From NCBI GenBank assembly GCA_027858345.1, contig JAQICX010000050.1, positions 1-37,464 of the forward strand: 37,464 nucleotides of DNA. Reading direction: 5' to 3'. The first letter of the stretch is position 1. The number at the start of each line of letters is the position of its first letter. The notes below the pieces were generated by a model. It ran no database searches, was not told where the DNA came from, and worked only from the letters and a program-made list of their open reading frames with translations. Positions 1 to 37,464 of the stretch are shown one piece after another. This DNA is from Kiritimatiellia bacterium (GTDB lineage: Bacteria > Verrucomicrobiota > Kiritimatiellia > JAQICX01). Position numbers and translations under genes: made by a program.

Positions 1-185
1 GTTTCATTTGTACATATTAAGGTACCGGAAGCATCTTGGGATAATGTCATTAATTGCTGCTCTTCGTTAGCGCCTAATACAAGGTTTGTATTAACTGGCA
101 GTATATTCATCTCCCACTGAGCCATAAGAGTTGTAGAAAACAAAAGAAATAATACTGTTTGAATAATTTGTAGATAGTTTTTCAT
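1..185 (-). CDS. Secreted protein, N-terminal part only (runs off the left edge)
   Basis: Reading leftwards from an ATG at 185-183, the frame stays open to the window edge. It begins MKNYLQIIQTVLF and continues to a small-residue site near LMAQ, a typical Sec signal peptide; the visible mature part is polar. A strong ribosome site (GGAGGTG) lies just upstream, inside the end of the preceding gene. The stop of that gene and this ATG share one base (TAATG), so the two are probably translationally coupled. Only about 61 residues are visible and no domain can be assigned. The neighbour suggests an exported, cell-envelope or extracellular role, which is inference from context only. Confidence 0.7.
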   Translation of the reverse strand, partial: MKNYLQIIQTVLFLLFSTTLMAQWEMNILPVNTNLVLGANEEQQLMTLSQDASGTLICTNE

Positions 186-1450
186 TATTCTTCACCTCCA
201 GCAGTAATACTTTTGGTAATATTATGAGTATTATCAAGTGTTGTTGAAATTGCTGCACGAGTATCCGAGAAGGAAGAGGTCAAGCGATCGTCTTTATCAT
301 AATAAAATCGAATCGTACCAGTTTCTCCCGTAAAGTTATTTTGATTGGCTTGGGTCGGGTTTGTTTCATTCAGAGTCTCTTCAAGAGTGCTGAAACCATC
401 ATCGTCTGGGTCGCTCAAAGCATTGTTCCCTGCAGGATTCAAGCCATAAAAAACAGATATGCCATCTCCAAGTCCATCCCCGCTGGTATCAAAGAGTCCG
501 GCATCTGTTCCGTATAGTCGAAATTCTCGTCCATCACTCAAGCCATCGCCATCATAGTCATATAGCGTCCAAAGATCATAGAATCGTCCAGCAGTGTTTG
601 TTGCAGGCGTATCAATCCATGAAAAAACACCTGAAGATAAGTTTAGATTTGTGGTAAGCCCGATGTTCCAAGTATTATTGAGCAGATTGGTAGAAACAAA
701 GAAATCAACTCCATTAGTTGTCATACCGGACGATGGCCAGGCAATGGAGAGTTCAACGGTACCATTAGTATTAGGAGTTACTGCCGTAAAGCAGAGATTT
801 GATATTATAACAGAACTTCTCATGACAATACTTGCTAATTCAATGTCACTGGTCGTTGCGTACTTCACCGATTCTGTCAATGAAGCGTACGAATTATCTT
901 CTCCAATTATAATGTCATATTGCATACAGATTCTTTGAGGTGAATAAAGTTCAATAAGAGAATCTATGATATCATTAGCATAGCTATATAAATCGGGATA
1001 ATATAACAATGCAAGCCAATCTGTAGAATATTTTTTCTCTCGTTTCAAGGATGCAACAATGTTTCCACTTAAATTTTCTATAGTTATTGAGCCATCTTTG
1101 TTTTCATAAATCCATATTGGATAATGCTGTACTGAACTATCACTCGGTTCTGCCTCAAGAGAGCTAATAAAAGATGAAGAAAAATCACTTGCATTTGTGA
1201 CAAGAAGTGAGCCGCCATATTGAAAAAGTATTAGATCAACAGATGGTGGGGCAAATAGTAAATAGCTAACTTGATCCTGACGAAAAACATCTCTCAGTTG
1301 TTCCTCGCTTGAAATTGTATGCAAGTTAAGAGAATTATATAAGATAGAATCTTGTTCAGAAAATAGAACTTTGTCTTCGGCGATCAAAGTCATAGTCGTG
1401 TAAATAATCAGAGAAAACACTAAAAGTTTTTTTATTATTAGTTGCTCCAT
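185..1450 (-). CDS. Secreted protein with three TSP3-like calcium repeats and a C-terminal YD-like segment
   Basis: The frame is open from 1504, but the ATG at 1450 is preferred. It has an AAGGAA ribosome site just upstream and starts directly with a signal peptide (MEQLIIKKLLVFSLIIYTT, cut near LIAED). The product is about 421 residues. The first 280 residues match nothing I recognise. Residues about 295-370 hold three Asp/Gly-rich repeats (DYDGDGLSDG, DTSGDGLGDG, DPDDDGFST), each followed by a 'GTD' or 'LNP' type ending, as in thrombospondin type 3-like calcium-binding repeats. The last 45 residues (from FYYDKDDRLTS) resemble one RHS/YD repeat. Proteins with this order are common in PVC bacteria and are thought to be extracellular; the function is unknown. 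It is coupled to the next gene through TAATG. Confidence 0.8.
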   Translation of the reverse strand: MEQLIIKKLLVFSLIIYTTMTLIAEDKVLFSEQDSILYNSLNLHTISSEEQLRDVFRQDQVSYLLFAPPSVDLILFQYGGSLLVTNASDFSSSFISSLEAEPSDSSVQHYPIWIYENKDGSITIENLSGNIVASLKREKKYSTDWLALLYYPDLYSYANDIIDSLIELYSPQRICMQYDIIIGEDNSYASLTESVKYATTSDIELASIVMRSSVIISNLCFTAVTPNTNGTVELSIAWPSSGMTTNGVDFFVSTNLLNNTWNIGLTTNLNLSSGVFSWIDTPATNTAGRFYDLWTLYDYDGDGLSDGREFRLYGTDAGLFDTSGDGLGDGISVFYGLNPAGNNALSDPDDDGFSTLEETLNETNPTQANQNNFTGETGTIRFYYDKDDRLTSSFSDTRAAISTTLDNTHNITKSITAGGEE

Positions 1451-1610
1451 TGCGTATTCCTTTTTTTTTGTTATAAGTATTGAGTGTTGTAAATCATATG
1501 CCATTTACAAAGTAAGTTCATATTTTGACAAAAATATGCTATTTTGTAAATAACATTTTTTTTGTACTTTTGGTTTATGACATGGACATGGTGTGTGGCA
1601 TTGTGTAGAA

Positions 1611-1639
1611 TTGACAAATTAATGATAAATGGGTTTTAA
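1611..1639 (+). promoter_or_regulatory. Probable sigma-70 promoter of the GH20 gene
   Basis: A perfect TTGACA at 1611-1616 is followed after 17 bases by TTTTAA at 1634-1639, a weak -10 box. The start of the hexosaminidase gene lies 28 bases further on, preceded by AAAAGGGG. The region 1451-1666 separates two divergent genes and is AT-rich; I see no clear promoter for the leftward gene. Confidence 0.45.
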
Positions 1640-1666
1640 GTTTTAATAAATTAAAAGGGGATAGTG

Positions 1667-3205
1667 ATGGGACAGGATATACCAGTTATACCACAACCAG
1701 TTAAAGTCAGTTTGGCTGAAGGAAGTTTTGAGTTTGATGCCGAGACAGTTGTTTGCTGTGAATCAGGCTATGGCATTGAAAATGTGGCAAAGGTTTTATG
1801 TGATTATATTGGATGTGAGAATGGCGTTATTGACTGTTCAGGCACCGAGTGTACAAATTCTATATGTTTTAAGCTGAATAAGGATTTGCCATTTGAGTCT
1901 GAAGAAGGATATTGCTTAAGTATCGACTCATCTAGAATTGTTGTAACAGCAAAGGCTCTTAATGGACTTTTTTATGGCATACAGACTTTGAAACAACTTA
2001 TGCCAGCATCTATGATTTCAACTAAATTATCAGAGTTCAGTTTGCCATGTTTGGAAATCACAGATTATCCACGCTTCAAGTGGCGCGGAATGCACCTTGA
2101 TACAGCTCGTCATATATATCCTGTTTCAATGGTCAAGAGCTACATTGATATGCTTGCTTTCAACAAGATGAACAAGTTTCATTGGCATCTGACTGAAGAT
2201 CAGGGCTGGCGTATTGAGATCAAGAAATATCCAAAGCTAACAGAAATTTCTTCAGAACGGGCTGCAACACCAGTGCTTGGTGATAGAGAGTCGTTGGATG
2301 GTATACCATATAGTGGTTTCTATACACAGGAAGAAGCAAGAGAGATTGTTAAGTATGCTGCGGATAGATTTATTACTGTTGTGCCGGAAATAGAGTTACC
2401 AGGACATTCTGTTGAGGTTTTGGCAGCATATCCAAACCTTGGTTGTACAGGTGGACCATATGAAGTTAGATGTTTCTGGGGAATTGAAAAAGATGTTTAC
2501 TGTGCTGGCAACCCTGATGTTTTTGAGTTTCTTCAAGATGTATTTGATGAAATCTTAGAAATTTTTCCATCTGAATATATTCATATTGGAGGAGATGAAT
2601 GTCCTAAGGAACGTTGGAAAGAGTGTCCAAAGTGTCAGGCAACAATTAAAGAAAACAATTTAAAAGATGAGCTTGGACTGCAAAGCTGGTTTATACAAAA
2701 GGTGGAACAGTATTTGAATTCCAAGGGGCGAAATATGATTGGTTGGGATGAAATACTTGAAGGTGGTTTAGCTCCTAATGCAACTGTTATGGTTTGGCGT
2801 AATGATGGTATGAAGGATGCCGTGTTTGCTGCGAATTCCGGAAACGATGTGATTATGTCGCCAGGCTCTCATTGTTATTTTGATCACTATCAGGATAAAC
2901 CTGAAAATGAGCCGCCAGCAATTGGAGGTTTCTTGCCGCTAGAAAAAGTATATGCCTTTAATCCAATGCCTCCTGAACTATCTAAAGATAAGCAGAAGCA
3001 TATCATTGGTGGGCAGGCAAATGTTTGGAGTGAGTATATGCCTACTGTTGAGCAAGCTCAATATATGTCATATCCTAGGGCTTTTGCAATTGCAGAAAAA
3101 CTTTGGTCAACAGAAGATGTTAATGATTTTGATAATTTTAAAGTGCGTCTTCCAAATATTTTGAAGCATCTTGATGAACTGGGAATAAATTACAGAAAAC
3201 TTTGA
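1667..3205 (+). CDS. Beta-N-acetylhexosaminidase, glycoside hydrolase family 20
   Basis: The 512-residue enzyme should remove terminal N-acetylhexosamine from glycans or amino-sugar oligosaccharides by substrate-assisted catalysis. An N-terminal GH20b-like domain (about 1-130) precedes the TIM barrel. Barrel signatures are KWRGMHLDTARH, the KFHWHLTEDQGWR strand, ELPGHS, and HIGGDE near residues 306-311, whose Asp-Glu pair is catalytic in the family. The C-terminal QANVWSEYM segment carries the conserved active-site Trp region. An in-frame GTG lies 3 bases upstream, but the ATG at 1667 sits 6 bases after AGGGG and is the better start. No signal peptide is seen, so I infer a cytoplasmic enzyme acting on imported oligosaccharides. 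It is transcribed alone from its own promoter. Confidence 0.95.
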   Translation: MGQDIPVIPQPVKVSLAEGSFEFDAETVVCCESGYGIENVAKVLCDYIGCENGVIDCSGTECTNSICFKLNKDLPFESEEGYCLSIDSSRIVVTAKALNGLFYGIQTLKQLMPASMISTKLSEFSLPCLEITDYPRFKWRGMHLDTARHIYPVSMVKSYIDMLAFNKMNKFHWHLTEDQGWRIEIKKYPKLTEISSERAATPVLGDRESLDGIPYSGFYTQEEAREIVKYAADRFITVVPEIELPGHSVEVLAAYPNLGCTGGPYEVRCFWGIEKDVYCAGNPDVFEFLQDVFDEILEIFPSEYIHIGGDECPKERWKECPKCQATIKENNLKDELGLQSWFIQKVEQYLNSKGRNMIGWDEILEGGLAPNATVMVWRNDGMKDAVFAANSGNDVIMSPGSHCYFDHYQDKPENEPPAIGGFLPLEKVYAFNPMPPELSKDKQKHIIGGQANVWSEYMPTVEQAQYMSYPRAFAIAEKLWSTEDVNDFDNFKVRLPNILKHLDELGINYRKL

Positions 3206-3398
3206 ATAGTTGACAATTAAAAATTAACCCTTGATTTTTCGGTTGTTGCTTTGCAGGTCTTTTTTATGGGACGGATGGGACCGATAGGACGGATGTAGCG
3301 ATAGTTGATTAGTTCGATAGTTGGTTTGGCGTTTTTCGTCTGCTGGCTTTGCCAGCCCTTTATCTTAATCTTAGCCTTAACCTGCTGATGAAGTCAGC
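3206..3398. repeat. Intergenic spacer between convergent genes, with word-like repeats
   Basis: This gap holds the dispersed word CCTTGATTTTTCGGTTG (3229-3245), a GGGACGGAT-type quasi-tandem run (3265-3295), a GATAGTTGATTAGTTCGATAG run (3299-3324), a small hairpin GCTGGC-TTT-GCCAGC (3342-3356) and a CTTAATCTTAGCCTTAACC run (3364-3382). None encodes protein. No U-rich terminator is evident, although both genes end here. Confidence 0.6.
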
Positions 3399-5726
3399 TT
3401 AGATGTCGTAGCCAATCCAGAAGTTCCAGGTTTCTTCTTCGGTGAGTTCGTTATCCTTTTTTACAGGAACAGCGTAGTCAATTCTGATTGGAAATCCCGG
3501 CATGTTTAGTCTGAGACCACATCCAGTACTTGAAGCAAGGTCTGATGTCATTTTAAATGGATCATACCAAACATTACCAAGATCATAAAATACAGCAAAG
3601 CTAAGGCCTCGTGTTACAGGAATAATATATTCAGCACTGAAAAGACCAAATGTACAACCACCAATAGGTTCAATGTCTGTTGCTTCATCATATTGAGGAC
3701 GTCTAACTTTTGGACCAACCTGGCGGTACTTGTAGCCCCTAATAGTTCTTCCACCACCTATGTAGAGCCTGTCGGATAGAGGAATGTTTTCGTTAGAACC
3801 ATCAAAGCTATCAACAACTTCTCCTTGAAGTTTCAATGCAAGAATATGTCCCGCCCATAGTGGAATATATTTTCTGTATGAAAGTCCCAAACGATATGTA
3901 TCGACATCTCCACCTATTATACCGCCTGAATATTTTGCAAATAGTCTGATTCTATCTCCTCGACTTGGCGTGAAAGGATGGTTTCTTGTATCGTAGAGAA
4001 TATTTACTCCAAGTGTTGTTTTAAAAAAGTCTTGATCTTTGAAGTAATAAGAGCTTTCGATATCATCAACATACCAGTACTCGTCTTTATCAGTGTTTGA
4101 AATATCCTCATCTTGAATTCCCAACGAAAAACTAATTCTTGCTGGTCCAAATAGGGGACGACTAAGACTGAATGCAACACCAGATCTTTCAAGGCTATAT
4201 TCATCATATTCATAGTCTAGCCAGAAGATATCAGTTCCGAATGAGAGTTTTCTATCGAGAAACCAAGGCTCAACGAACGACATGTTGAATTCATTTCTTT
4301 TAGTACCTAGCTGTAGTTTTACCTTTAGTTTTTGACCCCCACCAGTAAAGCGAGGCCAATTGAATATATCAAAATTGCCTTGAGAAAATTCAATAAAACC
4401 AGTTAGGCTATCAATACTTGAGAAACCTGCTCCAAGCATAATGTTCCCTGTTTTCTGTTCTCTGACTTCAAGAACAAGATCTTTTTCATCAGGAATATCA
4501 GTTACTCTCGGGTTACTACGAATAAGGTCGAAGAATCCAAGGTTACGAAGTCTGTTTTCACTAGTTCTAAGTCTCACTGTGTTGTAGATGTCACCTGGTT
4601 CAACCAATAGTTCACGTCTGATTACTTTATCTTTTGTTCTGACATTACCTTTAATGATTATATCATGAATTTTTGTTAAGTATCCTTCTTGAACTTTGTA
4701 TTGAATGTCAACAACATGATTTGTAATAGAAGGTATATATAGAGGTCTGACGATTGTGTTCAGGTATCCACGTTGTCCGTAATAGTCCTGGATGTTGTTT
4801 TGTGTCTGTTCGGCAATATTTACAGCAGCAGGTTCTCCTGAAACAGCTAAAACATTTTTTTCTATAGCAGCCAAAGGAAATGTTGTAACACCTTGTAAAG
4901 ATATGTCACCAAAGTAATATTCGTTACCTTCCTGAATCTGGTATGTAACAGTTAGTTCGCCTTTTTTTGTTCTGCCTATAAGAGCTGGCGACACACTGAT
5001 ATCGAGATATCCCATATTAAGAAATTGTTCTTTTATCATTTGACGGTATGCATCAAGTTCAATTGCACCAGGAGTGACTTTTCTGAACCAGTCAACTGGA
5101 TTCCACCAGACCGGGAAGCGAATAACTTTGTCAAGTTCATCATCTGATATGGCAGTGTTTCCTTTAAAATAGACATATTTGACATATTCTTTTTTGCCTT
5201 CATCAATCTTTATGACAACAGATGCAGTACCTTCGTCTTCGTTGACTATTTTTATATCCCACCTAACTTTTGCATCCGGATAGTTGGCTTTTTTATATTC
5301 TCGTTCAATCTTAAGTGCCAGATTTGCCATCACCTGATCATCAATTAAGTCCTGCTGATTGAGCTCAAGAAGTCGGTTGATTTTCCTTGTGCTGAATTTT
5401 TTATTACCTTTAATTTTTGGTTTGGTGCTCAAACGATATTTGTTTTGGAAATAGAACGCCAGTATCATTTCATTGCCAACAGGTGTGGTTTTGACTTCAA
5501 CATCTGAAAACAGTTTTGTGTTAATCAAAGCTTTAAGGTCTCTTGATACTGCAACTCTATCGAACTCATCCCCAGCTTTGGTTGTTGTATATGTTTTAAT
5601 ATATTCAGTGTCAATAACACCTGTCCCGACGTTATGATATTCAACATCCTGAATAATTGGGCTATTTATAGCAAATGCATTTGCTATTATAGATAAAGAA
5701 ATTAGAAATATTACTTTTTTGATCAC
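3399..5726 (-). CDS. bamA: Outer-membrane protein assembly factor BamA (Omp85)
   Basis: BamA folds and inserts beta-barrel proteins into the outer membrane. The 775-residue product starts with a signal peptide (MIKKVIFLISLSIIANAFA). About five POTRA domains follow (about 24-420), with the typical FxGNxxxxxxxL pattern seen in YFKGNTAISDDEL and IIKGNVRTKDKVI. A C-terminal 16-strand barrel carries the lid-loop motif GGGRTIRGY. The start is GTG at 5726: its GGAGG ribosome site lies in the end of dnaB, and the two genes overlap by 4 bases (GTGA), so translation is probably coupled. It is the last gene of the prs-to-bamA operon. Its presence shows that the organism has an outer membrane. Confidence 0.96.
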   Translation of the reverse strand: MIKKVIFLISLSIIANAFAINSPIIQDVEYHNVGTGVIDTEYIKTYTTTKAGDEFDRVAVSRDLKALINTKLFSDVEVKTTPVGNEMILAFYFQNKYRLSTKPKIKGNKKFSTRKINRLLELNQQDLIDDQVMANLALKIEREYKKANYPDAKVRWDIKIVNEDEGTASVVIKIDEGKKEYVKYVYFKGNTAISDDELDKVIRFPVWWNPVDWFRKVTPGAIELDAYRQMIKEQFLNMGYLDISVSPALIGRTKKGELTVTYQIQEGNEYYFGDISLQGVTTFPLAAIEKNVLAVSGEPAAVNIAEQTQNNIQDYYGQRGYLNTIVRPLYIPSITNHVVDIQYKVQEGYLTKIHDIIIKGNVRTKDKVIRRELLVEPGDIYNTVRLRTSENRLRNLGFFDLIRSNPRVTDIPDEKDLVLEVREQKTGNIMLGAGFSSIDSLTGFIEFSQGNFDIFNWPRFTGGGQKLKVKLQLGTKRNEFNMSFVEPWFLDRKLSFGTDIFWLDYEYDEYSLERSGVAFSLSRPLFGPARISFSLGIQDEDISNTDKDEYWYVDDIESSYYFKDQDFFKTTLGVNILYDTRNHPFTPSRGDRIRLFAKYSGGIIGGDVDTYRLGLSYRKYIPLWAGHILALKLQGEVVDSFDGSNENIPLSDRLYIGGGRTIRGYKYRQVGPKVRRPQYDEATDIEPIGGCTFGLFSAEYIIPVTRGLSFAVFYDLGNVWYDPFKMTSDLASSTGCGLRLNMPGFPIRIDYAVPVKKDNELTEEETWNFWIGYDI

Positions 5727-7231
5727 TGTTGGTATCCTCCGGTTTCCATATCTTCTTGCAATTGTTGTTCTCTATGTGGGTTTTCAGCGTCTCTGAACAG
5801 TGTATATTGATCTTCAAAATGTAGATATACTTCACCTGTAGGGCCATTACGTTGTTTTGCAACGTCTACAATTGCAATGTTTGGATAATCTGCATATTTC
5901 TCTTCTTTATATCTGATAGGTCTTCTCAGCATACAAACAACGTCGGCATCCTGCTCGATTGCACCCGAGTCTCTCAAGTCTGAAAGTTTTGGACCACCAC
6001 TATTTTTATCTCTGTTCTCAGATGCACGGCTCAACTGACTTAGTGCAATAACAGGTATGTTAAGCTCTTTTGCCATTGATTTAATATTACTTGAAATTGC
6101 CATCGTTTCAATTTGACGACCCTGGTGAGAGTATTCTTTGCAGTTCAACAGCTGCAGATAGTCAACGATTATAAGCTGAATGTCGTACTTCTGTTTCATA
6201 CGTCTTGCTCTTGCTCGCATTTCCATCACATCCAAGCCACCTGTGTCGTCAATGTATATTGGAGCTTTCCGTAGTGCAGATGCCGATTCACAAAGTCTTT
6301 TATGAATTTCTTTGGATACGTGCTGACCTTGAGCAATCATAAAAGCTGAAGCTCTTGCATTACAGCATAACATTCTCATGGCAAGAGAGGCAGTTGACAT
6401 TTCCAAGCTGAACATTGCCACAGCTCTTGATTTGTTGTCTGAAACATTTCCAAGGGCTATGTTTTCGGCAATATTCATAACAAGTGATGTTTTGCCCTGC
6501 GATGGACGAGCTGCAATAATAATCATTTCAGCAGGTCTCAATCCTAAAAACTTTTTATCTAAATTTTTTAATCCAGTTGGTAGTCCGTTGGCGGCTTTAT
6601 CTCCTCTGGAAGTTTTTTCAATCTGCTCCATTGTATGGTTGACGGTGTCGCTCCAACTCATAATAGTAGAGTTCTGATCTTTTGTCACATCCATAAATGA
6701 TTGTTCAGCACTGCCAAGTATTTGGTCAGCAGAATCAGGACTTGTATAGCATTGGTTTTCGGCTTTTCTTGCACATGCAATGATTTTTCTTCGCATGTAT
6801 TTTTCGCGAACAATACCAATGTAATATTCTACATGTGCGACGGTCGGAGTGGAGTTAATCAGTTGTTCAAGTAGGAGAGGTCCTCCTATGGCTTCAAGTT
6901 TGGATGGACCATTTGGTTGCTCCTCCTCTTTTTTCCATCGGTTTGGAGCTTTGTCAGGAACACTTGCCATATACTCCGAGAGAGTTAGAAGGTCGATGAC
7001 TTTTTGAGCTGAATACATTTTCAGCATGCATTCGAATATGGATTTATGGTTTGGAAGATAAAATGCCTCCTCGTCAAGTTGACTATGGAGGCACAAATCC
7101 ATTGAGCGGGCGTAATCGAGCAGAATTGAGCCCAACACGCCCATCTCTGCTTCTTCACTATATGGAGGCACACGATCTAACATAGTAGGGGGGGCACCAT
7201 CAATATTTAAAGAAGCATCTTCCAGGGGCAT
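5723..7231 (-). CDS. dnaB: Replicative DNA helicase DnaB
   Basis: DnaB is the hexameric helicase that unwinds DNA at the replication fork. The 502-residue product has the N-terminal primase-interacting domain (about 22-180) and the RecA-like motor. Walker A is ARPSQGKTS near 241-249, followed by MFSLEMS, IIVDYLQLL (Walker B) and the DLRDSGAIEQDADVV region. The N-terminal domain carries an extra stretch (about 92-112, Lys/Glu/Pro-rich) before the conserved IGG, longer than usual. The start ATG shares one base with the rplI stop (TAATG), and the end overlaps bamA. The order rpsF-ssb-rpsR-rplI-dnaB is a classic conserved block. Confidence 0.97.
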   Translation of the reverse strand: MPLEDASLNIDGAPPTMLDRVPPYSEEAEMGVLGSILLDYARSMDLCLHSQLDEEAFYLPNHKSIFECMLKMYSAQKVIDLLTLSEYMASVPDKAPNRWKKEEEQPNGPSKLEAIGGPLLLEQLINSTPTVAHVEYYIGIVREKYMRRKIIACARKAENQCYTSPDSADQILGSAEQSFMDVTKDQNSTIMSWSDTVNHTMEQIEKTSRGDKAANGLPTGLKNLDKKFLGLRPAEMIIIAARPSQGKTSLVMNIAENIALGNVSDNKSRAVAMFSLEMSTASLAMRMLCCNARASAFMIAQGQHVSKEIHKRLCESASALRKAPIYIDDTGGLDVMEMRARARRMKQKYDIQLIIVDYLQLLNCKEYSHQGRQIETMAISSNIKSMAKELNIPVIALSQLSRASENRDKNSGGPKLSDLRDSGAIEQDADVVCMLRRPIRYKEEKYADYPNIAIVDVAKQRNGPTGEVYLHFEDQYTLFRDAENPHREQQLQEDMETGGYQQ

Positions 7232-7686
7232 TATGATTCCTCGTTAACAACCCAAAGTTTGAATGAACCTAAAACTTCTGGATGAAGTTTGACAGCGATG
7301 TCAAAAACACCAAGTTCTTTGATGTGTTCTTCAAGCACAAGAACGTTCTTAGGTAGCTCAATCTCGAGATCATTTAGAGCGCTGATAATGTCTTCCTCTG
7401 TAACTGAACCGTACATTTTGTCATCTTCTGTTACTTTCACAGCAATTGTGCATTGAACGCCTGCTAGTTGGGATAGCAATACTGTTGCAGTAGAAATGTC
7501 AGCTTCTTTTTCAATAGCATTTATCTTTTGAATCTTCACTAGTTTCCGCTTTGTTGTTTCAGAAACAACATCGGCATAACCTTTTGGAAAAAGGTAGTTT
7601 CTAGCATATCCATCAGCAACGACCACAATGTCGCCTGCTTCTCCCAGATGTTCAACATCCTTTAATAAAATAATTTCTTTTGACAT
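7231..7686 (-). CDS. rplI: 50S ribosomal protein bL9
   Basis: L9 binds 23S rRNA domain V near the L1 stalk and affects reading-frame maintenance. At 151 residues it has the usual length. The N-terminal globular domain shows the family hallmark: LLKDVEHLGEAGDIVVVADG, then YARNYLFPKGYA. A connecting helix and the C-terminal domain (about 80-148) follow. Its stop overlaps the dnaB start by one base, and the gap to rpsR upstream is 31 bases. Confidence 0.97.
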   Translation of the reverse strand: MSKEIILLKDVEHLGEAGDIVVVADGYARNYLFPKGYADVVSETTKRKLVKIQKINAIEKEADISTATVLLSQLAGVQCTIAVKVTEDDKMYGSVTEEDIISALNDLEIELPKNVLVLEEHIKELGVFDIAVKLHPEVLGSFKLWVVNEES

Positions 7687-7717
7687 AAGAATTCCTTTTT
7701 TTTTAATATGTTATGGT

Positions 7718-7957
7718 TTATTTTAACATACCCATATTACGAGCTCTTCTTACTGCTCTTTTAATTTGGCGTTGTTGCTTAGCATTAGCGCCAGATAAAC
7801 GTGCAGGAACAATTTTGCCAAAACCTGTTACGAAGTTACTCAAGAACTCCATATCAGTTCCATCGATGACAGTAGTCTTTTTCAAGATGCTGACACGCTT
7901 CTTTTCTACGAACTTCTTTTTTCTTGGAGCTCTTCTAGATGTATTCTTTTTACCCAT
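7718..7957 (-). CDS. rpsR: 30S ribosomal protein bS18
   Basis: S18 sits on the platform of the small subunit and pairs with S6. The 79-residue, Lys/Arg-rich product contains the conserved core: an FLSNF segment, KIVPARLSGANAKQQRQI, then KRAVRRARNMGML. There is no zinc-binding Cys set, so it is a C-minus form. It lies between ssb and rplI in the conserved block; rpsF is two genes upstream. The rightward frame over the same bases (7713-7976) is a shadow. Confidence 0.97.
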   Translation of the reverse strand: MGKKNTSRRAPRKKKFVEKKRVSILKKTTVIDGTDMEFLSNFVTGFGKIVPARLSGANAKQQRQIKRAVRRARNMGMLK

Positions 7958-7981
7958 TGGTAATTCTCCTAAATAGAATTT

Positions 7982-8494
7982 TTAAAACGGTAATGAGTCG
8001 TCATCACCGGTATCATTTACAAAATCAACGTCATTGTTATACTGAGGTTGAGGAGCCGGAGCTTGCTGCTGAGCAGATTGTCCGCCGTAAGACTGTTGAG
8101 TTTGCTGAGGTTGTGAATATCCACCAGCGTTTTGCTGATGGTTTCCGCCGCCACTTTGCTCATGGTTCCCTCTGCTCATAAACTGAACATTAGTTGCCGT
8201 AACTTTAAGTCTACTAAATTTCTGACCATCTTTTTCCCATGAATCAAACTTTAGACGTCCGCTAACAAGAACTCCAGAACCTTTATTTAAATATTTTCCG
8301 CAATTTTCTGCTTGCTTTCCCCAGACATCAACTGAAACATAACATACTTCTTCAGCGTCCTGTCCGTCACGTGTTTTATAACGTCTATTAACTGCCATGC
8401 GTAATTCACAAACAGCATTGCCGCTAGAAATATATCTAACTTCTGGGTCAGCTGTTAAATTACCCAATAAAAAAACTTGGTTAAGACTAGCCAT
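7982..8494 (-). CDS. ssb: Single-stranded DNA-binding protein
   Basis: SSB coats single-stranded DNA and recruits repair and replication proteins. The OB-fold occupies residues about 1-110, starting MASLNQVFLLGNLTADPEVR, with the KQAENCGKYLNKGSGVLVSGR strand region. A Gln/Gly/Pro-rich linker (about 112-155) leads to an acidic tail ending DDDSLPF, the usual protein-interaction tip. At 170 residues the length is normal. It lies between rpsF and rpsR, a widely conserved order. Confidence 0.97.
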   Translation of the reverse strand: MASLNQVFLLGNLTADPEVRYISSGNAVCELRMAVNRRYKTRDGQDAEEVCYVSVDVWGKQAENCGKYLNKGSGVLVSGRLKFDSWEKDGQKFSRLKVTATNVQFMSRGNHEQSGGGNHQQNAGGYSQPQQTQQSYGGQSAQQQAPAPQPQYNNDVDFVNDTGDDDSLPF

Positions 8495-8513
8495 TTTTAT
8501 CTCCTAAACTCAA

Positions 8514-8876
8514 TTATTTCGCTGTTTCTTTTGTTTCTACCGTTTCTTCAGTAACTTCTTCCGGCTTTTCATTATAGTTACCGATGATTACTTCATCTGC
8601 AACAACCAACTGAAATCTAAATACATCATCATTCAGCTTATATCTTCCAGTAAGAACTGCGATTTGGCTTGGCTCTATATCAAAAAGAACCTTCACATAT
8701 TGACCCGCTGTCTTCTTGTGCATAGGACGAGAGAATCTACGGCTACCGACTTCGACAACACCTTTGATTTCGCCACCATGATTTACTATTTCTTTATTCG
8801 CTTCTTTAAGAGCGCTTTTCAATTTTTCTTCACTATATTTGTTAGGAAAAATAAACATTGCTTCATAAGTTTTCAA
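8514..8876 (-). CDS. rpsF: 30S ribosomal protein bS6 (TTG start)
   Basis: S6 pairs with S18 on the small-subunit platform. The open frame reaches 8891, where it would also start at TTG. The TTG at 8876 fits better: it lies 7 bases after GGAG and gives MKTYEAMFIFP, which matches the family N terminus. The product is 120 residues and contains the conserved RRFSRPMHKKTAGQYVKVLFDI region. The C-terminal tail from about residue 98 is rich in Glu/Thr. There is no ATG near the true start, so this operon gene depends on TTG initiation. pth ends 30 bases upstream and ssb begins 19 bases downstream. Confidence 0.93.
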   Translation of the reverse strand: MKTYEAMFIFPNKYSEEKLKSALKEANKEIVNHGGEIKGVVEVGSRRFSRPMHKKTAGQYVKVLFDIEPSQIAVLTGRYKLNDDVFRFQLVVADEVIIGNYNEKPEEVTEETVETKETAK

Positions 8877-8906
8877 TTGCGTTCTCCACAATTAATTTTT
8901 AAAAAT

Positions 8907-9488
8907 TTAATCCAACTGTCCAAAGCTATTGAATTTATTCATGGCTTTCGAGAAATCATCAAAGATGATGTCTTTTAGAGCCAGTTCAGCAGCTTCGAGC
9001 ACTGGTGCTATTATTCTTTTCTCTTCAGACGAAAACGAACCTAAAACATAGTTAATGAGTCCATTCTCTGACTTTTCTTTACCGATTCCCAGTTTGATTC
9101 GGGCCAAATTATTATCTCCGCCCAAATGTTCAATAATCGATTCAACTCCGCGGTGACCGCCACTGCTCCCGGCAGCTCTAAGTCTTAATCGACCGACTGT
9201 TAAATCGGCATCGTCATATATTATAATAAGATCATCGTTAGTCAATTTATAATAATTTTTAACAGCAGCAACTGCTTGCCCGCTGTTATTCATGTAAGTT
9301 TGTGGTTTTACAAGCAAAACTTGTTCTCCATCCAAATTTACAGTTGCAGTTTCAGACAGTAGTCTCGTATTTTTTTTAAACGACACTGCATGTTTTTCTG
9401 CTAAAATATTTAAAAGGTCAAATCCAATGTTATGACGCGTTCCGGCATATTTTTTTCCAGGATTACCAAGACCAACAACAATTTTCAT
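8907..9488 (-). CDS. pth: Peptidyl-tRNA hydrolase
   Basis: Pth recycles tRNA by cutting peptidyl-tRNA released from stalled ribosomes. The 193-residue product shows the family start VVGLGNPGKKYAGTRHNIGF (Asn9, catalytic His19), the Lys-Pro-Gln-Thr-Tyr-Met-Asn-Asn-Ser-Gly segment and IIYDDADL (Asp92, equivalent to the catalytic-base helper). The following GSSGGHRGVESI segment has Arg113 where many Pths, including that of E. coli, have Asn in GGHNG. This may be a lineage variant and deserves a check. The gene follows rplY after 8 bases. Confidence 0.95.
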   Translation of the reverse strand: MKIVVGLGNPGKKYAGTRHNIGFDLLNILAEKHAVSFKKNTRLLSETATVNLDGEQVLLVKPQTYMNNSGQAVAAVKNYYKLTNDDLIIIYDDADLTVGRLRLRAAGSSGGHRGVESIIEHLGGDNNLARIKLGIGKEKSENGLINYVLGSFSSEEKRIIAPVLEAAELALKDIIFDDFSKAMNKFNSFGQLD

Positions 9489-9496
9489 TAATCGTC

Positions 9497-10141
9497 TTAT
9501 TCGTTTTCTTCAGCAGCTTTTTCAGCAACTTCTTCACCATCTATCAGTTCAGGTTCTCCATCTTCCTCTTCTACTTCTGTTTTAACAGAAGGTATGTTAA
9601 CAGAAGCGATGGTCAAATCCGGGTCACTTAATATTGTAATACCATTAGGGGCTACAACATCTTCAACAGAGACTTTGTCACCAACTTTTAGATCTGTAAC
9701 ATCAACGCTGATACTTTCAACAAGTGCAGTGTATAGACATTCAACTTCAAGTTCGTGCATTGTTTGCTCAAGGACACCTTGATCCATAGTAGTTCCCACT
9801 GGATCTCCAGTTAGAATAACTTCAATCTGCGTATGAAGTTTTTTGGTTACTGAAACTTCTTTAAAGTCAGCATGAATGATCTTCCCATTTACAGTATGAA
9901 CTTGTAGCTCGTCAAGTAGAGCCACAATTTCATCACTGCCATCAACAGCAATATTACAAACAATGTTTGTGCCTGTATGATGTTTAATAAGTTGTTCGAA
10001 ATCATGTGCATCAAGCTTCAGTTTTAGTGAGCCACAATGTTCACCATTTAAAACAGCTGGAATAAGTCCTGCTCGTCTAACTCTATTACACGCAGTTGAA
10101 CCTTTTTCCGTTCTGCTCATAGCTTTTATTAATTCAGCCAT
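9497..10141 (-). CDS. rplY: 50S ribosomal protein bL25 (TL5/CTC form)
   Basis: This protein binds 5S rRNA. The 214-residue product is the long TL5/CTC type. The N-terminal L25 domain (about 1-93) starts ELIKAMSRTEKGSTACNRVRR and includes LIPAVLNGE. A C-terminal beta domain (about 95-190) follows, then an acidic Glu-rich tail. The pair prs-rplY followed by pth is common in bacteria, which supports the call. The gap to prs upstream is 55 bases. Confidence 0.95.
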   Translation of the reverse strand: MAELIKAMSRTEKGSTACNRVRRAGLIPAVLNGEHCGSLKLKLDAHDFEQLIKHHTGTNIVCNIAVDGSDEIVALLDELQVHTVNGKIIHADFKEVSVTKKLHTQIEVILTGDPVGTTMDQGVLEQTMHELEVECLYTALVESISVDVTDLKVGDKVSVEDVVAPNGITILSDPDLTIASVNIPSVKTEVEEEDGEPELIDGEEVAEKAAEENE

Positions 10142-10196
10142 TCTTTCTCCTAAAATTTGAATTTATATATTCAATTTGAGATTTAAACACAAATAT

Positions 10197-11123
10197 TTAC
10201 TTAATTAAAGATGAAACTGACCTGTTCTCATGTATACGAAGAATAGCTTCACCCATAAGACTACTTACACTAAGTCGAGTTATAGGCAAACCTTCAATAT
10301 CCATGTTTATAGGAACTGTATCAGTTACAACCAGTTCTTTTATTGATGAATTCTGCAAACGCTCCACACCTTTTTCATTTAAAAGAAGATGTGTTACGGC
10401 CGCATATACTTCTTTAGCACCACGCTCAAGTAGTATATCCGCAGCAGAACTCAACGTTCCTGCTGTTGAGGTCATGTCATCAATCATAAAGGCAGTTTTG
10501 CCTTTGACATCACCTACAACTGTTATTGCATTCACTTCGTCAGGACCAAGTCTTTGCTTTGCAACTATAGCAAGGTTCCATCCCAATGTCTGTGAGTATG
10601 CATTTGCAGCTTTAACTGCACCCGTGTCAGGTGATACAATCACCGGTGACTCCGGATTTTTACTTTTTAGATACTCTAATATAACCGGCGAAGCGTACAA
10701 ATGGTCCACAGGGATATCAAAAAATCCCATAATTTGGTGAGCGTGGAGATCCATTGTTAAAATTCTGTCTGCACCTGAAGCAACAAGCAAGTTTGCCACA
10801 AGTTTTGAAGTAATCGGCACTCTAGGTTGATCTTTTCGATCTTGTCTAGCGTAGCCATAATAAGGAATAACGGCTGTTATTCGGGAAGCAGATGCTCTTT
10901 TCATGGCATCAATCATTATAAGAAGTTCCATAAGAGCTTCATTTGGAGGAGTACAGATTGGTTGAACGACAAATACATCCTTGCCTCTAATACTGACGTT
11001 AACTTTTACAAAAACTTCCCCATCAGGGAATTTTGTAATATCAACATCACCAAGTGGTTCGTTTAAATATTCGCATATCTTTTCTGTCAAAGGTCTATTT
11101 GCTGTACCTGAGAAAATAATCAT
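10197..11123 (-). CDS. prs: Ribose-phosphate pyrophosphokinase (PRPP synthase)
   Basis: Prs makes PRPP from ribose 5-phosphate and ATP for nucleotide, His and Trp synthesis. The 308-residue product is class I. Signatures are FSGTANRPL at the N terminus, FPDGE (ATP loop), VIPYYGYARQDRKDQPRVP (flexible catalytic loop), MDLHAHQIMGFF, and the PRPP-binding AFMIDDMTSTAGT. It is the first gene of the operon running to bamA, and the only clear promoter for that operon lies just upstream at 11189-11217. Confidence 0.97.
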   Translation of the reverse strand: MIIFSGTANRPLTEKICEYLNEPLGDVDITKFPDGEVFVKVNVSIRGKDVFVVQPICTPPNEALMELLIMIDAMKRASASRITAVIPYYGYARQDRKDQPRVPITSKLVANLLVASGADRILTMDLHAHQIMGFFDIPVDHLYASPVILEYLKSKNPESPVIVSPDTGAVKAANAYSQTLGWNLAIVAKQRLGPDEVNAITVVGDVKGKTAFMIDDMTSTAGTLSSAADILLERGAKEVYAAVTHLLLNEKGVERLQNSSIKELVVTDTVPINMDIEGLPITRLSVSSLMGEAILRIHENRSVSSLIK

Positions 11124-11156
11124 CTGAATCTCTTACTCTTATAATATATTAAAATT

Positions 11157-11184
11157 TAAAAAAAAAACAGCATATAAATACTGT
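11157..11184 (-). terminator. Intrinsic terminator after the tRNA-Gln gene
   Basis: Read on the minus strand, ACAGTAT and ATGCTGT form a 7-bp stem (one G-U pair) with a TTAT loop, followed directly by nine T residues. It lies downstream of tRNA-Gln and upstream of prs, so it should end the folB-ispE-tRNA transcript. It overlaps the predicted start point of the prs promoter. Confidence 0.7.
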
Positions 11185-11188
11185 ATTT

Positions 11189-11217
11189 TTTATAACTTAC
11201 TAAACTAAAATTGTCAA
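11189..11217 (-). promoter_or_regulatory. Sigma-70 promoter of the prs operon
   Basis: On the minus strand, a perfect TTGACA (11217-11212) is followed by 17 bases and TATAAA (11194-11189). Transcription would begin near 11182. That is inside the 5' arm of the terminator hairpin, so prs transcripts would lack the complete stem while read-through transcripts would form it. The promoter sits only 10 bases after the tRNA CCA end. Confidence 0.7.
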
Positions 11218-11226
11218 CCATCTAGA

Positions 11227-11300
11227 TGGTTGCCCGACTAGGATTTGAACCTAGACTCAGGCCGTCAAAGGGCCGTGTGCTACCGTTACACTATCAGGCA
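11227..11300 (-). tRNA. tRNA-Gln (anticodon TTG), CCA encoded
   Basis: The 74-base minus-strand gene folds as a cloverleaf. The acceptor arm pairs TGCCTGA with TCGGGCA, the D stem pairs GTGT with GCAC, and the T arm is CTAGG-TTCAAAT-CCTAG; discriminator A and an encoded CCA follow. The anticodon loop is CTTTGAC, giving TTG (reads CAA). The outermost anticodon-stem pair is a C-U mismatch. The 5' 44 bases (11257-11300) double as the last codons and stop of ispE. Confidence 0.93.
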
Positions 11301-12195
11301 ATAAATTTACTACTCTACTCCATAGAGGGCATTCCATATTGACTTTAACATGTTCAATCAAGTTTTCAGCAGCTTTTTCATCTTCGACAACAGCGAAGAC
11401 AGTAGCACCAGAACCAGACAACAAGCATCCATATGGTTTTTTCTCACATATAGTATCTACGAGCATATCAATTAGTGGATATTTAGCAAAAACAGTTGCC
11501 TGAAGATCATTAAATAAGATCTTATCCACGTCAACAAGTTCACCTCGTTGTAAAAAAGAAAGGGTATTATAGTACAATTTCCTGTTTTTTGTCAACAAAG
11601 AATTGTATCTTTTGTAAATATCGCCAGTCGCCACCTCAATACCAGGGTTAAACAGTACGATTTGCCAATCTTTTATCTTATTGTTTAAATCAATGTTGCT
11701 GCAGATTTCGCCTCTTCCTTCCATAAGAACAGCTCCACCCATAACCATGGCGGGAATGTCAGATCCGAATTTTGCAGCAACATCCATTAATGTCTCTAAA
11801 GACAAGTTTAAGTTCCAAAAATCATTTAGTCCGTTCAAAACAGCGGCAGCATCAGCACTCCCGCCGCCCAAACCGGCAGCCATTGGTATTCTTTTTAGAA
11901 TCTTAATATGGGCACCACCAGAATATCCAGTCAATTCTTTCAAGGCAATTGCAACTTTATAACCAAGATTATCTTTTTCTTCTATATAAGGAATATCATC
12001 AAGATGTTCAAATTCATATTCGAGTTCTACCAAAACTTTGTCATCTAAGTAGCTGATTTCGATATCGTCATAAATGTTAACAGGCACCAGTATGCTTTTA
12101 AGATTATGGTAGCCATCTTGACGTTTTCCGAGGATGTCCAAAAACAGGTTGATTTTACCCGCAGCCTTAATAAAAATTGTGTCTTTTTGAAACAT
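11257..12195 (-). CDS. ispE: 4-(cytidine 5'-diphospho)-2-C-methyl-D-erythritol kinase IspE, 3' end inside tRNA-Gln
   Basis: IspE is the GHMP-family kinase of the MEP isoprenoid pathway. The 312-residue product shows AAGKINLFLDI (catalytic Lys14), the ATP-binding PMAAGLGGGSADAAA near 104-118, FGSDIP (catalytic Asp146) and GCLLSGSGATVFA near the C terminus. The frame has no stop before the tRNA. It reads through the acceptor and D arms and ends at TGA (11259-11257), just past the anticodon stem. About the last 14 residues, after RVVNL, are therefore encoded by tRNA sequence. They exceed the usual IspE end and are probably dispensable. RNase P processing would remove the stop codon from the ispE message. 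folB lies 64 bases upstream. Confidence 0.93.
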   Translation of the reverse strand: MFQKDTIFIKAAGKINLFLDILGKRQDGYHNLKSILVPVNIYDDIEISYLDDKVLVELEYEFEHLDDIPYIEEKDNLGYKVAIALKELTGYSGGAHIKILKRIPMAAGLGGGSADAAAVLNGLNDFWNLNLSLETLMDVAAKFGSDIPAMVMGGAVLMEGRGEICSNIDLNNKIKDWQIVLFNPGIEVATGDIYKRYNSLLTKNRKLYYNTLSFLQRGELVDVDKILFNDLQATVFAKYPLIDMLVDTICEKKPYGCLLSGSGATVFAVVEDEKAAENLIEHVKVNMECPLWSRVVNLLPDSVTVAHGPLTA

Positions 12196-12259
12196 AAAGG
12201 CGGAAGTAAACTAAAATTAGATAAAATTGTCAAGCCCTTTAAACAAAAAAAAGGAAAAA

Positions 12260-12622
12260 TCAGACTTTTTTATTGCGGGTAACATTGATAGATACCTCTG
12301 CGCCAAAGCAGTTCAGTGCCATTGGCTTTTTTAAGGTAATGTTTACAGATGAAATCTTGGATTCATGCAGGCAGATGTCGACAACATGTTCAGCAAGGCT
12401 TTCGATAAGCTGAAAATGACTTTTTTTGACAGCGGTGACAATTTTTGTTGTTAGTTCAAAATAATCGACCGTATCAGATAAGCTATCTGTTTTTGATGAA
12501 GCACTCAAATCGGTGGACAATTCTATGTCAAAACATAAAGGTTGTGTACGTCCTCGTTCTTCATCATAAACACCAATTTCACAATCGATGGTCAAATTTT
12601 TAATGCATATTTTGTCTGTCAT
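12260..12622 (-). CDS. folB: Dihydroneopterin aldolase
   Basis: FolB converts 7,8-dihydroneopterin to 6-hydroxymethyl-dihydropterin in folate synthesis. At 120 residues the length is normal. Family marks are the opening CIKNLTIDCEIGVYDEER, the DTVDYFELT segment (residues about 50-58), LIESLAEHV (conserved Glu74) and the LKKP segment with the conserved Lys near 99. It lies upstream of ispE in the same direction with a 64-base gap. That gap carries a TTGACA box (minus strand, 17 bases before TTTACT), so ispE may also have its own promoter. Confidence 0.93.
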   Translation of the reverse strand: MTDKICIKNLTIDCEIGVYDEERGRTQPLCFDIELSTDLSASSKTDSLSDTVDYFELTTKIVTAVKKSHFQLIESLAEHVVDICLHESKISSVNITLKKPMALNCFGAEVSINVTRNKKV

Positions 12623-12638
12623 GGTTTGTTCGCCAAAT

Positions 12639-12922
12639 AGTTATTAGTTTTTAGCTGTTAGTTCACTATCATCACATAGTGTCTAATTCTTGTCTATTTA
12701 ATTTTATAAAAGCCTTATTTTAAAGAGTTTTATTAGTCAAAAAAATAATTTTTAATGACGATGAGGACATCGTCGCTCCCAATGCTTCGCCTATTAGGCT
12801 ACGCAGGACAAGCCCGGTCCTACAAGACAATATTAATTTGCAAGTTTGGGAGCGAGAACGTCCTCGTTCTCATAAAGTGTATCAACCTAAAAATTAAGGT
12901 GTCTTGATCTTAACCTTAATTT
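12639..12922. repeat. Intergenic spacer with a covarying hairpin pair and word-like repeats
   Basis: The gap holds a TTATTAGTTTTTAGCTGTTAG run (12640-12660) and two hairpins facing each other, at 12755-12782 and 12846-12873. On matching strands both read ATGA - stem - AGGA loop - stem - GCTCCCAA, but the stems differ (GACGATG/CATCGTC versus GAGAACG/CGTTCTC) and both pair perfectly. Near the end, AAAATTAAGGT (12890-12900) pairs with ACCTTAATTTT (12913-12923) across the stop of the next gene. That may act as a weak terminator. No gene is seen. Confidence 0.65.
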
Positions 12923-13849
12923 TTATCTTTTTTCTTTTTTGATTTTCTGTTTTTCTTCCTTTTCACGTTCTACATAGTCGGTGTCTTCAACATATGTATC
13001 ATAGTCGTTTTTTGGAGTTGTCTTTGAAGAGTATGTTCCGCTAGTCTTTGTATAAGGATTATTTTTTTGTTCAATAACCTTGCCTTCACCATATAGCATT
13101 TCAGATCTTAGGTCATTACGTGTTGCATTGATTTGCTGAATATCTGAAGGGTCCTGTTCTGATTGGCTAAGTGATGTATCGTATATAAATTTCTGGTAGT
13201 CGGCGAAAGCCTGCGATGTAGCACTTTTTTTTGGGGTGTTTTTCTCGTCATATTCTTTAATTGTTTTGGCAAGATTATCTTTTTTCTTCTCTGAAATACT
13301 TTTTAGTAGAGTTTCTTGTTCTGTTTTGTTCATTGGTATATAAGTTTCAACTTTATCACCATATGCAAGTTTGATTTCGTTACTTGAGAGCAGACTCACA
13401 GTGCATAGATGTTCTCCATCGTTGATGACACTGTTCTCTCTGGCAATTTGAATTTCGATTGTTTCAGGGGCAACAAATTTGCCTAGATATCCAGGGAAAT
13501 ATGCAGGTTGATTTTGGATAAGTTCAAGCTCTTTTCCATCTGGAGCCTGCATGGTTACGTAGGCAACTTCTGCTTTTACCGTGTCGCCACTTGAACTTGG
13601 AATGTCTTTGATTTTTTTGTCATATGATTTAATTGTTATGTTGCCAAGTTTGCCCCCAACTGGCTGCATGACGGTTTTATATTTCAAGTCTTGAAAGGTT
13701 AGCAGCTGTTTGCCATCTTCTGTTGTGGCTTCTCCTATAAAGATGTAATCATAGCAATTTGGGTATATACCAAAAAGTTCAATTTTTGCATGCAGGCTGC
13801 AGACAATCATAAAAATTGAGACGAGAACAATTTTTTTCAACATATTCAT
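12923..13849 (-). CDS. Secreted protein of unknown function with charged C-terminal tail
   Basis: I do not recognise a family. The 308-residue product has a clear signal peptide (MNMLKKIVLVSIFMIVCSLHA). The mature N-terminal half (about 22-180) looks like beta-strand-rich globular sequence with two Cys residues. The second half is strongly hydrophilic, with Lys/Glu and Asp/Ser-rich stretches and a KEEKQKIKKEKR end, and is probably disordered. The start ATG at 13849 has an AAGGAA ribosome site 7-8 bases upstream. The region directly upstream is repeat element A, so its promoter would have to lie in that element or further up. A periplasmic or outer-membrane-associated role is only inference. 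Confidence 0.75.
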   Translation of the reverse strand: MNMLKKIVLVSIFMIVCSLHAKIELFGIYPNCYDYIFIGEATTEDGKQLLTFQDLKYKTVMQPVGGKLGNITIKSYDKKIKDIPSSSGDTVKAEVAYVTMQAPDGKELELIQNQPAYFPGYLGKFVAPETIEIQIARENSVINDGEHLCTVSLLSSNEIKLAYGDKVETYIPMNKTEQETLLKSISEKKKDNLAKTIKEYDEKNTPKKSATSQAFADYQKFIYDTSLSQSEQDPSDIQQINATRNDLRSEMLYGEGKVIEQKNNPYTKTSGTYSSKTTPKNDYDTYVEDTDYVEREKEEKQKIKKEKR

Positions 13850-13874
13850 AATTACATTCCTTTTTTATATTGTA

Positions 13875-14187
13875 GGTTTTGTAAAAAGTTTTCAGGCTCA
13901 AACTACTCCCATGTTTTTTTAGACCTGGTTCCTTGTAAATCAATGGTATACAGATTATTTAGCCTTCTTTTCACGTTTTTTTTCGTCGGTCACCGCCCGA
14001 CGCTACAGGTGCTGTATCTGCAAATGAAACTTAGTCCGCCAAAGCTCCTCCAGGGAACGCCAAGCCCCTGTTTGGCTTAATCATAATATGAGCAAAGCTC
14101 ATTTCACGCCCTTGTCTGTCGCACCGTAGTCAGGCACTGCGAAGGCGGATGCGAGGGGTATTCTGTTTCATAAGTTATGACAGTACC
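13875..14187. mobile_element. Repeat element A (short, diverged member of the GGTwCTGTCAAAA family)
   Basis: The left end GGTTTTGTAAAAAGTTTTCAGG and the right end ATGACAGTACC match, with changes, the ends of elements C and D. Inside are the hairpin unit CGTCGGTCACCGCCCGACG (13984-14002) and the GTCCGCC...CTCCTCC to GAGGGGT module (14034-14159). That module's central slot is expanded by about 100 bp relative to C and D. No transposase or open frame is present. No flanking direct repeat is seen, so it looks older. It fills the gap between two leftward genes. Confidence 0.6.
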
Positions 14188-14251
14188 ACATTTTAATAGT
14201 ACTCATTTTCAGAGAATAATAAATGTTTGCAGCGAGTTCGTCAAGTAAAAA

Positions 14252-15151
14252 TTAATTGAGATGGATGAAGGCGTGGACTGTTGTGCCTTTTTCTTTTGAT
14301 GATTTGATGTCAAACTCATCAGATACACGCTGAACATTTACAAGCCCCATACCAGCTCCAAAACCAAGTGAACGAATCCATTCGTTTGCGGTACTGAAAC
14401 CTTCTACAAGTGCTTGCTCTATGTTATCAATACCAGGACCTATGTCGTCTGCAACAATTTCAACTTTGTCAGAGGTCAATGTGAATCTTATGGTTCCTCC
14501 ATCTGAGTGAACAACCTGATTCATCTCCAGTTCATATGCAGCAACTGCAACACGTCGAATGTTTTTGGGGTTGCGATGTTTTGACTTCATGAATTTTTTG
14601 ATGTCATTTGCCGCACGGCCAGCATGTTCAAAGTCATATTTGTTTGTGTTATATGTTTTGACAAGTGACATTTCGTCGGGTTGGTGTTGGTTGTTTTCTT
14701 CGAGTTTATTAATCTCTGTCAAAAGTTTCTGCAGTAGGGAAGTGTTGATGTCTCTACTGGTTATGATTCCAACAAGAATATTGTTTTGGTCCAGCACAGG
14801 GAAACGTCTGAAGTTGTATTTGCCAAAGTACGAAATTCCCATTGAAACCGGCATATCTTGTTCGAGAACAACCACGTTTGTGACCATATGTTTTTCCACA
14901 GGGTCGTCAAGCTGGTTTAGCTCAAGAGCCTGAATTATATCATCCATACTGATGACACCAAATAGACGTCTGTTTTCTGCGACAGGCATGCCTGTAATCT
15001 GTTTTTCTTTCATGATGTTTTTTGCATCACGTATGGTTTGTTTTCGTGCTATGGTAATTGGTGGGGTGGTCATGATGTCTTTTATACGCATCTTATAGAC
15101 CATTTCCATAAATATAAGTGGTGGATTTTTTGGGGTTATTGTTTTATCCAT
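14252..15151 (-). CDS. CBS-pair protein fused to an anti-sigma-type HATPase domain
   Basis: The 299-residue protein has two CBS domains (about 22-145; MRIKDIMTTPPITIARKQT and PVEKHMVTNVVVLE mark their starts). A short linker and a GHKL ATPase domain of the RsbW/anti-sigma kinase type (about 165-297) follow. The ATPase N box is ELEMNQVVHSDGG, the D box ADDIGPGID, and the G box GFGAGMGLVNV. CBS pairs usually sense adenine nucleotides and the ATPase may act on a partner. From memory, such proteins sit beside [FeFe]-hydrogenase genes in other anaerobes, as here. ATG 15151 has only a weak ribosome site (GATAGG); an ATG at 15091, starting MRIKDIM, is a possible alternative. Its partner and target are unknown. 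Confidence 0.85.
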   Translation of the reverse strand: MDKTITPKNPPLIFMEMVYKMRIKDIMTTPPITIARKQTIRDAKNIMKEKQITGMPVAENRRLFGVISMDDIIQALELNQLDDPVEKHMVTNVVVLEQDMPVSMGISYFGKYNFRRFPVLDQNNILVGIITSRDINTSLLQKLLTEINKLEENNQHQPDEMSLVKTYNTNKYDFEHAGRAANDIKKFMKSKHRNPKNIRRVAVAAYELEMNQVVHSDGGTIRFTLTSDKVEIVADDIGPGIDNIEQALVEGFSTANEWIRSLGFGAGMGLVNVQRVSDEFDIKSSKEKGTTVHAFIHLN

Positions 15152-15174
15152 GTTTTAACCTATCTCTAGTATGG

Positions 15175-15660
15175 GGTCTGTCAAGAGTTTGAACCTCTTT
15201 TCATCCCTGTTTTGTTATAAATCGACCCCGCTTTGCCCAAGGGCTATGCCGGACAGGTCGGGATAAAGAGTTTTTTCTTATCCCTACAACGGTTATTAGT
15301 TATTAGCAAAGACACTGCCGTGAGCAGGTGAAGAACCCTGTTGTTTGTTATTTCTTAAGGCGTTTACGCCAATCACGGTTCCAAGGGGACAAGCCCCGAG
15401 GTGACCCAAACCAATGCCAACAAGCTTTTTCTTTATTCAAAATTGGACGTTGAACGTTCGATGTTGGAAGTTCTCCTTTGCAACAACACAACTTTCATCC
15501 GCTAAAACTCCTCCCTTTTTTAGGGGAGGTCACCTCGCGTGCGAGCGTGGGAGGGGTGAATTTCCTCCTGCCCACGGAGTGTCCTGTCTAACTCTCTAAC
15601 AGTCTAACCTTCTAACCAACTTTGCTACGGCTATTGGATGTTCAGTTTGTATATATAATG
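15175..15660. mobile_element. Repeat element B (right end truncated)
   Basis: The left end GGTCTGTCAAGAGTTTG and a following TTTTGTTATAAATC match elements C and D. Inside are the TTATTAGTTATTAGC run (15293-15307), GACACTGCCGTGAGCAGGTG (15310-15329), a GGACGTTGAACGTTCGATG run (15444-15462), the CTCCTCCC...GGGGAGG module (15498-15557) and a TCTAACTCTCTAACAGTCTAA run (15587-15607). The part before 15660 (TATTGGATGTTCAG) matches the stretch shortly before the right end of C. The terminal GACAGTACC is missing, and the DRTGG stop codon begins at 15661. The rightward frame 15414-15599 is not a gene. Confidence 0.55.
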
Positions 15661-15999
15661 TTAATTATCCATTAGTTCTTTAAGCTTTGCGCATGTATCA
15701 AATGTTGTGTGCGGGGTTCTCAGCAGTGTTATGTCAAATTCTTCTGCACGTTCAATCATGTTACTGCTAAGATTTTTTCCATTTACGATGACAACGCAGG
15801 ATGCACATACGATGTCTGCTGTTCTGAGCACCTGATCTGTTGCCAGAGAAGATACAATCATTAGTTCGTGTTCGTCAACAACCAGTACGTCGCTCATAAG
15901 GTCTGAAATTGTAACGTTGTTTATTGTTATGTCCTCTGCATCACTTGCCATAAAAATTACGTCGGCATCTAATTGTTTTTGTATATCGTTGATTTTCAT
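15661..15999 (-). CDS. DRTGG-domain protein of the hydrogenase locus
   Basis: The 112-residue product is a single DRTGG-like domain. The core reads TISDLMSDVLVV, then LATDQVLRTADIVCASCVVIVNGK, and ends in MIERAEEFDITLLRTPH. DRTGG domains also occur in phosphotransacetylases and next to CBS domains, and their ligand is not established. Small stand-alone DRTGG proteins are, from memory, regular companions of NADH-linked [FeFe] hydrogenases. An AAGGG ribosome site precedes ATG 15999. It lies between Rex and the CBS-HATPase gene in one direction, separated from them by elements C and B, and probably belongs to the same signalling set. Confidence 0.82.
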   Translation of the reverse strand: MKINDIQKQLDADVIFMASDAEDITINNVTISDLMSDVLVVDEHELMIVSSLATDQVLRTADIVCASCVVIVNGKNLSSNMIERAEEFDITLLRTPHTTFDTCAKLKELMDN

Positions 16000-16013
16000 T
16001 ATTTTCCCTTGTT

Positions 16014-16529
16014 AAATTTCAGGTTCTGTCAAAAGTTTGCAGGCTGAGCCTGCACCCATTTCGTTATAAATCAGTAGGATACAGACTTTTTGGTCTTATC
16101 CCCACCTTTTTTCCAACATCCAATATCCAACACTCAAATCCAACATCCAAGGTAAGACACTCCCGCCTTCGCTCTTCGAGCTACGCCTGACACAGCCGTG
16201 GGCAGGTAAAAACTTTGTTTTTATTATTTTACCTAGGGCGACTTGTCGAGCCGTAGTCTCGAAGAGCGAAGGCTGATGCCCTAGGCAGCGATATTACGGG
16301 CTTTCAGCCCTGTATTTTCGTCGGTCACCGCCCGACGCTACAGATGTTGTATCAGCAATCTAAACCTTGTCCGCCAAAACTCCTCCCGCTTTTAGGGGAG
16401 GTCACCTCGCCTGCGAGGTGGGAGGGGTACATCCTTATTCCTTGGATATTCCGTGTTGGTTATTGGATATTCCATTTAATATATCAGTTATCATGTTTTT
16501 CATACAATTTTTGACAGTACCAAATTTCA
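16014..16529. mobile_element. Repeat element C: 500 bp, terminal inverted repeats, 8-bp direct repeats
   Basis: The element proper is 16022-16521, exactly 500 bp. Its ends are GGTTCTGTCAAAA and, on the other strand, GGTACTGTCAAAA (12 of 13 match). AAATTTCA stands on both sides (16014-16021 and 16522-16529), the picture left by transposition. It encodes no protein. Inside, from left to right, are: hairpin TGCAGGCTGAGCCTGCA (16038-16054), a CCAACATCCAATATCC run (16113-16150), a large inverted repeat built on CTTCGCTCTTCGAG, an ACGGGCTTTCAGCCCTGT hairpin, CGTCGGTCACCGCCCGACG (16319-16337) and the CTCCTCCC module (16369-16428). I call it a MITE-like, non-autonomous element; the mobilising enzyme is not in this window. 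Confidence 0.78.
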
Positions 16530-16542
16530 AGTTTATATATAT

Positions 16543-17193
16543 TTAAGATTGTTTTTCAATATTTTCCTGATTGGCAAAGTGGACAAAATAGAATATGTTT
16601 TCTATTTCTGATTTTATATTTACATTGGATATAAAACAGTCAGCATGATTCTTCAAAAGTACTGGCGTAAAATTCAGTATCCCCTCAATGCCATATCTTA
16701 TCAGGTTTTCTGTTACGGCTGTTGCACTGTTTTCAGAAACGCATATAATTGCAATCTTAATATTGTTATCTTTTATAAAGCTCTCAAGCTCGGAAATGTC
16801 GTATATTGGAATATTTGAGTCATTTAGAGAAGTAACATCTGCCGGAGATATGTCAAAACCGGCTTTTACTGTTATGCCATCTTTTGGATATCTGTAGTAG
16901 TTTAATAGAGCTGAACCAATTCGTCCGCAGCCAACAATTATGACATTCTGTACTTTATCTTTTCCAAGTATTGTATTTAATTTCTCAATAAGCTCATCAA
17001 CGGCGTAACCTCCTCTTTTATTTCCCGTGATTTCAAACATTGAAAAGTCTTTTCTTACCAATGAAGATGAAATTCCAAGGGCATCCGCTAAGTTGTCAGA
17101 AAACACTTTTACAAAACCTAATGATTTAAGTTTGACTGTAATGTTCTTGTATTGCGATAAACGCAGGATTGTATCTTTTGATATTTTCATCAT
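16543..17193 (-). CDS. rex: Redox-sensing transcriptional repressor Rex
   Basis: Rex represses fermentation and hydrogenase genes and leaves DNA when NADH is high. With the ATG at 17193 (or 17190) the protein is 216 residues. It starts MMKISKDTILRLSQYKN, as Rex proteins do, 5-8 bases after AAGG. The frame stays open to 17271, but the extra residues do not look like Rex. A winged helix (about 1-80; LADALGISSSLVRKDFSMF is the recognition part) precedes an NAD(H)-binding Rossmann domain (IIVGCGRIGSALLNYY). It is divergent from the hydrogenase operon at 17445, which it probably controls. Confidence 0.95.
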   Translation of the reverse strand: MMKISKDTILRLSQYKNITVKLKSLGFVKVFSDNLADALGISSSLVRKDFSMFEITGNKRGGYAVDELIEKLNTILGKDKVQNVIIVGCGRIGSALLNYYRYPKDGITVKAGFDISPADVTSLNDSNIPIYDISELESFIKDNNIKIAIICVSENSATAVTENLIRYGIEGILNFTPVLLKNHADCFISNVNIKSEIENIFYFVHFANQENIEKQS

Positions 17194-17280
17194 AACCGCC
17201 TTTTGTAACATTAAAATATAAAAATCTTGAAAACATGACACGATTGTAACAAGAAGAGAGGCTTTTGGCAAATAAAAAAG

Positions 17281-17336
17281 TTTTTTAATTAAAAAATCAA
17301 AAAAAGTTTGAAGTTTATGGCGATAAAGTATATAAT
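17281..17336 (+). promoter_or_regulatory. Promoter of the hydrogenase operon, with an AT palindrome upstream
   Basis: TTGAAG (17308-17313), 17 bases, then a perfect TATAAT (17331-17336) form a strong sigma-70 promoter, giving a leader of about 100 bases. Just upstream lies a perfect 16-base palindrome TTTTTTAATTAAAAAA (17281-17296). It lacks the TTGT/ACAA ends and the spacer of classical Rex operators, so calling it the Rex site is only a guess. An inner dyad CTCG...CGAG spans the start-point region (17339-17359). Confidence 0.65.
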
Positions 17337-17444
17337 TTCTCGCTTAAATATAAAACGAGCTCGATCTTTTGAGTTTGAATATGTGATATGGATTTATAAT
17401 TTCATATTTTAGGTGAACAGTAAATACTTAAGGAGTATCTGCCC

Positions 17445-17942
17445 TTGAAGAATTCAGTAAAAATTAATGGAGATGTTGAACAAATAAGTTTGACACAAGA
17501 ATTAAAGGATTTCATAAAACTTTGGAAATCCAAGCCGGGAAACCTAATTATGGTTCTGCATCAAGTACAGGAACATTTTGGGTATATTCCTGAGTCAACA
17601 GCATTTGAAGTTGCAAGACTTCTGAATGTTCCAGTTGCCAAGATTTTTGGAGTGATAACATTTTATCATTTCTTTAAGTTGACGAAACCTGGACGCAACA
17701 AGATTGCGGTATGTTTGGGAACCGCTTGTTACCTAAAAGGTAGCGGGGATATCTTAAATGAATTCTCAAGACAGCTTAATGTCGAAATTGGCGAAACAAC
17801 CGCTGATGGTGAATTCACAGTTGAAGCAGTTCGTTGTGTTGGATGTTGTGGATTAGCTCCAGTTATTACATTCAATGGAGAAGTAGTCGGTCGTGTTTCT
17901 TCTAAAGACGTTTCTGGAATTTTAGAAAAATATATGATTTAA
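17445..17942 (+). CDS. hndA: NADH-linked [FeFe] hydrogenase, NuoE-like subunit (HndA/HydC)
   Basis: This small subunit carries one [2Fe-2S] cluster and passes electrons near the NAD(H) site of the NuoF-like subunit. The 165-residue product has the NuoE helical domain (about 15-80; HFGYIPESTAFEVARLLNVP, then FGVITFYHFF) and a thioredoxin-like domain. The cluster Cys pattern is CLGTAC and CVGCC (C-x4-C, C-x3-C). The start is TTG at 17445, 9 bases after AAGGAG; no nearby ATG gives the full domain. It is the first gene of the five-gene operon. Confidence 0.93.
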   Translation: MKNSVKINGDVEQISLTQELKDFIKLWKSKPGNLIMVLHQVQEHFGYIPESTAFEVARLLNVPVAKIFGVITFYHFFKLTKPGRNKIAVCLGTACYLKGSGDILNEFSRQLNVEIGETTADGEFTVEAVRCVGCCGLAPVITFNGEVVGRVSSKDVSGILEKYMI

Positions 17943-17952
17943 TAGAGATATA

Positions 17953-18492
17953 GTGCACGCCAATATAAGTGATATTGTTCTTGATATAGTAGCGAATTCG
18001 ATTGAAGCAGATGCAGAGAAAATTATACTGTCTATATATAATGATAGTAAGTTCCTGAATATTGCGGTTGAAGATGACGGTACAGGAATGGATGAGAATA
18101 CTTTGAAAAAAGTAAAGGACCCATTCTTTACAGATGGCAAAAAACATGTTTCACGAAAAGTGGGGCTTGGAATTCCATTTGTAATTCAGACAACGGAACT
18201 TTGTAACGGCAGTTTTGAGATTTCGTCGGTTTTAAATGAAGGAACGGTAATCAAGTTTTCTGTTGATTTGGAAAACATTGACACTCCACCTACAGGCGAT
18301 TTGGTTTCAACCATTGTAATGCTGATGGGCTATCCCGGTCAGTTTGAGCTTATAGTTAAATATAAGACAATCAATGGTGAATTTGAGATTAGTCGAACAG
18401 AATTGCTGGATGCTTTAGGTGACTTAGAAGATGTATCAAGCATCAAATTGGCAGATGAATATATAACAGGTCTTGAAGAAGATATAAAATAA
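17953..18492 (+). CDS. GHKL ATPase-domain protein inside the hydrogenase operon
   Basis: The 179-residue product starts at GTG 17953, 10 bases after hndA. It contains a compact GHKL/HATPase fold (about 3-115). The N box is DIVANSIEADA, the G1 box EDDGTGMD, the G2 region KVGLGIPF, and a GTVIKF strand ends the fold. No histidine-kinase dimerisation domain or sensor is present. The C-terminal 65 residues are an extra alpha/beta segment of unknown role. Its fixed place between hndA and hndB implies regulation or assembly of the hydrogenase rather than electron transfer, since it has no Cys cluster motif. The substrate is unknown. Confidence 0.83.
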   Translation: MHANISDIVLDIVANSIEADAEKIILSIYNDSKFLNIAVEDDGTGMDENTLKKVKDPFFTDGKKHVSRKVGLGIPFVIQTTELCNGSFEISSVLNEGTVIKFSVDLENIDTPPTGDLVSTIVMLMGYPGQFELIVKYKTINGEFEISRTELLDALGDLEDVSSIKLADEYITGLEEDIK

Positions 18493-18506
18493 GAAAGGTG
18501 TTTGAG

Positions 18507-18899
18507 ATGGCAAAATTAACACTAGATGATTTAAGAAAACTTAGAGATGATAAGAGACAACAGATGTCAAAAAGAGCTCCAGAAGAGGGTTCAGCTGTTG
18601 TTATTGTTGGAATGGGTACATGTGGTATTGCTGCAGGCTCAAAGCAGACATTTGATGCTTTTGTAGAAGAGATTGATTCAAGAAGTTTGCAAAATGTTGT
18701 TATGAAACAGACTGGTTGCATGGGCTTGTGTCATTCGGAACCAACAGCTAGAGTTGTTGTGAATGGAATGCCGGAAATTATTTATGGTAATGTAACACCA
18801 GAAGTAGCTCGTAAAATTGTGCAGAAGCACATCATAAAAGGTGAGTTAGTTAATGATCACATTTTTGATAAACCAGCTGCGGATATCATTAAAGAGTAG
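18507..18899 (+). CDS. hndB: Thioredoxin-like [2Fe-2S] ferredoxin, HndB type
   Basis: This is the small electron-transfer subunit found in HndABCD-type hydrogenases. A GTG at 18498 is in frame, but the ATG at 18507 follows AAAGG at a normal distance and gives the family start MAKLTLDDLRKLRDDKR. The product is 130 residues. An N-terminal helical segment is followed by a thioredoxin-like fold. Cys residues lie in GMGTCGIAAGS and TGCMGLCHSEP, three in all. From memory, the fourth Cys of classical thioredoxin-like ferredoxins is commonly absent in this subfamily, so cluster ligation may involve another residue. Confidence 0.88.
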   Translation: MAKLTLDDLRKLRDDKRQQMSKRAPEEGSAVVIVGMGTCGIAAGSKQTFDAFVEEIDSRSLQNVVMKQTGCMGLCHSEPTARVVVNGMPEIIYGNVTPEVARKIVQKHIIKGELVNDHIFDKPAADIIKE

Positions 18900-18915
18900 A
18901 AAGAGGGAAAAGACA

Positions 18916-20700
18916 ATGGCATTTAAAAATTATATTTTGGTTTGTGCCGGTACTGGGTGTGAATCAGATGGTGCTTTGAAAATCAACGAAGAGTTTAAGA
19001 CTCAACTTGAAGAATTGGGCTTAGACGGTGAAGCTCAGCTTGTAAAAACAGGTTGTTTTGGCTTCTGTGCACAAGGACCAATTGTTAAGATTCTTCCAGA
19101 TGAAACATTCTATGTAATGGTTAAACCGGAAGATGTAAAAGAAATTATTGAAGAGCATATTATCAAAGGGCGTCCAGTTGAAAGACTCCTTTACGATAAA
19201 GAGCAGAAAACAATAAAATCAGGGGTTGAAGAAATTGACTTCTATCAAAAACAATTTCGTATTGTTTTAAGAAACTGTGGTTTAATTAACCCAGCTTCAA
19301 TTGATGAGTACATCGCTCGTGAAGGTTATGGAGCTTTGGAAAAAGTTCTATTTGAAATGACACCAGATGATGTTATCACAGAACTTGAAAAATCAGGTCT
19401 TCGTGGACGTGGTGGTGCAGGTTTCCCAACATTTAGAAAATGGATGTTTTCTAAGGGTGTAGAGAGTGATCAAAAGTATATTGTATGTAATGCAGATGAG
19501 GGTGACCCAGGTGCGTACATGGATAGAAGTACATTAGAAGGCGATCCTCATTCAGTTCTTGAAGCTATGACAATTGCCGGATGCACAGTTGGTGCTGACA
19601 CTGGATATATCTATATCCGAGCTGAATATCCATTGGCAATTGAAAGACTTGAAAATGCAATCGAACAGGCAACTGAATATGGTTTGCTTGGTGAGAATAT
19701 TCTTGGAACAGACTTCAGTTTCACAATTGAATTACGTCTGGGAGCAGGTGCTTTCGTATGTGGTGAAGAGACAGCTTTGTTAACTTCAATTGAAGGTAAC
19801 AGAGGTATGCCGACTACAAGACCTCCTTTCCCAGCGGTTAAAGGTCTATGGGGCAAGCCAACTGTTATTAACAACGTTGAAACATGGGCAAATGTTCCTG
19901 TAATCATCCTTAAGGGTGGTGATTGGTTTGGAAACATTGGCACTGAAACAAGCAAAGGTACAAAAGTTTTTGCTCTAACAGGTAAAATCAAGAATTCAGG
20001 TCTTATCGAAGTTCCAATGGGTACAACACTGAGAGAAATCATTTATGATATTGGTGGCGGTATTCCAAATGGCAAGAAATTTAAGGCGGCACAGACAGGT
20101 GGTCCATCTGGCGGTGTTATTACAGCTGACTATCTTGATACACCAATTGACTATCAGACACTTGCTGACCTAGGTTCAATCATGGGTTCTGGCGGTTTGA
20201 TTGTTATGGACGAAGATGACTGTATCGTTGACGTTGCTAAATTCTATCTTGATTTTACAGTTGATGAATCTTGTGGTAAATGTTCACCATGTCGTATTGG
20301 TGGCAGAACTCTATACAACTTAGTAGACAATCTAACAAAGGGTTTAGGTGCAGAAGAAGATTTTGATAAGATGCTGGAGCTCTCAAAAGCAATGAAGACA
20401 GCTTCTCTTTGCGGTTTGGGTCAGACAGCTTCAAATCCAGTTGTTTCAACACTTAAGTATTTTAAAGACGAGTATATGGCACATCTTGCTGGAACATGTC
20501 CGGCTGGTAAGTGTAAAGATCTTGTCAATTACTCAATTATTGCGGATAACTGTGTTGGTTGTACTGCATGTGCAAGAAGATGTCCTGTTCAAGCAATAAC
20601 AGGTGTTATTAAGGGTGTTCACGTAATTGACCAGACAAAATGTATTAAATGTGGTCAATGTGTTGCAGCATGTAAATTCAAAGCTGTTTTAGTAGGCTAA
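18916..20700 (+). CDS. hndC: NADH-linked [FeFe] hydrogenase, NuoF-like flavin subunit (HndC/HydB)
   Basis: This subunit oxidises or reduces NAD(H) at FMN and is the probable electron-bifurcating core. The frame is open from 18853, but the ATG at 18916 follows GAGGG and begins the thioredoxin-like [2Fe-2S] domain (Cys10, 15, 47 and 51). The product is 594 residues. Next come the NuoF flavin/NADH domain (RGRGGAGFP near 163-171 and CNADEGDPGA near 191-200) and the [4Fe-4S] motif ESCGKCSPCRIGG with its distal Cys in LCGLGQ. At the C terminus are two ferredoxin-type clusters (CVGCTACARRCP and CIKCGQCVAAC). The layout equals HydB of trimeric bifurcating enzymes. Confidence 0.95.
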   Translation: MAFKNYILVCAGTGCESDGALKINEEFKTQLEELGLDGEAQLVKTGCFGFCAQGPIVKILPDETFYVMVKPEDVKEIIEEHIIKGRPVERLLYDKEQKTIKSGVEEIDFYQKQFRIVLRNCGLINPASIDEYIAREGYGALEKVLFEMTPDDVITELEKSGLRGRGGAGFPTFRKWMFSKGVESDQKYIVCNADEGDPGAYMDRSTLEGDPHSVLEAMTIAGCTVGADTGYIYIRAEYPLAIERLENAIEQATEYGLLGENILGTDFSFTIELRLGAGAFVCGEETALLTSIEGNRGMPTTRPPFPAVKGLWGKPTVINNVETWANVPVIILKGGDWFGNIGTETSKGTKVFALTGKIKNSGLIEVPMGTTLREIIYDIGGGIPNGKKFKAAQTGGPSGGVITADYLDTPIDYQTLADLGSIMGSGGLIVMDEDDCIVDVAKFYLDFTVDESCGKCSPCRIGGRTLYNLVDNLTKGLGAEEDFDKMLELSKAMKTASLCGLGQTASNPVVSTLKYFKDEYMAHLAGTCPAGKCKDLVNYSIIADNCVGCTACARRCPVQAITGVIKGVHVIDQTKCIKCGQCVAACKFKAVLVG

Positions 20701-20719
20701 ATTTAGGAGATTAATTATT

Positions 20720-22474
20720 ATGGAAATGATAAATTTATTTATAAATGGTATCGAGGTCTCTGTTGAGCCTGGCACCACCATTGTGGAAGCGGCGAGAAAG
20801 GTCAGCGTTGATATACCGACATTGTGTTATCATCCTGACATTGAAGCCTGGGCTGCTTGCGGTATATGTATCGTAAAGCAGGAAGGTTCCCCGAAAATGC
20901 TTCGTGCATGTGCAACAGAAGTTACACAGGGAATGAGAATCATCACACATGATCCTGAAATCATTAAAGTTCGTCGTACAGTTATCGAGCTTATTCTTTC
21001 AACGCATCCGAATGAATGTTTGACATGTCCACGTAGTGGAAATTGTGAACTTCAAGCTATGGCTGCTGAACTCGGAATTCGTGAAATAAATTTTCAGAGA
21101 AGAGTTAAAAGACTTGAAAAGGACGAAAGTACACCTTCAATTGTTTTAGATCCAACAAAATGTATCCAGTGCGGTCGTTGTGCTAAAGTTTGTCAGGAAA
21201 TGCAGGGAGCTTGGGCTCTTGAATTTCTTGGAAGAGGCGATGACACACGTATTGCACCAGCAGCAGATGTTGATTTGATTGACAGTCCTTGTATCAAGTG
21301 CGGTCAGTGTTCAGCACATTGTCCGGTTGGTGCAATTTATGAAAAGGATGATATCAAACCCGTTTGGGACATGATTGAAGATTCTGAGCTGCATGTAACC
21401 GTTCAGATTGCACCAGCAACACGTGTTGCAATTGGTGAAGCTTTTGGTTTTGAACCAGGCACAATCTCAACTGGTAAAATGTATGCTGCATTACGTCGTT
21501 TAGGCTTTGATGCTGTGTTCGATACAAACTTCTCTGCTGACTTGACAATTATTGAAGAAGGTAACGAGTTTGTTAAGCGTTTCACAAAAGGTGGAACTCT
21601 TCCTCTTATTACAAGTTGCTGCCCATCATGGACGGATTATATGGAAAAAAATGCAAATGACTTCATTGACAATTTCTCCACTGCAAAATCGCCAATGATG
21701 ATGCTTGGTGCTATGTCAAAAACATATTATCCGCAACAAATGAAACTTGACCCTAAGAAGGTTAAGAATGTTGCAATTATGCCATGTACATCAAAGAAGT
21801 ATGAAATAACACGTGATGACAACATGTTCTCAACAGATCAGCAGGATGTTGATGCTGTACTTACAACTCGTGAACTGGCTCGTATGATTAATGCTGCAGG
21901 TATTAATTTTGCAACACTTGAAGATGAAAAATGTGACAGCATTCTTGGTGAATACACTGGTGCAGGAACAATCTTTGGTGTAACAGGTGGTGTTATGGAA
22001 GCTGCTCTTCGTTCAGCATATTTCTTAATTACTAAAGAAGATCTTGAAGATGTGAACTTCACTGAGGTTCGTGGTCTTGAAGGTATTAAAGAAGCTGAAA
22101 TTGATATCAAAGGTATCAAAGTCAGAGTTGCAGTTGCACACATGACTTCATGCATCGAAAAAGTTCTTAACAGAATTAGAGCTGCTCGTGATGCTGGTCA
22201 AGAGCCACCATGGCACTTTATCGAAGTTATGGCATGTCGAGGCGGATGTATCGGTGGCGGTGGACAGCCTGTTCTTGCTTGTGATGATGTTCGTAAGAAA
22301 CGTACGGCCGGCATCTACACTGATGACGAAAAGAGTGTGAGACGTTGTTCACACAACAACCCTGAGATTGCTAAGATCTATGAAGATTTTCTTGGTGAAC
22401 CTTTGGGACACAATGCTCACAAATACTTGCATACAACTTATCAAAAACGTGTTGCTTATACTCTCAACGATTAG
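20720..22474 (+). CDS. hndD: [FeFe] hydrogenase catalytic subunit (HndD/HydA)
   Basis: This subunit makes or consumes H2 at the H cluster. The 584-residue product has an N-terminal [2Fe-2S] domain (Cys36, 47, 50 and 64), a His-ligated [4Fe-4S] motif (His96, Cys100, 103 and 109), two ferredoxin clusters (Cys148-158 and 191-201) and the H domain. Signatures L1 TSCCPSW (298-304), L2 MPCTSKKYE (354-362) and L3 EVMACRGGCIGGGGQP (502-517) are complete, including the proton-relay Cys300. The length matches HndD; the extra C-terminal cluster of Thermotoga HydA is missing. AGGAG precedes the start. The maturases HydE, HydF and HydG are not in the window. Confidence 0.97.
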   Translation: MEMINLFINGIEVSVEPGTTIVEAARKVSVDIPTLCYHPDIEAWAACGICIVKQEGSPKMLRACATEVTQGMRIITHDPEIIKVRRTVIELILSTHPNECLTCPRSGNCELQAMAAELGIREINFQRRVKRLEKDESTPSIVLDPTKCIQCGRCAKVCQEMQGAWALEFLGRGDDTRIAPAADVDLIDSPCIKCGQCSAHCPVGAIYEKDDIKPVWDMIEDSELHVTVQIAPATRVAIGEAFGFEPGTISTGKMYAALRRLGFDAVFDTNFSADLTIIEEGNEFVKRFTKGGTLPLITSCCPSWTDYMEKNANDFIDNFSTAKSPMMMLGAMSKTYYPQQMKLDPKKVKNVAIMPCTSKKYEITRDDNMFSTDQQDVDAVLTTRELARMINAAGINFATLEDEKCDSILGEYTGAGTIFGVTGGVMEAALRSAYFLITKEDLEDVNFTEVRGLEGIKEAEIDIKGIKVRVAVAHMTSCIEKVLNRIRAARDAGQEPPWHFIEVMACRGGCIGGGGQPVLACDDVRKKRTAGIYTDDEKSVRRCSHNNPEIAKIYEDFLGEPLGHNAHKYLHTTYQKRVAYTLND

Positions 22475-22495
22475 TAAAAGCACTACAGAGCAAAC

Positions 22496-22530
22496 AAAAG
22501 AGCGACTTTCACAAGTCGCTCTTTTTTTTT
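22496..22530 (+). terminator. Strong intrinsic terminator of the hydrogenase operon
   Basis: A perfect stem AAGAGCGACTT / AAGTCGCTCTT, extendable by A-T pairs, has a TCAC loop and is followed by a T run ending at 22530. It begins 21 bases after the hndD stop. Beyond it, GCGTGACGGCAAG occurs twice (22538-22550 and 22564-22576). Confidence 0.92.
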
Positions 22531-22636
22531 GGTCACAGCGTGACGGCAAGTTAAGAAAACACTGCGTGACGGCAAGATAGTACAAGTTAAGCCAGTCCGG
22601 AATAACCCCTTTGCTAAAAACTAACTTTAGGTTCAA

Positions 22637-23239
22637 TTATCTTTCTGATTGATCGATGAGATTGAATATTGACTGTGCAATCAGTTTGTATCCTTCATCG
22701 TTTGGATGAGCACGATCACTTTTCAGTGATGGCTTTGAAAGCACCTCTGTAATGATTTTTTCCTGATATGGAATCTTATTCTGTTTTGCAATTTCTTTAT
22801 AGAACTTTGCTGTTTTGAGTCGTAGGGCAGGTCTTGGAACTCCAACAAGAATAACATCACAATTACTATTCTGAATCATGGAAATCATTGCATTGATGTT
22901 CTTAATTGTTGTTTGAGAATTTTGCTTTTGTAGCATGTCATTTCCACCATGACAGAGAATAACCAGTGTTGGTTTGTATTTTTTCAAGACAGAGGGTAAT
23001 CTCTTAAGTCCCTCAGTTGTGTCTTCTCCGGGTATTCCTGTGTTGATAACCTCCGTGTCAAGAAGTTTTGAAAGCACTGCAGGATAAGTTTCATCGCTGT
23101 TTGCACCTGTACCATGAGTTAGGCTATCCCCAAATGCAACTATAACAGAATCATCTGAAATAGGCTGAATCTGTGGCTTTCCACAACCAAAACATATAAT
23201 CATGATTCCTATAAATAAAATTTTAAATATTTTTTTCAT
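22637..23239 (-). CDS. SGNH/GDSL esterase, TesA-like, probable lipoprotein
   Basis: The 200-residue product is a compact SGNH hydrolase of the TesA / arylesterase / lysophospholipase L1 type. Block I is AFGDSLTHGTG (Ser39), block II contains the NTGIPGED Gly, block III is HGGNDM (Asn100), and block V is DRAHPNDEGY (Asp175 and His178). The N terminus is a signal sequence ending CFGC, so Cys19 may be lipidated; the lipobox is not perfect. I infer an envelope-attached esterase or thioesterase; the substrate cannot be told. No strong ribosome site is seen. Element D lies directly upstream. Confidence 0.9.
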   Translation of the reverse strand: MKKIFKILFIGIMIICFGCGKPQIQPISDDSVIVAFGDSLTHGTGANSDETYPAVLSKLLDTEVINTGIPGEDTTEGLKRLPSVLKKYKPTLVILCHGGNDMLQKQNSQTTIKNINAMISMIQNSNCDVILVGVPRPALRLKTAKFYKEIAKQNKIPYQEKIITEVLSKPSLKSDRAHPNDEGYKLIAQSIFNLIDQSER

Positions 23240-23262
23240 TTTTCTTGCCTATGTTAGTAATG

Positions 23263-23757
23263 AGTTCTGTCAAAAATTTGCAGGCTGAGCCTGCAACCAT
23301 TTTGTTATAAATCAGTAGGATACAGTTCGACACGTAATAAGTGATATGTAAGTTCCCGCTTTGCGAGACTATAATCATTATTTTTTCAATTCAACATCTT
23401 CCCCGAGCCCATTTCCTTCACACTCGGTTACATGGCTGTTCCTGCAAACAAACCGTTAACCTGCAAAGTTTACCCCACTGTAGCCGAGGTCAGCAGACCT
23501 CGGACAATGTTTGCGACCTTTTCAGCATTCGCTCTTCGAGACTAAGACTCAATAAGCCGGAGGTCAGCTAAAATTATGAATCTTGCATCTAACCCTTGTT
23601 CTTCATTTAAGCCCTGTAGCCGAGTCGCCCCGGCTCGGGGAAACAGCAAATCGGCTCTAGTCCGCCAAAACTCCTCCCGCTTTTAGGGGAGGTGTCCGAG
23701 GAACGAGGACGGAGGGGTGTTCTTTTTATGTTTTTTCATATGACTTTTGACAGTACC
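23263..23757. mobile_element. Repeat element D (second well-preserved member)
   Basis: The left 63 bases match those of element C at 59 positions, including hairpin TGCAGGCTGAGCCTGCA (23279-23295). The right end has the same CTCCTCCC module (23660-23718) and ends CTTTTGACAGTACC. The ends are AGTTCTGTCAAAA and, inverted, GGTACTGTCAAAA. The middle is entirely different from that of C: it holds GCCGAGGTCAGCAGACCTCGG (23483-23503) and a GCCGAGTCGCCCCGGCTCGG palindrome. The slot hairpin is GTCC-GAGGAACGA-GGAC. No flanking direct repeat is seen and no gene is present. After it, 23758-23918 holds only a CCCGC-AAG-GCGGG hairpin. Confidence 0.72.
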
Positions 23758-23918
23758 CATAATCTTTGCTGATATTGATGATATCGAGGATCCCGCAAGG
23801 CGGGACTCCCAACTTGCAAATAAACTTTGTTTTGCACAATGATGGCGCCTGTCTCAACATTGCCCAAATAACAATATAAAAACATAAATTATACATCCCT
23901 TCAATCAAAAACTAAAGC

Positions 23919-24695
23919 TTAGTGTTTTTTTTCAAAGCAGCTGTTTAATGCATCAATGAATTCAGTTGATGAAGATATATCGTTATGGCCTCTGTTGCTG
24001 ATTATTTTAGTCGTTATCTGTTGTTCAGGAAAAGCATTAACCAGATTCATTGAGTTCTTGTATGGTATAATCTGATCGTTTTCTGCAATTAGAACCGTTG
24101 TTTCAGCTTTGATTTTGTCGACTCTGTCAATTGATCTGTATTTATCTTTTAGGATTATAAATGCCGGGTACAGTCGAAATTGTTTTTGTGCGATACTCTG
24201 CATACTGTCGAATGGGGTAATGAGCATAAGTTTTTCCACATCTTTTTTTGATGCCAGATATGTGGCAACACCTGTGCCGAGACTTCGCCCCACAACCGAA
24301 ATGTTGGTATGGCTTTGTGCAACGTGGTCGTATATTTCTATTGCATCAGAGTATAAACCTTGTTCGGTTGGTTTGCCTGTGCTACCGCCGTATCCTCTAT
24401 AGTTTACTAGATATAAAGCATAATCAAGTTGTTTATAATCTATGGCACTATATAGAACATTCTCTGCATTACCTCCAAAGTAGATGATGGCTTCCTGTTG
24501 ACCTTTGTTCAGCACAATTATATCAATAGACTCTCCCTCATTTTCAAGTGTTTCAACTAAAAAATTGTGATTTTCCTTTTCAGGAGGGAAATAGATCATC
24601 TTTCTTTGTCTAAGGTATAGAAAGAGGCCAATAATTATATATATTTGTAAAACTATCATTGAAAGTCTGTATATTCTGCTTTTCTTCTTTTTCAT
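23919..24695 (-). CDS. Membrane-anchored alpha/beta hydrolase (BEM46/YqkD-like)
   Basis: The 258-residue product begins with Lys-rich residues and one transmembrane helix (about 11-29), which places the catalytic domain in the periplasm. The alpha/beta-hydrolase signs are NYRGYGGSTG (oxyanion region), the nucleophile elbow VVGRSLGTG (Ser138), Asp207 in IAENDQIIP and His237 in NRGHNDI. Such proteins are serine hydrolases or esterases with mostly unknown substrates. It runs in the same direction as the GDSL gene but is separated from it by element D. No good ribosome site is visible before ATG 24695. Confidence 0.87.
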   Translation of the reverse strand: MKKKKSRIYRLSMIVLQIYIIIGLFLYLRQRKMIYFPPEKENHNFLVETLENEGESIDIIVLNKGQQEAIIYFGGNAENVLYSAIDYKQLDYALYLVNYRGYGGSTGKPTEQGLYSDAIEIYDHVAQSHTNISVVGRSLGTGVATYLASKKDVEKLMLITPFDSMQSIAQKQFRLYPAFIILKDKYRSIDRVDKIKAETTVLIAENDQIIPYKNSMNLVNAFPEQQITTKIISNRGHNDISSSTEFIDALNSCFEKKH

Positions 24696-24708
24696 TTTTA
24701 TTGGTTTT

Positions 24709-24823
24709 AACGCAAGGGTCGCAAACGATGTAAAGGCGCAAGATGTTTTCTTTAAGGCTTTATTTCTTAAATTATTGCGTCATTTGCGTCGCTAGCGTCA
24801 TTTGCGTTTCTCTTTTTTCTTAT
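24709..24823. repeat. Word-like repeats built on TTTGCGT
   Basis: Two runs of degenerate copies occupy the gap. AACGCAAGGGTCGCAAACG (from 24709) is the inverted form, and ATTGCGTCATTTGCGTCGC (from 24774) continues with further GCGTCATTTGCGTT copies. Together they form an imperfect inverted pair around 30 bases of ordinary sequence. No gene is seen. Confidence 0.55.
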
Positions 24824-24835
24824 TTAATTTGCGTT

Positions 24836-26362
24836 TTATCTTCTTTTTATAGCATCAACAATGTGTGCAATATCTTCTTTTGGAGGAAATTGAAGAATGT
24901 ATGCCATAATCAGGAATACGATTCCACCTGAGGATGCTCGTATTGCAAGGTTCAGAAATTGTCCTAGCTTGATACTTGATAGGGCGAAGACATCAGGAAT
25001 AAGATATATTGTTGCAGCCATTGCTGCACCGGCAATCAATGCCTTTGCAACATTTGGTAGTGCACTCTTAAAAGACAAGATACCTTTAGGAAGAAGACAG
25101 AGAGCACCAAACATCATTAATATTTCTGTTATTACAGTTGCACCAGCAGCACCAATGCCACCATTGCCGTATGCATTTTGAGTCCATGGAATCATCCATG
25201 CATTCATTGCAGGATTAAACATTGCGGCGATAACTGCCATATAGGACCACTGTTTCTCTTTGTTTTTTGTTACAAGAATTGTTGCAAGCAGAACATCAAT
25301 ACATGTCAGGAAAAGTGATGCCGCAAACAACTGCAGGCAGGGAGCTGCGTTTAAATATGGTCCATCACCATACAGTAACAGTAAGGCTGGTTTTGCAAGA
25401 ACAAAAAGCACAATTGAAACAGGGGTTGCAACCAGCAGCATAAGATTTAGAAGTCTATGCACATTCTTTTTGAAGGCCTCTTGTTTGTCTGGATCATTTG
25501 CAACTCGCGTCATTGGAGGGAAAAAGACGGTGTTAAAGATGTGAGGCAGGAACATAAAAGCATTGTATAGCCTGAACCCAGCACCATACCAACCAACAAT
25601 TGAGTCATTGGTCATGCCTTTAAGCATGATTACATCAACTCTCAAATAAATTTCACTGAAGATTGTCCAGATAAGAAATGGCAAACCACCGTGTATAATA
25701 CGTTTCATCCAGCTTTTATTCCACCCCAAGCTTACTGGAATTGTCTTGTGGATCACTGAAAAAATGATTAATGCATAAACAATGGATGATACAACATGTA
25801 CCCAGCATACCTCAAGTAGACCATGTCCTGTAAGCAACAGATAAATTGCACCAAATGTAATAATAATCTTACTGATAATTCCCGCTAGATTAATATAGAA
25901 CATTCGTTCAAGTCCCTGTAAAATAGATGATACAGTGAATGAAAGGTTGTCAAAAACAAAACTGATGCCAATTATGAGTGATGCCTGCATTGCAATTGTA
26001 TCTTTGCCGACAGACATAAGTATTGCTGATTGAACTATATAGGTAGCCAAAGTCAAAATTAGTTTAATGGAATAAACATTGCCTGTAATCTTTTTGAGTA
26101 GCTGGTGCTTTTCAGATATGTTGCTGTGGTCAGGGGTCTCTATGGCAATTTCTCTTGCGAGCCAGGTGTTAATCCCCAGATTCATCAATGTGCCAAACAT
26201 TGTACAATATGATATAGCAAAAAAGTATCTACCAAAGTTTGCGTCACCAAGCTCTTTGGGTAGTACAATAAGAAGTGCCCATGTAAGACTCCAGGTGATA
26301 ATCTGACTGGTCCCTTGGATAAGGGCATTCTTCATTGCTCTTAATGTTGTTCCTGATGCCAT
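24836..26362 (-). CDS. Wzx-like oligosaccharide flippase (MOP superfamily)
   Basis: The 508-residue, very hydrophobic protein has about 12-14 transmembrane helices. Its N terminus, with a Gly-Arg-Tyr-Phe-Phe-Ala segment and LINLGI-like helix pairs (FGTLMNLGINTWLAREIAI), is typical of polysaccharide biosynthesis flippases that move undecaprenyl-linked O-unit sugars across the inner membrane. LRVDVIMLKGMTNDSIVGWYGAG is the usual signature of the second half's first helix. The ribosome site AAGG lies 8 bases before ATG. A glycosyltransferase gene follows 2.7 kb away (29076-30245), so surface polysaccharide synthesis is the likely context. The specific sugar is unknown. Confidence 0.92.
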   Translation of the reverse strand: MASGTTLRAMKNALIQGTSQIITWSLTWALLIVLPKELGDANFGRYFFAISYCTMFGTLMNLGINTWLAREIAIETPDHSNISEKHQLLKKITGNVYSIKLILTLATYIVQSAILMSVGKDTIAMQASLIIGISFVFDNLSFTVSSILQGLERMFYINLAGIISKIIITFGAIYLLLTGHGLLEVCWVHVVSSIVYALIIFSVIHKTIPVSLGWNKSWMKRIIHGGLPFLIWTIFSEIYLRVDVIMLKGMTNDSIVGWYGAGFRLYNAFMFLPHIFNTVFFPPMTRVANDPDKQEAFKKNVHRLLNLMLLVATPVSIVLFVLAKPALLLLYGDGPYLNAAPCLQLFAASLFLTCIDVLLATILVTKNKEKQWSYMAVIAAMFNPAMNAWMIPWTQNAYGNGGIGAAGATVITEILMMFGALCLLPKGILSFKSALPNVAKALIAGAAMAATIYLIPDVFALSSIKLGQFLNLAIRASSGGIVFLIMAYILQFPPKEDIAHIVDAIKRR

Positions 26363-26405
26363 AAATTGAACCTTCTATGTCTATTACGATATGTTAACTT
26401 CAGCC

Positions 26406-26434
26406 ATTATATTTTATTCCACCATTTTACACAA
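26406..26434 (-). promoter_or_regulatory. Possible promoter of the flippase gene
   Basis: On the minus strand, TTGTGT (26434-26429), 17 bases, then a perfect TATAAT (26411-26406) lie about 45 bases upstream of the start codon. The -35 box is weak. Confidence 0.45.
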
Positions 26435-26519
26435 TCAGTTTTTTCATATTTCTATTTTTGTCCTCACTTTTTATGTTTTTCTTCCTAGTTTTTCGGGTAA
26501 ATAGTTATATTTTTTAATC

Positions 26520-26885
26520 AGCCACGGATAGGCCTTTCGCTTCGCTCATTGCTTCAGACTATTGAGTTTATCATTAGTGTCTAAAGCCCCTCTTGCTTTG
26601 CGCGAGTGACACTGATAACCACGGATTTTATTTGTGTAAGTTGTTGCAGATAAGTATTAACTGTTTGTTTTTATGATTTGATATTGCAATTCAGCTGCAT
26701 TACAAGTTTTCTTAAATATTATATATTGGGGGATGTTTTAATAAAATATCTTTCAAGCAGGCTTAAAGTATCAAGCAATATGTATATCTATTTAATTATC
26801 AATATATTACACAAATATATTTATCCGTGAAAATCCGTGTTTATCCGTGGCTAAGAGAAAAAAAACTGCAACCGAAAAATCAAGG
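26520..26885. repeat. Spacer bracketed by inverted AGCCACGGATA words
   Basis: AGCCACGGATA (26520-26530) and its inverse TATCCGTGGCT (about 26842-26852) bracket some 330 bases. The right bracket is the end of a run of three degenerate copies (ATCCGTGAAAATCCGTGTTT and on). A middle ACCACGGAT stands at 26618-26626. The dispersed word CAACCGAAAAATCAAGG (26869-26885) follows; it is the inverse of the one at 3229. I see no gene in 26363-26970. Confidence 0.55.
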
Positions 26886-26911
26886 TTTTCAGATTGTTGG
26901 AATGAAAAATC

Positions 26912-26940
26912 TTGACAGTTTTTTGAAAAAAATGTAAATT
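26912..26940 (+). promoter_or_regulatory. Promoter of the C39-like peptidase gene
   Basis: A perfect TTGACA (26912-26917) is followed by 17 bases and TAAATT (26935-26940). An AAAGG ribosome site and the start codon at 26971 follow, giving a leader of about 25 bases. Confidence 0.6.
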
Positions 26941-26970
26941 TGTAAATATCAATTAGAAAGGTCGATTGTT

Positions 26971-28701
26971 ATGAATATGTACAATAAAAAATTTAGAGCT
27001 GCACTGGCTATTTTATTATTCCTGTTAAATGGAATATTTTGTGCTTACAGTGCAGGTTTAAATGAAGATAATATTATTAAGCCATATGTTGGCAAATTAA
27101 CTACTGTTGAGATTGACAGAAGTTCTTTAGGGGTTATGGGAAAATATGTTACAGAGATGGTTGAAGATGATAGCGGTCAAATCATCGTGAAAGTTGTTGT
27201 TCCAGGTGTTCCTCCAAAAGAACGAATATCACAAGACGTTATAACGCGTTTCTCAGGCAGTGATGTAATTGTTTCCAATGTTCCAGCATTTAACTGGACC
27301 TATGGATGCAGCGCAACTTCGGCTGGCATGTTGTGTGGGTATTATGATAGAACTGGTTATTCAAATTTATATACAGGCTCAATAAATGGTGGGGTATGTC
27401 CTCTTGATAATTCAGCTTGGGGGGCTGCCACAGCACCGGGATCTGATGGAGAATGCTCGTTTGTCGCCAGTCATCAGGGAATTGATGGGCGAACGACCAG
27501 GGGGCATGTTGATGACTATTGGACTGACTATAATGATACCGGCGATCCATATTATGGAAAGTGGACACCTCATAATGCTGTGGATTCAGGAGATTGCCTT
27601 GCTGATTTTATGGGAACGAGCCAGTGGTATCCCGTTGAACTGAATAATATTGACGGAGGAACAAGTTTTGCTTACTATTTAGATGGCTCCTCATATTCAG
27701 GCATTACTTTTGGGGATCTTGCTTATGGTGTGCAACGCTATATTAGACATCAAGGATATTCCGTTTCGACTTATTATAATCAACTAATATATGGGTACAA
27801 CGGTAATACTGAAGGGTTTACGTTTGAGCAGTATATGGATTCAATTGATGCGGGGAATCCTGTGTTTATACATGTCACAGGTCATACAATGCTTGGGGTT
27901 GGATATGATGTGGCAACCAGTAATGTTTATCTTCATGACACATGGAATTATGATCAACACTCCATGACTTGGGGTGGACAGTATTCAAGTATGACACATG
28001 TTGCAGTTACTGTTGTCAACATTGATTCCACCATTCCTTTGGATGTTCCAACCAACTTTCAGGCAACGAGTGGAACTTATTCAGATAGTGTTGTCCTAAG
28101 TTGGGATAGTGTGCCAGGGGCTAATCATTATAAAATTTATTATGGAGACTCATTAGGCAATAGGCAAGGTTCTACAGGATGGTTTGCTTCAAATCCCGTT
28201 AATATTGGAGAAGATCCGAGTTCAACTTACTATTATTGGGTTGTGGCCGCATCATCGGCAGCTGGTGCGAATGAAAGTGATTTCAGTTTAGGTGCAACAG
28301 GCTATGCAATAACAAAGATGGTTTATAATGACTGGATTGCAACTAACTCAGTTCCTATTGGAGAACAGGCATGGGATGATGATCCTGCTGGTGACGGTAT
28401 TGAAAATATCTGGAAATATGCAATGGAATTAGACCCTTTAACTTTCTCAGCATGGAGCAATGTTTTTGAATATGCAATTAATAATTATGATGAAGAATTC
28501 TATATTACTTTTGATAAAGCGAAGGTTGCTGATGTTACAATAACTCCGGAGTGGAAAAGTTCTCTGTTGGATAGTGAATGGATGCCAACAAATATGGTCA
28601 GTCAATTGCTTGAGGCCGATTCGACAAGTGAAAAATGGAGATTTGGAATACCATTTTATACTAATGGCTTCATTCGTTTAAAAGTCTCTATGGAGCAATA
28701 A
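26971..28701 (+). CDS. Secreted C39-like cysteine peptidase with FnIII and PVC-type C-terminal domain
   Basis: The 576-residue product has a signal peptide (cut near AYSAG) and a propeptide-like stretch to about 100. A papain-fold C39-like domain (about 102-350) follows. The catalytic Cys is probably Cys113 in WTYGCSATSAGM, His305 lies in VTGHTMLGVGYD and Asp323 in LHDTW. A fibronectin type III-like module (about 358-445) follows, then a tail with DDDPAGDGIENIWKYAMELDP, which resembles TSP3/dockerin-like ends of exported PVC proteins. Two further domain Cys residues (143 and 162) could form a disulphide. I infer an extracellular peptidase; the substrate is unknown. It is transcribed alone from its own promoter and followed by the hairpin array. 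Confidence 0.85.
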   Translation: MNMYNKKFRAALAILLFLLNGIFCAYSAGLNEDNIIKPYVGKLTTVEIDRSSLGVMGKYVTEMVEDDSGQIIVKVVVPGVPPKERISQDVITRFSGSDVIVSNVPAFNWTYGCSATSAGMLCGYYDRTGYSNLYTGSINGGVCPLDNSAWGAATAPGSDGECSFVASHQGIDGRTTRGHVDDYWTDYNDTGDPYYGKWTPHNAVDSGDCLADFMGTSQWYPVELNNIDGGTSFAYYLDGSSYSGITFGDLAYGVQRYIRHQGYSVSTYYNQLIYGYNGNTEGFTFEQYMDSIDAGNPVFIHVTGHTMLGVGYDVATSNVYLHDTWNYDQHSMTWGGQYSSMTHVAVTVVNIDSTIPLDVPTNFQATSGTYSDSVVLSWDSVPGANHYKIYYGDSLGNRQGSTGWFASNPVNIGEDPSSTYYYWVVAASSAAGANESDFSLGATGYAITKMVYNDWIATNSVPIGEQAWDDDPAGDGIENIWKYAMELDPLTFSAWSNVFEYAINNYDEEFYITFDKAKVADVTITPEWKSSLLDSEWMPTNMVSQLLEADSTSEKWRFGIPFYTNGFIRLKVSMEQ

Positions 28702-28703
28702 AT

Positions 28704-28890
28704 GGTCGTTTCACGACCGTTGAATTGGAGCTAAGCTCCTGTTGAATCGCAACTATGTTGCTGGGGAATGCTCTTTTCGAGAGCGTTGAATTGGAGTAAA
28801 GCTCTTGTTTAACAGCAACGTTGTTGCAGGGTAACGAACGCAACGATCTTCGTTGCAAGAGCAAATGTCAAGACGACATTTGCATTGAAT
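28704..28890 (+). repeat. Tandem array of eight short hairpins with GTTGAAT-like linkers
   Basis: Starting 3 bases after the peptidase stop, eight stem-loops follow each other. GGTCG/CGACC (28704-28718), GGAGC/GCTCC (28727-28739), GCAAC/GTTGC (28749-28761), GCTCT/AGAGC (28770-28784), GGAGT/GCTCT with wobble pairs (28793-28805), GCAAC/GTTGC (28815-28827), GCAACGA/TCGTTGC (28840-28856) and GCAAATGTC/GACATTTGC (28861-28883). Loops are 3-5 bases. Linkers recur as GTTGAATT, GTTGAATC, GTTGAATT and ATTGAAT. Stems differ while pairing is kept. There is no coding frame, and the unit and spacer lengths do not fit a CRISPR array. Confidence 0.85.
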
Positions 28891-28906
28891 GGCTAGTTAG
28901 TGAATT

Positions 28907-29042
28907 ACGACTCTGGACTCTGGACTCACGACTAAAAATTGTTAATCGTTAAATTGAAAATTCACCCTAGTTCTCCAAGGCTCCTCCCCGGCTAGTTCCG
29001 GAAAGCGGGATACTGCTCTGCGGGAGGAGGTAGCGAGCGAAG
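28907..29042. repeat. Word-like run and a CTCCTCCC palindromic module
   Basis: ACGACTCTGGACTCTGGACT (28907-28926) is a quasi-tandem run that continues to 28933. At 28979-29042 a module starts GGCTCCTCCCCGGCT, holds inner GCGGG/CTCTGCGGG pieces and closes GGGAGGAGG. The same frame recurs inverted at 37356-37436. The spacer 28702-29075 carries no gene. Confidence 0.55.
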
Positions 29043-29075
29043 GTTTATGCTGGACTATCTAAAACTAATAACTTT

Positions 29076-30245
29076 TTATAGCAGAATAGCTTTGTTTAGT
29101 TTTTCCGAGATAGCTTGATCGGAATAATTCTGTGTTACAAAATCTCTGCCGTTGGCAGCCATTTGGTTTGCCAGCTCCGGGTTTTCAAGCAAAAGCTTAA
29201 GTTCCATTTCAAATTCCGGATAGTTGGTGAACCATAGACCTGCATTACTTTTTTTGCATTGATGTTTTAGCACTTCGCATTGTCCGTTGACAATGACCGG
29301 CTTTCCAGCAAGCCATGATTCAAGAATCACAATGCTCAAACTTTCATTTTGCGATGGATGACATAGTGCGACGGCATCAGCCATTGCGTTATGTTTGTCT
29401 TCTTCTGATACAAAACCAACATCAATAATATGTTTTTTAATCTCTTCGGATGCTTCAATTTCACCACTTCCGGTGAATACAAGTTTGATGTCAATTCCTG
29501 TTCTCTGGCGAAATGCTGCAAAGTAATCTATAAGCATTGGTGTGCCTTTAAGAACTTCTCTGCGTCCACAGTACAATATAAATGGGGAAGTGATACCATG
29601 TTTTTTGCTGAACGCTCCTGGACTAACTTCAAAATCTTCAATTGTCATTCCTATGACGGTTGCTTTTGATGTGTCGATGTCATAAAGTCTTTTTGCCAAA
29701 TTCATCTCGGGTTCTGTGTTGAATATGTATGAGCTAACACTTAGGAACATATTCTTAATTGTTTGAAGATATGCAAATGCTTCATCATGCAGGCATGGCA
29801 ACAGAATTGTTTTTTCAGGGCAAATTTGTGCTGAGTAATATATTAGTCCAAACAGGTAGGGGCTTACAATAATTTTATCATAGTTTTCTATATTGTCTTT
29901 AATATGCTTGTAGAGATCATCACTGCCTACATTGTTTTTATGCCAAAGTTCCTCTTCTTCTAATGTAACCTCTTCATAGTTTGAAATCTTGTTTTGAACT
30001 TTGTAAAAAATATCAAGTTCTCTATCTTCATTGGTCTTGAAAAGTATTACCTTAATATTCTGAAATGTTTTTTCACCTTCGGGTAGTTCGTTTTTCCAAG
30101 TAAAATGGTTGGTGGCACAAGTTGAGAGAATAGTGGCTGTATGCCCTGAATTTGCCAGACTTAATGCAGTTTCCCGCATTAGTGTTTCAGCACCACCTAG
30201 AGTAGTTCCTTCTGCAAATCTTGGTGCAACGAGAGCAATGTTCAT
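29076..30245 (-). CDS. Glycosyltransferase family 4 (GT-B fold)
   Basis: The 389-residue enzyme should transfer a sugar from a nucleotide-sugar donor with retention, probably for surface polysaccharide. The N-terminal domain begins IALVAPRF, then LGGAETLMRETALSLANSGH, the usual GT4 acceptor-side motif. The donor domain has ILYCGRREVLKGTP (about 223-236) and the Glu-x7-Glu motif ESLSIVILE (301-309). The start ATG shares one base with the stop of the preceding gene (TAATG), so the two are coupled. It follows the flippase region and supports an O-antigen or capsule role; donor and acceptor are unknown. Confidence 0.93.
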   Translation of the reverse strand: MNIALVAPRFAEGTTLGGAETLMRETALSLANSGHTATILSTCATNHFTWKNELPEGEKTFQNIKVILFKTNEDRELDIFYKVQNKISNYEEVTLEEEELWHKNNVGSDDLYKHIKDNIENYDKIIVSPYLFGLIYYSAQICPEKTILLPCLHDEAFAYLQTIKNMFLSVSSYIFNTEPEMNLAKRLYDIDTSKATVIGMTIEDFEVSPGAFSKKHGITSPFILYCGRREVLKGTPMLIDYFAAFRQRTGIDIKLVFTGSGEIEASEEIKKHIIDVGFVSEEDKHNAMADAVALCHPSQNESLSIVILESWLAGKPVIVNGQCEVLKHQCKKSNAGLWFTNYPEFEMELKLLLENPELANQMAANGRDFVTQNYSDQAISEKLNKAILL

Positions 30246-30706
30246 TATTTCTCCTCAAGTTTTTTCTCGAGTTCCTCAATTCTTTTTTCGAGAGACTCAA
30301 GTTTGATTCTATGGTTTTGTTCTACTGTCTCAAGTGCTGATAATAGTAGGGAGTTAACATAGTTTTGTTGAGACCAAAGTCGATATGTATAGAATTTTAG
30401 ACTCTTCCAGATTAGAGTCTTGTATTTAACTAAAATTTTTCCAAACTTGGACCGTTTCTCAACAATTTCAAAATCGTTAATATCAATGCTGATTGAGGCT
30501 TTTAGGCATGACATAAAATAAGGAGTAAAATCTTCAATGCCTTTAACATTTATAAGACGATGTTTTTCAGCAGCAGCAATGGTTGGATCCTGATAGATTC
30601 CATCGTCCATGTTCTGCTCAACTTTTTCTCTGATTTGAGCGACAATCTCTTCTGCATTGATGTTTTGCACATCAGCACCAATATTAAAAATTGAATCATT
30701 AGCCAT
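30245..30706 (-). CDS. Coiled-coil protein coupled to the glycosyltransferase
   Basis: The 153-residue product starts with an acidic helical region (INAEEIVAQIREKVEQN), has a basic, aromatic middle (KYKTLIWKSLKFYTYRLW) and ends in a coiled coil (LESLEKRIEELEKKLEEK). From memory, proteins of this make-up often stand directly before glycosyltransferases or methyltransferases in O-antigen clusters of other bacteria and may tether or measure the glycan machinery. That role is inferred by analogy. AAGGA precedes the ATG. Its stop and the glycosyltransferase ATG overlap by one base. Confidence 0.75.
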   Translation of the reverse strand: MANDSIFNIGADVQNINAEEIVAQIREKVEQNMDDGIYQDPTIAAAEKHRLINVKGIEDFTPYFMSCLKASISIDINDFEIVEKRSKFGKILVKYKTLIWKSLKFYTYRLWSQQNYVNSLLLSALETVEQNHRIKLESLEKRIEELEKKLEEK

Positions 30707-30724
30707 GTTTTTGTCCTTCTTTTT

Positions 30725-31200
30725 AGTTCTGTAAGAAGTATTTTGTCTTGTAAATCACCGAGACAAAAGTCATTAGTTGTTAGCTCTTAGTTATTAGCTA
30801 AGACACTGCCGTGAGCAGGTGCAAGCTTTGCTTGTATTTTATCTCCACGGGTTTACACCCGTGGCTACATGCTATCGCTTCCCGCATACGGGACTAGCAG
30901 AGCTAGCCATCTGTAATCAGAATTGCTAACATGCATTGTTCCATAATCCCGCAGACCGGGACTAGCAGAGCTAGACTTAGCACTTTTTTGGCGATGCATT
31001 CTTTTTGAGCAACGCAACTTTCGTGTTTTTTCGTGCCTTTCGTGGTTCAAAATTCTTCTTAATAATCCCTTTAATCTGCGAAATCTGCGGATAAAACTCT
31101 TTTGGTTGCGGGGTGCCACTTCGCTGCTGTCGCAGGCTCCAGCCACTCTTAGGCTCCGCCACGAGAGACCGCCCTAAGTTCATACGTGGCTAAAATTTAT
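30725..31200. repeat. Repeat-filled spacer: hairpins and word-like runs
   Basis: From left to right: a TTAGTTGTTAGCTCTTAGTT run (30773-30792), GACACTGCCGTGAGCAGGTG (30802-30821, also in element B), hairpin CCACGGG-TTTACA-CCCGTGG (30845-30864), twin units CCCGC...CGGGACTAGCAGAGCTAG (30881-30906 and 30948-30974), a TTTCGTGTTTTTTCGTGCC run (31019-31037, continuing) and an ATCTGCGAAATCTGCGGATA run (31073-31092). The left edge AGTTCTGTAAGAAG faintly resembles the element A-D end. The two leftward frames here (30865-31183) look non-coding. Confidence 0.55.
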
Positions 31201-31211
31201 TAATTGAATTC

Positions 31212-31847
31212 TTATTCTACAGAGATGTTTTGAAAATAGAAATTGTTTCGTTTTTCGAGATCCATTGTCGTTGCAGGTCCGTGTCCAGTATATATTCTAG
31301 TACTATTTGGAATTGCCTTCAAAAGTTTTTTAAGAGATTCTGTTAGAATTCTTGAATCACCCCCTGGAAGATCTGTTCTTCCTACAGAACCTGCAAAAAC
31401 TGTGTCACCTGAGAAAAGAGAATTATCTTCATAGAAATATATGCATAAACTTCCTGGTGTGTGTCCAGGTGTTTTAATTATTCTGAAATTCATTCCGGCA
31501 AAGTTGAATTCATCGCCATCTTTAATATATTTTGAGATTGATGTGCTGTTTGGTGGAGCAGGGAAGAAGGGAGGCATGCAGTTGATATCTGTAAATGCCC
31601 ATTTTGCATCCTCTTCAGCCATGTAAACTGGTGCTTGGAATCTTGATTGCAGTTCTGCCAATGCAGATATATGATCCATGTGACCATGTGTCTGTATGTA
31701 TAGAACAGGGGTTAACTTTAGTTCCTTAAGCTTTGCATCAATCAGGTCGACATCGTCGCCTGGATCAATTATTATTGCTTCGCCATCATTGTGAATGATG
31801 AAGCAGTTCACCTGAAATTCACCTGTTATTACTTTATCTATCTTCAT
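31212..31847 (-). CDS. MBL-fold metallo-hydrolase, glyoxalase II-like
   Basis: The 211-residue protein is a compact metallo-beta-lactamase-fold hydrolase. Metal ligands are His54, His56, Asp58 and His59 in THGHMDH, His129 in TPGHTPGS, Asp148 in FSGDTVF and His189 in TGHGP. The lack of the longer C-terminal helical domain places it with short YcbL-type proteins rather than true GloB. The substrate is uncertain; thioester or glyoxal-derived adducts are possible. It stands alone downstream of leuS, separated by a 150-base spacer, with no strong ribosome site at ATG 31847. Confidence 0.9.
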   Translation of the reverse strand: MKIDKVITGEFQVNCFIIHNDGEAIIIDPGDDVDLIDAKLKELKLTPVLYIQTHGHMDHISALAELQSRFQAPVYMAEEDAKWAFTDINCMPPFFPAPPNSTSISKYIKDGDEFNFAGMNFRIIKTPGHTPGSLCIYFYEDNSLFSGDTVFAGSVGRTDLPGGDSRILTESLKKLLKAIPNSTRIYTGHGPATTMDLEKRNNFYFQNISVE

Positions 31848-31860
31848 ATTGTTTTATTTC

Positions 31861-31967
31861 GTTCTAAGTTCTATGTTCTAAGTTTAAGAATGGGAATTAT
31901 GTGAACGATGTGAATTATGTATATGTCTAACACAAAATATAATTCCCATAACTCCCATAGTTCTCAT
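31861..31967. repeat. Three word-like quasi-tandem runs
   Basis: GTTCTAAGTTCTATGTTCTA (from 31861), ATTATGTGAACGATGTGAAT (from 31896) and ATTCCCATAACTCCCATAG (from 31942) are each made of two or three degenerate copies of an 8-12-base word. No gene or clear terminator is seen between MBL and leuS. Confidence 0.55.
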
Positions 31968-31997
31968 TTAGTAAACACTATAATATTCTTAATTCGT

Positions 31998-34520
31998 TTA
32001 GCTAACGGCAATATTGACTAGTTTGTTTGGGATTACAATAACTTTTCTGATTGTTTTACCTTCAGTAAATTTAAGTACACCTTCATCTTCAAGAGCAAGT
32101 TTTTCCAGGTCATCTTTTGATGTACCAGCTTGTATTGTGATATGCCCGCGAACTTTACCATTCACTTGCAGCACAATATCCATTTCATCTTTTTCAAGGG
32201 CTTTTTCAACACATACCGGCCATGTTGCTGTTAAGATACTGTCATTGTAGCCAATTTCTCTCCAAAGCTCTTCTGTGATATGAGGAGCAAATGGTGATAA
32301 TAGAATTAAAATGGATTCAATGGTGGTTCTGAAAACAATGTTATGTTGTTCAGAACTATTTTCATGGATTGAAGCTGCTTCAAGTGTATTCATCAACTCC
32401 ATGATTTGTGCAATTGCAGAGTTAAAATGGAAACTTCCATCCATATCATGAGTTACTGATTTTATCGTCTCGTTCAGCTTCCTGTATAGATCTCGTTCAA
32501 CCTTTTCCATGCTTGCAATTTCAGGTGTTGTGTCCTTGAACTTCAAAATTGTTTCTTTGTTTGAATATACAATTCTCCAAACTCTTTTTAGAAAACGTGA
32601 TGCACCTTCGATACCTGAATCATTCCATTCAGCATCTTTTTCTGGTGGACCAATGAATAGGGTGTATACTCGAACCGTATCAGCACCGTATTGCTCAATC
32701 AAACCATCTGGTGAAACAACGTTGCCCTTTGATTTGGACATTTTGTATAGTTGTCCATCTTTTTCACTTCGCTTGCAGATCATGCCCTGTGTGAATAGAT
32801 GTGCAAATGGTTCGTCAAAATCAATTAGACCTAAATCGTGGATAACCTTTGTGAAGAAACGAGCATATAGAAGATGCAAAATTGCATGTTCAATTCCACC
32901 AATGTATTGGTCAACAGGAAGCCACTTGTTGCATGCTTCTGTATTTATTGCCTGTGTGTCATCATGTGGTGATAGGTATCTAAGAAAATACCAGCTTGAG
33001 TCAACAAATGTGTCCATTGTATCGCTTTCACGAGTTGCTGCTTTGCCACATTTTGGACATGTTGTATTCATGAATGATTCACATGTTTTCAATGGCGAGT
33101 GACCTGTAGGCTTGAACTCAACATCTTCCGGCAACAGTACTGGTAAATCTTTTTCTGGTATAGGAACAGCACCACAATCATCGCAATACACAATTGGAAT
33201 TGGTGCACCCCAGTAACGCTGACGACTGATTAACCAGTCTCGAAGTCTGTAGTTTACTGTAGATCTGCCAATCCCTTTTTCTTCTGCATAAGCAATCATT
33301 TTTGGTATTGCTTTTATATTTGGCATGCCTGTGAATATTTCAGAGTTGGCAACGATGCCATTTTCAACATATGCCTCTGTCATTTCATCTGACAAAGAAC
33401 CTTCTTGGTTCTGAATTGAAATTTTTATTGGCAGGTCATATTTCTTTGCAAAAGCCCAATCACGAGTGTCATGAGCAGGAACAGCCATAACAGCACCACT
33501 GCCGTAGTCCATGATAACATAATCGCTTACCCACAGAGGAATTGTTTCTCCATTAAATGGATTTACAACATAGCGTCCTGTGAAAACTCCATTTTTTTCC
33601 TTATTATCTGTTCTGTCAATAGTTGTCTTCTTGGCAGCGTCTGTAACAAAGTCAAGGACAGCTTCTTCTTGCGGCAGGCCTGAAACAATCTCTCTTAGAA
33701 CTTGATGTTCAGGAGCCATAACCATATATGTGCATCCATAAATTGTGTCAACTCGTGTTGTAAAACATTTTACCATATCTGTTGAATCATTTTTGCCATC
33801 TTCACGTGGTACAAGAGGAAAGTCAATTTCAGAACCAACACTTTTGCCAATCCAGTTTTTCTGCATTGTCTTCACTCGCTCCGGCCATCCATCAAGTTTG
33901 CTTAAATCATCAAGTAGACGTGGTGCATATTCGGTAATCTTGAAAAACCACTGGTCAAGTTTTTTCTCTTGAACTTCAGATGAGCAGCGCTCGCATTTGT
34001 TTTCAACAACTTGTTCGTTTGCTAGTACCGTTGCACACGATGGACACCAGTTAACTGAAGAGTTTGACTTGTATGCAAGTTGTTTCTTGTAGAATTGCAG
34101 GAATAGCCATTGAGTCCATTTGTAGTATTCAGGAGTACATGACGCAACTTCTCTATCCCAGTCAAAGCATACACCCCAGGTGTTTAGTTGCTTTTTCATT
34201 GTGTCTATGTTGGCAAATGTGCTTTTCTTTGGATGTATTCCTGATTTAATCGCAGCATTTTCAGCTGGTAGACCAAAAGAGTCCCAGCCCATTGGGTTCA
34301 GCACATTCAAACCATGCATTTTTTTATACCTGGCTACAGCATCCCCAATGATATAGTTTCTTCCATGTCCAACATGCAGTGCAGCTGAAGGATAGGGGAA
34401 CATCATCAGACAGTAGAATTTGTTTTCAGTATCAGTTTCATCAACCTTAAAGAATCCTTCTGTATCCCAATATTTCTGCCATTTTTTTTCTATCTCACTA
34501 AATGGATATTTTTCATTCAT
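31998..34520 (-). CDS. leuS: Leucyl-tRNA synthetase
   Basis: LeuRS charges tRNA-Leu. The 840-residue protein is complete. The HIGH-type motif is HVGH at 49-52 after FPYPSAAL, and the KMSKS motif is at 593-597. The CP1 editing domain is present (TTRVDTIYG near 254-262 and AHDTRD near 349-354). Zinc-knuckle Cys pairs are at 159/162 and 176/179, with another set in CDDCG and CPKCG. The start overlaps the end of the ankyrin-MORN gene by 8 bases, so leuS is probably translated from a message shared with that gene. No T-box leader is visible. Confidence 0.97.
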   Translation of the reverse strand: MNEKYPFSEIEKKWQKYWDTEGFFKVDETDTENKFYCLMMFPYPSAALHVGHGRNYIIGDAVARYKKMHGLNVLNPMGWDSFGLPAENAAIKSGIHPKKSTFANIDTMKKQLNTWGVCFDWDREVASCTPEYYKWTQWLFLQFYKKQLAYKSNSSVNWCPSCATVLANEQVVENKCERCSSEVQEKKLDQWFFKITEYAPRLLDDLSKLDGWPERVKTMQKNWIGKSVGSEIDFPLVPREDGKNDSTDMVKCFTTRVDTIYGCTYMVMAPEHQVLREIVSGLPQEEAVLDFVTDAAKKTTIDRTDNKEKNGVFTGRYVVNPFNGETIPLWVSDYVIMDYGSGAVMAVPAHDTRDWAFAKKYDLPIKISIQNQEGSLSDEMTEAYVENGIVANSEIFTGMPNIKAIPKMIAYAEEKGIGRSTVNYRLRDWLISRQRYWGAPIPIVYCDDCGAVPIPEKDLPVLLPEDVEFKPTGHSPLKTCESFMNTTCPKCGKAATRESDTMDTFVDSSWYFLRYLSPHDDTQAINTEACNKWLPVDQYIGGIEHAILHLLYARFFTKVIHDLGLIDFDEPFAHLFTQGMICKRSEKDGQLYKMSKSKGNVVSPDGLIEQYGADTVRVYTLFIGPPEKDAEWNDSGIEGASRFLKRVWRIVYSNKETILKFKDTTPEIASMEKVERDLYRKLNETIKSVTHDMDGSFHFNSAIAQIMELMNTLEAASIHENSSEQHNIVFRTTIESILILLSPFAPHITEELWREIGYNDSILTATWPVCVEKALEKDEMDIVLQVNGKVRGHITIQAGTSKDDLEKLALEDEGVLKFTEGKTIRKVIVIPNKLVNIAVS

Positions 34521-35805
34521 TTATAAGTTCCTCAATTAAATCATTTTGCTCCCAGATACCATTGATGGTTGAACCATTATGTATTATATAAGTTCCTTCT
34601 CCCCATAGGTAGCCATCCTGCCATTTTCCTTCATAGATATCTCCATCAGGGAATGTATATCTGCCTTGTCCTTTTTTGAATTGACCTTCAACCCATATGC
34701 CATCAAAGTAATCTCCGTTCGGGTATTTAAATTTACCTAGCCTATGGAATTTGTTGTTAATCCAAGATCCTGCATATTCACTGCCGTCTGCAAATGAATA
34801 TGTACCTTTTCCTTGAATTTTACCATCTTCCCATGTTCCTGCATACAAATCGTTATTGGCATATTTCTTTGATCCGAATCCAGCTGGTTTACCCAGCAGA
34901 ATGTCGCCTGAATAGCGTGAACCATCCAATTCTGTAATTGTTCCTGTAAAGCGTTCCTCACCCTTTTCTTTAATAATCTTTTTTTCAGCAGCAATTTTGT
35001 CTTTCAAGGCTTTCAGTTCTTTTTCTTTCTCTGTTTGCTCGTTTGGTGCAGGCGTCTTTTTTACCTTAGGCTTGCTCTCTGCAAGCAGTTTTGCAAGTCT
35101 TTTGTCGGTTATTATTAGAGATGCAATTTCCGTATCCTTAGTTTGGTCTGCCCCATTTTTAATAAGCAGTTCTGTCAATTTTACATTTTGATTCTGTATT
35201 GCGTAATATAGAGGTGTGTGATTGTTGATTGTTAGAGGGTCAACTTCAGCATCATGCTTTATTAAGTAGTTTGCGGTATCAACTGCATTTCCCCTTGCAG
35301 CCCAATGCAGTGGTGTGCTATCATTTTCTGCAACAACATTGACTTCAGCACCACTCTTGACTAAAAGACTTACAAAGTCCGTGTCGTTACTTAGTGCAGA
35401 AAAGAAGATAGGTGTGTAGCCGCTATCGTTTTTGAAATTAACATCAGCACCATTTTTGATGAGTATCTTACCAATCTTTACATTGTTGTATTTGGTTGCA
35501 TAATGCAGAGGTGTTGTGCCCTGTTGTGTCTTGGCATTTGGACTCAATCCTTTTTCCAAAAACAGTTCAACAACCTTTGGTTGATTTAGTGCTACTGCCC
35601 AATGTAGTGGACCTGAAGCATTTTCTGATTTTGCTTGAAAAATTTTGTCTGGTGCAACTTCAATCAGTTTTTGTAGGCTTTTAACATCACCAGTGTTGAT
35701 TAGTCTGATTACGTATGAAACGTCTTGCGCGGCAAAGAGAGAGCTGCCAATAAGTAAGCCAGTCAAAATACTAAGTGCGATCTTGTTTTTTAAAGTTTTA
35801 ATCAT
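34513..35805 (-). CDS. Secreted ankyrin-repeat plus MORN-repeat protein
   Basis: The 430-residue product has a signal peptide (MIKTLKNKIALSILTGLLIG..., cut near LFAAQ). Five ankyrin repeats follow (about 60-230; SGPLHWAVALNQPKVVELFL, TTPLHYATKYNN, YTPIFFSALSND, STPLHWAARGNA, HTPLYYAIQNQN). A Lys/Glu-rich coiled coil (about 240-282) comes next, then about six MORN repeats (about 285-420), such as YAGTWEDGKIQGKGTYSF and YEGKWQDGYLWGEGTY. Both repeat types are protein- or lipid-binding scaffolds; the fusion in an exported protein is unusual. It runs into leuS with an 8-base overlap (ATGAATGA), although the two products have no evident common task. Confidence 0.88.
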   Translation of the reverse strand: MIKTLKNKIALSILTGLLIGSSLFAAQDVSYVIRLINTGDVKSLQKLIEVAPDKIFQAKSENASGPLHWAVALNQPKVVELFLEKGLSPNAKTQQGTTPLHYATKYNNVKIGKILIKNGADVNFKNDSGYTPIFFSALSNDTDFVSLLVKSGAEVNVVAENDSTPLHWAARGNAVDTANYLIKHDAEVDPLTINNHTPLYYAIQNQNVKLTELLIKNGADQTKDTEIASLIITDKRLAKLLAESKPKVKKTPAPNEQTEKEKELKALKDKIAAEKKIIKEKGEERFTGTITELDGSRYSGDILLGKPAGFGSKKYANNDLYAGTWEDGKIQGKGTYSFADGSEYAGSWINNKFHRLGKFKYPNGDYFDGIWVEGQFKKGQGRYTFPDGDIYEGKWQDGYLWGEGTYIIHNGSTINGIWEQNDLIEELINE

Positions 35806-36230
35806 TTTTTATTGCTTTCTATAATAATTTGTAATTTGGAGCATTTTGCTCATGAAACGCAGTAAATCTTTGTCCTGCGGCTTCCGTTGAATCTTTCAAA
35901 AAAACAGGCAATAGGCTTGCTAATACTTGATTTTTTTTAAAGCCCAACATCTTCCTCGAATAAAATCTTTACAGCGTTTCATTGTTTAATGCTCTAAGTA
36001 AAGTAAGCATAATATATAATATCGACGATATGTTCAATGTCTAAATAGCAATATAGATAAAAAACCTTAATTTTTCGGTTGATGTCAAGCTTCGGCGGTC
36101 ACCGCACGACGCTACAGCATGAAAAGTACAGTTTAATGTTGATTGAAAATTAGCGTATTAGTCCGCATGTTTTATGAGCCATCCACGGCATTCCATCCAA
36201 CTATCCAACTAATAAATTTGCTTTACTGTC
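35806..36230. other. Spacer with dispersed repeat words, no gene
   Basis: This 425-base gap is AT-rich in its middle. It holds CCTTAATTTTTCGGTTG (36064-36080), a hairpin unit CGGCGGTCACCGCACGACGC (36092-36111) related to those in elements A and C, and a CCATCCAACTATCCAACTAA run (36193-36212). I see no convincing promoter box pair for the ankyrin-MORN gene and no terminator after the UroD-like gene. Confidence 0.55.
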
Positions 36231-37184
36231 TTAGTAGTTACCTTTTTGTTTCCAGACATCAAGCATTAGCTCATATCGTTCGAGAGGCATGCCGGTATAG
36301 ATGCAATTACTTGTTCCGAAAATGTATCCACCACCTGGCATTCCAACAGTAAGAGCTCTGTTGACATCTTCAACAACCTGTTCTTCCGTTCCTGTTTGCA
36401 GAAGAGCACAATTGACATTGCCTATAACGCACACTTTGTCGCCAACAAGTCTTTTGACTTCAGCGAGGTCAACACCTCCTTGTGGGTCAATGCTATGCAG
36501 TGCATGTGGATTTGCAGATACTAGCGAATCCAAGATTGGCATAATGTTTCCGTCGGTGTGTTTTATGACATAAAACCCCATGTCTCTATATCCCTTTATC
36601 AACTGACAAAGGTATGGTGTCACAAATTCATCAAACATTTCTGGTGATAGAAATGGACTTGTGTTAAAACAGTAGTCTGAACAGAGACAGAATCCATCAA
36701 CTGTTCCCCAATTCTTGATTTGCTCTCCACGCGTCAAGGCTGAGTCAACTTTTCGTTGAGCCTCATCCTTCATTCCTTGAGGGTCATCGGCAATTTTTAT
36801 TACAAAGTCCATCATGTCATTACCATTTGGTAGAGAATATGTTGCATCTCCATGAAGAGACGTGAAATATTCCATTCCTGAAAGCTCTCGAACGTGTTCT
36901 AGAGATTGCCTGGTGTCTTCATCTTTCCAGCCTCTTGGAGCATTGAACAACATGCCGGCATTGCCGAATCTTCTTGCAACTTCGACATGCAGGTCAGCAA
37001 CATCTTGTATGTGCATATCTCGTTCTGCAACACTCATCTGATTCCATTGGCTATAATGGCGCTGTGAAGGATGAACTCTGCTGAATGCCTCCATTGTGAG
37101 AAAAAATTCCAATTCAAAATGTGGAACTCTTCCAGTTGGTTCTCGGCGTTCCAGTGCTGCAATAAATGATTCTCTAAGTGTCAT
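36231..37184 (-). CDS. UroD-like (uroporphyrinogen decarboxylase / corrinoid methyltransferase) family protein
   Basis: The 317-residue protein belongs to the UroD/MtaA fold family, which includes haem-pathway decarboxylase and zinc-dependent methyltransferases acting on corrinoid proteins. The start MTLRESFIAALERREPTGRVP is the family opening. Later marks are CSDYCFNTSPFLSPEMFDEF, FYVIKHTDGNIMPILDSL, VCVIGNVNC and GGYIFGTSNCIYTGMPLERY. It is not a typical HemE, which is usually about 340-350 residues with a PFRQAGRYMPEY motif that I do not find. A methyltransferase-like or sugar-pathway role is possible but unproved. AGGA precedes the ATG. It stands alone and the window ends 280 bases upstream. 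Confidence 0.85.
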   Translation of the reverse strand: MTLRESFIAALERREPTGRVPHFELEFFLTMEAFSRVHPSQRHYSQWNQMSVAERDMHIQDVADLHVEVARRFGNAGMLFNAPRGWKDEDTRQSLEHVRELSGMEYFTSLHGDATYSLPNGNDMMDFVIKIADDPQGMKDEAQRKVDSALTRGEQIKNWGTVDGFCLCSDYCFNTSPFLSPEMFDEFVTPYLCQLIKGYRDMGFYVIKHTDGNIMPILDSLVSANPHALHSIDPQGGVDLAEVKRLVGDKVCVIGNVNCALLQTGTEEQVVEDVNRALTVGMPGGGYIFGTSNCIYTGMPLERYELMLDVWKQKGNY

Positions 37185-37464
37185 GATTTTCCTATGTTTT
37201 GTGTTTTGTCAGCATTTTAGTTGAATTAATGTTGTTTGTCAAAAAATAAATAAAGATTATAGAGCCTTAATTTTCGGTTGGATAGCTTTTCTTTCAGAGG
37301 GGACGCTGACCCTCCCATTTTTCAGTTTAATATTATATTGCCAGAAGGGAGAAATACCCCTCCGTTCTCGTTCCTCGAACACCTCCTCCCGCAGAGCGGG
37401 ACTATCCCGCAAGGCGTGGACAGCCGGGGAGGAGCTAATACGTCCTCGGCGTCCGTTGACAACA
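37185..37464. repeat. Right-edge spacer with a CTCCTCCC palindromic module
   Basis: CCTTAATTTTCGGTTG (37265-37280) is another dispersed word. At 37356-37436, read on the minus strand, GCTCCTCCCCGGCTG opens a module that contains CCCGCTCTGCGGG and closes with GGGAGGAGGT. A slot hairpin GTTC-GAGGAACGA-GAAC (37364-37380) and GGAGGGGT follow. It is the same frame as 28979-29042 and shares its slot loop with element D. No gene is seen. Confidence 0.55.

Follow-up and report, generated by a model that had tools for sequence, protein, structure and literature searches.

A 500-bp MITE-like element between rex and a DRTGG-domain gene of a Kiritimatiellia bacterium, and its likely IS6-like mobiliser

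Introduction

The IS6 family of insertion sequences contains a long branch, which corresponds to clades VII and VIII in the analysis of Harmer and Hall (2019; PMC6807381) and to h and i in the 2021 review (PMC7986276), and for which the relevant passages of these papers give ISHahy6, ISHco2 and ISTet2 as examples. Replicative transposition through cointegrates is, according to the part of the review that treats it, known for IS26-type members only; these form cointegrates which are then resolved by RecA (PMC7986276). For the long branch, the 2019 analysis, in its sections on these clades, found no experimental data (PMC6807381). In addition, two miniature inverted-repeat elements (MITEs) of the IS6 family, MITEBth2 and MITEHarch3, are named there from ISfinder (PMC6807381), with lengths of 227 and 336 bp, respectively (PMC7986276). 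The passages that describe them do not link them to the long zinc-finger transposases (PMC6807381, PMC7986276).

Here, we describe a 500-bp element at positions 16022–16521 of the window (the whole stretch of 37,464 nucleotides that was analysed), together with its family of genomic copies, their ends and duplications, a transposase gene flanked by a matching end, and homologous elements found complete in relatives. The earlier note on this DNA had read the element as a MITE moved by an outside transposase, and the genome-wide copies, their duplications and the matching transposase locus all support this reading, in which the movement itself is deduced from sequence. Like MITEBth2 and MITEHarch3, the element measures a few hundred base pairs and has both ends of an insertion sequence while the transposase is absent; in contrast to what is described for these two, the present family has about 23 copies, which vary in length and have mosaic interiors. 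With considerable confidence, we interpret the element as a MITE-like, non-autonomous derivative of an IS6-like insertion sequence of ~1.85 kb, inserted by a transposase of the type encoded on contig C140 acting in trans, probably via a cointegrate.

Structure of the Element and Its Insertion Site

The 5′ tip of the 500-bp element, GGTTCTGTCAAAA (16022–16034), matches the inverted TTTTTGACAGTACC, which ends at 16521, at 12 of 13 bases, and the perfect 8-bp duplication AAATTTCA flanks the element at 16014–16021 and 16522–16529 (Table 1). These ends and flanks had been claimed before, and re-reading of the sequence reproduced them. The absence of an open frame of its own was likewise confirmed, as the largest ORFs within 16022–16521 encode 56–59 residues and none exceeds 59.

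Table 1. Coordinates of the element, its parts, its neighbours and related copies in the window.
Feature	Position	Strand	Basis or remark
DRTGG-domain gene	15661–15999	-	gene flanking the element
Target-site duplication, left copy AAATTTCA	16014–16021	+	sequence; family duplication statistics
Left terminal inverted repeat GGTTCTGTCAAAAGTTT	16022–16038	+	common to left ends genome-wide
Conserved left-end region of the MITE family, ~80 bp	16022–16103	+	alignment with other copies
Mosaic interior with dispersed hairpin repeats	16104–16476	+	segments recur reordered in further copies and beyond the family
Weak Acido-Lenti-1-like module (RF01687)	16266–16311	+	21.1 bits, E 0.089, under the curated cut-off
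Hairpin repeat CTCCTCCCGCTTTTAGGGGAGG	16380–16401	+	90 genome places with ≤1 mismatch; control 0
Conserved right-end region with the terminal inverted repeat GGTACTGTCAAAAATTG	16477–16521	-	alignment with other copies
Target-site duplication, right copy AAATTTCA	16522–16529	+	sequence
rex	16543–17271	-	gene flanking the element
Second, decayed family copy, 313 bp	13875–14187	+	repeat search; flanks agree at 6 of 8 positions
Third family copy, 495 bp	23263–23757	+	repeat search; duplication gone

The position between the rex and DRTGG genes, as stated in the earlier note, is also correct, since the element lies in the 543-bp gap between these two co-directional genes. This gap is the sum of 35 bp, which is the spacing without the insert, and 508 bp, which is the element plus one duplication. 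The 8-bp target, which is AT-rich, lies 13 bp past the rex stop codon. Nine genomes of the class, none of them from the same genus or family, have the DRTGG gene either overlapping rex or following it with at most about 21 bp in between, where the starts were set by alignment extension and the single gap values are therefore approximate. These relatives lack the insert; that the genomes covered gave no strict empty site with one AAATTTCA counts against our interpretation. For the host, the element appears to be a common type of insertion at a neutral place in the operon.

On the other side of rex, the window carries genes for a NuoE-like 2Fe-2S protein, an ATPase and a NuoF/HydB-like subunit (17445–20700), named from their sequences with a Pfam check for the NuoE-like protein only; this gene set resembles electron-bifurcating hydrogenase clusters. 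Further along, a 66-bp repeat forms a tandem pair with 77% identity (28701–28832).

Copies Across the Genome

The whole assembly (4.03 Mb, 256 contigs) was searched for further copies, which were counted from the searches and from extracted stretches. There are 48 exact occurrences of the end GGTWCTGTCAAAA (22 forward and 26 reverse), compared with a single occurrence of the reversed control pattern, and GGTNCTGTCAAAA with at most one mismatch occurs 132 times compared with 25 for its control. Alignment of the copies showed that the left ends (GGTT..., ~80 bp; GGTTCTGTCAAAAGTTT...CTCTTTTCAG..CTATTTTGTTATAAATCAATGGGATACAG) and the right ends (GGTA..., ~45 bp; GGTACTGTCAAAAATTGTATGAAAAATATGAAAA) are each conserved and differ from one another.

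The extracted stretches contain 25 inward-facing pairs of ends with a spacing of 168–705 bp, and in 23 of these (168–500 bp) the ends are strong. Seven of the 23 strong-ended copies, with lengths of 249–500 bp, are flanked by perfect 8-bp repeats, namely AAATTTCA, ACAAAAAA, TTTTCTTA, AAAACATA, TTTAAATA, TTATTGTT and GTTAATGT, while only one of 506 mismatched left and right flank pairs gives such a repeat. The duplicated targets are AT-rich. The search for other copies with the same ends, which the earlier note had proposed, thus yielded at least six that possess perfect 8-bp duplications of their own.

It could be argued that the whole arrangement consists of intergenic hairpin repeats which came together by chance and form no mobile unit, all the more as the interior is rich in dispersed hairpins that are also present outside the family. 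However, the excess of ends, their pairing at 168–500 bp and the exact duplications far exceed the controls, which rules out a chance arrangement; we regard this explanation as refuted and its probability as negligible. What counts against our interpretation is that a perfect duplication is missing from 16 of the 23 copies with two ends. This loss is compatible with replicative intramolecular events, with recombination between copies or with simple decay. Reading ORFs inward of 18 unpaired ends, we recognised no transposase gene in the elements that these ends would bound.

Mosaic Interior and Dispersed Hairpins

The interiors differ between copies, and their segments are shared in varying combinations and also occur outside the family. 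The hairpin repeat CTCCTCCCNNTTTTAGGGGAGG has 90 genomic copies with at most one mismatch, mostly outside the listed MITE copies, and none was found for the reversed control; in the window it lies at 15508–15529, 16380–16401 and 23671–23692, with about 87 copies elsewhere in the genome. Other Acido-Lenti-1-like modules of the genome score 28–36.5 bits, where the cut-off is 37. Such modules were seen in or near elements of the family at L007:1576–1620 (-), L010:1676–1720 (+) and L003:1663–1706 (-), and two more are located on L057 at 1589–1633 (-) and 1785–1829 (+). This suggests that the candidate RNA Acido-Lenti-1 is a dispersed repeat in this lineage.

Judging from the copy alignments, hairpin repeats seem to enter the MITE. 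In the copies on contigs C62 and C102, the left end is interrupted by a small palindrome; another insertion point is common to those on C102, C60 and C93. The left ends at L043, L054, L041 and L051 show small palindromes at one and the same point in different MITE copies. A more speculative idea, to which we give a minor chance, is suggested by copies that differ in the conserved left end by the exact insertion of a small palindrome: the MITE scaffold may serve as a platform on which tiny mobile hairpins of a separate population (CTCCTCCC..GGGGAGG, Acido-Lenti-1-like and others) land or are exchanged, and these would enter MITE copies at defined points. If true, one non-autonomous element would spread several others.

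The nested palindromes also account for the strong predicted fold of the transcribed strand, which reaches −202.5 kcal/mol against a mean of −137.3 kcal/mol for shuffled sequences (z −11.4). Such a fold, together with the co-directional genes on either side, could mean that the element, although its ends are mobile, now persists as a structured spacer that is transcribed and serves processing or attenuation in the rex-DRTGG operon. This seems improbable to us, because the same palindromes are found at many unrelated places, the interiors vary between copies and relatives manage without the element. The predicted fold is thus weak evidence of function.

Candidate Transposase

A search of the genome for the IS6 DDE domain returned a single gene, located on contig C140. 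Its product is an IS6-like DDE transposase of 502 residues with an N-terminal zinc ribbon, in which D318, D380, E431 and K438 are present and the N-terminal region contains three CxxC motifs. The match to PF13610 is above the cut-off. Among the NCBIfam models, NF033587 (IS6) fits best (E 1e-23), with a score of 83.8 that lies below the cut-off of 125, and the models of related families match more weakly.

Downstream of the gene, GGTTCTGTCAAGAATTCTATGAAAAAAGATGAAAGATAGAGTATC aligns with the consensus of the MITE right end over 45 bp. When the 13-bp tip is left out, the alignment still scores 35, and 2000 shuffles reached at most 33. Upstream, the contig stops after ~60 bp; this stub aligns with positions 36–60 of the left-end consensus, including AATGGGATAC, and none of 2000 shuffles aligned as well. 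By extrapolation from the alignment, the missing left tip would lie roughly 12 bp beyond the end of the contig. The earlier note had proposed to look for a transposase gene with the same ends: this locus matches the MITE at the right end and in a portion of the left region, whereas the left tip falls past the contig end. It counts against our interpretation that the genome, with the C140 contig cut off before this tip, shows no complete autonomous element, and that it has a single copy of the gene. In addition, GGTWCTGTCAAAA contains GG, CTGT and CAAA, which are the end motifs of the IS6 family (GG, cTGTt and caaa). Taken from these sequence comparisons, the C140-type transposase is the likely mobiliser of the MITE family, and the family of the element, which the earlier note could not name, is supported as IS6-like with a long zinc-ribbon transposase.

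The MITE could also have been moved by the transposase of a different family whose elements have similar ends and duplicate 8 bp. IS1595 is one candidate, as members of this family make 8-bp duplications and the genome encodes two IS1595-type transposases, which lie on contigs C30 and C187 (L075:5580–6720 and L076:1–750) and share 96% identity over 748 bp. However, the resident IS1595 elements have ends of the GGGGTATGCACTTG type, unlike those of the MITE, and their loci show no MITE-like end; the matching end belongs to the IS6-like gene instead. IS1595 was therefore rejected as the mobiliser, and an origin of this kind is largely refuted and very unlikely.

Homologous Elements in Other Genomes

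Within a set of 288 genomes of the same class, homologues of the C140 transposase were found in ten others, among them Pontiella sulfatireligans F21 (G153) and other Kiritimatiellae or Verrucomicrobiota MAGs. The Kiritimatiellae homologues are 60–62% identical to the C140 transposase and reside in complete elements of ~1.85–1.98 kb with similar ends. Two copies of 1855 bp and one of 1853 bp in Pontiella all have perfect 8-bp duplications, as do four of five 1855-bp copies in genome G160 and a 1979-bp copy in G186. One end of the Pontiella element starts with GT. More distantly, an element on a Pediococcus damnosus plasmid, with a transposase of 33% identity, is bounded by GGTACTGTCAAACG and GGTAACGTCAAAAG and also has an 8-bp duplication. 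Since the complete elements of the relatives and of Pediococcus damnosus have similar ends, this type of end goes with the C140-like type of transposase. A simple scan gave no end pair for the homologue from Geobacillus, nor for that of G054.

Another apparent short derivative lies in G160, at about position 1474737 of contig C1 (L168). It measures 243 bp, has GGTTCTGTCAAAAATTTTATGAAAA and CTTTTGACAGAACG as its boundaries, gave no match to a transposase and lacks a duplication. The left-end consensus of the MITE family found no matching ends in 56 relatives, a scan of GTDB contigs with the left-end pattern returned nothing, and a plasmid DNA search with the element gave no match. A literature search with the end sequence and with Kiritimatiellae transposons found nothing.

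By its features, the parent element most resembles the IS6 group of ~1.7 kb and ~453 residues, a likeness to be read together with the NF033587 score below the strict cut-off. Both have a DDE transposase with N-terminal zinc-binding CxxC motifs and a further N-terminal extension, an element length of ~1.7–1.9 kb and 8-bp duplications, as far as the long branch is covered in the corresponding sections (PMC6807381, PMC7986276). The present transposases are longer (~500 residues) and come from Kiritimatiellae, whereas those of the branch, as described there, measure ~453 residues and come from Clostridia. Furthermore, at least one end of the present elements starts with GG, as was the case for just one long element in the 2019 set (PMC6807381).

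Proposed Mechanism and Implications

In the mechanism that we propose, the MITE would keep just its two end regions, which serve as recognition sites for the transposase, and a transposase of the C140 kind, supplied in trans, would bind both of them. For the copy at 16022–16521, we infer that it was moved by the C140 transposase in this way, whereby insertion into the 8-bp AT-rich target 13 bp past the rex stop codon would have duplicated AAATTTCA. By analogy with IS6/IS26, the insertion would probably have proceeded through a replicative cointegrate that homologous recombination resolves. The interiors may then diverge by acquiring or swapping other small hairpin repeats.

An orphan repeat thereby receives a family name, and a non-autonomous element is tied to its probable transposase. 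At the same time, the long branch of IS6 with zinc fingers, which has received little study, would be extended to Kiritimatiellae. The complete multi-copy elements of Pontiella (G153) and G160, combined with the MITE as a substrate, provide material with which IS26-like transposition could be tested in this branch.

Follow-up and report, generated by a model that had tools for sequence, protein, structure and literature searches.

How can a run of small hairpins keep its fold and its linkers while the letters of its stems change from one hairpin to the next? The question is raised by eight mini-hairpins at positions 28704-28890 of the window, by which we mean the whole 37,464-nucleotide stretch analysed here (contig C142 of a Kiritimatiellia genome of 4.03 Mb in 256 contigs, whose leucyl-tRNA synthetase shares 67-68% identity with the enzymes of Pontiella sulfatireligans, one Kiritimatiellales MAG and one further MAG, a position in or near Kiritimatiellota). 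The array begins 3 nt past the stop codon of an ORF for a C39-family peptidase (PF13529, at 26971-28701); on the other side, a glycosyltransferase gene (29076-30245) runs convergently towards it. All eight hairpins were found where the initial annotation had placed them, and its description of seven perfect stems and one wobble stem was borne out: seven are perfectly paired over 5-9 bp, and the fifth, GGAGT-aaa-GCTCT (28793-28805), requires two G.T wobbles for pairing.

The description of all eight as one array, however, holds in part only, as hairpins 1-6 alone form a regular array with a 22-nt period, each unit consisting of a 7-nt spacer followed by a hairpin of 15 nt, which pairs over at most 6 bp around a 3-nt loop and often has a mismatch in its outermost pair. 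The spacers of these units follow the pattern G(T/G)(T/G)(T/G)AA(T/C), and the period extends back across the peptidase stop codon, where a degenerate spacer, AATAAAT (28697-28703; this and all following parts on the + strand), holds the TAA, keeps the 22-nt register and starts a unit-model match at 28697. The sequence right ahead of the first hairpin, GGAGCAATAA, also stands ahead of an array on contig C27. Hairpin 1, GGTCGT-ttc-ACGACC (28704-28718), differs by a compensated change from GGTCAT-ttc-ATGACC, the form present in C27 and C186. Spacers GTTGAAT at 28719-28725 and 28741-28747, both matches to the unit model, precede hairpin 2, t-GGAGC-taa-GCTCC-t (28726-28740), and hairpin 3, c-GCAAC-tat-GTTGC-t (28748-28762), which were recognized by their pairing and by stems that recur in other arrays. 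The next spacer, GGGGAAT (28763-28769), comes after the GCAAC hairpin on C27 and C187 as well, and hairpin 4, GCTCTT-ttc-GAGAGC (28770-28784), in which the extra sixth, innermost pair is T.G, is homologous to GCTCAC-ttc-GTGAGC in C187. A third GTTGAAT (28785-28791; unit-model match) leads to hairpin 5, in full t-GGAGT-aaa-GCTCT-t (28792-28806; placed by array comparison), and GTTTAAC (28807-28813; unit-model match) leads to hairpin 6, a-GCAAC-gtt-GTTGC-a (28814-28828), again identified by pairing and a recurrent stem. Comparison among arrays puts the end of the regular part at GGGTAAC (28829-28835). Hairpin 7, GCAACGA-tct-TCGTTGC (28840-28856), belongs to a different dispersed repeat (GTAACGCAACGATCTTCGTTGCAAGTGC) with exact 23-nt matches on more than 10 other contigs; hairpin 8, GCAAATGTC-aagac-GACATTTGC (28861-28883), evident from its pairing, had no counterpart elsewhere among the members of the array family, and a spacer-like ATTGAAT (28884-28890), read directly from the sequence, closes the run. 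Immediately past it, at 28907-28935, lies a heptamer-like tandem, GACTCTGGACTCTGGACTCACGACT, of a kind comparable to short degenerate tandems in other intergenic regions.

Such a density of hairpins is far from what chance provides. Perfectly paired hairpins that do not overlap number 7 (42 bp) in the array, while 2000 resamples under a first-order Markov model averaged 0.64 and never exceeded 4. It is the densest hairpin spot within the whole window, and its predicted RNA fold is stronger than that of any of 200 shuffles (z = -5.8 for the + strand, z = -5.2 for the - strand).

The key test proposed by the initial annotation was a search for similar arrays elsewhere in the genome. A covariance model built from 12 units, together with pattern searches of genome stretches, recovered about 15 arrays and roughly 50 units dispersed over different contigs, as judged from 150 of 1524 model candidates scored and a genome sampled in stretches; the pattern searches gave 21 and 14 matches, where the pattern reversed as a control gave 6 and 1. 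Besides the window, arrays lie on C25, C71, C77, C148, C172, C186, C187 and C196, with two each on C27, C171 and C219 (the last two mutually inverted). Their G+C content, where computed, is 38-41%. Stems are mostly 4-6 bp with 3-nt loops and are drawn from a small vocabulary (GGAGC, GCAAC, GAGGC, GGGC/GTGC, GCTCAC/GCTCTC/GCTCTT, GGTCAT/GGTCGT, AGAAGC and GATGCT), while the number and order of units differ among arrays and the units step by 22 nt, by 18 nt or irregularly.

Other palindromic repeats were encountered in the same genome. In the arrays of C196 (L058) and C25 (L185), some sit inside array hairpins (in the loops of GCC and GTGC modules), apparently as nested insertions. A six-hairpin chain with differing stems and ctattaatatta-type spacers (L022:5330-5466) represents a separate variable-stem family, also present in L023, L024, L028 and L170. 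A dispersed single hairpin, GGGAGC, a 6-bp stem with a GTCCTC-like loop, then AT(K)AAAA, occurs at window position 12774 (-) and at L016:3726, L010:3095, L026:11988 and L034:1898; its stem varies two-sidedly (GACGAT, GAGAAC, GATAAT), and its loop and flanks are constant. Positions 275-9112 of L016 (contig C219) are cassette-like, with repeats of 150-400 nt each 2.3-3.7 kb among small same-strand ORFs, and C36 carries an integron-integrase-like C-terminal fragment.

Alignment of the 12 units indicates how the fold is kept. At the five inner positions all 60 cells are paired, and every failure falls on the outermost pair; overall 91.7% of cells are paired versus 57% in shuffles, two-sided changes occur in 25 cells versus 7.6, and the covariation score is 1.005 versus 0.294 (0.09-0.21 in slid controls), figures somewhat overstating conservation since the units were picked for their hairpin look. 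The claim that fold and spacer are retained while stems change is thus upheld, with two-sided changes far above shuffles. The accompanying proposal of selection on structure fares less evenly: among homologous modules of different arrays, paired up by hand, there are 7 two-sided paired changes and 3 G.T, yet 7 changes give A.C and 9 more are unpaired in other ways. The outcome that the initial annotation had named as refuting, unpaired stem changes in homologous arrays, is thus seen in part, and strict selection on each copy is unlikely. Because closely related copies (C77, C172, C25 and C171; C196) also show unpaired changes, individual copies decay, even though the fold, to judge from the alignments, is retained over deep divergence.

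The positions of the arrays bear on whether the fold serves a message. Genes of unrelated kinds stand beside them, among them those for EPSP synthase, glycosyltransferases, GGDEF-EAL proteins and prepilin peptidase. Most arrays are intergenic; those of the window, C27 and C71 follow stop codons (by mechanical ORF calls), and those of C186, C77, C25, C172, C196 and C171 lie upstream of start codons (judged by eye), positions upstream of starts being as frequent as positions downstream of stops. Since arrays also sit upstream of start codons, a 3'-UTR-specific role is unlikely, and the earlier suggestion of a structure at mRNA 3' ends does not extend to the family, most members of which precede a start codon or stand well away from any stop. 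The GTTKAAT strand is generally directed away from the nearest gene. A replication-strand bias was considered and rejected: read in array orientation, 8 of 10 contig stretches have a negative GC skew, but gene direction confounds this signal.

A broader form of the same idea, that arrays in mRNA leaders and tails form hairpin chains which stabilize or regulate the message, or offer single-stranded spacers to a binding protein, has several observations in its favor. The predicted fold of the window array is strong, a stop codon precedes two arrays by no more than about 10 nt, and several are 20-100 nt away from a start codon. Every deviation in the window is a G.T when read in the sense of the gene, and where an array stands upstream of a gene, transitions appear as A.C on its own strand, equivalent to G.U in the gene-sense RNA. 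This asymmetry, however, is confounded, by eye, with a transition bias also seen outside stems. Moreover, the arrays occur in both orientations relative to transcription and beside unrelated genes, related copies show 9 unpaired changes that are not wobbles, and Rfam 15 gave no match above the gathering score at the window array. We consider selection for RNA structure unlikely.

A mutational process could also account for paired changes. In template switching (quasipalindrome correction) one arm of an imperfect hairpin is rewritten from the other, so that arms co-evolve without selection, and slippage between identical spacers would duplicate units. Consistent with this, the two-sided changes include A-T to T-A swaps, arrays vary in the number and order of units, and other palindromes of this host likewise show co-varying stems. 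Yet many copies retain C/T or T/T mismatches immediately next to the 5-bp stems, related copies keep their unpaired changes, and chains of at least 4 hairpins, of which 7 were found in 624 kb of the host (in stretches partly chosen for repeats), numbered 0 in 707 kb of same-class genomes, with about 0-0.7 in shuffles. Palindrome copying seems unlikely as well. An array of DNA sites for a dimeric regulator or nucleoid protein, which the 22-bp period (about two helical turns) of the six window units would place on one face of the helix, is very improbable, as the dyads vary, though a dyad-reading protein would fix their sequence, other arrays step by 18 bp or irregularly, and the neighboring genes have no common function.

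A different kind of explanation is suggested by the company that the arrays keep. Those of C77, C25, C172 and C171 are fused at one junction, GTTTTTT followed by CGTCGGTCaacGCCCGACGCTACAG, to a CTAC/GTAG-tagged REP ending in CGTCGGTCaacGCCCGACG-CTACAG, of which the genome has about 45 copies. A search for the array-REP composite found 51 matching places, most of them starting at the junction with other modules upstream, and the modules that replace the array there include another family of hairpin pairs. BIMEs are defined by REPs that are regularly combined with further short modules, and four array composites have this arrangement; the window array itself is not joined to a GTAG REP. A copy of the high-copy REP that is fused to arrays elsewhere (CGTCGGTC..GCCCGACG CTACAG) lies at window 13978-14050 (+) and is 95% identical to the C77 copy.

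The CTAC/GTAG tag is a hallmark of REPs mobilized by RAYTs (PMC2817692, PMC8266576). Three proteins of the host, encoded on C225, C62 and C25, pass the NCBIfam RAYT cut-off (NF047646), and CTACAG palindromes flank the genes on C225 and C62; no Y1 transposase gene flanked by GTTKAAT hairpins was found, and the RAYTs checked show none. An IS200-type TnpA is encoded on C251. CTACA-tagged hairpins, most of them REP-like, number 29 in 626 kb versus 0-3 in shuffles and join one tag to about 11 stem sequences, including CCACGGGT, CAACGGGT, CCCCGGGT, CCGAGGTC, CCGACCTC, CGGCGGTC and CGTCGGTC. A fixed tag with a free stem is therefore also the behavior of the host's CTACA-tagged palindromes. Further REP-type elements were noted. 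The second densest hairpin spot of the window, at 30780-30990, is a cluster composed of CCACGGGT-ttac-ACCCGTGG with CTACATGC and then more short palindromes; at 23503 (-) a REP hairpin, CCGAGGTC-tgct-GACCTCGG, carries CTACAG, a tag that on other contigs accompanies the stem CCGACCTC. At C40:13266-13606 (L031/L038) a Y1 transposase gene, apparently a broken RAYT, is split over two frames and adjoins tandem REPs of the form ACGGGT..ACCCGT with GGCTACA.

The arrays resemble GTAG/CGTC REPs and BIMEs with their RAYTs (PMC3733652, PMC2817692, PMC8266576) in being short perfect palindromes with 3-5-nt loops and a conserved unpaired tag, for the most part intergenic and combined into mosaic composites, with stems that may differ within one genome and with RAYT genes present. 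GTAG REPs were reported in PVC bacteria, e.g. O. terrae (PMC3733652, PMC2817692, PMC8266576), and REPs with a conserved tag but different stems within one organism have been published (PMC3733652). The initial annotation's statement that no named class fits was thus too strong, tagged variable-stem REPs and mosaic BIMEs being close (PMC3733652, PMC2817692), although the arrays depart from them in tag and in head-to-tail layout. The tag of the arrays is a heptamer, GTTKAAT (GTTTAAT, GTTGAAT, GGGGAAT and similar), unlike the GTAG/CGTC tags; up to six hairpins with differing stems follow head to tail, whereas REPs are commonly inverted dimers; the stems are slightly shorter than those of typical REPs (about 6-9 bp) and the copies, though dispersed, are fewer; and no cognate transposase was found beside GTTKAAT hairpins. 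REPINs are also similar, as miniature repeats that fold into hairpins, depend on their length and folding and often carry compensatory changes (PMC3116915, which mentions SDRs as well). A REPIN, however, is two inverted REPs in one long hairpin, whereas the arrays are several small independent hairpins in direct order.

Nostoc SDR4, SDR5 and SDR6 were reportedly described by Elhai et al. in 2008 as very small repeats with a common structure and compensatory changes, often accompanied by heptamer repeats. The arrays resemble them in being tiny, structure-sharing and compensated, and the sequences are unrelated as far as known. An origin of the spacer in tandem heptamers, or an embedding like that of the Nostoc SDRs, was rejected, as no hairpin-free GTTKAAT tandems were found in 626 kb of the host genome. 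Double-hairpin elements of fungal and algal mitochondria are mobile-looking small hairpins that share the changing stems but differ in being organellar. CRISPR was rejected because the arrays have constant spacers and variable hairpins, the opposite of identical repeats and unique spacers, and integron attC because the spacer fits GTTRRRY but the core-like GTTGAAT is direct rather than inverted, with the wrong order and spacing. Beyond the host, a DNA search of 56 same-class genomes and a model search of 288 (host included) gave a single weak outside match, in G245 (E = 0.009 per genome, about chance level for that many searches). There, at L081:1480-1610, a five-fold 22-nt tandem of ACCCC-taa-GGGGT with GTTGAAC-like spacers has constant stems and variable spacers, and no convincing array came out of the unit-model search of the remaining same-class genomes. 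An exact-pattern scan of 84,980 species, a set to which the host genome possibly does not belong, found none.

On balance, the window array is probably one member of a REP/BIME-type family of multi-hairpin repeats, dispersed between genes, with a non-GTAG heptamer tag and spread, as we infer, by a single-strand transposase. Its unit would be a conserved unpaired 7-nt tag (GTTKAAT or a variant) plus a short palindrome that is largely free to change its letters provided that the single strand still folds. Units would be joined head to tail, shuffled among arrays and combined with GTAG/CTAC-tagged REPs into mosaics. An HUH/Y1 single-strand DNA transposase, either a RAYT or a related enzyme able to recognize tag plus hairpin shape, may act on the composite element, or the array may spread by hitch-hiking; active copies would stay foldable while resident copies slowly decay, and any influence on an adjacent mRNA would be a side effect. 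What this genome displays directly is the repeated array with its architecture, the two-sided stem changes, the mosaic joining to REPs and the RAYT genes; mobilization and recognition by shape are inferred. Against the REP-type reading are the lack of a GTTKAAT-flanked Y1 gene, a tag that is neither GTAG nor CGTC, and the unfused window copy.

More tentatively, the head-to-tail GTTKAAT array might represent a new class of tagged palindrome, whose machinery would read only the tag and the hairpin shape, so that one array can carry many differing stems. On the preferred reading, the tag is new for a REP/BIME-like palindromic element, and the head-to-tail layout of mixed stems is unusual. The REP/BIME-type reading extends REP-type mosaics to Kiritimatiellota and to a tag outside GTAG/CGTC. 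While most small bacterial palindromes retain their letters, the GTTKAAT arrays and CTACA-tagged REPs of this host retain tag and fold and vary the letters. Thus, the natural stem variants of this organism make recognition by shape versus sequence testable.
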